From a virus: 35,233 nucleotides of DNA. Position numbers and translations under genes: made by a program. Each line of letters opens with the position of its first letter. The stretch's first letter is position 1. The stretch lies in the IMG/VR virus record IMGVR_UViG_3300036790_000810, positions 1 through 35,233 of that record, one strand, 5' to 3'. Positions 1 to 35,233 of the stretch are shown piece after piece. The notes beneath the pieces were generated by a model that was not told the origin of the DNA, ran no database searches, and was given only the letters and a program-made list of their open reading frames with translations.

Positions 1-765
1 TTACACTAGCGTTATGCCCGCTGTGTCCCGCAACCGAAGCTTCGCGCGGAGATAGACGCGCAGGACTTGGTCATGGGTGAGAGGTGTCGGAAAGTAGATG
101 AGTTCGGCAAACGAGGTGCCGGTTTTGTAGGTGTTGACGTTGAAATAGCCGTCATTGCCGAGGGTAATCCCGTGAGTAGGATTGGCCGGCAACGCATCGC
201 TTGCCTCCTGCAATAGCGTGCCACCGCCGACAAAGGCCCGCGTCTGAAGGTTCGCATGATCGGCGGTCAATGCCAGAAAGAACCAATCGCCGGCATTTAG
301 TGCCGGCGCCACGAGCGGAACGTTGACGGCGCCCGATGCCAAAATCGGGTCGTAGTGGATCACCCCTGCGGAGTCGATGTAGACCAACAGACCGTCGTTG
401 CCCGCCGAAGCCGTCCGGGTGGATACCAGAACGGTCTGGTTCGAAGTCGCTGGCAGCTCATATTGCGCCACCAGGCAGACCGTCATCGAATTGCTGTCGA
501 GAATGTCGCTTGTCAGGCCCCCAAAAGCCGCATTTGCGAGCGTCAGATAGTTTTCCGAATATGTGGGCGCGATAGCAGGAGTGAGGACGTGCGAATTGAG
601 CGGCTCCGTCAAGCTCGTAGCATCGGTGCCGAAACGCCAATGCGCGGCGGCGAATTGCTCCAGCGAGTTTGGAGAGACCAGCGAGATATCCGCCACGCTT
701 ACCTGCCCACGAGCGGCGCCAGGCGCGCTAAACGGAAAGACGGTGACTATGCTTTTCTCGGACAT
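1..765 (-). CDS. LamG/lectin-like tail tip or fibre protein
   Basis: A 254-residue protein that is complete, with its TAA stop on bases 3-1. It has no signal peptide or membrane segment. The middle and C-terminal half (about residues 70-235) alternate short hydrophobic strands with Gly/Asn turns, for example TVCLVAQY, GDWFFLALTAD and FAELIYFP. This is the pattern of a concanavalin A/LamG-type beta-sandwich, and the segment AELIYFPTPLTHDQV resembles the last strand and helix of phage LamG domains. It is the last gene of the tip cluster, 18 bases after the esterase tailspike. The likely role is carbohydrate binding on the virion; this is inferred from fold-like pattern and position, not from a catalytic motif. 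Confidence 0.6.
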   Translation of the reverse strand: MSEKSIVTVFPFSAPGAARGQVSVADISLVSPNSLEQFAAAHWRFGTDATSLTEPLNSHVLTPAIAPTYSENYLTLANAAFGGLTSDILDSNSMTVCLVAQYELPATSNQTVLVSTRTASAGNDGLLVYIDSAGVIHYDPILASGAVNVPLVAPALNAGDWFFLALTADHANLQTRAFVGGGTLLQEASDALPANPTHGITLGNDGYFNVNTYKTGTSFAELIYFPTPLTHDQVLRVYLRAKLRLRDTAGITLV

Positions 766-783
766 CTGGATTGACCTTCGTTT

Positions 784-2778
784 CTATTGCAGCACGGTGA
801 TGGGAAGATCGAAGTGCGGGCAGACATAAAAAAGTGGATACTTTTTGCCGCCGCTGAAGAAATGATCTGGCGTGGAGTCGCGAAGATTTCCACTCGCGCC
901 GCGCCATACCGTCAGCCCGTTGCCGAGGAAGTCCTGCGCGTATCGGACCTCGGGCGAAGCTGCGAGTGTGCGGGCCAAGGTTGCTACTATCGTATCGCCG
1001 TTCGCGATCACGATATTAGACAGCGGCACGTCGCCATCCACGTCGGAAACAGCAAAGCCCATCTGAGTGGTAACGGCGAGCGTATCGACATCGAACACCA
1101 ATGGCTTCTGCGGCACTCTGAACTTGATCCGCAGTTCGGTCCCGCGCGACGTCACCGAAATGGGATCGATCTTTGCTGGCTTTTTGCCTTGGCGAACGAG
1201 TTGATAGAGAGCGCGCCCAGCCATGTGCCCCCACCAAAGATACCCGAGGTTCGACAGGTGTAAAACCTGAGACTGCCCGGCAGCAAATGGCAAATGATAC
1301 AGCGCGGAGACGTGATAAAAGTTCGCCTGTTCACGCGGAAGCTGGAACTGCACGCGTTGAATGTAGGCGCCCTGAGGGTTGCCGGTCACATAGGAAGGGG
1401 TCTGATACATCAAGAGCGCGAGCGGAGTCGTGCCGCCGATACGGGACTGGGCATCCGTTTCCGCGCCTGTGCGAAAAGCGATGAGAGCGGCTTTGTAAGC
1501 CGCCTCATCGGTCGCATTCTGCGCATCGGACTCGCCTTGCATCCAAGGCATCGCGAACATCCTAGGCGTCTTGCCCGCCGTCGTAGCCAGCGCCTTAAAG
1601 CCTGTCATCTGCGCCTGCAGAACCGCGTACCAGGCTGTACCCTGTGTGAGCTGTGAGAGCGTGTAGCTTCCGTGTCCTGCTGTCGCAGCTGCTACAGTCA
1701 CCGAATTCGGATTGCCGCCCTCGATTTCGGCGATCAGCTCGGAGTAATAATTTGCGGCGCCTGAGCAGAACGTTTCAACCCCGTTTTCCGTCAACGGAAT
1801 TGTCGATGTCATGTCGGTGCTGGGTGTCTGGGCGCGCGTGCCACCGTTGAAGCCAATGTTGCTCCACGGCTGTGTGACGGAGAGAGGCGGCGTGCCATCA
1901 CCACCGATGGAGAGAGACTGGCCGTCACCAATTAGGACGTTCCAGTCATGAGCTGGTATGACGTAGCCGAGATCGTCCAGCGGCGTTGGATCGTAGCCGC
2001 CGCTCACAGAATTGCCACCCGACAAATCTTCGAGCACGTTCAGCGACGGATCCACGACAAGAGGCGTGCCTCCCGCATTATCACCCGAAAATAGCAGCAT
2101 GCTTTCGTTGAGTGGCGCGAGGGCCGAGGAGATCGCAGCGCCGAGCTCCGCCGGAGCGCTGATCGGCATCAAGAACTTACCGATTGTTCGGTCAAAACCC
2201 ATGAGGATATTCCCCATAGGGTCTATGACCAGCGGCACGATGGCGGCCGCTGAAGATACGTCGAAGAGAACTTGGTTCGCGTAAATCCCGGCGCCGCTAA
2301 GCGTGGTGGTGACCGACGTTGTGGCTTCCGCGGCTGACAGCCGTGTGTCGATCGTCGCTTCCGCTGCAAGCCGCGCAGTCTTCTCCGCATCCACGCGGTC
2401 TTTGGTCTTGACCCAATTGCCCACACCAGTTGCGCCACTCTTGCGATATTGGCCGTTGTTGGCGTCCGTCGCATCGAGATCGACATAGGCGTAGATGCCA
2501 TCATTGTGCGCGAGGTCGGCGTTGAGCAACGTCAGAGACGCGAAATGCAATACGGGTTCGCCGGCTGTAGTCTCCAGGTTCCCCACGCGTGTTTGTAGGT
2601 CTGTGATTTCCCCTGCCGAGGTCGCGCCAATACTGCTCACCGACTTGCGCAGAGACGGCACCTGTGAACCGCCATCTCCAAGATCGATGTCTGTGGCATC
2701 GTCGGCATGCATGAACTGCTGGAATAGACCGGCGTCGGTCAACCACTGGTCGAGCGCCTGAGCTGGTGTTTGAGTCAT
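784..2778 (-). CDS. Tailspike/tail fibre with SGNH-type esterase domain
   Basis: A 664-residue protein. The N-terminal third (to about residue 155) looks like a fibre shaft, with a short heptad-like stretch (ITDLQTRVGNLE) and Ala-rich helices (AEKTARLAAEATI). A hydrolase domain follows. GDGQSLS at about 284-290 matches the block I serine motif of SGNH/GDSL esterases (S288), MQGESDA at about 413-419 is the QGESD signature of sialate O-acetylesterase-like enzymes, and H507 in VLHLSNLGY fits the block V histidine. A beta-rich domain of about 130 residues ends it. The family removes O-acetyl groups from glycans, so this protein probably deacetylates host capsule or O-antigen during adsorption. 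It starts 4 bases after the preceding stop. Substrate is unknown. Confidence 0.8.
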   Translation of the reverse strand: MTQTPAQALDQWLTDAGLFQQFMHADDATDIDLGDGGSQVPSLRKSVSSIGATSAGEITDLQTRVGNLETTAGEPVLHFASLTLLNADLAHNDGIYAYVDLDATDANNGQYRKSGATGVGNWVKTKDRVDAEKTARLAAEATIDTRLSAAEATTSVTTTLSGAGIYANQVLFDVSSAAAIVPLVIDPMGNILMGFDRTIGKFLMPISAPAELGAAISSALAPLNESMLLFSGDNAGGTPLVVDPSLNVLEDLSGGNSVSGGYDPTPLDDLGYVIPAHDWNVLIGDGQSLSIGGDGTPPLSVTQPWSNIGFNGGTRAQTPSTDMTSTIPLTENGVETFCSGAANYYSELIAEIEGGNPNSVTVAAATAGHGSYTLSQLTQGTAWYAVLQAQMTGFKALATTAGKTPRMFAMPWMQGESDAQNATDEAAYKAALIAFRTGAETDAQSRIGGTTPLALLMYQTPSYVTGNPQGAYIQRVQFQLPREQANFYHVSALYHLPFAAGQSQVLHLSNLGYLWWGHMAGRALYQLVRQGKKPAKIDPISVTSRGTELRIKFRVPQKPLVFDVDTLAVTTQMGFAVSDVDGDVPLSNIVIANGDTIVATLARTLAASPEVRYAQDFLGNGLTVWRGASGNLRDSTPDHFFSGGKKYPLFYVCPHFDLPITVLQ

Positions 2779-2782
2779 CGCG

Positions 2783-4267
2783 CTAAATCCTCAGCTTCAC
2801 GATCATGACGTTGAGGTGCGCGGCGCTCGAAGTGCCGTCCTTGCCGTACCAAGTACCCGCGCCAACGGCTTGCATGTATTCCAACGGCGTCACCGTATGA
2901 CGGCCGAGACCGGACATTTTTGAGAGAATGGCGATCATCGCGGTAATGGAATTGGCAGACGGGCTGACAAGAGCGACCGAAGAGGCGGCATCGGGCGCGG
3001 AGGTGCTGTCATACCCAACACCAATCTTGCGAAACGCTGACGACGTGTTGAGCGCCCCTTCGGTGTCGAAAGCATCGACTTCTGTACCTTGCTCACACGC
3101 CACGTAGGTGATGCCATTGGCGGCACTCGCATCCTTGGCTTGATAGGCGGCGGTCGTGTAGCTCCAGCTGTCGTTGCTGTCCGCGTTGATCGACGCAGCC
3201 AGGCGCGCGTTATAGCCGTTGCACAAACCGAGCATGTTTGCGGACCCACCTGCCGCCGGCGACGGATTGAAATTCATTGTGATGGTCGCGCCGCCGCTGT
3301 CGGTACAGCCGACGCCCACCCATGTTCCGCGATCGGATGACGGCCCGTTGGCAATTGACCATTTGTTCGCCGGCAGTCCGGAGACCCGTTCCAGCTCGCT
3401 CGTGCCGGAGCCTGTGCCTCGCGATGTCACACTTGACCAGGCTGGGCCACGCGAGACACGGAAAGTGCCGCTGTCGCTCCATACGAAATAGTCATAGCAA
3501 CTGCTGGCAGCGCCTGCGGCCGGGCTCTTGGTCGCATCGGAAAGTGTCTGGCAGACCTCCGAAAACGCTGTGGCCACCATAGAGGCGCCATTGTAGAGCG
3601 GAACGAGGTTTCCCTGGTCGGGCGTGTAGCAAACCGACGTGGCCGCAACCACGTCCGAGGACAACACGGCCACACCACTTGTGAGCGTCAAACGACCTTG
3701 GGGCGGCACGACGGGCAACGCGCCGCCATCCTGCAGGTTCTTGCCATCCGACGTCGAATAGGTCGGTACGTGCCCGACGTTGGCGCTTGAAGGACCGCGC
3801 ACTTCGAGATTGTTGTTGATGAAGGCGCGATAGTTGCCGGCACCATCGCTAACGAAGGTGATGCGCCGGCCGGCGCTAATCGGCAAGCTCGACAGACCGC
3901 CGATCGTGCCAGAGCCTCCCGCAACACTGTATGTGGCGATGCCCGCACTGTCGATATTCTCGATCGTCAGCATGCTGCAGCCGGAAGCAGGCAGCGTGTC
4001 GCTCATCGCAGAGCCGGAGTTCGAGCGAAGCTGATACTTACCGCAATCCGCAGATGACCAGCCCTTGCTGGAGCCCGTAATCGTCGCCTGCGGCTTCTGC
4101 GCGAATTCGAGCTGACCGGTTCCGGGATCGGAAATGCTGTTTCCTTGGTCCTTGGCTCCGGCAGTTCCGACATGCGGTGTTGGCACAACGATCGAGGATG
4201 CCAACGCGGAGACGCAGGATAGGGCGACCGCAGTTAAGGCAACGACGAAGAGCTTTTTAGCTTGCAT
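2783..4267 (-). CDS. Tail-fibre-like protein with an apparent signal peptide
   Basis: A 494-residue protein using the ATG at 4267, which overlaps the upstream gene by 11 bases; a TTG two codons earlier is possible. The N-terminus (MQAKKLFVVALTAVALSCVSALA) is a good Sec signal peptide with cleavage expected near residue 23. The rest is Ser/Gly/Thr-rich and beta-like. The stretch GRLTLTSGVAVLSSDVV, followed by a YTP...VPLYNG pattern, recurs in phage tail fibres and tip proteins. The protein contains many cysteines. Its place between a virion protein and the tailspike suggests a structural tip or fibre part, but a cleavable signal is unusual for a virion protein, so a periplasmic or surface role is an alternative. 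Confidence 0.55.
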   Translation of the reverse strand: MQAKKLFVVALTAVALSCVSALASSIVVPTPHVGTAGAKDQGNSISDPGTGQLEFAQKPQATITGSSKGWSSADCGKYQLRSNSGSAMSDTLPASGCSMLTIENIDSAGIATYSVAGGSGTIGGLSSLPISAGRRITFVSDGAGNYRAFINNNLEVRGPSSANVGHVPTYSTSDGKNLQDGGALPVVPPQGRLTLTSGVAVLSSDVVAATSVCYTPDQGNLVPLYNGASMVATAFSEVCQTLSDATKSPAAGAASSCYDYFVWSDSGTFRVSRGPAWSSVTSRGTGSGTSELERVSGLPANKWSIANGPSSDRGTWVGVGCTDSGGATITMNFNPSPAAGGSANMLGLCNGYNARLAASINADSNDSWSYTTAAYQAKDASAANGITYVACEQGTEVDAFDTEGALNTSSAFRKIGVGYDSTSAPDAASSVALVSPSANSITAMIAILSKMSGLGRHTVTPLEYMQAVGAGTWYGKDGTSSAAHLNVMIVKLRI

Positions 4268-4643
4268 TGACAAACCCCCAAATGGCGCCCGTCAGCTGCA
4301 CGGCTGAGGAGCTGTCGAGCTTAAAATCGGTGTTCACGCTTCCCTGCCAATAAGGGAAGATGCCCGGATCGAGCACCACCGTCTCGCCGGCAGCGGCGAT
4401 TTTGACGGTCCCGGGTAGCGCCGCTGCGCCGTCGCGAAACGTGATCGTGGTCGGTCCGTCCGCCGTCAGAACGAGGCGGTAAATGCGCGTGAACTTCCCA
4501 GCTGTTGCCGGGAACGGCACAAGGGGAAAGCCACTCGCAGCGTTGATGTCCACCGGAGACAGCGCCGGAGGAGGTGCCGGAAATTGAGCGTCGTCTCCGG
4601 TTCCATCGACAATCGCTACGGTATAGGGCGTGCAGGTTGACAT
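4257..4643 (-). CDS. Small beta-rich virion (tip) protein, function unknown
   Basis: A 128-residue protein without signal peptide or membrane segment. It opens with a Pro-rich stretch (FPAPPPALSP) and continues as predicted beta strands (IYRLVLTADGPTTITFRDG, AGETVVLDPGIFPYWQG, AVQLTGAIWGFV). The ATFR/ITFRDG strands with a following WQG turn resemble small tail-tip or fibre-base proteins in siphophages, though I cannot name a family. It lies 3 bases after the J-like tip gene and overlaps the next gene by 11 bases, so it is almost certainly co-translated with the tip module. Confidence 0.55.
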   Translation of the reverse strand: MSTCTPYTVAIVDGTGDDAQFPAPPPALSPVDINAASGFPLVPFPATAGKFTRIYRLVLTADGPTTITFRDGAAALPGTVKIAAAGETVVLDPGIFPYWQGSVNTDFKLDSSSAVQLTGAIWGFVNAS

Positions 4644-4646
4644 GGA

Positions 4647-7472
4647 TCAGCTCCAAGCCGCAGCAAGCAAAGAGAGATTGATGGCGTTCTGCTTCACGGA
4701 AAAATCCATAGTTGGATAGATGATGTCGGTCGCGCCATCTGCGTAGAAATCTCTCTCAAACCAGTTTCCAGGATGACTGAGGGAGTCAACGGCGCGCACT
4801 TGCAGCTGCACCGTTCCTTTGTGAGATTGGAACTGGAAAATGCGTCCGTTGTCTGCCGTGACAGATGTCCAGTCGTGCGCGCCATTCCATTTGGTCTGGT
4901 AATCAAACGTCACGCCGTCGGGGGCGCCGGACACTGTCACGGTAACCTGGACCTCACCGAGCGCGCCTATGCCTATCCAAGTCTCCCGTATGTCGAGGCC
5001 TGTAATCGTGAGGTTTTCGGATACGGGGTCCTGCGGCGGATCTGGCTCTGGTGGCGGATCACCATTGTCAGCCTGGTGGACACGAGGATCTTCGATAACC
5101 AGGTTGAGGGTGCTCTTGCCGCCGACGGCAGGAGTCATGGACACTACGATTGCGTCCTGAGGCCTCTGTGTTCCCTGGCCCATCGTTACGCGCGGGCGTT
5201 CAAGCTGAAGCCCTGCAGCGTCGTCGCCAGCATCACCCCAAATGCCCCAGTTGCGAGGCTCTATAGTCGCATAGAGACCAGCCGCGGGCGCCGCGCTCGC
5301 CAGGAGTTGGACCCGAGCACGCAACGTAGTCTCGCCGTCATCGATCAAGCTGATCGGCACCACGTCGGAGACTTGACCATCAGGCGCAGCTATAACAATC
5401 ACGCGCGCGCCGTCAGGATCCATGTTCAGCGTCCACGGCTCAGACAACGTGATGATGTCGCCGGCATCGCTTTGTTCGATCGCGAGCGCATCGGCCGACG
5501 CGCCCCAACTCGCCGACCAGTGGGCTACCCAGACCAAGTCGCCCCTGAAGCAAACTCTCCCCTCCAGCTCGGTGTCGAAGTTCGGCAAAATGCGTCTGTA
5601 GCGAGAGCTGGCCACCTTTGTTATGCCCTCGCGCCAAGCTTGCGCATAGTTGTTCACGCCGAGCATGTTGTAAGGAGTCGCGGTGTCAACCGTGGCGGTT
5701 GAGCCAGGCAGGGCGCACAAAACGTTGTGCGGTTTCCAATCGCGGCTATCGACATAGGAGACGAGCAACGCATCGACTTCGCTCTTGCTGAAGAAAATAT
5801 GTGTGCGCCCGAAGCTGGAAGGCACCATATTGCGAGGGCTGAAACCGCAGCGATAAATTGACTTCGGCTCGTCTCGCACAAAAGTTAGCTTGCCGCCCGC
5901 CATAACGGGCTGAGCGCGGCCGACATTAAGCAGCGCGGTCAGTCCGTCCCAGAAGGTCGTGGGCGTGTCAAATATGCCATCAAACGTATCGCCTCGCGTT
6001 GTCCAGATCGCGTCGTATTTCGCCAACCAGTCAAGATCGATATTGGCGTCTGAGAACTGCTTTCTGGCGAAGTAGGCGGTTGCCCACGCGATCGACCGCG
6101 TAGGCGCGGGAGTTAGCCAGGTGCTCATTTCCGCGTCCCAGGCTGGAAGAGTACGAGTCGCGGTGACATTGAATTGCTGCGAGGAAATAGCGTTGAGATT
6201 TTTGGTAGCGGACGCCTGCACAGCGATCAATGTGAGGTCGCCATAGGTGCCGACAGGCGGCAGAAACGCACGGAGAGAGACCCACACCAGTGTGTCTTGC
6301 GTCGAGCTGCTTGTCGCTTTTCGGTTGGTGCGCTCTGCGCGCACCTGCCAGCGGCCGGCGTCTACCTGCGCATAGTAGCTTGAACGCTGCGGCGTCACGG
6401 TGCTCAAGTCTATCGTCACGGTCAAAATGGTGACGGGATCGGCGACAGGCACGCCGTCGTCGTCAATTTTTTGCGCCTGAACCTGAAACGCTACTTCCGC
6501 ATCGTGCATGTTGCCATCGCTGTCCGAGTGCGAGAGCCCGGCCGGCAGCGCGATGTCGATAGCGATCTTGTTCGTAAAAGTCCGGGGGGGATTGCAGACA
6601 AACCACGCCGTCCAGTCGTAGCTGTCCTCGTTTATGCCGAGCAGCTCAATTGAACTGACTTCGGTAGAGGTATCTACGTTGTCGGGAAACAGCGTGACGG
6701 TTCCACCAGGAGGGATGATCTCCCAAGTGATTTCCGGATAAGCACCCGTTGACTGAACCACGCCGGAGTCGTCAGCCTGGGCGATGACATTTGAGCCAAT
6801 GCGAAGCTGAGAGATAGCGTATGAGCCGCGCCCGACCACGAACAGCATGTAGAGCTGCTGGTTGTTGTCCTGATAGTCGAAATAGGGCGCTGCGGCCTCG
6901 TCGCAAACGATGTTGAATTCGCCCAACATCTCAGGGATGGGCTGGCCGAGACGCGCTTGATTGGACTGCGCATTTAACGAGTAGGTCGGTGACGCCGTTG
7001 GCTGTGTCTTCTGCCCCGGCGCCGGCAGCACGGCAGAAATCAGGTAGCGCCCAGCCGTGAGCAACAGCACCGTCGCAAGGCCTTGCGCCGTTTGCAGGCC
7101 GATATCCAGCGTTGTGGAAAGGAATGTCCCTAAAGGGCCTGCGAGGTAGGTTGAGACAATAAGCAGAGCGATCTGGGCGACAATTTGCAGACCGTTCGAG
7201 GCGCCGGCTCCTCCTCCTCCCATGGGCAACGAAACGAGCACGGCATCGCCGTCGATAACGCAAGTGCCCCATTCGCGACGAGGGACAAGAAATGCGGACA
7301 GATCGCCACCGTCGGGAAGCAAATTGGCGTCTCTTAGCAGGACCGTTGAGGATGCTAGGTGCAGATCGGCACGCCTGATCGCGTCGAGGATCGTTTCGCC
7401 CTCAAGAGCGCTGGTGATGCTGGCACCCAAGCCAGGCGCGAGCGGATTGGCGATGTGGATCAATCTGCCCAT
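4647..7472 (-). CDS. Tail tip / host-specificity protein (lambda J-like)
   Basis: A 941-residue protein. I chose the ATG at 7472 because it forms a TGATG overlap with the upstream peptidase gene. The N-terminal region has a hydrophobic Gly/Ala-flanked segment (about residues 90-150), followed by YSLNAQSNQARLGQPIPEMLGEF, a pattern typical of the hub domain in J-like tip proteins (PVLYG-type motif). A long beta-rich central part follows. A Pro-rich linker (PPPEPDPPQDP) precedes a C-terminal fibronectin-III-like domain of about 100 residues. It is the largest protein after the tape measure and sits directly after the NlpC/P60 gene, as in siphophages. It probably caps the tail and contacts the host receptor. 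Confidence 0.82.
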   Translation of the reverse strand: MGRLIHIANPLAPGLGASITSALEGETILDAIRRADLHLASSTVLLRDANLLPDGGDLSAFLVPRREWGTCVIDGDAVLVSLPMGGGGAGASNGLQIVAQIALLIVSTYLAGPLGTFLSTTLDIGLQTAQGLATVLLLTAGRYLISAVLPAPGQKTQPTASPTYSLNAQSNQARLGQPIPEMLGEFNIVCDEAAAPYFDYQDNNQQLYMLFVVGRGSYAISQLRIGSNVIAQADDSGVVQSTGAYPEITWEIIPPGGTVTLFPDNVDTSTEVSSIELLGINEDSYDWTAWFVCNPPRTFTNKIAIDIALPAGLSHSDSDGNMHDAEVAFQVQAQKIDDDGVPVADPVTILTVTIDLSTVTPQRSSYYAQVDAGRWQVRAERTNRKATSSSTQDTLVWVSLRAFLPPVGTYGDLTLIAVQASATKNLNAISSQQFNVTATRTLPAWDAEMSTWLTPAPTRSIAWATAYFARKQFSDANIDLDWLAKYDAIWTTRGDTFDGIFDTPTTFWDGLTALLNVGRAQPVMAGGKLTFVRDEPKSIYRCGFSPRNMVPSSFGRTHIFFSKSEVDALLVSYVDSRDWKPHNVLCALPGSTATVDTATPYNMLGVNNYAQAWREGITKVASSRYRRILPNFDTELEGRVCFRGDLVWVAHWSASWGASADALAIEQSDAGDIITLSEPWTLNMDPDGARVIVIAAPDGQVSDVVPISLIDDGETTLRARVQLLASAAPAAGLYATIEPRNWGIWGDAGDDAAGLQLERPRVTMGQGTQRPQDAIVVSMTPAVGGKSTLNLVIEDPRVHQADNGDPPPEPDPPQDPVSENLTITGLDIRETWIGIGALGEVQVTVTVSGAPDGVTFDYQTKWNGAHDWTSVTADNGRIFQFQSHKGTVQLQVRAVDSLSHPGNWFERDFYADGATDIIYPTMDFSVKQNAINLSLLAAAWS

Positions 7473-7891
7473 CAGTTCGCCCAGCCATAGAAGACGAGCC
7501 GCGTCCAACCTTGTGTGTGCAGCACGGCTCTGGCGTCGAAGCAAACGCCCCAACCTTCGAGCGCGTGCAATATGCCGCCGGCATCAAAATCGAGCCAGGT
7601 TCCGATGTGGCGCTCGTCGCCTACCCGCACCATGGTCACAAGATCGCCAGCTTTCGGGCGCTCATCTTTGCGGCGAGGACACCAGTTTCTGCGTTCCTCA
7701 ACGCTGCGGAACGTTTCCACGACAGCTCTAATATCTCGTCGATCGACAAGAACAATCGGTAGGTCTCTGCCGAAGAATTGTTTTTGAACATGGCGGGTAA
7801 GCCCCCAACAGTCGAAGGCACGCGGCCCCATACCTCCTTTTTCATAAGGAAGTCCTATAAGGCTGTTTACCTCGCTCTTATCGAGACAAGC
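7472..7891 (-). CDS. NlpC/P60-family tail peptidase
   Basis: Cysteine peptidase of the NlpC/P60 family, which cleaves peptidoglycan stem peptides at the tail tip. The catalytic cysteine is in FDCWGL and the histidine is in RHIGTWLD; a second His (ILHALEG) could complete the site. The motif IGLPYEKGG is the usual (I)GxPY start of the domain. I propose the GTG at 7891 (139 residues), which overlaps the upstream gene by 14 bases. An ATG-initiated form from 7969 or 7948 would force a long overlap of 70-90 bases. It is followed by the J-like gene, as expected for the tail tip module. It is the only peptidoglycan hydrolase I can recognise in the window. Confidence 0.78.
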   Translation of the reverse strand, partial: ACLDKSEVNSLIGLPYEKGGMGPRAFDCWGLTRHVQKQFFGRDLPIVLVDRRDIRAVVETFRSVEERRNWCPRRKDERPKAGDLVTMVRVGDERHIGTWLDFDAGGILHALEGWGVCFDARAVLHTQGWTRLVFYGWAN

Positions 7892-8414
7892 CACGAAACA
7901 CGTCCGTTCTGTAGATGAGATCGTGAAGAGGCGCGTTGATCTTGTCATCCAATCCGAGATCGACCTCAACGCGAAGAACGTTTGATTTTGCGCCGGTCAC
8001 GCTGAGACCGTCGATGACCATCGCTGGCTTCGTGAAATCATCGCTGAGATAGCTCCGCAAGGTCACATCAACGGGCGCGCCTGTGGACACTCCTAAGTCG
8101 AGATAGGGCGACAATTCCTGAGTGACGTTTGCGATTTGCAATGTTGCCTTTGGCAAGCCCTGGTCCGGCGAGTCGGGCGTGACCAGGTCGAAGCGACCGC
8201 GTTCGAACGCGACGGTTTCTCCCGCGTTCATTGGGGCGCCATCTTCGAGGGTGGCCGAAAAGCCAGTCGGATCATTCGCTACGCGGATAGCAACTGGATT
8301 TCCGTCCGCGTCCGTGAAGGCCGGATGGCGAAATTCAATGGTGTCGATGCAGACGAGCCCCGGCGTGGCTGAAAACATGTACTCGCGCAGTTCGTCGCTG
8401 TAGGCGTCTGTCAT
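7878..8414 (-). CDS. DUF1833-family minor tail protein
   Basis: A 178-residue protein matching the DUF1833 pattern seen upstream of NlpC/P60 and J-like genes. It has IDTIEFRHPAF (the E-x-R/x-HP motif), then a conserved FSATLEDG block and the segment GLPKATLQIANVTQEL. It is mostly beta and soluble. It overlaps the previous gene by 4 bases. By position (tape measure, distal protein, DUF1833, NlpC/P60, J) it should form part of the tail baseplate or tip ring. The exact structural role of the family is not established as far as I know. Confidence 0.75.
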   Translation of the reverse strand: MTDAYSDELREYMFSATPGLVCIDTIEFRHPAFTDADGNPVAIRVANDPTGFSATLEDGAPMNAGETVAFERGRFDLVTPDSPDQGLPKATLQIANVTQELSPYLDLGVSTGAPVDVTLRSYLSDDFTKPAMVIDGLSVTGAKSNVLRVEVDLGLDDKINAPLHDLIYRTDVFRGLSR

Positions 8415-8908
8415 GGGAGCACCGCTGCCGGCAGCGAGACATGCACAGCATCATGGAACCGAGCGACAAAGTCCTGAACGGTCTCGCCCGAACCGAAGGT
8501 CAACAGCGCCGCTATCGTGCTTGTTTGATCCGGGGCGATGTCGTCCATGGTCTCCACGATCGCGCTCGTCATCCATTCTCCACCGTCGCGTTTCGGCGCC
8601 ATGGGCTGCTTGATGAACCGCACTTTCCGCGTCACGTAATCTTGGCCGTCAAACACCGGCATCGTGAACCAGCCATTGCCATCGCAAAGGATCCACCTAA
8701 GAACGCCTTTGAAGATGTCGAACTGCTGAGGCGTCATAGGCCAGGTGATCGAGTATTGGGTCGCGCCGGAGCGAAATATATTTCGCTGACGTGACTCGCC
8801 CTGCTCGAAGTCCGTGCGCTGGAGATTGTCCGCCAACGTCACCGCATAGCCGTCATTTAGCGGCGGAGCCGGCAATGCGTAGTCGGGCCATGCTGGGAGC
8901 GAAGTCAC
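8411..8908 (-). CDS. Distal/minor tail protein
   Basis: A 165-residue soluble protein following the tape measure gene with a 4-base overlap. Typical features of the small tail-tip protein in this position are the N-terminal WPDYALPAPPLNDGYAVT, an arginine/glutamine-rich loop (GESRQRNIFRSGATQYSITWPMTPQQF), and the motif WFTMPVFDGQDYVTRKVRFI. The protein probably joins the tail tube to the tip, comparable to lambda M/L-type proteins. Family assignment rests on position and general pattern. Confidence 0.6.
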   Translation of the reverse strand: MTSLPAWPDYALPAPPLNDGYAVTLADNLQRTDFEQGESRQRNIFRSGATQYSITWPMTPQQFDIFKGVLRWILCDGNGWFTMPVFDGQDYVTRKVRFIKQPMAPKRDGGEWMTSAIVETMDDIAPDQTSTIAALLTFGSGETVQDFVARFHDAVHVSLPAAVLP

Positions 8909-11900
8909 GACGAGCCCCGCTTAAGGCCGTGTGTCGCTTCCAAAGACTTTGTGAGGGCCGAACGGCCTTGATGGTTCGCAAGGGCAAGGTTCTGATCGAT
9001 CATTCTTATGATGAATTCTTGATCAAACCCGCCGGACGAATTCGGTGTTTGCGGGCCGTGTTGGACCGAGACGTTGGGATCGGTCTTCACATTCCAGTTG
9101 AATTGCGGCGGCGCGGGCTGGGCTACATGAACCTCAACCGGCAACGACATCATGTCATCGATCGCGCGCGACTGCTTGGCCGTGTAGACGCTTTCGCCGC
9201 GTTGCAGGATCGCGGGGATTTCGTCGGAGCCGAGCCCGACGCCCCGCACGCCAGAATGAAAGCGCGGTGCATCACCGAAATAGGCCGGGTGAACTACGCG
9301 CAACGCCGCCCCATCGCCTGCAACACCACCGGCATGATGGGTCTCGGCGGTGACGGCGCTTCCTATGCCGGCGGCAACTGCTGAACTAACCGGCCCGTCA
9401 TTTCCGCCTCCAAGGCCGAGAGCACTTCCAATAAGAGAGATACCCTGGTTGAGCAAACCGTTGACGCTCTGAGCGAGATACCGCTGATAAAGCAGCTTTT
9501 CAAATTCCGTAACCCAGAAATTCACATAGTCGGAGAGCGCGGTTTTCGAGCCGTTTATCATCGCAATAAAATCGTCTTCGGTCTTTTGCGATGCATCGGT
9601 GGTGAGCTGCTGGCTCGTCTTAGCCCAATTGGCGGTGTCCTTTGTCAGGCCCTCATATCCACGTTCGGCACCAGCTTCCCAATCCGTCCGCCGCGCCCAA
9701 TCGTCACTATAAACCTTAGCGATCTTGTTGTTGAAAACGTCGGTGAGAAACACCTGATATTTTTCGTAGAGATCCTGAGCGTTAGCGACTGTGGTCTTGT
9801 TCTTTTCATACCAATCATCCAGCGCAGCTTTGTCGTTGTCGTACCAGCTGTTCGTTGCCTGAAGTTGGACGGTCGCGATCATATTGCTTTCAGACTGGAT
9901 CGCCTTCGGTGTTGCGGTCGTGTCGGTTTTGGGATCGTAGGTCTGAAGATCAGAAAGGCCGCTGAAAGATTGCGTGATGTCTTGGACACCTGACAGGTCG
10001 TTTTGAGCAGTGTGCTGACGTTTCAGGGCCGCCGTGAGATTGTCGATAATCGCGCGCAGCTTGTCGGCCGCTACGCCATGAGCATATTGCAGAGCGGTCA
10101 CATACGGCAGCGTTGCCTTCTGGATTTCGAACTCTTGTTGAAGATCTCTTTGGGCGTAGGTGGAGTCGAAGGCGGCGGCGGCCTCCTTCTCATAAGCCGT
10201 AGCCTGGTCGGTGGCCTGGCTGACGGCTTGAGGTCCCTCGGTGAGCACGAGTCGCTTCACCAGTTCTTCGTGAGCCTTCTCCGCGTCGTTGAGGTTCAAT
10301 TGCGCATCGCGCTGCGCCTTGAGCACCTGCGCCCGCTTTGTCTGAATATCAGAGAGCGTTGTTTCCAACGTTTTCTGCTGATCGACAGTAAGGCCTCCCT
10401 GTTTCAGAGCGTCGTCATATTTTTGCTGCTCGGCAGACAGCTGCTCCAATTGCGCCGGGAACGGGTCGAGGGTCTTCTTTAGTGTGGTTGCATCATTGAT
10501 GAGGTCTTTAATCCCTGATTGATAAGCCTGCGCGTGAGCAAGGAGCCCATCGGTTGGAGCCGACGTATCAGACCAGCCGGTGAGTTGATCGACCTGGGCG
10601 TCAGTCATTCCAGCGTGTTCGCCCTCCATCAGGTCATAGCTGTGCCCATCGGCCTTAGCCTTTTTCTCCAGCCACTCATCAAGGGCAGTCACCGAACCGC
10701 TTATCGCGTTGCTGAACGCTCCCCAAATGCCGCTGGCTGTCGTGACGTGCGTGGACACGTCATCCAGCTCGGGCTTCAACTGAGCAAGGATCAGACGCAT
10801 TGCGTCAGCGTTATGCCCACTTTCGAACAATTGCTCTGCGGTTGCCGCGATGGGCGCGGGCAGATTGCCGAGTACCTTCTGCAGATCCTGCAGACCTTGC
10901 GTTCCACCGTGAAGCTTGTCGGCCAGTTCCGCAGCCGCTTCCGGAATGTCCTTGCCGACCACGACGGCATAACCACGCGCTGCATCGGCGACGGTGGTCC
11001 ACAGCTGCGGGTCGATTTTGTTCTGAATAAAGCTGGCGACCATCGCTTTCGCCGACAGATCAGAAACCTGCGCCGCGTTTTGGACGTCCTTCGTGAGGCT
11101 ATCGATCTTATCCTGCGTGAGGCCAGCAGCGTTCCCTGTCAGGGTTATCGCGGTTGCTATCTTGTCGTTCGCTGCCTCGATAAGTGTGCCGACATAGGCG
11201 AGCCCGACTCCGGCAACTCCTAACGCAATCAACGCCGCTAGAGCTGGATTTTCCGCGATTATGTCGAGCGCAGCTCGGAACCCAAGCGCGTCGGCGCGGG
11301 AAACACCGAACCTTTCACCTACGTGCGCGAGCTCGCTTTCGAGGTGCACGGCGCTTTCCGTACCGCTGGTGATCGCCTTTTCGGTGTCGGTATAGGCTTG
11401 CTTTGCCAACAGCACGGCAGCGGTGTGTTCTGTCTCAGAAATCTTGCCCGCTTTGAGAAGAGCGTCCGCCTCCGCCATCGAGGTATTCAGTTTTACCTGG
11501 GCAGCACCCAATGGGTCGATCTGGGCTCGAAGCGCCGCTGCACGGCCGGTTAGATCGTCTTGCGCCGCGCGCGCCGCCAGCAAGGACCGGACATTCTCAT
11601 CCTGAGCGACCGTGGCCACCGCAAGACTTGCCGCTGCCGCTTCGACGCTCGCTTCGTAGGCCTCTTGGCTTATCGTGCCCTGGGCGAGTGCCGCGCGCGC
11701 CTGGTTCACAGAGGCATTATAGGCGTTTTGAGCACCCACTAGCGCCGCTACCGCTGTAGCGGCCTCTGCGCCTTCCGCCACGACGTCCCTAAGCGCGTCC
11801 GCCAGCGCTAGGCTGCCCTTAGCCGCGCCGGCTGCAGCATCCGCAGCCAGCGACGATGCCTTCGCTTGCCCCTGTAGCGCGACCGAAACGGCGTCGTAGG

Positions 11901-12042
11901 TGCCCGCGAGGCTCTTCCCATCCGCTGACGCACTCTTTGCTGCGGCACCGACCTTCGTCAGGCCAGCTTCGGCTTGGGTGGCAGAAGCCACCAAGCCGGC
12001 CGAGTCACCTGTGAATACCGCGCGCGCTACGAGATCGGTCAT
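8905..12042 (-). CDS. Tail tape measure protein
   Basis: A 1045-residue protein, the longest in the window. It is Ala/Gln-rich and largely helical with long coiled-coil stretches (for example about residues 520-640). A hydrophobic segment lies near residues 265-290 (NPALAALIALGVAGVGLAYVG), and a Gly-rich C-terminal region surrounds GLLNQGISLIGSALGLGGG. These are the hallmarks of a tape measure protein, which sets tail length and is ejected through the tube at infection. It lies just downstream of the frameshifted tail assembly chaperone pair, the standard position. The start ATG at 12042 follows the chaperone extension stop by 12 bases. Confidence 0.9.
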   Translation of the reverse strand: MTDLVARAVFTGDSAGLVASATQAEAGLTKVGAAAKSASADGKSLAGTYDAVSVALQGQAKASSLAADAAAGAAKGSLALADALRDVVAEGAEAATAVAALVGAQNAYNASVNQARAALAQGTISQEAYEASVEAAAASLAVATVAQDENVRSLLAARAAQDDLTGRAAALRAQIDPLGAAQVKLNTSMAEADALLKAGKISETEHTAAVLLAKQAYTDTEKAITSGTESAVHLESELAHVGERFGVSRADALGFRAALDIIAENPALAALIALGVAGVGLAYVGTLIEAANDKIATAITLTGNAAGLTQDKIDSLTKDVQNAAQVSDLSAKAMVASFIQNKIDPQLWTTVADAARGYAVVVGKDIPEAAAELADKLHGGTQGLQDLQKVLGNLPAPIAATAEQLFESGHNADAMRLILAQLKPELDDVSTHVTTASGIWGAFSNAISGSVTALDEWLEKKAKADGHSYDLMEGEHAGMTDAQVDQLTGWSDTSAPTDGLLAHAQAYQSGIKDLINDATTLKKTLDPFPAQLEQLSAEQQKYDDALKQGGLTVDQQKTLETTLSDIQTKRAQVLKAQRDAQLNLNDAEKAHEELVKRLVLTEGPQAVSQATDQATAYEKEAAAAFDSTYAQRDLQQEFEIQKATLPYVTALQYAHGVAADKLRAIIDNLTAALKRQHTAQNDLSGVQDITQSFSGLSDLQTYDPKTDTTATPKAIQSESNMIATVQLQATNSWYDNDKAALDDWYEKNKTTVANAQDLYEKYQVFLTDVFNNKIAKVYSDDWARRTDWEAGAERGYEGLTKDTANWAKTSQQLTTDASQKTEDDFIAMINGSKTALSDYVNFWVTEFEKLLYQRYLAQSVNGLLNQGISLIGSALGLGGGNDGPVSSAVAAGIGSAVTAETHHAGGVAGDGAALRVVHPAYFGDAPRFHSGVRGVGLGSDEIPAILQRGESVYTAKQSRAIDDMMSLPVEVHVAQPAPPQFNWNVKTDPNVSVQHGPQTPNSSGGFDQEFIIRMIDQNLALANHQGRSALTKSLEATHGLKRGSS

Positions 12043-12054
12043 CGCACCACCCGC

Positions 12055-12845
12055 TCAGCGGCTGAGCCGGCGATTATATATTTCGAGGCAGGCATCCTCG
12101 ATGACGCGAAGGGAACCCAGCGTCTCTGGCGATGCGTCGATGCGAAGCCAACTCGCGATCGCGGGCAGACAGGAATAGTCGAGCCCTGTGTGAATGAGCT
12201 GCGATAGCTGAACGCCGCCTTTCGAGAAGGTACGCGAGACCAGGCGCCACTGCGTGCGCATATGGATGAACAAGCGCACAGCGTCGATATTCTCGGGTTC
12301 GACTTCAGCTTTGATCTCATCGGTGTCGGAGTTCTTTTCAAACAGCGGCGCCAGCTCCTCGTCGCTGGCACCGAATGCTCGGGCTTGTTCGATTATTCCC
12401 TTATTGCTGCCGGTCGCCGCCCTGCCTTCGCCCAACAACAGCGCGGCGACCGATCTCAGTTTCCCGCGAGGCGGCCGCCGATCATGTTCATGAAGCAAGT
12501 GAGGATTGCATCGCGATAGGCAGGCTCACGACGGAGATAGTCCGCAGCAATCTCAAACGGCACCGGCTGGCCGGCCTCGTCCTGGAAGCCGGGAAATTCG
12601 ACAACAAGCGCGTCGAATAGCGCCTCGCCACCAGGCACACGGCGCTCTCCGGCAGGAACTTCTTTCTTCGATGCCTCGTCGAAAATCCTTTCGCGCTCCT
12701 TTTGTGAAAGGATTTTGAAGCGGACATCGAGCACGCGCTGCTCGAAGCTGCCGCCGTCTGCCGGCTGTTTGATCATGCAAGGCCAGACGACGGTGCGCGG
12801 CTTCTGAGGATCTGGCAAAACCAGCTTGATCTTCGCGTCGCTCAT
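12055..12845 (-). CDS. Tail assembly chaperone, -1 frameshift fusion (GT-like)
   Basis: This is the extended product made when ribosomes shift -1 at the heptamer GGGAAAC (12465 to 12459), immediately before the TGA of the short chaperone. After the shift, reading continues as ...LAG-K-LRSVAALLLGEG to a stop at 12055, giving about 263 residues (128 from the short form plus about 135). The extension contains GVQLSQLIHTGLDYSCLPAI and a Cys/Glu-containing helix near its end. It has no good start of its own. Lambda makes gpG and gpGT in the same way just upstream of its tape measure, where they chaperone the tape measure protein. Position, frame relation and slippery site all agree. Confidence 0.85.
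12411..12452 (-). promoter_or_regulatory. Frameshift-stimulating stem-loop
   Basis: CGGTCGCCGC and GCGGCGACCG (12452-12443 and 12420-12411 on the coding strand) form a perfect 10-bp GC-rich stem with a 22-base loop. The stem begins 6 bases after the slippery heptamer, within the 5-9 base spacing known to stimulate -1 frameshifting. The loop could pair further downstream into a pseudoknot; I did not resolve that. Confidence 0.7.
12456..12845 (-). CDS. Tail assembly chaperone, short form (G-like)
   Basis: A 129-residue protein starting at the ATG at 12845, which forms a TGATG overlap with the tail tube gene; an in-frame ATG seven codons earlier lies inside that gene. It is small, charged and soluble. 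It ends ...CFMNMIGGRLAGN with the last sense codons forming the slippery site. It lies between tail tube and tape measure genes, the usual place for the gpG-type chaperone. The family binds the tape measure protein during tail assembly and is absent from the finished virion. Confidence 0.82.
   Translation of the reverse strand: MSDAKIKLVLPDPQKPRTVVWPCMIKQPADGGSFEQRVLDVRFKILSQKERERIFDEASKKEVPAGERRVPGGEALFDALVVEFPGFQDEAGQPVPFEIAADYLRREPAYRDAILTCFMNMIGGRLAGN
12459..12465 (-). promoter_or_regulatory. Programmed -1 frameshift slippery heptamer GGGAAAC
   Basis: In the zero frame the codons read GCG GGA AAC TGA, so the heptamer has the canonical form X XXY YYZ (G GGA AAC). Lambda uses the near-identical GGGAAAG in the same gene pair. 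The stop codon follows directly, and a stable stem starts six bases after the heptamer. Slippage puts ribosomes in the -1 frame, which is open to 12055. Confidence 0.85.
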
Positions 12846-13774
12846 CACTGCACCGTCCATTTCCACTCATCATCACCCAGCGTGCGAGTGAACGACAGGT
12901 TGGCTTGCACCAGGAGCGTGTCGCCGTCTTTCGTGTAGGTGGGCGAGATAAGCTGCACGGCGGGCGCGTTGAAGATCACGATATTACCCGCGGTCGCTCC
13001 GTGCGTGATGGTGAGGGCGCCGGTCGTGGTGGACAAGATTTGCTGCATCACGTCGAAGTCGGCGACCGACGTCATCTCGAAAGAGACTTGGCCGGTTGAT
13101 GCGCGGTTGGTGATATCCACGCTCGCCGCGTTTGGCCTGTCGCGGTAAGCCACCGTGTTGCCCTGCGTGAACGTGAGCTGCTGTAACACGGCTTCGAAGC
13201 CCAATATCGAGAAAGCGGTATTGGCCTTGTTGACCTCGACCGAGTCCACGAAGCTTCCGAGCTGGGCTGCCCAGCCAGCCGGAAATGCAGCGTCGGCCAA
13301 CGGAGCGTAGAAGCCCGTCATGTCGAAGTGCAGCGTAGGCAACTCTCCGCCTTGGAAGCTGCCGGTCATCGTGCCGCGCGTGCCGACGCTGACGTGCTTC
13401 AGCCCGTCGATGAAGTGATAATTGGTGCAGGACTCGAAGCCTCCGGAGATAGGCGCATAATCGACCTTGGTGTCTGCCGTGATCGTCTCGCTCATCCCAC
13501 AGGCGCGCATCTGCGGGCCATAGAGAGGCGCGGTGCCAGCCGCGCCAGATCCGGCCGTCTCCACGTCGAAAGCGATCGTACGGTGGACCTGCGAGGGCGA
13601 TTGCGGCGAAGCGCCGAAGTTTGGAAATGCACGATCGCGAGTCTTCATGTCGGCGACCATCGGAACGGTCGTGAGGTTCCAGACCTGCATGGCATTCACG
13701 GCCGCCGGCGTTGGATCCGTGGAGTACGTCGTTTCGAGCTTCGTGAGGAGGAGTTGTTTGTTCGACAGCTTCAT
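12845..13774 (-). CDS. Major tail tube protein
   Basis: A 309-residue, beta-rich protein opening MKLSNKQLLLTKLETTYSTDPTP, the N-terminal signature common to tail tube proteins of B3/D3112-like transposable phages and related siphophages. The segment FDVETAGSGAAGTAPLYGPQMRACGM (an E-x-x-GSGxAG-xxP loop followed by a Cys) is also characteristic. The C-terminus (LSFTRTLGDDEWKWTVQ) is a beta-strand end. It lies upstream of the chaperone pair and tape measure. No sheath gene is present next to it, which supports a long flexible non-contractile tail. Confidence 0.8.
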   Translation of the reverse strand: MKLSNKQLLLTKLETTYSTDPTPAAVNAMQVWNLTTVPMVADMKTRDRAFPNFGASPQSPSQVHRTIAFDVETAGSGAAGTAPLYGPQMRACGMSETITADTKVDYAPISGGFESCTNYHFIDGLKHVSVGTRGTMTGSFQGGELPTLHFDMTGFYAPLADAAFPAGWAAQLGSFVDSVEVNKANTAFSILGFEAVLQQLTFTQGNTVAYRDRPNAASVDITNRASTGQVSFEMTSVADFDVMQQILSTTTGALTITHGATAGNIVIFNAPAVQLISPTYTKDGDTLLVQANLSFTRTLGDDEWKWTVQ

Positions 13775-13777
13775 GGG

Positions 13778-14074
13778 TCAGCCTTCTTTGTTGGAGGGTT
13801 TGTCGTTGCTGGCTTCCGCCTTGATCCGCGCCAGCTCGTCGAGCGTCTGGGCGCGATCCGCGGCGGACTTGTCCAGGATGTTGTCCTGCTCGGCCGGCGA
13901 AAGGCCGGCGAGCAGCTGAAGCTGATCCGGACGGAGCGCCTGGCGCAGCTTGAAGCGCCGGCCCGCCGCGCCGTCGTATCCGTGCGCCGCTAGGTTATCG
14001 CCGTCTTTAGTCAGCGGAACAGGCCGAGGCATGGCGCCAGGCCCATCGATGATGATCCGTCCAGAGTTCTTCAT
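13778..14074 (-). CDS. Small charged protein between tail terminator and tail tube
   Basis: A 98-residue protein. I use the ATG at 14074, which overlaps the upstream stop as ATGA, rather than an earlier ATG inside the upstream gene. It is basic at the N-terminus (GRRFKLRQALRP) and helical and acidic at the C-terminus (LSPAEQDNILDKSAADRAQTLDELARIKAEA). No family is recognised. Co-translation with its tail neighbours suggests a role in tail assembly or head-tail joining. Confidence 0.6.
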   Translation of the reverse strand: MKNSGRIIIDGPGAMPRPVPLTKDGDNLAAHGYDGAAGRRFKLRQALRPDQLQLLAGLSPAEQDNILDKSAADRAQTLDELARIKAEASNDKPSNKEG

Positions 14075-14511
14075 TCTGCGATTGCCCTCACGTAGTACGG
14101 GCACGCAAAATCGCATGCCCAAAGTACAAAGCCCTGGTCGTAGTCGGCGCGCGCAATGCCAGCGCCGACAAAGCTGACAGGCGAATTCTCTCCTTCAGGC
14201 GTCCAGCCGATAAGCGCGGCTTTCACCGCTTCGCTGCTATCTTCGATGTTGTCGAGATCGGACTCCGAAGTCCGCACGCGCTGCTTTGTGAAGCCGAGGA
14301 TCACACTGAAGACGCGTTGCGTCCGCTGCCTGATTGAAACCGCGCTGTCGCTCGGCGCAGCGCGATCGGACTTTGGTATTACAAACGCTGTATTCGAAAA
14401 CTTCAGCACGTCGGTGATGCCGGCTAGATCGCCGCTACCACCCACAACCCTCAGCGGCTCTGGTGTGCAGTCAATGCGAAGCTTTTCGATTACCGTCTTG
14501 ACGCGGATCAT
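14071..14511 (-). CDS. Tail terminator-like protein (Mu gp37-like position)
   Basis: A 146-residue protein of mixed alpha/beta type. A terminator-like layout is visible: an initial helix (MIRVKTVIEKLRI), a central strand-rich part with RVFSVILGF, and a C-terminal aromatic strand (ADYDQGFVLWACDFACPYYVRAI). Small proteins of this size lie between the gpG-type morphogenesis protein and the tail tube in B3-like phages and terminate tube polymerisation and join it to the head. The overlap with the upstream gene is 4 bases. Assignment is from position, size and general pattern. Confidence 0.55.
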   Translation of the reverse strand: MIRVKTVIEKLRIDCTPEPLRVVGGSGDLAGITDVLKFSNTAFVIPKSDRAAPSDSAVSIRQRTQRVFSVILGFTKQRVRTSESDLDNIEDSSEAVKAALIGWTPEGENSPVSFVGAGIARADYDQGFVLWACDFACPYYVRAIAE

Positions 14512-15104
14512 GCTGAACCTCGCACCGCAGCCGGTGTGGTGCCAAGCAGCGCAGCATTGAGATGAACAGTCGCGATGTCTTCCGCCTCAGCTAAATCGGC
14601 AGCATTAATACCGAGGTAGGGCCGCGCAGGAATTTTGATGTCGTATTCCGGGAGCGTGACCCACGAAGCGAAGTTTGCTTTCGCCTTCTTGACCAATTTC
14701 GGAGACAGCTCTCCGCTCTTGTTCACTTTGCGGTAGGACTGTTGGGAGCGGGCGAAGATGTGGATAGTGGCACCTTCTTGATGAACGCCAGCATATCTGA
14801 CGTTGGATCCCCACTCGACGCCGGAATTCTCCGGCAGGACATTGTGCGTCTCGCTGTCGAGGAGGTGGCGCGACAGCACAAGCGTCTGACCGCCATGCTC
14901 GATGACCCGTTGAGACGTCTTCCATGGCTTGCCGTCTGGGTCCATCCCGGTTCGGAAGCGAAGCCGTGTCGCTGTGTCCATCGCACCGCCTATGGCCTCA
15001 TACATCGCGCGGCTGCGGTCGCCTGGGAACGTAATCAGCCGAGCTGCGGCGCCGCGCACAGCTGCATCGTCGTAGGCGATTTCCATTCCAATGCCGCCGC
15101 TCAA
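14508..15104 (-). CDS. G: Virion morphogenesis protein (Mu G / gp31 family, Phage_tail_S)
   Basis: A 198-residue protein with the family landmarks in order: TRLRFRTGMDPDGKPWKTS (F-x-x-x-x-PDGxxW), then LVLSRHLLDS (the L-x-x-SG/RxLxxS element), then VRYAGVHQEGATI (Y-A-x-xHQ-x-G), and finally IPARPYLGI (the conserved PARP(F/Y)LG). In Mu, G lies just after the F head gene and is needed for head-tail completion. Here it sits downstream of gp36, as in B3-like transposable phages. An in-frame ATG at residue 7 is an alternative start. It starts 1 base after the gp36 stop. Confidence 0.85.
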   Translation of the reverse strand: MSGGIGMEIAYDDAAVRGAAARLITFPGDRSRAMYEAIGGAMDTATRLRFRTGMDPDGKPWKTSQRVIEHGGQTLVLSRHLLDSETHNVLPENSGVEWGSNVRYAGVHQEGATIHIFARSQQSYRKVNKSGELSPKLVKKAKANFASWVTLPEYDIKIPARPYLGINAADLAEAEDIATVHLNAALLGTTPAAVRGSA

Positions 15105-15105
15105 C

Positions 15106-15528
15106 TTACGCTCCCCTCAACGAGCGGCGGTCGAACGTGCGACGCCGTGTGATGATCTGGGGCGTGCCACCGCTTGCGCCGGCGGCGCGCAATGTGACGT
15201 CGCCAAGCGTCGCCGTTCCGTTGCCCACCATCGTCAGGAATTTGATCGTGTCCTCGTAATCTTTGCGGACACGATCCGTGGCAGGGTCCGCGAGGTGGTA
15301 GTGGGCAACCGCGCATGTCCGGTTGACCAGGTCGCCGGGCACCGGCGTCACTGGTGTGACGATCCGCAACCCGATGAAGGAGTTCACCTCGTCGCTCGCA
15401 GCATCGAGCGCATCGCTGAGCACGCCATAGTCGATCGCGCCCGCCGGCGGATTGGCGCGGTCGGTAATCGCGATGATCTCGTCTTCGCCGAAGCGATCGA
15501 TCATGTCTTGTGCGGTGGCATAGCTCAT
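15106..15528 (-). CDS. Mu gp36-like head-tail connector (DUF1320)
   Basis: A 140-residue protein with the DUF1320 opening [23 protein letters not shown], followed by an all-helical body ([19 protein letters not shown]) and a conserved [31 protein letters not shown] segment. The family resembles head-tail adaptor proteins of the gp6/gp15 type. It overlaps the upstream gapR-like gene as ATGA. The C-terminus ([13 protein letters not shown]) is the usual basic tail of this family. Confidence 0.88.
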
Positions 15529-15770
15529 CGCTTCATCCCAAGCGCACCGAGATACAGATCGAGAATGGCGTCCTGCTCCTGGCGGTCCGCCGTATCGAGC
15601 TTCCGCAGGCGCACTACCTGGCGCATGATCTTGGTGTCGAAGCCTTGGCCTTTAGCCTCGGAGTAGACTTCACGCATATCCGCGGCGAGGGCTTCCTTCT
15701 CTTCTTCGAGGCGCTCGACGCGGTCGATGAAGCTCTTGAGATTGTCCTTAGCGAACCCGCTTTTAGCCAT
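15525..15770 (-). CDS. gapR-like: GapR-family nucleoid-associated protein (UPF0335/DUF2312)
   Basis: An 81-residue protein using the ATG at 15770, preceded by GGAGAG with 5-base spacing. The sequence shows the family core: a first helix [19 protein letters not shown], then [26 protein letters not shown] (the GxGFDxKIxRxxVRLRK signature), then [17 protein letters not shown]. GapR of Caulobacter and relatives forms coiled-coil tetramers around overtwisted DNA and supports replication. Here the gene lies inside a late phage operon, between a 54-residue basic gene whose stop overlaps its start (ATGGCTAA) and gp36. The role could be to modify replication or packaging, or to interfere with host GapR; this is inference. 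Confidence 0.9.
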
Positions 15771-15927
15771 TGGGTCTCTCCAGTTCGGCGCGGCGTAGGG
15801 TGACCGGCTTTGGGGCATAGAGGCCCTCTTTCCGGCGACCACCGACCGAGAATTTGCTGCTGGCCCGGCTCGCCGAGCCGCGCAACACGCCGCGCATTTT
15901 GGTATTCAAACGAGGCAGCTTCTTCAT
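15763..15927 (-). CDS. 54-residue very basic protein, function unknown
   Basis: A short open frame, ATG at 15927 to TAA at 15763, whose stop overlaps the start of the gapR-like gene (ATGGCTAA). The product has many Arg and Lys residues and Ser-rich turns ([16 protein letters not shown]) and no membrane segment. An AGGTGG precedes the ATG, but it lies within a 6-bp hairpin (15931-15945). Translational overlap with the next gene and a high pI suggest a nucleic-acid-binding peptide that works with its neighbours, but no family is recognised. Being short, it could also be non-coding leader; the overlap argues for a gene. Confidence 0.5.
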
Positions 15928-15930
15928 CGT

Positions 15931-15945
15931 CCACCTGTTAGGTGG
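15931..15945 (-). promoter_or_regulatory. Hairpin covering the ribosome binding site of the 54-residue gene
   Basis: CCACCT and AGGTGG form a perfect 6-bp stem with a 3-base loop. The second arm on the coding strand is the AGGTGG that lies 3 bases before the ATG at 15927, so the hairpin could limit translation of the 54-residue gene and, by coupling, of the gapR-like gene. Confidence 0.4.
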
Positions 15946-15973
15946 GAGCGGAAATCCCGAGATCTCCGCTCCC
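15944..15973 (-). other. 9-bp perfect hairpin between tRNA-like RNA and small gene
   Basis: GGGAGCGGA (15944-15952) and TCCGCTCCC (15965-15973) are perfect inverted repeats with a 12-base loop. There is no T-run on either side, so a simple intrinsic terminator is unlikely. It overlaps by two bases with the RBS hairpin, so the two may be alternative folds. It could be an RNase III or processing site, or an attenuator. Confidence 0.45.
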
Positions 15974-16090
15974 GTTCAAACGGCGCCGCCGCTATGCGGC
16001 CTATGCAATCACCCTCTCTCGGGTTGGGTGACCATTCCCATAGGGTGCTGGAGGCCTTGCGAGCCGTGCCAGAGCGCCTCTCTCGCTATA
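15974..16090 (-). other. Structured intergenic segment downstream of tRNA-like RNA
   Basis: 117 bases with no convincing gene. On the coding strand I see CACCCT...AGGGTG (6 bp, 16047-16010), and GCCGC-ATA-GCGGC (5 bp, near 15990-16002). Taken with the two hairpins to the left, the whole segment from the tRNA-like element to the 54-residue gene looks like structured RNA rather than spacer. Confidence 0.35.
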
Positions 16091-16165
16091 TGGTTCGGGG
16101 GGCTGGATTTGAACCAACGACCTGCAGGCCAAGCCTGCCGAGCTACCAAGCTGCTCCACCCCCGG
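16091..16165 (-). ncRNA. Initiator-tRNA-like RNA with aberrant anticodon arm
   Basis: 75 bases that fold as a tRNA. Acceptor stem: CCGGGGG with CCCCCGA, six pairs plus a C1-A72 mismatch. D stem: GAGC/GCTC with an A11-T24 pair and the loop AGCTTGGTA. T stem: GTTGG/CCAGC around TTCAAAT. Discriminator A and an encoded CCA follow. C1-A72, A11-T24 and this D arm and T loop are hallmarks of bacterial initiator tRNA-fMet, and the overall match is close. The anticodon arm is not normal: stem GCAGG/CCTGC encloses only CTTGG, where a standard arm has a 7-base loop, and there is no CAT. The arm is two bases short. It begins 6 bases after the gp35 stop. It is unlikely to decode. Confidence 0.8.
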
Positions 16166-16171
16166 CCTTCG

Positions 16172-16432
16172 CTAGACGCCGTCCTTCTCGATGGGTCTGT
16201 CGATGACCTCGATCGTAAGCTTGGGCTCGCTGAACATGCGATCGAGCTGCACGTCATCGAACTGATCGACCGGATATTCCGCAGGCGCCTTCGAGTGCTG
16301 AATGCCGCCGCGCCAGAAGCCTTCCTGCACGGATTTCACGCGGATGAAACGGCGCGTCCCCTTTTCCGGCGGCGTGGCCGGGATCGCCACGATCGAGGCG
16401 GCGGTCCCGCTTTGCTTTTTCGACTTGCCCAT
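16172..16432 (-). CDS. Mu gp35-like (HI1506-like) head protein
   Basis: An 86-residue protein starting at the ATG at 16432 with a GAGG 6 bases upstream. A TTG at 16444 overlapping the capsid stop is an alternative. The C-terminal part GFWRGGIQHSKAPAEYPVDQF, followed by DDVQLDRMFSEPKLTIEV, matches the conserved core of the gp35/HI1506-like family (GFRRxGixHs...yp.d.Fs..ql..L..dp.L.v). The N-terminus is basic. The family lies between the capsid and gp36 in Mu-like phages; its precise role is not known to me. The stop (TAG) lies 6 bases ahead of the tRNA-like element. Confidence 0.75.
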   Translation of the reverse strand: MGKSKKQSGTAASIVAIPATPPEKGTRRFIRVKSVQEGFWRGGIQHSKAPAEYPVDQFDDVQLDRMFSEPKLTIEVIDRPIEKDGV

Positions 16433-16440
16433 GCCCCGCC

Positions 16441-17340
16441 TCAATCCAGATACGGCGAAACGGCGAGCTCGGCCGCCTGATAGTTCGTATTCGACGCGCC
16501 CGAGGCTAGGAACTGCGCCTGGATGATGGATTGCGCGGCTGCCCGGTTGGACGCGCCGACAACCATACGGAACTCGGCATTGGCGATCTCAACGCCGTAG
16601 TCGAGCTTCATGCCCAGCATGCTCTGCATGGCGGCGTTGAAGTGAGCCGTGTCGAGCGGCTGCTTCGATCCCCAGCAAAGCTGCGGCAGGGTGTAGCCGG
16701 TCGCGTAACGCGCGTCGGCGCCATAGACGAACTTCTTCTGGTAGAAGACGTTGTCGTCGTTGGGCGCTGCCTTCGAGACGAAGGAATAATCCCGCCGCTT
16801 CTGCAGCAGCACCGGCAAGAGGGGTTGGTTCTTGGCGATCAGGAACCACGGGGCACCATCGCCGCCGTCGGTGTTCGCGAACGTCGTCTTGGTACCGTCC
16901 TCGGCGAGGATCGGATGATCCGTGTCGAAGAAGTATTGCCCGTCGAAGCACTCGCCGCCCGCCGCGAAACCGCTCTTCAAGGCGCCGAAAGTAAGCCGGT
17001 CGTAGTGGCGAGTCGTATTGCCGCCCATCATCTGCAGCATCGGCGTATAGATGCCGAGGTTGTCGTCTTCGAAGTCGTTGCGATCGACTTCGAGCGTGAT
17101 TTCCCAATCGCGGTTGGTCACGGTGTAGCCGCTGGCGGCCACACGGCTGGATTGACGATCGCCGAGCCACTCGCGCACCTGCGGGAGCATATTCAGCCAA
17201 CCGTATTCGTTCTTCTTCGTGGTGGAGGGGACCGTAGTCGCGATCAGCGCGTATTGCGATGTCGTCGTCGTCAGTCCCGTCTTGAATGCAGCGTTGAAGC
17301 CGATGCCGGCGTTCTTCAGATTGCCCGAATTGATGATCAA
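16441..17340 (-). CDS. T: Major capsid protein (Mu T / gp34 family), TTG start
   Basis: A 299-residue protein. The in-frame region upstream of 17340 has Arg/His-rich nonsense composition, so I place the start at the TTG at 17340, with GGAG 7 bases upstream and the preceding gene's TAA 11 bases away. The protein opens LIINSGNLKNAGIGFNAAFKTG. Near the middle come ITLEVDRNDFEDDNLGIYTPML and then GECFDGQYFFDTDHP. These blocks, and the C-terminal NPAELAVSPYL-like ending (NYQAAELAVSPYLD), match Mu T-like capsids. The length is close to Mu T (about 305 residues). It is probably processed and assembled with the gene I product as scaffold. Confidence 0.9.
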   Translation of the reverse strand: MIINSGNLKNAGIGFNAAFKTGLTTTTSQYALIATTVPSTTKKNEYGWLNMLPQVREWLGDRQSSRVAASGYTVTNRDWEITLEVDRNDFEDDNLGIYTPMLQMMGGNTTRHYDRLTFGALKSGFAAGGECFDGQYFFDTDHPILAEDGTKTTFANTDGGDGAPWFLIAKNQPLLPVLLQKRRDYSFVSKAAPNDDNVFYQKKFVYGADARYATGYTLPQLCWGSKQPLDTAHFNAAMQSMLGMKLDYGVEIANAEFRMVVGASNRAAAQSIIQAQFLASGASNTNYQAAELAVSPYLD

Positions 17341-17351
17341 AGGATGTCTCC

Positions 17352-18110
17352 TTAATAGGTGATGGTGACGACGAGCTGGGCGAACGCGGTAGCGTCGGTG
17401 TTCGCGCCGCCCACCGTGAAGTTCACGCGATCGCCCACCGCGACGACGTTGAGGGCCGTTGGCGTCGCCTCGTCTTTGTCGCCAACCGCAGAGCCGGCTT
17501 GGGTGATGGTGATAAGGCCACCCGTGATCGCTGCTCCATTGATGCGACCGGTAAGCGTGGCGTCGCCAGCCGCGAGAGCGTGCCTTTCGAGCGAGCACCG
17601 GACATCGGTGATCTCGCCATTCACCGGAGAGGTGAAGGCGAAGACGCGGGCGTCGGCGCCGACCAGGTCGTCGATCCGAAGCGGGAGATAGGCCTTGCGC
17701 TCATCCGGCCCCACCCGAACCCACACGCCGGTCGCGGCGACATCCACGATGCGGCCCGCAGGACTGCGCGTGTTGCCGGCGTCCGTGCGGGCGACCGTTT
17801 CGTCATCCACGACGTAGCAATGCTTGCCGATGTCCGCGATCGTGATCGCATCGGCGCCGGCGCTGTTGCCAAAGAGAAACGTGCCGAAGCGGAAGTCGAT
17901 GTTGAGGTCGCCATCGTTGCCGGCAGTGTTGTCGGCTTCGTATTCCGCCACGCCGAGGGCAATGAGCCCGATGGCGTGTGCGCCCGGAAGCGCGTAACCG
18001 CCTGACGCGCAGACCAGGGCGCCTTCGTAGATATGTTTGCCCTGGGCGACGCCCAAGGAGCCGCGATCGTCGCGGCGGCTGGACACAGCGCGTCCCGTCG
18101 AGAGAGCCAT
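17352..18110 (-). CDS. Head decoration-like protein with extra C-terminal beta domain
   Basis: A 252-residue protein between gene I and the capsid gene. Residues 1-135 resemble DUF2190-type capsid cement proteins: an early Gly-rich ligand-like loop (KHIYEGALVCASGGYALPG), then a stretch ending HCYVVDDETVARTDAGNTRSPAGRIVDVAATGVWVRVGP. Residues about 145-252 form a separate beta-rich domain (AYLPLRIDDLVG to the C-terminal LVVTITY) that may add an external knob. It is soluble. An AGAGG 9 bases ahead of the ATG is the likely ribosome binding site. It probably binds the mature capsid lattice. Confidence 0.65.
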   Translation of the reverse strand: MALSTGRAVSSRRDDRGSLGVAQGKHIYEGALVCASGGYALPGAHAIGLIALGVAEYEADNTAGNDGDLNIDFRFGTFLFGNSAGADAITIADIGKHCYVVDDETVARTDAGNTRSPAGRIVDVAATGVWVRVGPDERKAYLPLRIDDLVGADARVFAFTSPVNGEITDVRCSLERHALAAGDATLTGRINGAAITGGLITITQAGSAVGDKDEATPTALNVVAVGDRVNFTVGGANTDATAFAQLVVTITY

Positions 18111-19298
18111 TTATGCGTTCCTCTTTTGCAGGTTCAGTTCTTTCAGGAAATCGGCCTCGCTGAGACCCATCTGGGCGCACATCGCCTTCTGATCCTTGTC
18201 GAGGGCGCCATCGGCCGGCACGGAAGGCGCAATGCTTCCGTCACCGAGGATCGTCGGTTGCTGCTCGATGAATTTCCGGAAGCCTTCCGGTTGGCGGGTG
18301 CAGTAGTCGATCGCCCAATCCTTCTGCGCGGGAATGATCTTGCCGTTCTTGATGGCGTTCGCGACCTCAACCTCGGCGGTGCGACCGTCGGCCTGACGGC
18401 TCAGCGTGGCGACTTGCTTCTGCAGCTCGTCAACGGTGGTGCGGAGAGCGTCGGCGTCGGCGCCTTCGGCGCCGGCGGTAGCCGGCTTCTTCACCTTGGC
18501 GCAGAGCGCCGCTGTGATCGCTTCATCGAGCACCTCGAACTTCGTTACGTCGAGACCCGCCGCCTTGACGATCTGCTTGGCGTTACCGAGAGTGGCGGCG
18601 CCGGTCTTCAGGCTCGCGCAAAGCGCCGTTGTCGTCTTTTCGTCCAGCGTTTCGAACTTCGTCACGTCAATGCCAGCCGCTTGCGCAATCAGCCTCGCGT
18701 TGGTGCACATCGCCGCATTGTTCTGCTGCAGCGACTTGATCTTGGCGGTCACATCTTCCGCCGTCGCTGTCTCGGGAAGGCCGAGCAGCGCACAGAGTGC
18801 TGTCAAGTTCACGTTCTCATTCTCCTTGCTTGCAAGAGCGCGCATCTGAAGCGCGGGGTCGTTGGTGAGGGCGGCGCGAAGGACGCAGGTGATCGTGCGA
18901 TCACCTTCGCGATAGGAAAAAACGGGAGAGAGGTAGCGGTATTCTTTCGCGGCGACGGCGGCGGCGCCGCTCGGCGTCCAGTCGATATGTGCCCAAACGC
19001 CGGGCTCTCCGGCTGGGCCGGCGGCCTCAATCTTGTCAATCCAGCCAGCAGCGCGGGTGCTGCGCTCCGTTTGCTCGGGGCGATCACTCGCGTGGTCGTA
19101 GTCAAGCGCCAGCGGCTTAGCGGACGCTCGCGAGGCTGCGATTACCGCAGCGACGTCGCTCATCTTCCAAGCTGCCCGACCGTCGGCAGCTTTGATGGTC
19201 TCTCCTGGCGGAAAGAGCTGCGCCCATTCCGGGGCGCTGCCGTCGCCCGAAAGCGATAGGGCGGCGACGAGAGAGCCGGTGCCGGGTTGTTGTGTCAT
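18111..19298 (-). CDS. I: Mu gene I-like protease/scaffold (gp32 family)
   Basis: About 395 residues from the ATG at 19298; an ATG at 19310 is nearly as good, while one at 19343 lies inside a palindrome. Family landmarks: SLVAALSLSGDG, WAQLFPPGETIKAADGRAAW, PLALDYDHASD (the conserved DY-x-H block), and EYRYLSPVFSYREGDRT. The N-terminal part is the head maturation protease and the C-terminal half is the scaffold. In Mu the internal start Z would yield the scaffold alone. The C-terminal half contains two near-identical copies of a ~29-residue unit (18489-18692). It is divergent from the plus-strand genes and may be driven by its own late promoter, as Mu PI. Confidence 0.82.
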   Translation of the reverse strand: MTQQPGTGSLVAALSLSGDGSAPEWAQLFPPGETIKAADGRAAWKMSDVAAVIAASRASAKPLALDYDHASDRPEQTERSTRAAGWIDKIEAAGPAGEPGVWAHIDWTPSGAAAVAAKEYRYLSPVFSYREGDRTITCVLRAALTNDPALQMRALASKENENVNLTALCALLGLPETATAEDVTAKIKSLQQNNAAMCTNARLIAQAAGIDVTKFETLDEKTTTALCASLKTGAATLGNAKQIVKAAGLDVTKFEVLDEAITAALCAKVKKPATAGAEGADADALRTTVDELQKQVATLSRQADGRTAEVEVANAIKNGKIIPAQKDWAIDYCTRQPEGFRKFIEQQPTILGDGSIAPSVPADGALDKDQKAMCAQMGLSEADFLKELNLQKRNA

Positions 19299-19334
19299 GG
19301 GGCGGAACATGCCCGCCGACGAAACGCCCTTCGC

Positions 19335-19352
19335 CCGTGACATATGTCACGG
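19335..19352. promoter_or_regulatory. 18-bp perfect palindrome upstream of gene I
   Basis: CCGTGACATATGTCACGG is a perfect 18-bp palindrome, 37 bases before the likely start of gene I. A related sequence lies before the membrane/lipoprotein genes at 26898-26918: the two share 14 identical bases (CTTCGCCCGTGACA), then A and GTCA. Both occur where Mu has C-activated late promoters (PI and Plys). A binding site for the Mor/C-type activator or another dimeric regulator is likely, though no clear -10 is visible here. Confidence 0.45.
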
Positions 19353-19663
19353 CCACCGGAGCGCGACGACCGCGCGCGCCGGAAAGGTCGCTCTCGCCTA
19401 AGTTGCGCGAAGGCGGCCAGCTCGCCCGATATTTGGTCCAAAGTTCCGGGCGAGATGCAAGAGCGCCCTTGGAGCGGCGGGAAAGAGGCCGCGTGAGCCC
19501 CTTAGAGGGGTCTAAGGGCCTCTTCGCAGCCCGCTCCCGTGGGTCGGGGTGCGGAACCGCCCACGAACGTTCCTGTGGCAGATTTGGGGGCACCCCTTGC
19601 CCGTTAACACAAGTAAATGATTTCTTAACGCTAACGCCTCGGGGCGGCTGGACTCCTCCGCTC
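19353..19663. other. Divergent intergenic region with nested hairpin
   Basis: About 310 bases without a credible gene. An open plus-strand frame extends through it but has no start with a ribosome binding site and is Arg/Pro/Gly-rich. It holds a nested stem at 19471-19537 (described separately) and an AT-rich patch near 19600-19635 (GTTAACACAAGTAAATGATTTCTTAACG) with flanking CGTTAA/TTAACG repeats, which is a likely promoter or operator for the plus-strand genes. No consensus -35/-10 is clear. Confidence 0.5.
19471..19537. other. Nested three-part inverted repeat
   Basis: An outer stem GGAGCGG/CCGCTCC (7 bp), a middle stem AAGAGG/CCTCTT (6 bp, or 8 bp as AAGAGGCC/GGCCTCTT), and an inner stem CCCTTAGA/TCTAAGGG (8 bp, GGGG loop) nest in 67 bases. 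No T-run follows on either strand. It could be a two-way terminator, an RNA processing site, or a small structured RNA. Confidence 0.55.
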
Positions 19664-19963
19664 ATGCGTTCTTATCTTGTTCGCATCATGGAACGCGATC
19701 TCACCGGCTACAAAGCAATCGAGGATGACGACTTGGAGCGGGGGTTCTACGTCTCGATTCTGGTCGAACTCGGCAAGATGAAGAGCATCACGCCGAAGCG
19801 CGCCCGCGAACCGGAGGTGAAGGAGCTGCGCGCGCAAGACCTCACCGATCGCCTGATCGCTCACTTCGCGCAAAGCGGCTGGCTTGTGGTCCACAAGCCG
19901 AATTACGGCAACCACTTCAATCCTTATCCCAGCAAGAAGACCACCGGCGATGAAACGGCTTAG
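19664..19963 (+). CDS. Plus-strand gene 1 of unknown function in head cluster
   Basis: A 99-residue protein from the ATG at 19664; an ATG at 19688 gives a slightly shorter form. It is soluble and charged, with YKAIEDDDLERGFYVSILVELGKM, then KELRAQDLTDRLIAHFAQSGWLVVHKPN and an Asn/Pro/Tyr-rich C-terminus. No family is recognised. It is one of only two credible genes on the plus strand, inserted between F-like gp30 and gene I where Mu has G. Its own promoter region (19353-19663) and a 14-base overlap with the next gene suggest a small independently expressed unit (a moron). Confidence 0.6.
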   Translation: MRSYLVRIMERDLTGYKAIEDDDLERGFYVSILVELGKMKSITPKRAREPEVKELRAQDLTDRLIAHFAQSGWLVVHKPNYGNHFNPYPSKKTTGDETA

Positions 19964-20219
19964 CCTGACCGAACTTGAGGAGCGCGCGTGGGGGCCGCCG
20001 GTGGGCGAGTACGGTGCCAACGAACCTATCCCCGGCCCACCAGGTCACGGCTGCACCAGCTTCCGCCAACGCCGGCACCTCGGCTCGCCCTACCGTTTGG
20101 ATCTGGATGATGGAAAGCCGCGCAAGCCTTCAGCGCCGAAGAAGCCGTGGTTTCAGTTTCCCTATGATCGTCCGACTTGGCGCGAGCTGCATGAACTCTA
20201 CGCACTCATGGATCGGTGA
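19950..20219 (+). CDS. Plus-strand gene 2 of unknown function in head cluster
   Basis: An 89-residue protein, ATG at 19950, overlapping the first plus-strand gene by 14 bases. It is rich in Pro, Gly and aromatic residues (EERAWGPPVGEYGANEPIPG, then PKKPWFQFPYDRPTWRELHELYALMDR) and has no membrane segment. It ends 23 bases before the gp30 stop on the other strand, so the two operons converge tightly. No family is recognised. Co-translation with its partner implies a shared task such as lysogenic conversion, exclusion or anti-defence, which is inference only. Confidence 0.6.
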   Translation: MKRLSLTELEERAWGPPVGEYGANEPIPGPPGHGCTSFRQRRHLGSPYRLDLDDGKPRKPSAPKKPWFQFPYDRPTWRELHELYALMDR

Positions 20220-20242
20220 GTTTCGCCGGACATTCGGGCCCT

Positions 20243-20989
20243 TCACGCTGCCAGCTGTTCAAGAAAGGCTTTGCCGACGTTATAGCCAAAGCCGGGATCG
20301 ATGCCGGCAGGAACGCGGCTGGTCTCGCCAGTGCGCGCATTGGTGAATATCTGCCAGATCGTTTTCGGTGCGCTCGTCGTGATCAAGCCGCTCGCGCTCA
20401 TCTGATCGTACTGTCTCTTCGACAATGCGATGACACCGCACTTACAGCCCCAGCCATTTGGCGGATAATGCGTGTCCCACCAAGGATCATCTGCAGGCAG
20501 CGCTGTGCCGTCCCACGCGAGATGCTCCGCTCGCGGATGCGCACTCGTGGTGTGGTCGTACATGAGATAGGGCTGATCGGAGATGTTCCGTTGAATGCCC
20601 GCCCATTGCCCCGCTTGGTATGACACACGCATGTTCGTGTCGAAAATCGTTTGCAGCCGACGAAGAGACCCGAGCTGCGCATCGTTCAGGGTGCCGCTTA
20701 TTGGATCGAAAGCCGGCCCTCGTCCCCACCAGCCTTTGTCGGCCAATATCGGCTGAAGCTGCTTGGCGAAGTCTTGGAACGTTGTTCCGTTCTTCAATGC
20801 GTCATCGAGCGCGCTGGAGATATCGTCCAAAATGTCGAAGCCCGCGCTCTTTGCAACCGTAAAGCTTTGCGCGTGCATCTGGTCGAAAACATCCAGCCAT
20901 GAGTAACTCGGCGACGGGGAAGCAAGCCGCTGGCCGAACGCATCGATGGCGTCTGTCGGCGCGATGTTGCGGAAGACCAGATCAGCCAT
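20243..20989 (-). CDS. F: F-like minor head protein (Mu gp30 family, short)
   Basis: A 248-residue protein. The diagnostic block lies in the C-terminal half: MRVSYQAGQWAGIQRN, then YLMYDHTTSAHPRAEHLAWDGTALPADDPWWDTHYPPNGWGCKC, with the Y-x-T-x(1)-D/S-x-R-x-x-H and PPNxxxCxC signature of Mu F / SPP1 gp7-like minor head proteins. Mu F is over 400 residues, so this one lacks the long C-terminal extension. The end FGYNVGKAFLEQLAA is a normal finish for the short form. It overlaps the portal gene by 8 bases and is followed by the convergent plus-strand pair. Confidence 0.85.
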   Translation of the reverse strand: MADLVFRNIAPTDAIDAFGQRLASPSPSYSWLDVFDQMHAQSFTVAKSAGFDILDDISSALDDALKNGTTFQDFAKQLQPILADKGWWGRGPAFDPISGTLNDAQLGSLRRLQTIFDTNMRVSYQAGQWAGIQRNISDQPYLMYDHTTSAHPRAEHLAWDGTALPADDPWWDTHYPPNGWGCKCGVIALSKRQYDQMSASGLITTSAPKTIWQIFTNARTGETSRVPAGIDPGFGYNVGKAFLEQLAA

Positions 20990-22664
20990 CTTGCCCAGGC
21001 CGCGCGGGCTTGATCCTATCTCCCACCGCTCCGCCGGCGAAAGCCTGAAATGTCAAAATGGCCAGCCGATTGCCCAATGCGTTCATATCCACCTTGCCGT
21101 GAAGACGCGCCAAGGCAGATCGAAATTCTCCCTCATCTTTCGCAGCTGCAGCCGCGTTGATGATCTGATCGACAGCGGGCCTCATCATGGCCTGCCAACC
21201 AGAGAGCTGCGCGCGCACGGCGTGACTGATTTGGTCGCCCGCATCCCCAGCGGAAAGCAATTCCACCGCGAGCGAGGATGCCAGCGCTCGCGCCTGAAGA
21301 AGTGGTCCAAGCGCGCTGCTTAGGTCGGCTCGGAGATCGGTTGATGGGATAGCGTTGGCGGTCGGGTCGAGCGTGCCAACTGCCGGCGCCCTTAATACTT
21401 CGTCTCCTTCCTGTGGCTCGGTGAGGCCCACATTCACCCGGATGTCATCCTGCCTTACCCGCAAGCCCATCGGCACCAGCTTCACAGCAGTGTCGATCAT
21501 CAGCGCGACGTCTTTCTGCTCCGGCCGACCGATCCAGACCCACGGATAATTTCGAGGCTTCCCGCTTTGATCCTTAGGGCCGTAGTTTAGATCGACATAA
21601 GGCCGTATGAGCTGTGCGTTGATGCAGGCCATCAAGGCCTTCGCATCGGCTCGCTCGATGTCTTCCCGAACCTGCGTGTGATCTTGCGCGCCGCCAAGCT
21701 TTCCGGGCGTGGAGTCGGTTGTTCCCGTTTGGCCCAACACAGCCTTGGAGATCTGATCGTCGAAGAACTTTGCCGTTCCCCCGAATATGCCACCGTCGCT
21801 CGAACCGCTGCCGGCTTTCGTCTCGACGAACTGGATGTCCATCGTATTCGGAATAATAGCGGCGGCATCCGAGCTGATCGACGCTACAGAGCGAAGAAGC
21901 TCACGCTTGTCGTCGTCACCCGCGCCAGGCGCATATTTTCCGAGACGGAAAGGAATGCCGTACACATCGAGGAACTGCATCCAATCCTTGATGGTGAAGT
22001 TCTTGAACATCCACGCCCAGGCAACAGGCCGCGCAAGGCCGGAGCGAAGCGGTATGCCCGACTTCGCTTTGATTTGGGCGCTTACGAACTTCCAAGGCGG
22101 AAGCGGATGCGCGAGTCCATCATCACCGATCAGCATGGGCGCGCGCCTGGTGGCGAGATCAAACCGGATGAACCGAGGATCCACGTATTCGAGACGGATC
22201 GGCGTCCATTTATCCGCGTCCGTACGCCAGATAATTTCCGAAAGCGAGATGCCCTTGCCCACGGCGTCAAGGATGTCGAAGAGCGCGTTGTCCAGTAATC
22301 CAGAGTCCAGGAATACCCGCTGGACGTCAGCCGTTATCTGCTCCGCATCGGGATCGTCTCCCGACGGCGCCTCCACTGTCATGTCCAGCTGGCTGATTTG
22401 ACGCTTTCGCGTTCCCAGCACGGCCAGATAATGGAGATCCTTTTCCTCCATTTCCTCTGCCAGCTCGAAATAGGCTTGTGGGTCTCCGTCCTCGGCGTCG
22501 CGCAATATCTCGGCAAGGCGCTGCGGCGAGAGGCCCCGTGTGACGCCGCTGCCCACCGCTTGGCGCACGCCCATCATGGATGCTGCAGCAAGCTGCTGCG
22601 TAAGAACTTCGCGAATGATTGGCTGCCCGTACTGATCGAGCAAGCCGGTGGGTTGGCCTACCAT
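20982..22664 (-). CDS. Portal protein (Mu gp29 family, DUF935)
   Basis: A 560-residue protein of the DUF935 portal family. It contains GLLDQYGQPIIREVLTQQLA near the start, RGLSPQRLAEILRDAEDGDPQAYFELAEEMEEKD (the RGLTPxxLaxiLrxAexGD signature), LHYLAVLGTRKRQISQLD, and MFKNFTIKDWMQFLDVYGIPFRLGKY in the middle. The protein forms the dodecameric ring through which DNA is packed. It starts with an ATG preceded by GGAGGAAC and overlaps the terminase by 7 bases. The standard length for this family is about 510-560 residues. Confidence 0.92.
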   Translation of the reverse strand: MVGQPTGLLDQYGQPIIREVLTQQLAAASMMGVRQAVGSGVTRGLSPQRLAEILRDAEDGDPQAYFELAEEMEEKDLHYLAVLGTRKRQISQLDMTVEAPSGDDPDAEQITADVQRVFLDSGLLDNALFDILDAVGKGISLSEIIWRTDADKWTPIRLEYVDPRFIRFDLATRRAPMLIGDDGLAHPLPPWKFVSAQIKAKSGIPLRSGLARPVAWAWMFKNFTIKDWMQFLDVYGIPFRLGKYAPGAGDDDKRELLRSVASISSDAAAIIPNTMDIQFVETKAGSGSSDGGIFGGTAKFFDDQISKAVLGQTGTTDSTPGKLGGAQDHTQVREDIERADAKALMACINAQLIRPYVDLNYGPKDQSGKPRNYPWVWIGRPEQKDVALMIDTAVKLVPMGLRVRQDDIRVNVGLTEPQEGDEVLRAPAVGTLDPTANAIPSTDLRADLSSALGPLLQARALASSLAVELLSAGDAGDQISHAVRAQLSGWQAMMRPAVDQIINAAAAAKDEGEFRSALARLHGKVDMNALGNRLAILTFQAFAGGAVGDRIKPARPGQDG

Positions 22665-24337
22665 GTTCCTCCTCCAAATCTCGGCGGCGTCCGATCGCGT
22701 TCACCAGGCCGCATGCGCATGCGGCCATCATCGGCGACTGCGCTCTCATCGTACTTCCCCTGTCCGCGCGCGACGCCTTGATAGCCGCGACATTCGAGGA
22801 TGACGGCGAAGCTGGCCGCATAGGCGAGCGCGGCCGCCGGCGCGAAGTCGCCGTGCCTTTTGCCCCCGTCTCTGTCGTCAGCCTTGGCACCGGGCGGAAC
22901 CATCGGAACGCCGGCTACCAAGGTGATCATGGCGAGATCGCCCGTTAGGAAATCGTCAGCGGGATATTCGAATGTGCGATCTTCAATCGCCGCCTTAAGC
23001 TTCGGCATGTTGGCCAGGTACCAAGCTTGGCTCAGCTTGACGCATTCGACGGCCGCTTCGCCGTATTTCTGCATTGTCACTTCGGCGAGATAGGCGCCGT
23101 TACCAGTAGCGTCGAACTTGCCGGCACCGCGGCGAGGCAGCCGCTCGGTTACATAAAAGACGACTTGGCGTTGTTGCTCGAACGGCACGTTGCGCATCTC
23201 GATAACGAATGGAACGCGCCTGGTCAGGTTCCGAAGCGTGGCAATGGGCGCGAAGACAGAGAGATCGCCATCTCGCGCGAAGTCGTGGCCGTAAGCGTGG
23301 CTACATGTCTTGTCGAGCTTCTCGAGTACCGGATCGACGTTGGCCTTAAGCCAATCCTCAATGAAGGTCTCGCGATATTGTTGTCCCATGACCGCAAAGC
23401 CATCGGTGCACTGTAGGCGCAGAACCGGCGGCAGATCACGATTGGCACATGCCTCAATGACAACGCGCGGAATATAGACGCCGCTACCGAGACTCGGGAC
23501 GCAATCAAGCTCCTCGCCGGCGTGGGTTCCATAGTTCTTCCGGATCGCAGCGCGCCATGCCGCCTCGGCCGCCGGCGACCACGTTTTTCCGGTCACGAGA
23601 CAAATGCGCTGATACAGACCTTGCTCGATCGCCTCATCGAAGGTGCAGCGGACTACATTGCCCGGCTTCTTCCCAGAGCGGATATCCTGGATCAACTTGT
23701 TGAAGGCGTTCGCCTCGCCGTTGTGCGTCGAGATGACCAGCAGTTTGCCACCCCAGATCAGCAACGCGAGCGCGGCCTTCAGCAGCTCGTCGGGATCATC
23801 GTGGAACGCGAACTCGTCCAGGATCACATAACCCTGACGCCCGCGTAGCGAGCGAGGCCTGCTGGAAAGTGCGACAATCTCGAAGCCAGCAGCAAACCGA
23901 ATGCGATAGGCCTGAATGTAGCGGTCTTTGCCGCCGTCCCGGCCGTCAGCGAAAAGGAATTCGTCCACCGCGCTAGCTGCCGGCTCGAACGATTTGGCCC
24001 ACATGGCACAAGTGTCGATAAACTCCCGCGCCATATCGAGGTTGTACCCGAGGTATAGCGTATCCATTCCGCCGGCCGCGCGGCTCGCGCCGGATGTCAA
24101 AACGGCATCGGCGCCGACACCCCAAGTGGCACCCGTCCGTCGGCTCTTTTCGGCAACGGTAACTTGGTGCTCGGCAGTCGATTGGAGGAGTGCCTTTTGA
24201 AACGGAAGAAGGATGTCAGGCATCGCCATGCCGGCGAGAGGCTCAGGCAAAGACGCAACCGCCTCCTCACGGTGGCGCTTCCATTCTTCCTCACTGATAG
24301 GCAAGCCCGTCAGCTCGGCCAGGGGCATCGCGTTCAT
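22658..24337 (-). CDS. Terminase large subunit (Mu gp28 family)
   Basis: A 559-residue packaging ATPase/nuclease. The Walker A-like motif EKSRRTGATW is at about residues 63-72, Walker B is VILDEFAFHD (D174, E175), and a coupling-motif candidate is LLVISTHNGEANAF. The C-terminal nuclease domain shows GHDFARDGDLSVFAP (first acidic residue) and GDFAPAAALAYAA near the end (last acidic residue). These blocks match Mu gp28-like headful terminases. It overlaps the small subunit as ATGA and the portal by 7 bases. Headful packaging of transposed copies would follow replicative transposition. Confidence 0.92.
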   Translation of the reverse strand: MNAMPLAELTGLPISEEEWKRHREEAVASLPEPLAGMAMPDILLPFQKALLQSTAEHQVTVAEKSRRTGATWGVGADAVLTSGASRAAGGMDTLYLGYNLDMAREFIDTCAMWAKSFEPAASAVDEFLFADGRDGGKDRYIQAYRIRFAAGFEIVALSSRPRSLRGRQGYVILDEFAFHDDPDELLKAALALLIWGGKLLVISTHNGEANAFNKLIQDIRSGKKPGNVVRCTFDEAIEQGLYQRICLVTGKTWSPAAEAAWRAAIRKNYGTHAGEELDCVPSLGSGVYIPRVVIEACANRDLPPVLRLQCTDGFAVMGQQYRETFIEDWLKANVDPVLEKLDKTCSHAYGHDFARDGDLSVFAPIATLRNLTRRVPFVIEMRNVPFEQQRQVVFYVTERLPRRGAGKFDATGNGAYLAEVTMQKYGEAAVECVKLSQAWYLANMPKLKAAIEDRTFEYPADDFLTGDLAMITLVAGVPMVPPGAKADDRDGGKRHGDFAPAAALAYAASFAVILECRGYQGVARGQGKYDESAVADDGRMRMRPGERDRTPPRFGGGTW

Positions 24338-24891
24338 GATTTTGCGAGCCCGAGGATTTCCCGCTTGATCGTATCAACGGTCTCTTTCGAGAAGCCATCC
24401 TTCTTGCCGAGTGTGCGGGTGACGACTTCCGACGCCTTCTTTGCGATCTCCAGCCTTTCCTTCAACAGCCTGTCGCTGTCCGTCTTGCGCGCCCTGGACA
24501 ATTCGCCAAGCGCCTTTGAAAGAGCCATCACCTGCGCCGGCGTTAGCGTGACGGGCTCTCCGTCCTCGTCGGCCGCAGATAACATGTCCATGATCGTTGT
24601 GTGGAGCACCTGGTTATTCAGGCGCGCCAACTTGTCGTCGTCGGCATCACCAAACTTTTCGACCAAAGCCTCAGCGATGTCCCGGCTGCGTCGGATGCGT
24701 TCTCCAACGACCTTGATGTCTTGTTGCCGTCGGCTTAGCGCGCTCCTTGAGACTTCGAGACCTATAGGCGCTCCAATTCTGCGGACCTCTTCGACGAGCT
24801 GGTTAAGCGTTAGTCCCGGATCGGCGAGCTTCTCGTCAATCGCCTGCCGCAATTCTGTGGGAAGCTGCGCGATCTTGGAGCGACGGGCCAT
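24334..24891 (-). CDS. Terminase small subunit (Mu gp27 family, DUF3486)
   Basis: A 185-residue protein from the ATG at 24891, opening MARRSKIAQLPTELRQAIDEKL, the usual DUF3486 start. An HTH-like N-terminal segment follows (LTLNQLVEEVRR, then SRSALSRRQQDIK). The middle is helical and rich in Asp/Glu (EKFGDADDDKLARLNNQVLH). An ALSKALGELSRARKTDSDRLLKERLEIAKKA helix lies near the end. The family recognises packaging DNA for gp28. It starts one base after the upstream stop and overlaps the large subunit by 4 bases. Confidence 0.88.
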   Translation of the reverse strand: MARRSKIAQLPTELRQAIDEKLADPGLTLNQLVEEVRRIGAPIGLEVSRSALSRRQQDIKVVGERIRRSRDIAEALVEKFGDADDDKLARLNNQVLHTTIMDMLSAADEDGEPVTLTPAQVMALSKALGELSRARKTDSDRLLKERLEIAKKASEVVTRTLGKKDGFSKETVDTIKREILGLAKS

Positions 24892-24892
24892 C

Positions 24893-25195
24893 TCAGTTTC
24901 CGAATGAAGGCTTTTTGATGCCCGTGATTGCGATCGTGCCGGCTGCAACGTCCGCGCCGCGCTCCAAAACGTGCGCAACCGCGAGCTTGTCGTCGAACCA
25001 CTCCAGCCGGATGCAGCCCGCCGTTTCGAGGAAGCGAAGATCCATGCGAACGGCCTCGCGCGTCAGCCCGGCTGTGAGCCCGAGCTGCGCGAGCGCCTCA
25101 CGCAGAACACTTTCGTTTGCGTCACCGTTCGACTCGACCAGTAACTTCAGGATCGAGAGACGGCGGTGCGCGGCTGCTATTTCTGCCAGGCCCAT
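24893..25195 (-). CDS. Mu gp26-like protein (VpaChn25_0724 family)
   Basis: A 100-residue winged-helix-like protein. The pattern AHRRLSILKLLVESNGDANESVLREAL, followed by LTREAVRMDLRFLETAGCIRLEW and GTIAITGIKKP, fits the small family located just before gp27 in Mu-like phages. Its helix-turn-helix-like middle (VLREAL...LTREAVRMDLRFLE) suggests DNA binding, but the function is not established. It begins 3 bases after the gp25-like gene. Confidence 0.72.
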   Translation of the reverse strand: MGLAEIAAAHRRLSILKLLVESNGDANESVLREALAQLGLTAGLTREAVRMDLRFLETAGCIRLEWFDDKLAVAHVLERGADVAAGTIAITGIKKPSFGN

Positions 25196-25198
25196 AGC

Positions 25199-25546
25199 CT
25201 ATGCCCTTGTCATCATCGTTTCGGTGATCACGCCGATCGACCGTTCCGTTCGCGTTTGACCTTCGTGTAGTGAGTGCATCTCGGCGCTCAGTGCTTTTAT
25301 GTCGCCGGCCATTTCTGAGACGAGCTTGCTCATCTCCTTGAAGTCGTCCGACTGCGGCATTGCGTGGATGCGCTCTTCCAGCCTTATCAGCCTTCCTTCA
25401 TGGTCGGTCACTTTCTTCTCAACCGAAGCTAAGGCGTCGCTGATTTCGTCTTTGGCCGCCGCGCGTAAGATGTACACAGCGGCCGGCGCCAAGATACTCA
25501 TCACGAGCGCGGCCAGCGAAAGCCATGTGTCTGCGGACCAGGTCAA
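25199..25546 (-). CDS. Mu gp25-like protein (DUF2730), membrane-anchored coiled coil
   Basis: A 115-residue protein from a TTG at 25546 that forms a TTGA overlap with the TraR-like gene; the in-frame sequence upstream overlaps that gene and is Arg/Cys-rich. An N-terminal membrane segment (about residues 7-27, LSLAALVMSILAPAAVYIL) is followed by a long coiled coil (SVEKKVTDHEGRLIRLEERI, and KLVSEMAGDIKALSAEM). This topology is typical of DUF2730 proteins in Mu-like phages between the TraR-type protein and gp26. Its function is unknown, though a membrane role in lysis has been proposed for genes nearby. Confidence 0.7.
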   Translation of the reverse strand: MTWSADTWLSLAALVMSILAPAAVYILRAAAKDEISDALASVEKKVTDHEGRLIRLEERIHAMPQSDDFKEMSKLVSEMAGDIKALSAEMHSLHEGQTRTERSIGVITETMMTRA

Positions 25547-25776
25547 GCCTTCGCTCCTATCTTTTCTGCGAACGCGCGCTCGAAAATCGATTGGCAAACA
25601 ACACACCGCTCGACGCCCCGCACAGCAAGCCGGCGCGCGGCAGGAATTTCCCCATCGCAATCAAGACAGTCTTCACGCGATGCTCCCTTCTTGGAGGCCA
25701 GCACAATGCGAAGACGCGCGAGTGCTTCTTCCCGCGCGTCTTCTTCGGCTTGCTGGGCGAAATCGAACTGGTCCAT
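25543..25776 (-). CDS. TraR/DksA-type C4 zinc finger protein
   Basis: A 77-residue protein from the ATG at 25776, overlapping the lipoprotein stop by one base (TAATG). It has a helical acidic N-terminus (AEEDAREEALARLR), then C37-L-D-C40 and C58-V-V-C61 spaced by 17 residues, the TraR/DksA zinc finger. The coiled-coil tip residues of the family (DxxDxA-like) appear only in altered form. Such proteins modulate RNA polymerase, and TraR-like genes of Mu-like phages lie in this place. It likely biases host transcription during the late phase. Confidence 0.78.
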   Translation of the reverse strand: MDQFDFAQQAEEDAREEALARLRIVLASKKGASREDCLDCDGEIPAARRLAVRGVERCVVCQSIFERAFAEKIGAKA

Positions 25777-26378
25777 TACTGGTTCAGCTGGGTCCGCACA
25801 GTGGCTTCGAGCGCGTGCAGCTCGTCGAGGTCCTGCTGTGTCGGCCCCGCTGCGTCGGCCCAATTCAGGAACTGCTGCGAGTCCATGGACAGCGTGATGA
25901 CTGTCGGCAGCAGCTCAACGATGCCCACGTCGCTTGCGGCCGACTGAGCGAGCGCGTCGGCAGCCGGCAGCTTGTAGACCGTGATGACGGTTCCGACCGT
26001 GTCGATCGCGGTGTTCGCGTCGGCGAGCAGAGAAACCGTGTCCGTTGCGCCGTTGGTAGCCGCGATCTTTTCCGCGCCATCGAAGGCGACGCCGATCGAG
26101 GCATCCGCTTTGCGGAGTTGGGTAACGATACCGGGATCGGAGCACAGCTTGGAAGCTCCCGGCGAGCCGCAGGTCGGCAGCAGGGAGTAGCCGGCGGCGG
26201 CGGACAGAAACACGCCGTCATATTTGGCGCGCGCTTGGTAGACCGCAGCCTGCGCCGCGTTCAGCTTGGGCGAGTTGGGATCCACAGCAACCGGCGACGT
26301 CACCAGCCCGCTGAGCGCACCACAGCCGGCGAGAAGAAAAACGGCCGCGAGGGCCGCGAGGGAATTGAGCTTGTACAT
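25776..26378 (-). CDS. Phage lipoprotein, possible lysis or exclusion role
   Basis: A 200-residue protein with a lipoprotein signal: a hydrophobic stretch ending LLAGC, with C19 as the lipidated residue. The mature part is Ala/Asp-rich and helical. It contains two further cysteines about ten residues apart (TCGSPGASKLC), which may form a disulphide. A lipoprotein next to a small membrane protein in the Mu lysis position could act as an outer-membrane (Rz1-like) partner, but 200 residues is too long for Rz1 and no spanin motif is visible. Superinfection exclusion is the other reasonable reading. It directly follows the membrane protein gene with no gap. Confidence 0.6.
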   Translation of the reverse strand: MYKLNSLAALAAVFLLAGCGALSGLVTSPVAVDPNSPKLNAAQAAVYQARAKYDGVFLSAAAGYSLLPTCGSPGASKLCSDPGIVTQLRKADASIGVAFDGAEKIAATNGATDTVSLLADANTAIDTVGTVITVYKLPAADALAQSAASDVGIVELLPTVITLSMDSQQFLNWADAAGPTQQDLDELHALEATVRTQLNQ

Positions 26379-26768
26379 TCAGGTGTTCTCCTTGGGAGCG
26401 GGCAGCGACGGCGCGAGAGCGGCCTTCGCTTGGGGGATGATCGCGGAGACGGCCGCGATGATCGAAGCCTCGCTGAGATTGAGGCCTTCGATTTCGGTTG
26501 TTGCCGCCTTCAACAGCCAGTTGGCGGCGGTAGCGATCAGCGGATCGGCGACGTAGATGTTGCCGACCTTGCCCGCGACCGGTTGAGCAGCCGCGAGGGC
26601 GAAGTGGGCCGCGTCCCAGGCAAGCTTGCTGAGGGTGTCGCTGAGGGTTGCGTTGTTCTTCACGAAGGCGAATTTCTTCAGCTCAAAGACGAGCAGCGTG
26701 AAAATCACCATGACGACGACATAGAGCAGCGCCTGCAAAAAGGGCTGGATGTAAATCGCGTAGTTCAT
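26379..26768 (-). CDS. Small membrane protein in the lysis position (possible holin)
   Basis: A 129-residue protein with a single strong N-terminal membrane segment (about residues 8-28, FLQALLYVVVMVIFTLLVFEL) and a second weaker Ala-rich hydrophobic region (WDAAHFALAAAQPVAG). It has a short charged linker after the first segment (KKFAFVKNN). It is the first gene after the regulatory leader and has AGGAGAG before its ATG. In Mu the first late gene after C encodes lysozyme or holin functions. No lysozyme is present here, so a holin role is only a position-based guess. Confidence 0.55.
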   Translation of the reverse strand: MNYAIYIQPFLQALLYVVVMVIFTLLVFELKKFAFVKNNATLSDTLSKLAWDAAHFALAAAQPVAGKVGNIYVADPLIATAANWLLKAATTEIEGLNLSEASIIAAVSAIIPQAKAALAPSLPAPKENT

Positions 26769-26809
26769 GTTCTCTCCTGGTCACGGGTTAGGCGCATCCT
26801 CGATGCGAC

Positions 26810-26838
26810 GCGGGCGAGAACTCGAAGTTCTCGCCCGC
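26810..26838. terminator. Perfect 13-bp hairpin in the late leader
   Basis: GCGGGCGAGAACT and AGTTCTCGCCCGC pair perfectly across a 3-base loop (CGA). It lies in the only large gap after the Mor/C-type gene and before the membrane/lipoprotein genes. No T-run follows it on either strand, so it may terminate early/middle transcripts in the Rho-assisted or GC-rich style, or act as a processing or anti-termination site in the late leader. A second small hairpin (CGCATC-GAG-GATGCG) lies immediately downstream on the minus strand. Confidence 0.6.
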
Positions 26839-26897
26839 CCCATGAACGGGAGGTACGCGCCAGCCACGGATGCGAGATTGCAACCAGGCCGCGCGCA

Positions 26898-26918
26898 CTT
26901 CGCCCGTGACAAACGTCA
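26898..26918 (-). promoter_or_regulatory. Candidate late activator site before lysis-position genes
   Basis: On the coding strand this reads TGACGTTTGTCACGGGCGAAG. It is a TGAC(N4)GTCA dyad followed by CGGGCGAAG, the same order as the palindrome upstream of gene I. The loosely matching hexamer CAATCT about 28 bases downstream of the dyad centre (near 26880) would suit an activator-dependent -10. It is located where Mu has Plys. Assigned by analogy and sequence sharing. Confidence 0.4.
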
Positions 26919-26923
26919 GAGCG

Positions 26924-27361
26924 TTACAGCAGGTCTTCGATGTCGATTTGGCGCGTGTCGCGCTTTTTGGACGGCGCCTTCACCGCACTGGCCGCGATCT
27001 CCTCGCCCGCTTTGATCCGCTTGCGGAGACGGGAGATGGACCGCGTGTGGAGGCCGGAGGCGTCTACCGCCTTGCTCAAACTGCCGCCCTCTGCGGCCAG
27101 CACCTCAGCCGCCTTGATATGGCGCACCAGGTTGCCACCTTTAGGGAACTGAATACGAGTCGAATGATAGGCGGCCATGATGGCATCGGCCGCCTTCCTG
27201 CCGCCCGCTACGACGAGCGCGTGGGACGGTCCTGCCTTTTTGGGTACATAGATGCTCTTGCCGCCCAATAGTTCGGCGAGCCGAACGGCTGCATCGATAC
27301 CGGCCGCATCGAAGGCGATTTGCAATACGTCGGGAAGGTGGCGTCGAGCGGGCGAGGTCAT
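26924..27361 (-). CDS. Mor/C-type transcription activator
   Basis: A 145-residue protein of the Mor/C family. The dimerisation part reads VRLAELLGGKSIYVPKK (the family's GG-x-x-(I/V)Y(I/V)PK motif). An HTH near residues 75-115 reads FPKGGNLVRHIKAAEVLAAEGGSLSKAVDASGLHTRSISRLRKRI. In Mu, Mor activates the middle promoter and C activates four late promoters. Here a single gene of this kind sits at the end of the early/middle operon, coupled to gemA by an ATGA overlap, and is followed by the leader of the next operon, so it is probably the late switch. The C-terminal 30 residues are Lys/Asp-rich and extra. Confidence 0.85.
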   Translation of the reverse strand: MTSPARRHLPDVLQIAFDAAGIDAAVRLAELLGGKSIYVPKKAGPSHALVVAGGRKAADAIMAAYHSTRIQFPKGGNLVRHIKAAEVLAAEGGSLSKAVDASGLHTRSISRLRKRIKAGEEIAASAVKAPSKKRDTRQIDIEDLL

Positions 27362-28014
27362 GCCGCACCCGCTTGTGCCGACCCGTTCACTCGCGCCCGA
27401 CGAATTCGCGCGCCGAGATTACGGGCCAGCGCGTCGAGCTGCTGCGCAGTCAGCCCAGCGATACCGCCCCGCGCCGCTGGCCAGATCGTGCCAATATAGC
27501 GGTCGAGATTGGCCGCTTCGCCATCGACTTGACCAACGCTGCGCACCACCACACCGAGATCGTGCATCCTCTTCCACTGCGCTAGCAGCAACCGGCGGCG
27601 CGCCTCCAGTCCGCCCCGGTCGCCAACCGGCACAGCGAAGCCATGCCGCTCAGCGATAGCCTTAAGAGCTTCTGAGACCGAATTTGCCTCAGAGGGTGTT
27701 AGGAACTGAAGGCGGTCCTTGCCGGTCTGCCGCTTTACGAAGCTATCAAGCGCGGAGTCATCGCCGTGATCGAGCGCGCCGAGGTTCCAACAGGCGATCC
27801 AGAGCGCCTTGGCCTTCAGAAGATGGCTGTGAAACATTCCCGAATGTTTCACATGAAACCCCGCTAGCGCCCTGTCGAGCCCGGCATCGTCAAGGTCGCG
27901 AGCGCTCCGCTTGCCGGCCTCACGGAAGAGCCGTGCGCGATAGCCTTCGTCGTCGAGCCCCAGCTGGCGCGCAGCGGCGTGCAACTTGCGGAGTTTTTCG
28001 TTCCGCGATCCCAT
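27358..28014 (-). CDS. gemA: GemA-family regulatory protein (Mu gp16-like, DUF1018)
   Basis: A 218-residue protein. The N-terminus LHAAARQLGLDDEGYRARLFREAGKRSARDL is the family core (H-x-x-a/kxLGLdDexYRxxL). It is followed by a middle helix (ALWIACWNLGALDH), then LQFLTPSEANSVSEALKAIAERHG and RRRLLLAQWKRMHDLG toward the end. Mu gemA affects host gene expression and DNA gyrase-linked phenotypes. The gene here is a little longer than usual. A parS-like palindrome (27845-27860) encodes part of GFHVKHSGMFHSHL near residues 52-65. Start codon overlaps the previous stop as TAATG. Confidence 0.85.
   Translation of the reverse strand: MGSRNEKLRKLHAAARQLGLDDEGYRARLFREAGKRSARDLDDAGLDRALAGFHVKHSGMFHSHLLKAKALWIACWNLGALDHGDDSALDSFVKRQTGKDRLQFLTPSEANSVSEALKAIAERHGFAVPVGDRGGLEARRRLLLAQWKRMHDLGVVVRSVGQVDGEAANLDRYIGTIWPAARGGIAGLTAQQLDALARNLGARIRRARVNGSAQAGAA
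27829..27860. repeat. parS-like palindrome and half-sites within gemA
   Basis: TGTTTCACATGAAACC (27845-27860) matches 14 of 16 bases of the bacterial parS consensus TGTTTCACGTGAAACA. Just before it lies GTGAAACATT (27829-27838), a further half site; together with AATGTTTCAC (27843-27852) it forms a perfect 10-bp inverted repeat with a 4-base loop (CCCG). Confidence 0.5.
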
Positions 28015-28406
28015 TATCCGGCCTTCCGCAGTTCGGCCAGTAGGATCAGCAATGCCGCAAACATCCGATCGACGGGCGCGTTGACCTCGCCCAGCAGGTG
28101 AGCTGATCCGCTTTCAGCTCGAATGTTAAACGCCTCAACCATCTCAGGCCGAGGTATGCCAATGCTTTCCCCCAGCTCAATGCACGAGGCAAAGAGCATC
28201 CGGAATGCGGCCTGCTTGGATTGCGGGATGAGGGTTTCGTCGTGACCAAGAAGGCCATGTGCCGACCAGGTGGCGGCCCTGACCCAATGTTTCAGAAGGG
28301 TTGCCCTCTTCTCGCCGCGCGTCAGCCGGATGAGAGATTGCGAGGCAAGTAGAAAACTGAGCACCGGGTTGTCTTCAACGTGAAGCGGCGCGATGGGAGC
28401 GTTCAT
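28014..28406 (-). CDS. Helical early protein, function unknown
   Basis: A 130-residue soluble, mostly helical protein (MNAPIAPLHVEDNPVLSFLL, LIRLTRGEKRATLLKHWVRAA, PVDRMFAALLILLAELRK). No known family or metal-binding motif is seen. It lies between the LexA-like gene and gemA and overlaps both by 1-4 bases, so it belongs to the early/middle operon. The C-terminal Leu-rich helix could be amphipathic or dimeric. Confidence 0.65.
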   Translation of the reverse strand: MNAPIAPLHVEDNPVLSFLLASQSLIRLTRGEKRATLLKHWVRAATWSAHGLLGHDETLIPQSKQAAFRMLFASCIELGESIGIPRPEMVEAFNIRAESGSAHLLGEVNAPVDRMFAALLILLAELRKAG

Positions 28407-28681
28407 GTCCGCTCCTCCACGAGCGCGATGCTGCGCGGAGACTTACTGAGGACAATATGGCCTCGCTCCTGCAGCGCATGCACGATCGCGTACACCCGTG
28501 ATTTGCTCTTCCGCCTAATCGCAACGCGGATTTCATCGAAGCTGGGCGAAGAGCCGTGTTCGCGGATATGGTCGCGAATGAAGTTGAGCGCCCGTGCCTG
28601 GAGGATCGTGAGACCGAGCTTCTCGCGCGGCGCCTTGGTGAGCGTGATGGGATGATTGCAGTTGGGGCAAGCGAGTGTCAT
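28403..28681 (-). CDS. LexA-type winged helix with zinc-ribbon-like start
   Basis: A 92-residue protein from the ATG at 28681 (ATGA overlap with the upstream gene). Residues 24-88 (LTILQARALNFIRDHIREHGSSPSFDEIRVAI to RGHIVLSKSPRSIALV) match the LexA DNA-binding domain: LTxxQ-x-x-L-x-FI...GxxPSxxEI, then a recognition helix (KSKSRVYAIVHALQERG) and wing. The LexA cleavage and peptidase part is missing. CPNCNHP at the N-terminus could be half of a zinc site. It may bind SOS boxes or phage operators. It is probably a regulator of early/middle genes. Confidence 0.78.
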   Translation of the reverse strand: MTLACPNCNHPITLTKAPREKLGLTILQARALNFIRDHIREHGSSPSFDEIRVAIRRKSKSRVYAIVHALQERGHIVLSKSPRSIALVEERT

Positions 28682-28866
28682 GGATTTCTCCCTGACGACC
28701 GCGTTGTGTCGCGGACGTGTTCGAAGAGAAGCTTCTCGCCCAACGGCAGAGGCGCGCGGCCGAATGTGACGGCGCGAAAACACATGAGCGCGAGTCCAAG
28801 AAATACAACGGCGACACCGGCAATGATGCCGACGAGCCACGCGAGAAAGAGCTTTGCTATTCGCAT
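28678..28866 (-). CDS. Small single-pass membrane protein
   Basis: A 62-residue protein with one long N-terminal membrane segment (LFLAWLVGIIAGVAVVFLGLALMCF, about residues 6-30), followed by a basic cytoplasmic-type tail (EHVRDTTRSSGRNP). It overlaps the gene before it by 10 bases and the LexA-like gene by 4 bases. Unknown function; small early membrane proteins in phages are often host-takeover or exclusion factors. Confidence 0.6.
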   Translation of the reverse strand: MRIAKLFLAWLVGIIAGVAVVFLGLALMCFRAVTFGRAPLPLGEKLLFEHVRDTTRSSGRNP

Positions 28867-29213
28867 GGATAAGCCTCCGAAAATGCCCTGCCCTGGCTCG
28901 TGACGCGCTCGAGCGCGTCGAGGATCTGATCGCGCGCGAAGTTTCCGTCCGAGAGCTTGGCTAAATCGGCGGCATGCGCGGCCACGACAAAGGCAGCGCT
29001 CGCCAGCTTCGCGAGCGCCATGATCTCCACAGTGGAGACAATCGTTACGCCTCTTCGCTTTCCGGAGACAATTTCCGCAGCTATCGCAGCCACGGCAAAA
29101 GCATCATCAAGGTCAGGTTTTGGCTTTCCGGCATGATCGGAAAACAACTTCACAGCTCCGTGGCCCAGCGCGGTGGCTGAGACGTCGGGTGCATCCGGCG
29201 AGTGTGCGTTCAT
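28857..29213 (-). CDS. Ala-rich early protein, function unknown
   Basis: A 118-residue soluble, helical, Ala-rich protein (AFAVAAIAAEIVSGKRRG, ALAKLASAAFVVAAHAADLAKLSDG). I see no motif or family. It overlaps the preceding and following genes by 4 and 10 bases and is part of the early/middle operon. Confidence 0.6.
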   Translation of the reverse strand: MNAHSPDAPDVSATALGHGAVKLFSDHAGKPKPDLDDAFAVAAIAAEIVSGKRRGVTIVSTVEIMALAKLASAAFVVAAHAADLAKLSDGNFARDQILDALERVTSQGRAFSEAYPCE

Positions 29214-29434
29214 CGAGTGGAACTCCGAGCGGCCGCGAAATCAATTACGTTGTCGGACCATCGCGAACCGGGAGCTTTCTGGGCTTCCAACTCGCGCGCC
29301 TGGTCTGCAAAGCTGTTCAGATTGGTGATGAGCTTTCGCAAGAAGCTGGGATTAATCGACTTGCCTTCTTCGACAGCCGCTGTGATTTCTTCATCGACTG
29401 CGTTAGCAAGATTTTCGAGATCGCCACTAAGCAT
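29210..29434 (-). CDS. Small acidic early protein, function unknown
   Basis: A 74-residue acidic, helical protein (MLSGDLENLANAVDEEITAAVEEGKSI and FLRKLITNLNSFADQARELE). No family is recognised. It overlaps its neighbours by 8 and 4 bases and shares the operon. It may be a dimeric accessory to the adjacent DNA-binding protein. Confidence 0.6.
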   Translation of the reverse strand: MLSGDLENLANAVDEEITAAVEEGKSINPSFLRKLITNLNSFADQARELEAQKAPGSRWSDNVIDFAAARSSTR

Positions 29435-29831
29435 GGTTGCCTCCGATGGCGTTGGGGCAGCTTTTGCAGGCTGCGCTCAGACGCGCGCGCTGAGGATTTG
29501 CAGCGGAAAACTTCACGCCTTGATAGGCGACACAATCATTCCGCCCTATCGAACCCATGACCGGACAGATCACGGTCAGGTGCATCAACGCGCCACGCAC
29601 CTGGGCTTCGATCTTGTCGAGACGCCCGGGGTACGTCTTGTTAATGACCCCTGATACTGTCGAGGCGTTGGTGAAGCCGCACGTGCGCGCCGTTTTGCTC
29701 TGGTTGCCGTCCAGCTGCGCCTGACGCGCAAGCGCTTCAACCCAATCCGGGACTTGTCCCCAGCGATCATGGGCGTTCTGCAGATAGGTGCGCCCATCCT
29801 TCGGCCCGAATTTCCTTTTGAGCGCGATCAT
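29427..29831 (-). CDS. HTH DNA-binding protein with C-terminal cysteines
   Basis: A 134-residue protein from the ATG at 29831 (ATGA overlap). Residues about 30-65 (WVEALARQAQLDGNQSKTARTCGFTNASTVSGVINKTY) form an HTH-like unit, with LDGNQSKTARTCG and TVSGVINKTYPG as the two helices. The C-terminal half holds CPVMG, a later NDC and a final CKSCPN, which could bind zinc. Proteins of this form occur in Mu-like phages as small transcriptional regulators. DNA target unknown. Confidence 0.65.
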   Translation of the reverse strand: MIALKRKFGPKDGRTYLQNAHDRWGQVPDWVEALARQAQLDGNQSKTARTCGFTNASTVSGVINKTYPGRLDKIEAQVRGALMHLTVICPVMGSIGRNDCVAYQGVKFSAANPQRARLSAACKSCPNAIGGNHA

Positions 29832-30103
29832 GCCGCCTCCTTCGCCTCGACGGCGGCGATCGCATCGGCAGCAGCCTTTTCGTATCGAGCGCGGGTGTGG
29901 CCCAATTCGTCCACAATCGAACAAACCGGGCTGCCAGCTTTCGCAAGTGCCGCAGCTCGATCTGAAACGCGGTTATACCAAGCGCAAGTCTCCCAGACTG
30001 CGCTCTTTAAAAAGCGAGGAACGCGTCTCCAGTGCGGCCAACACATGAGATGACCGAGTTTGGCGACGTTCTTGCATCCTCTAACTGGACAAGCATGGCT
30101 CAT
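29828..30103 (-). CDS. Cys/His-rich small protein, paralogue A
   Basis: A 91-residue protein. The N-terminus has C-P-V-x-x-C-(x9)-C-x-x-HW, a probable zinc-binding site, followed by VPRFLKSAVWETCAWY and two helices. It is clearly homologous to the next gene upstream (30100-30339): shared CPV...C...CxxHW, VP-x-x-L-x-x-A-x-x-ET, and a C-terminal AA-rich helix. The two are adjacent and overlap by 4 bases, so they look like a tandem duplication. Function unknown. Confidence 0.7.
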   Translation of the reverse strand: MSHACPVRGCKNVAKLGHLMCWPHWRRVPRFLKSAVWETCAWYNRVSDRAAALAKAGSPVCSIVDELGHTRARYEKAAADAIAAVEAKEAA

Positions 30104-30339
30104 GATCGTTCTCCGACGCCTATCGCTGCTAACGCTGCATCTCGCGCCGCCCCGTAGGCGTCCTTGAGATCAGCGATGGGCCGGCCAAGCTTCACCGCGA
30201 GCAAATAGCGGCTTTGTGTCTCGACGAATGCCTGACGAAGCTCGACGGGCACGGCGTGCCAGTGTGTCGTGCAAGCCGGAAATTGCTTTCCCGGCGCGCG
30301 CGGACAGTCAGAGACCGGACAGCGTTTGTGGGACCTCAT
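30100..30339 (-). CDS. Cys/His-rich small protein, paralogue B
   Basis: A 79-residue protein with CPVSDCPRAPGKQFPACTTHW, the same Cys4/His pattern as its downstream paralogue, then VPVELRQAFVETQSRYLLA. The start overlaps the preceding stop as ATGA. The helical C-terminal half (KDAYGAARDAALAAIG) parallels that of paralogue A. It is probably a small zinc-binding protein that binds nucleic acid or protein; no function can be assigned. Confidence 0.7.
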   Translation of the reverse strand: MRSHKRCPVSDCPRAPGKQFPACTTHWHAVPVELRQAFVETQSRYLLAVKLGRPIADLKDAYGAARDAALAAIGVGERS

Positions 30340-30776
30340 GACTTAGCTCCAGCTGGTTGCCGCCGAGCTACGATGCCGACGAGCTCGCCTAGCGTGTGGC
30401 AGATCAGCGGCTTCGGAAGGTGGATGCTGAGAACGCTCTCGATCTCATCGGCGAAGTCCATGATGCTGATATCGTCCAGCATCATGTCCTCGCACAACCT
30501 AGTCTCGGAGGTGACTGACACATCCGGTGAAAGCCAATCCGTTGCAATGGCGATGACATATCGCGCTGCCGCATAGCGCGCGCTGTCTGAGGAAGAGAAC
30601 CCTGCGCACGAGCTGCAGAGATCGGGGCCACACCAGAAGCACGGACCAGGACAGGCCAACCAATCGGAGCATTTGCAGACGCGACACGTCCGCCAAATGC
30701 ACTCGGAAGTGAAGTTGGTGGCAAAGCCACCTTGCGCGACGACGGGAAGTCGCGGCGGTTTGTTATCGGCCATCAC
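30336..30776 (-). CDS. Cys-rich zinc motif fused to Ser-less ACP-like domain
   Basis: A 146-residue protein with two parts. Residues 26-57 carry nine cysteines in the phage pattern CRVCKCSDWLACPGPCFWCG, then DLCSSC, which probably binds zinc. Residues about 80-137 follow the acyl carrier protein layout (VTSETRLCEDMMLDDISIMDFADEIE and PKPLICHTLGELVGIV, compare AcpP's helix II and the final helix). In the position of the phosphopantetheine-bearing Ser of AcpP (EDLGADS), there is Asp102 (EDMMLDD). So the domain probably cannot carry an acyl arm. The protein may act as a binding module. It overlaps both neighbours by 4 bases. Confidence 0.65.
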   Translation of the reverse strand: MMADNKPPRLPVVAQGGFATNFTSECIWRTCRVCKCSDWLACPGPCFWCGPDLCSSCAGFSSSDSARYAAARYVIAIATDWLSPDVSVTSETRLCEDMMLDDISIMDFADEIESVLSIHLPKPLICHTLGELVGIVARRQPAGAKS

Positions 30777-31450
30777 GAGGCCTCCTTTTTTGTTATGGGT
30801 TCGATGGGTGCGTTGCCTCTGTTGGGATCGATGAGGCCGCCTCTACGCATCAAAGGCGGGCGCGGGCCAAGGTCTCTAACGATGGCAAAGCGCTTGAAGC
30901 CATTGGACGTCATCGCGAACCCAGGCTCGCGCTGACGAAGCTCGATGACGACGCCGGCGCGGAGAAGCGCCTTGAGATATTTGCGCGCAATGTCGATCCC
31001 CTTTTCGGGATCGGAAAAGCCTACGGCTTCGACGAGCTGTTGGGTTGAGGCCCGTTTGTCGGGCATGATCCGAAGTGCGGTCCAAATTTTTGCGTAGGCT
31101 GGCTCCTCAGCGCGACGCCATATCCCGTTGCGCTTGCCATGCTTTCCGCTCTTGATCTTTGCCCCTGATCCGCAGAATTCACGCCCGGCTGTTGTGATTG
31201 CGTAGAGAGCCTCCGGGCCGCGCTCACCGAAAGCGCGGCGCACCGGCGCCACGGGATGCAGCGCGATCAAGCCGCGCTTAAGCAGTCGCGCGATCGCCAC
31301 GAACAATCGCTTTCGCCTAGGGCCTCTCACAGCAGCTTTTGGTTCGAGCGCCGCCAGCAGGGCGCTCGGAGTCATAGGCTCCGCAGCCTTTGCCAATTCC
31401 GCGAGGACATCGTTACAGCTAGCCACCGGCTGCCTCCGCCGCGCCGCCAT
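30773..31450 (-). CDS. Double winged-helix protein, likely transcription regulator
   Basis: A 225-residue protein. Two winged-helix-like halves are visible. The first (residues 12-85) has DVLAELAKAAEPMTPSALLAALEP and LKRGLIALHPVAP, with an Arg-rich wing. The second (residues 120-185) has YAKIWTALRIMPDKRASTQQLVEAV and YLKALLRAGVVIEL. A basic linker (KIKSGKHGKRNG) connects them and the tail is Pro/Arg-rich. The start overlaps the upstream gene by 32 bases; a later ATG at 31375 would remove the overlap and lose 25 residues. It might regulate early transcription or replication. Confidence 0.65.
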   Translation of the reverse strand: MAARRRQPVASCNDVLAELAKAAEPMTPSALLAALEPKAAVRGPRRKRLFVAIARLLKRGLIALHPVAPVRRAFGERGPEALYAITTAGREFCGSGAKIKSGKHGKRNGIWRRAEEPAYAKIWTALRIMPDKRASTQQLVEAVGFSDPEKGIDIARKYLKALLRAGVVIELRQREPGFAMTSNGFKRFAIVRDLGPRPPLMRRGGLIDPNRGNAPIEPITKKEAS

Positions 31451-31685
31451 GGTTCCAGCAATAGGTGCATTCCGGACGCTCAGCGTCGGGCAACGCCAAC
31501 CGCACGGCGCCGTTGTCTGCCAATGAGACAGCGGCAGCGATCACAGTCTTAAGGTTATCAGCGTCGGTCTGCGGCGATCCGAGCAGTTCATGGATCTCCG
31601 CGCCGCTTAGCTTCTTGCCACGCGCTTCGACCAGCACAACAAGAACTCGCTGAGATAGGCTCAGACGAAACAGCGGATCGCCCAT
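31419..31685 (-). CDS. Small winged-helix-like protein, function unknown
   Basis: An 88-residue protein from the ATG at 31685, which overlaps the MuB stop by one base (TGATG). The core LSLSQRVLVVLVEARGKKLSGAEIHELLG and TVIAAAVSLADNGAVRLALP is compatible with a small winged helix. It ends with CTYCWNHGGAAEAAGG. No family is recognised. It follows MuB and overlaps the next gene by 32 bases. Confidence 0.6.
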   Translation of the reverse strand: MGDPLFRLSLSQRVLVVLVEARGKKLSGAEIHELLGSPQTDADNLKTVIAAAVSLADNGAVRLALPDAERPECTYCWNHGGAAEAAGG

Positions 31686-32428
31686 CACGCCACCGCAGCC
31701 AGCGCTGGCGTCGTCGTGCGCTCGTCGTTGGTGAGGGCGCGGTTGCCCCACATCTCCAGCGTGATCGCACAACGCTCCTTTTTCATAAGGTGCTCGACCC
31801 GGGCGATCGCGTTCTTCACTCCGCGAAGCCGGCCATTCGTGCGCCGCTGGATTTCGACAACCAGGTCTTCGCCAATCTTGACATCGGACAGCTCGGAACA
31901 GGCAACGCGAACGTCCGCGATCGACGCCGGGGCGAACGTGGTCACCTCAGCTATACGCGAGTAGATTTGGGGGAACCGTTTCATCATTCGCTGGGCACCA
32001 CTCATTCCCCCGGCGATCAGCGGAATTTCGGCGTGGTCTGTCAGGTCGCGCAGCGTTTCGAGAACCCGGACATCGCGTGCTGCGTGATCGATCTCGTCAA
32101 TAATCAATTGCAAATTGCCCGCGTTGCACTGCTCCATGAGCGCCGGCATGACAGTGTTGAAAAGCCGTTCGGTGGAGCGCGCATGGCTTACGCCGAGAAC
32201 GTCGGCCAGGTCCGTCAGCGCCCAATGAGGCGTCCAACCCGCCTTCGCGCGAATGAAGAGCGCGCGATGCTGCAAGGCGTACCAGGTGAGCGTGCCTGAC
32301 TTTCCCAGACCAGGCTCGCCGGTCACAAGATGCCAAGCCGCTTCGCGGCTGCCGCGCGCTTCGACCGCGCGCGTGCCGCTGAGAAAGCGTGTGACGTTGG
32401 AAAGCCCTTCGACAAATCTGTTTTTCAT
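31685..32428 (-). CDS. B: MuB-type target-capture ATPase
   Basis: A 247-residue AAA+ ATPase. Walker A is GEPGLGKS at residues 37-44, Walker B is LQLIIDEID (D111, E112), and a sensor-like ATP contact may be PLIAGG near residue 136. The protein has a C-terminal helical part (NGRLRGVKNAIARVEHLMKKERCAITLEMW). Mu B is about 312 residues; this one lacks the N-terminal HTH segment, as in shorter MuB homologues (BcepMu-like). MuB binds target DNA, stimulates MuA and provides target immunity. It starts one base before the end of the small gene upstream (TGATG). Confidence 0.87.
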   Translation of the reverse strand: MKNRFVEGLSNVTRFLSGTRAVEARGSREAAWHLVTGEPGLGKSGTLTWYALQHRALFIRAKAGWTPHWALTDLADVLGVSHARSTERLFNTVMPALMEQCNAGNLQLIIDEIDHAARDVRVLETLRDLTDHAEIPLIAGGMSGAQRMMKRFPQIYSRIAEVTTFAPASIADVRVACSELSDVKIGEDLVVEIQRRTNGRLRGVKNAIARVEHLMKKERCAITLEMWGNRALTNDERTTTPALAAVA

Positions 32429-32730
32429 CAGAGCACCGCCGCGAAATCATCGGCGGTGGTAGAGAGAACGAGGGGCTGCAGCTCGTCCATGAACTTGTAG
32501 AGAGCAGCGCTGGCCGCTTCGTCGTCGTTCGCCTCAGGAATACCGGGAACGAGAAAGGTTCGGTTGTCATAGGCAAGGCGAGCGCGGGCAGACACTGCCG
32601 CGAGAACTCGTGCCTTCGGGCCGCGCGCTATGGGGAGCGTACCTTCCGGGCTTTTGCCCGTGGTAAAGCCGATCCTGCCGGATCGATAGACGTAGGCGAT
32701 CGTATTGGGCTTTTTGTTGGTCTTACTCAC
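32428..32730 (-). CDS. Small protein between MuA and MuB, GTG start
   Basis: A 100-residue soluble protein. The start is GTG at 32730, overlapping the MuA stop as GTGA. It has a basic N-terminus (MSKTNKKPNTIAYVYRSGRIGFTTGK) and a beta-hairpin-like region, then helical DEAASAALYKFMDEL near its end. A gene of this size between A and B occurs in some transposable phages, but I do not recognise its function. Confidence 0.6.
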   Translation of the reverse strand: MSKTNKKPNTIAYVYRSGRIGFTTGKSPEGTLPIARGPKARVLAAVSARARLAYDNRTFLVPGIPEANDDEAASAALYKFMDELQPLVLSTTADDFAAVL

Positions 32731-34901
32731 GCGACTGCTCCTTGTGTTGTGGTTGCAATCCGAAGCTGCAGCTGGAAGCCGCTATCGGTTCTCAGGCTTT
32801 CGAGGACGGCCAGGTCCTGGTCATCAACAAGCTCGCGGCGCTCGATGCGGGCGCGCGCCCAGTGCCAGAAGCCGATGTCGTCGCCTTCAAATGCTGGTCG
32901 CTCGTACCCGTCGCACTGGACGGCGCGTTCCTTCGGCGCAGCCCGAAGCGCATCGATCTCCGCAAACGCTTCTTCGGCAGACGTGCGCTCTTCTTCGCTG
33001 GCCGCGATTGGTTCGGCAGGTCGCACAGATGCCTCAAGCGCGGCAGTAGCGCGCGAATTCTCGATGAGCCGGGGCGTTTGGGCCGCCTGCATGGCCTCGG
33101 CTGCCTCGCCGGACAGCACAAAGCTGTCGCCGCCAGCATGCCGCAGGATGCGGTCGGCCGCGCCGGCGGAGGGATATGTCGCCTGTATCTCGCGCGCGTC
33201 GTCACGCACCAGGCGCAAGTGCCGCCGCATCGCAGATTGCGCACCTTTGGCGATCTGCATGCGGTAATCGTTGGAAATCGCCTCGGCGTCCTCGGCAACG
33301 CAAAGGAATGTCGAGCCATCGCGACTAAAAACCACTATGCGAGACAGGTCGTATGGGTCCAGGCGCACATGCACGCGCTGGCCCATGTGAGCGCCCAACT
33401 CCGGGGCGATATAGTTGCGACCGCTCACGCTGATACCCCGTTTGAGGACAACGCGAAGCCCGTGGCCGTCGGGAGGCGATAGAAGAAGTGCGTCAAGCGC
33501 ACGTTCGTCAGCGATGCGCTTGGCCTGATCCGCATGTGCGTTCGCTTTCGCCGCTGGAGCGCAACCCAGATCGCCGTGATTTCGTGGCTCGTAAATGTCG
33601 TGTAGCCAGGCATCGATACGGGCCTGGAGCTGCGCCGGCGTCAGTGTTGTCTCGATTGCGAGACGTGCTTCTTCCCCAAAGCGATGCGCATAGGTCTCGC
33701 GCGCCTCGATAGCTTTCCGGTCGCCGACGTTGTGGCCGACAAACCCCGGCAGCATTGGAAAAAGGCCGCGATTGAGCGAGCCAAAAAACCGCTCGATATG
33801 TCCCTTTTCTTCGGGATGGAAAGCGCGAGACAGTTTGACGGATATGCCCACCTCTCGGCAGAAGCTCATCACATCGGCGGCCGTAAAGTCTTTGCCGTTG
33901 TCGGCCTTCAGCACTTCGGGAAGACCCCACGCTAATATCGCGCGGCGAAGTAGCGCTTTAGTAGCCGCTGCCCGCCCTTCGTCGGTGACCAGCACCATCG
34001 CGCGCCGTGTGAAGACATCAATCAGCGCGATCAAGGCCATGCGCCGACGGCTGCCATCGGGAAGTACGCACATTGCGTCAGCGCGTGTGCCATCGATTTC
34101 CCAGCGCTGGTTGATGCGCACGATTGAAGCGCTGAGCGATCCGAATGCTGGCTTGTGATGGGAACGATATTTGTCGGGGTTCGCGAGCGCCTTAAGGGTG
34201 GGCGCGTGAGTCTCGCGAAGGTTGGCCATAAAGGCTTGAACTGTTCGCAGGGGGATGTGGCGACCGAGATCGGCGGCGAGCAATTGAACAACCAGCGGCG
34301 CCGATATGTGCGGCCGACTTGCGATCGCAGCTATCACGAAGTGGCGAAGTGCCGTATCGCGTTCGAACAATGATGAGCCAGACGGGCGACCACGCCTATC
34401 GGCCAAGGCGCCAGGACCATCTTTGCGGAGCAGGCGCTCCCACGTCCGCAGGTGATGAGGTGCTAATGTCGGCTCTGTTCGCAGCACCCAATCTGGTAGC
34501 TTGATCGAGGCACGCTCATAAGCCGCGCAGAACGCCGCCAGCCCCTTCGCCTTCGTCGACCGACGCCCTTCGAGAAAGGCTGCACATGCTTCGACGATGG
34601 CAACCCGAGCCTCTACTCGCAAATCCTTTTGCGCTTCCCGCGCCCTAGGACTGACATTCGTCTCATCAAGACCGCAGACACCGTGGCGCTTAAGGTATTC
34701 TTCGCGCGCTTCGCGTGGCAGCTCACTCCAATGAAACTCACGGCCGCCGCCGCGTGCCTGGCGGCGGCGGCACTTGATGCCGGCGGCCGTGATGATGCGG
34801 TTGACGTGACGTTTCGATCCGGAGAGACCGGGAAGCCCTTCAGCAGCAACTTCGGCGGCTGTTAACCACTGCTTTTCAGTTCCAATGACGAGCGCGCTCA
34901 T
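32727..34901 (-). CDS. A: MuA-type DDE transposase
   Basis: A 724-residue protein from the ATG at 34901 (ATGA overlap with the upstream gene); an earlier in-frame ATG would add 21 residues without support. Order of domains: a winged-helix enhancer/end-binding domain (residues 5-75, WLTAAEVAAEGLPGLSGSKRHVNRII), then a Mu-end-binding part, then the catalytic RNase H-like core. Core acidic residues are D270 (RWEIDGTRAD), D334 (LKADNGKDF) and E370 (EEKGHIERFFGSLN), equivalent to Mu D269, D336 and E392. A mu-transposase C-terminal domain follows (VVLKRGISVSGRNYIAPELG). It catalyses strand cleavage and joining for replicative transposition, together with MuB. Confidence 0.93.
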   Translation of the reverse strand: MSALVIGTEKQWLTAAEVAAEGLPGLSGSKRHVNRIITAAGIKCRRRQARGGGREFHWSELPREAREEYLKRHGVCGLDETNVSPRAREAQKDLRVEARVAIVEACAAFLEGRRSTKAKGLAAFCAAYERASIKLPDWVLRTEPTLAPHHLRTWERLLRKDGPGALADRRGRPSGSSLFERDTALRHFVIAAIASRPHISAPLVVQLLAADLGRHIPLRTVQAFMANLRETHAPTLKALANPDKYRSHHKPAFGSLSASIVRINQRWEIDGTRADAMCVLPDGSRRRMALIALIDVFTRRAMVLVTDEGRAAATKALLRRAILAWGLPEVLKADNGKDFTAADVMSFCREVGISVKLSRAFHPEEKGHIERFFGSLNRGLFPMLPGFVGHNVGDRKAIEARETYAHRFGEEARLAIETTLTPAQLQARIDAWLHDIYEPRNHGDLGCAPAAKANAHADQAKRIADERALDALLLSPPDGHGLRVVLKRGISVSGRNYIAPELGAHMGQRVHVRLDPYDLSRIVVFSRDGSTFLCVAEDAEAISNDYRMQIAKGAQSAMRRHLRLVRDDAREIQATYPSAGAADRILRHAGGDSFVLSGEAAEAMQAAQTPRLIENSRATAALEASVRPAEPIAASEEERTSAEEAFAEIDALRAAPKERAVQCDGYERPAFEGDDIGFWHWARARIERRELVDDQDLAVLESLRTDSGFQLQLRIATTTQGAVA

Positions 34902-35233
34902 GTCTCGACGCTCCCGTCGGCCGGCCACGCATGGATAAGCCCAACATTGGGACAAGCTGTGCATGCGGAGGCGACCAGTTGGCTCAGCGAGAGGCCATCC
35001 GCGTCAATCCGCGAGCTTGTTAAGCGGGTGACTTGGAGCCACGCGATTTGTTGTTCTTCAAGACCGGCGACCCCTTCCCAAAGCCTGATCGCGAGAAGGT
35101 CGCCCTGTCGATAGGCGCGCGCGGGAACGCTAATTGCGAGTGATCTAGCGTGGTCGCTTTGACAAAGCATTTCAAACGAGATGCCGTCGTCGCAGAAGCC
35201 AGCCTTAGGCCAATAGATTTCGTGAACTTGCAT
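34898..35233 (-). CDS. Hypothetical early protein at window edge (start possibly cut)
   Basis: A 111-residue open frame whose ATG is the last triplet in the window, so the true start may lie farther right. The sequence MQVHEIYWPKAGFCDDGISF is mixed alpha/beta and soluble; ACTACPNVG near the C-terminus has a CxxC. It overlaps the transposase start as ATGA. No family is recognised. Its place before A is that of Ner or a small early gene in Mu-like phages, but no HTH pattern is seen. Confidence 0.5.
   Translation of the reverse strand: MQVHEIYWPKAGFCDDGISFEMLCQSDHARSLAISVPARAYRQGDLLAIRLWEGVAGLEEQQIAWLQVTRLTSSRIDADGLSLSQLVASACTACPNVGLIHAWPADGSVET

Follow-up and report, generated by a model that had tools for sequence, protein, structure and literature searches.

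The tRNA-like element at positions 16091 to 16165 (minus strand) of the IMG/VR record IMGVR_UViG_3300036790_000810, of which we analyzed a stretch of 35,233 nt (hereafter, the window), belongs, as judged from sequence and gene order, to a phage-borne family of initiator-type tRNA-Met(CAU) genes that occupy a constant position within the late operon of Mu-like phages whose hosts are alphaproteobacteria. Both the initiator ancestry of the element and the loss of its anticodon are established by its sequence and by alignment with its relatives. The intact tRNA family is the more interesting discovery; the window copy represents a natural variant of it in which decoding has been lost. A broken gene is the most likely explanation for the latter, a new kind of RNA signal only a possible one.

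The minus strand from 16165 to 16091 reads CCGGGGG TG GAGC AGCTTGGTA GCTC G GCAGG CTTGG CCTGC AGGTC GTTGG TTCAAAT CCAGC CCCCCGA A CCA. The covariance model of Rfam family RF00005 matched positions 16094 to 16165 (minus strand) with 48.4 bits against a gathering cutoff of 29 (E = 3.6e-11 in a one-record search), a score far beyond chance that identifies the element as tRNA-derived; a family model (R1) gave 88.5 bits. The element is the sole tRNA-like gene in the window. Its minimum-energy fold is a full cloverleaf in which all 20 stem pairs are standard, one of them U-G, and it displays the hallmarks of an initiator tRNA-fMet, namely, C1xA72 instead of a firm 1:72 pair, A11:U24, the T loop UUCAAAU, and an encoded 3′ ACCA. 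The coordinates, strand, sequence, and initiator-type ancestry given in the initial annotation are thus correct. The element has neither a 7-nt anticodon loop with U33 nor CAU: the loop CTCATAA of the host and of the nearest phage relative is replaced by CTTGG (16129 to 16133, minus strand; alignment A3 and host loops). The anticodon arm, GCAGG-CTTGG-CCTGC (16124 to 16138, minus strand), corresponds to GCAGG-CTCATAA/TTCATAC-CCTGC in the intact relatives and folds as 6 bp closed by a UUG triloop, as had been proposed from the letters; in isolation, this fold has an energy of −8.9 kcal/mol, versus −3.1 kcal/mol with the 7-nt loop assumed by ARAGORN. In addition, C2:G71 and G3:C70 take the place of the initiator pairs G2:C71 and C3:G70.

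The record is a Mu-like transposable phage in which Pfam recognizes the Mu transposase, Mu portal, Mu protease, gpT, gp36, and tail completion genes, and its late genes all lie on the minus strand. The element follows the genes for the major head protein gpT (16441 to 17340; PF10124, 339 bits) and for a 90-aa protein at the gp35 position (16172 to 16444; weak FluMu_N match below the curated cutoff), the TAG stop codon of which ends 6 nt before tRNA position 1, in agreement with the earlier placement after gp35. It is succeeded, on the same strand, by a 163-nt leader containing a 13-bp hairpin (15944 to 15973; inverted repeat I2, supported by folding), by an open reading frame for a basic 54-aa protein without a detected relative (15763 to 15927), which overlaps the start of a GapR-like (DUF2312) gene (15525 to 15770; PF10073, 116 bits), and by the gene for the head-tail junction protein gp36 (15106 to 15528; PF07030). 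No promoter-like site was found in 15500 to 17400, and a search for direct repeats, as insertion footprints, yielded only short repeats at chance level. Most phage relatives of the GapR gene are from phages of alphaproteobacteria and close relatives occur in alphaproteobacterial genomes, from which we infer that the host of the window phage is probably an alphaproteobacterium.

Seven other Mu-like phages or prophages (loci L224, L226/L157, L227 = L340, L232, L336, L339, and L342) carry an intact tRNA-Met(CAU) on the same strand in the same interval as the window element, between gp36 and the gp35-position gene, the equivalence of the latter being partly positional, as homology of its products cannot be demonstrated for all phages. 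The CAU anticodon is present in all seven and absent from the window element. Among 200 Pseudomonadota genomes, the best DNA match came from a prophage (L157 in genome G188) and not from a host gene; this prophage has the order capsid, 76-aa gene, 6 nt, tRNA-Met(CAU), gp36, and tail completion, whereas L221/L224 (IMGVR_UViG_3300045582_000110), found by pattern and sharing the G27:C43 arm, has the order capsid, 57-aa gene, 5 nt, tRNA-Met(CAU), GapR, and gp36. Searches anchored on gp36 and the capsid added L232 (genome G503), L227/L340, L336, L339, and L342. The PF07030 scores of gp36 are 94 bits in the window, 122 bits in L224, and 33 bits in L226. Between the gp35-position stop codon and the first tRNA nucleotide lie 6 nt in the window and L226, about 5 nt in L224, about 6 nt in L342, about 10 nt in L336, and about 94 nt in L232, whereas L339 and L340 have the upstream gene's stop codon within the tRNA itself (positions 8 to 10). 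Between the tRNA and gp36 lies a cargo slot of variable content (15525 to 16165 in the window; L224; L336, 2765 to 2998; L342, 2596 to 2826), which holds GapR directly 3′ of the tRNA in the window phage and L224 and an unrelated small gene (MPKPTVGRIVHFY.../MTPTVGRIVHYF...) in L336 and L342, with short leaders elsewhere. A further tRNA gene of the L224 phage, at a different genomic site, encodes tRNA-Arg(UCU) (L225, 13899 to 13974). No description of a recurring initiator-type tRNA at one late-operon locus of Mu-like phages was found in the literature searched.

The gene is not universal at this junction. In the close relatives L338 and L341, the gene order is the same but no tRNA is present, nor was one found beside gpT relatives sharing about 40% identity (IMG/VR loci, genome loci, RC1, RS1, and ThpS-P1). 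A covariance model built from nine phage tRNAs detected no degraded copies at other gp36/gpT loci (about 150 loci in all); decaying arms at the same locus, named in the initial annotation as what would speak against a selected structure, were thus looked for, and the related phages either have the tRNA intact or lack it. In IMG/VR, no other 3- to 6-nt loop was found at this arm except in two tRNA fragments adjoining an integrase gene. These (L139, 7615 to 7652; L140, 1366 to 1403) were rejected as further short-loop copies, being 5′ parts of an initiator tRNA directly behind the end of the integrase gene, with the anticodon loop replaced to give a longer palindrome arm (TTGGGCC AC GGCCCAA); they probably represent an att site. 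Phage initiator-type tRNA-Met genes with a GCAGG/CCTGC arm and a 1:72 mismatch also occur outside the gp36 setting (L220, 3914 to 3990; L222, 3830 to 3906), that of L222 adjoining terminase genes.

The window element differs from the host initiator tRNAs seen. The arm TCAGG CTCATAA CCTGA characterizes nearly all host copies found, in 15 of the 16 alphaproteobacterial genomes checked, in line with the rhizobial-type arm given in the initial annotation, and the acceptor start NGCGGG is kept in all host-like initiators collected. The exact G27:C43 initiator arm pattern was absent from all 385 alphaproteobacterial genomes sampled. Unchanged capture of a host tRNA was rejected, since no host initiator was seen with C2:G71/G3:C70 or G27:C43, and so was arrival of the tRNA together with a chromosomal gapR, as no initiator tRNA lies beside 30 alphaproteobacterial gapR genes. 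In one genome, a second initiator-type copy with the arm CAAGG/CCTTG (L350, G407:C1:2943714-2943751) is located 1.6 kb from the normal copy.

The intact syntenic copies have one of two anticodon loops, CUCAUAA (L224 and L336) or UUCAUAC (L226, 12629 to 12705; L227/L340, with L227 at 4706 to 4782; L232, 1886 to 1963; L339, 2822 to 2898; and L342, 2500 to 2574). Position 38 is C in the UUCAUAC copies versus A in host initiators, and this base borders the site, between A38 and C39, at which enteric VapC cleaves initiator tRNA (PMC4105405); a VapC from the alphaproteobacterium Bosea lowers tRNAfMet (PMC8522696). Changed anticodon loops of phage tRNAs have been proposed as a means of evading host anticodon nucleases, and phages are reported to avoid encoding tRNA-fMet in general (PMC10264068). 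We hypothesize that C38 in most intact members makes for a cut-resistant initiator tRNA, with which the loop sequences are consistent. Of 367 alphaproteobacterial genomes, 2 (G188 and G503) contained an initiator-type arm with UUCAUAC, in each case within the prophage, a figure that reflects rarity in hosts and not prevalence in phages, given that the search was centered on G188, that G503 was already known from the gp36 search, and that the pattern requires A11:U24 and is therefore blind to members such as L339, L340, and L342. The latter three do not have A11:U24 and may be drifting to the elongator type.

In an alignment of nine phage tRNAs, of which only that of the window lacks CAU, all 180 of 180 cells were paired and 11 of the 20 pairs had changed on both sides, compared with 33% to 46% paired in slid controls, which argues that the cloverleaf is maintained across the family. 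The initial annotation had taken the outer G-C pair of the window arm for a compensatory change and hence a sign of selection; this argument fails, because G27:C43 is present in relatives with an intact CAU, both at the same locus (L224 and L226) and elsewhere (L220 and L222), so that the pair predates the anticodon loss and is uninformative on selection after it. Among the nine tRNAs, the swap to C2:G71 is confined to the window and G3:C70 is shared only with the distant L222; both pairs are absent from the nearest relatives, and either may have arisen before or after the anticodon loss. In simulations, all pairs remained intact after 4 random substitutions in 10% of cases, after 5 in 5.5%, and after 8 in 1%, such that up to about 4 to 5 neutral substitutions following the loss leave all pairs intact at P ≥ 0.05. 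A recent loss without selection is therefore fully compatible with the intact pairing of the window element; the short loop is known from one phage population only.

We consider it reasonably probable that a short, complex change in the loop broke what had been an initiator-type phage tRNA, and that the element is perhaps still transcribed and processed. The intact ancestor would have been an initiator-type tRNA-Met(CAU) located just after the gp35-position gene and before the variable cargo and gp36, presumably transcribed together with the head genes and released by RNase P cleavage just past the gp35 stop codon; the position and shape of the element make such processing plausible. The likely ancestral role of the intact genes would be to replenish initiator tRNA upon cleavage of the host's own, in the manner proposed for other phage tRNAs. 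The change of the loop from CTCATAA to CTTGG would have given the perfect 6+3+6 hairpin GCAGGC-TTG-GCCTGC, which a single template-switch (quasi-palindrome) event could have produced. Without CAU, the RNA can neither be a methionine tRNA nor read AUG, making a recent loss of decoding the most likely present state, with a fold that would not yet have decayed and might still be processed. The syntenic CAU relatives, the complete pairing among the nine aligned tRNAs, the lack of degraded copies at the loci searched, the uniqueness of the window loop, and the GapR gene 3′ of the tRNA in common with L224 favor this reading; against it, all stems are intact and both bases of pairs 2:71 and 3:70 differ from those of the nearest relatives, as also expected under continued selection on the fold. 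Recognition by methionyl-tRNA synthetase (MetRS) rests mainly on CAU, and the window RNA should thus not be methionylated. Formylation is assisted by C1xA72, G2:C71, C3:G70, and A11:U24 (PMC7949028). With CAU, G2:C71, and C3:G70 all lost, competition of the window RNA for the formyltransferase or IF2, as suggested in the initial annotation, is unlikely on anatomical grounds.

The alternatives grant the element a present function or deny that the short loop is real. That it is a working, non-decoding RNA of initiator shape, in which a late-operon tRNA has been turned into an anticodon-free processing signal or decoy while the relatives keep the decoding form, strikes us as doubtful. Processing punctuation, in which the tRNA fold but not decoding is needed and an RNase P cut 6 nt behind the gp35 stop separates the head-gene mRNA from the cargo/gp36 mRNA, would tolerate the anticodon loss and can be entertained tentatively: in most members, the tRNA lies 5 to 10 nt past the gp35 stop or overlaps it, even as tRNA sequence and downstream cargo vary; the window element has every part that RNase P reads (acceptor stem, T arm, elbow, and CCA) in intact form; and no promoter-like site was found in the region. 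However, all seven relatives keep CAU, which punctuation alone does not need, other kinds of tRNA should appear if shape alone mattered, and L338 and L341 do without any tRNA.

A decoy or inhibitor, that is, an initiator-shaped RNA that occupies an initiator-tRNA-specific nuclease or another factor and is uncuttable in the loop it is missing, appears quite improbable. The activities of the enteric (PMC4105405) and Bosea (PMC8522696) VapC speak for it, as does the retention of C1xA72 and A11:U24 in an RNA without A38, but bait for a loop-reading enzyme should keep the loop, the MetRS and formyltransferase determinants are gone, and no gene of such a nuclease system was identified in the window phage. 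An assembly or sequencing error hiding a normal loop could be suspected, as only the loop of a hairpin is affected, but the change is not a homopolymer slip, and a separately listed IMG/VR contig of the same phage (IMGVR_UViG_3300036820_000102) is 100% identical to the window over its whole length of 11,140 bases, so that CTTGG is not a one-off error of one assembly; we regard an error as very unlikely. Hardly credible is a genuine decoding tRNA-Gln(UUG) with the inner stem pair open. The ARAGORN call to this effect was rejected as a misreading, because it needs C at position 33 in place of the near-invariant U33 and an opening of the inner stem that costs about 5.8 kcal/mol in the arm, whereas all other features are of the initiator type and the relatives have CAU.

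Compared with known systems, the window element resembles bacterial initiator tRNA-fMet in C1xA72, A11:U24, the D arm, the T loop, and A73-CCA, and differs from it in the absence of CAU and in the replacement of the formylation pairs. Like att-site fragments of tRNA genes, it is a tRNA sequence that resides in a mobile element and has no functional anticodon; unlike these, it is a full-length cloverleaf with no adjoining integrase, in a transposing phage that needs no att site. Similar to the nuclease-evading phage tRNAs (PMC10264068), the family is phage-borne and most intact members differ from the host loop (UUCAUAC versus CUCAUAA), including at position 38. Unlike those tRNAs, it is of the initiator type at a fixed late-operon locus, although phages are said to avoid tRNA-fMet, and the window copy is without any anticodon.

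The analysis brings to light an initiator-type tRNA that is specific to phages and recurs at a single late-operon locus of Mu-like alphaproteobacterial phages. The presence of C38 at the VapC cut site in most intact copies makes the putative resupply of a cut-resistant initiator tRNA directly testable. The anticodon-less window copy is a natural decoding knockout with the fold kept, and its comparison with the intact copies would separate a role in decoding from one in processing.
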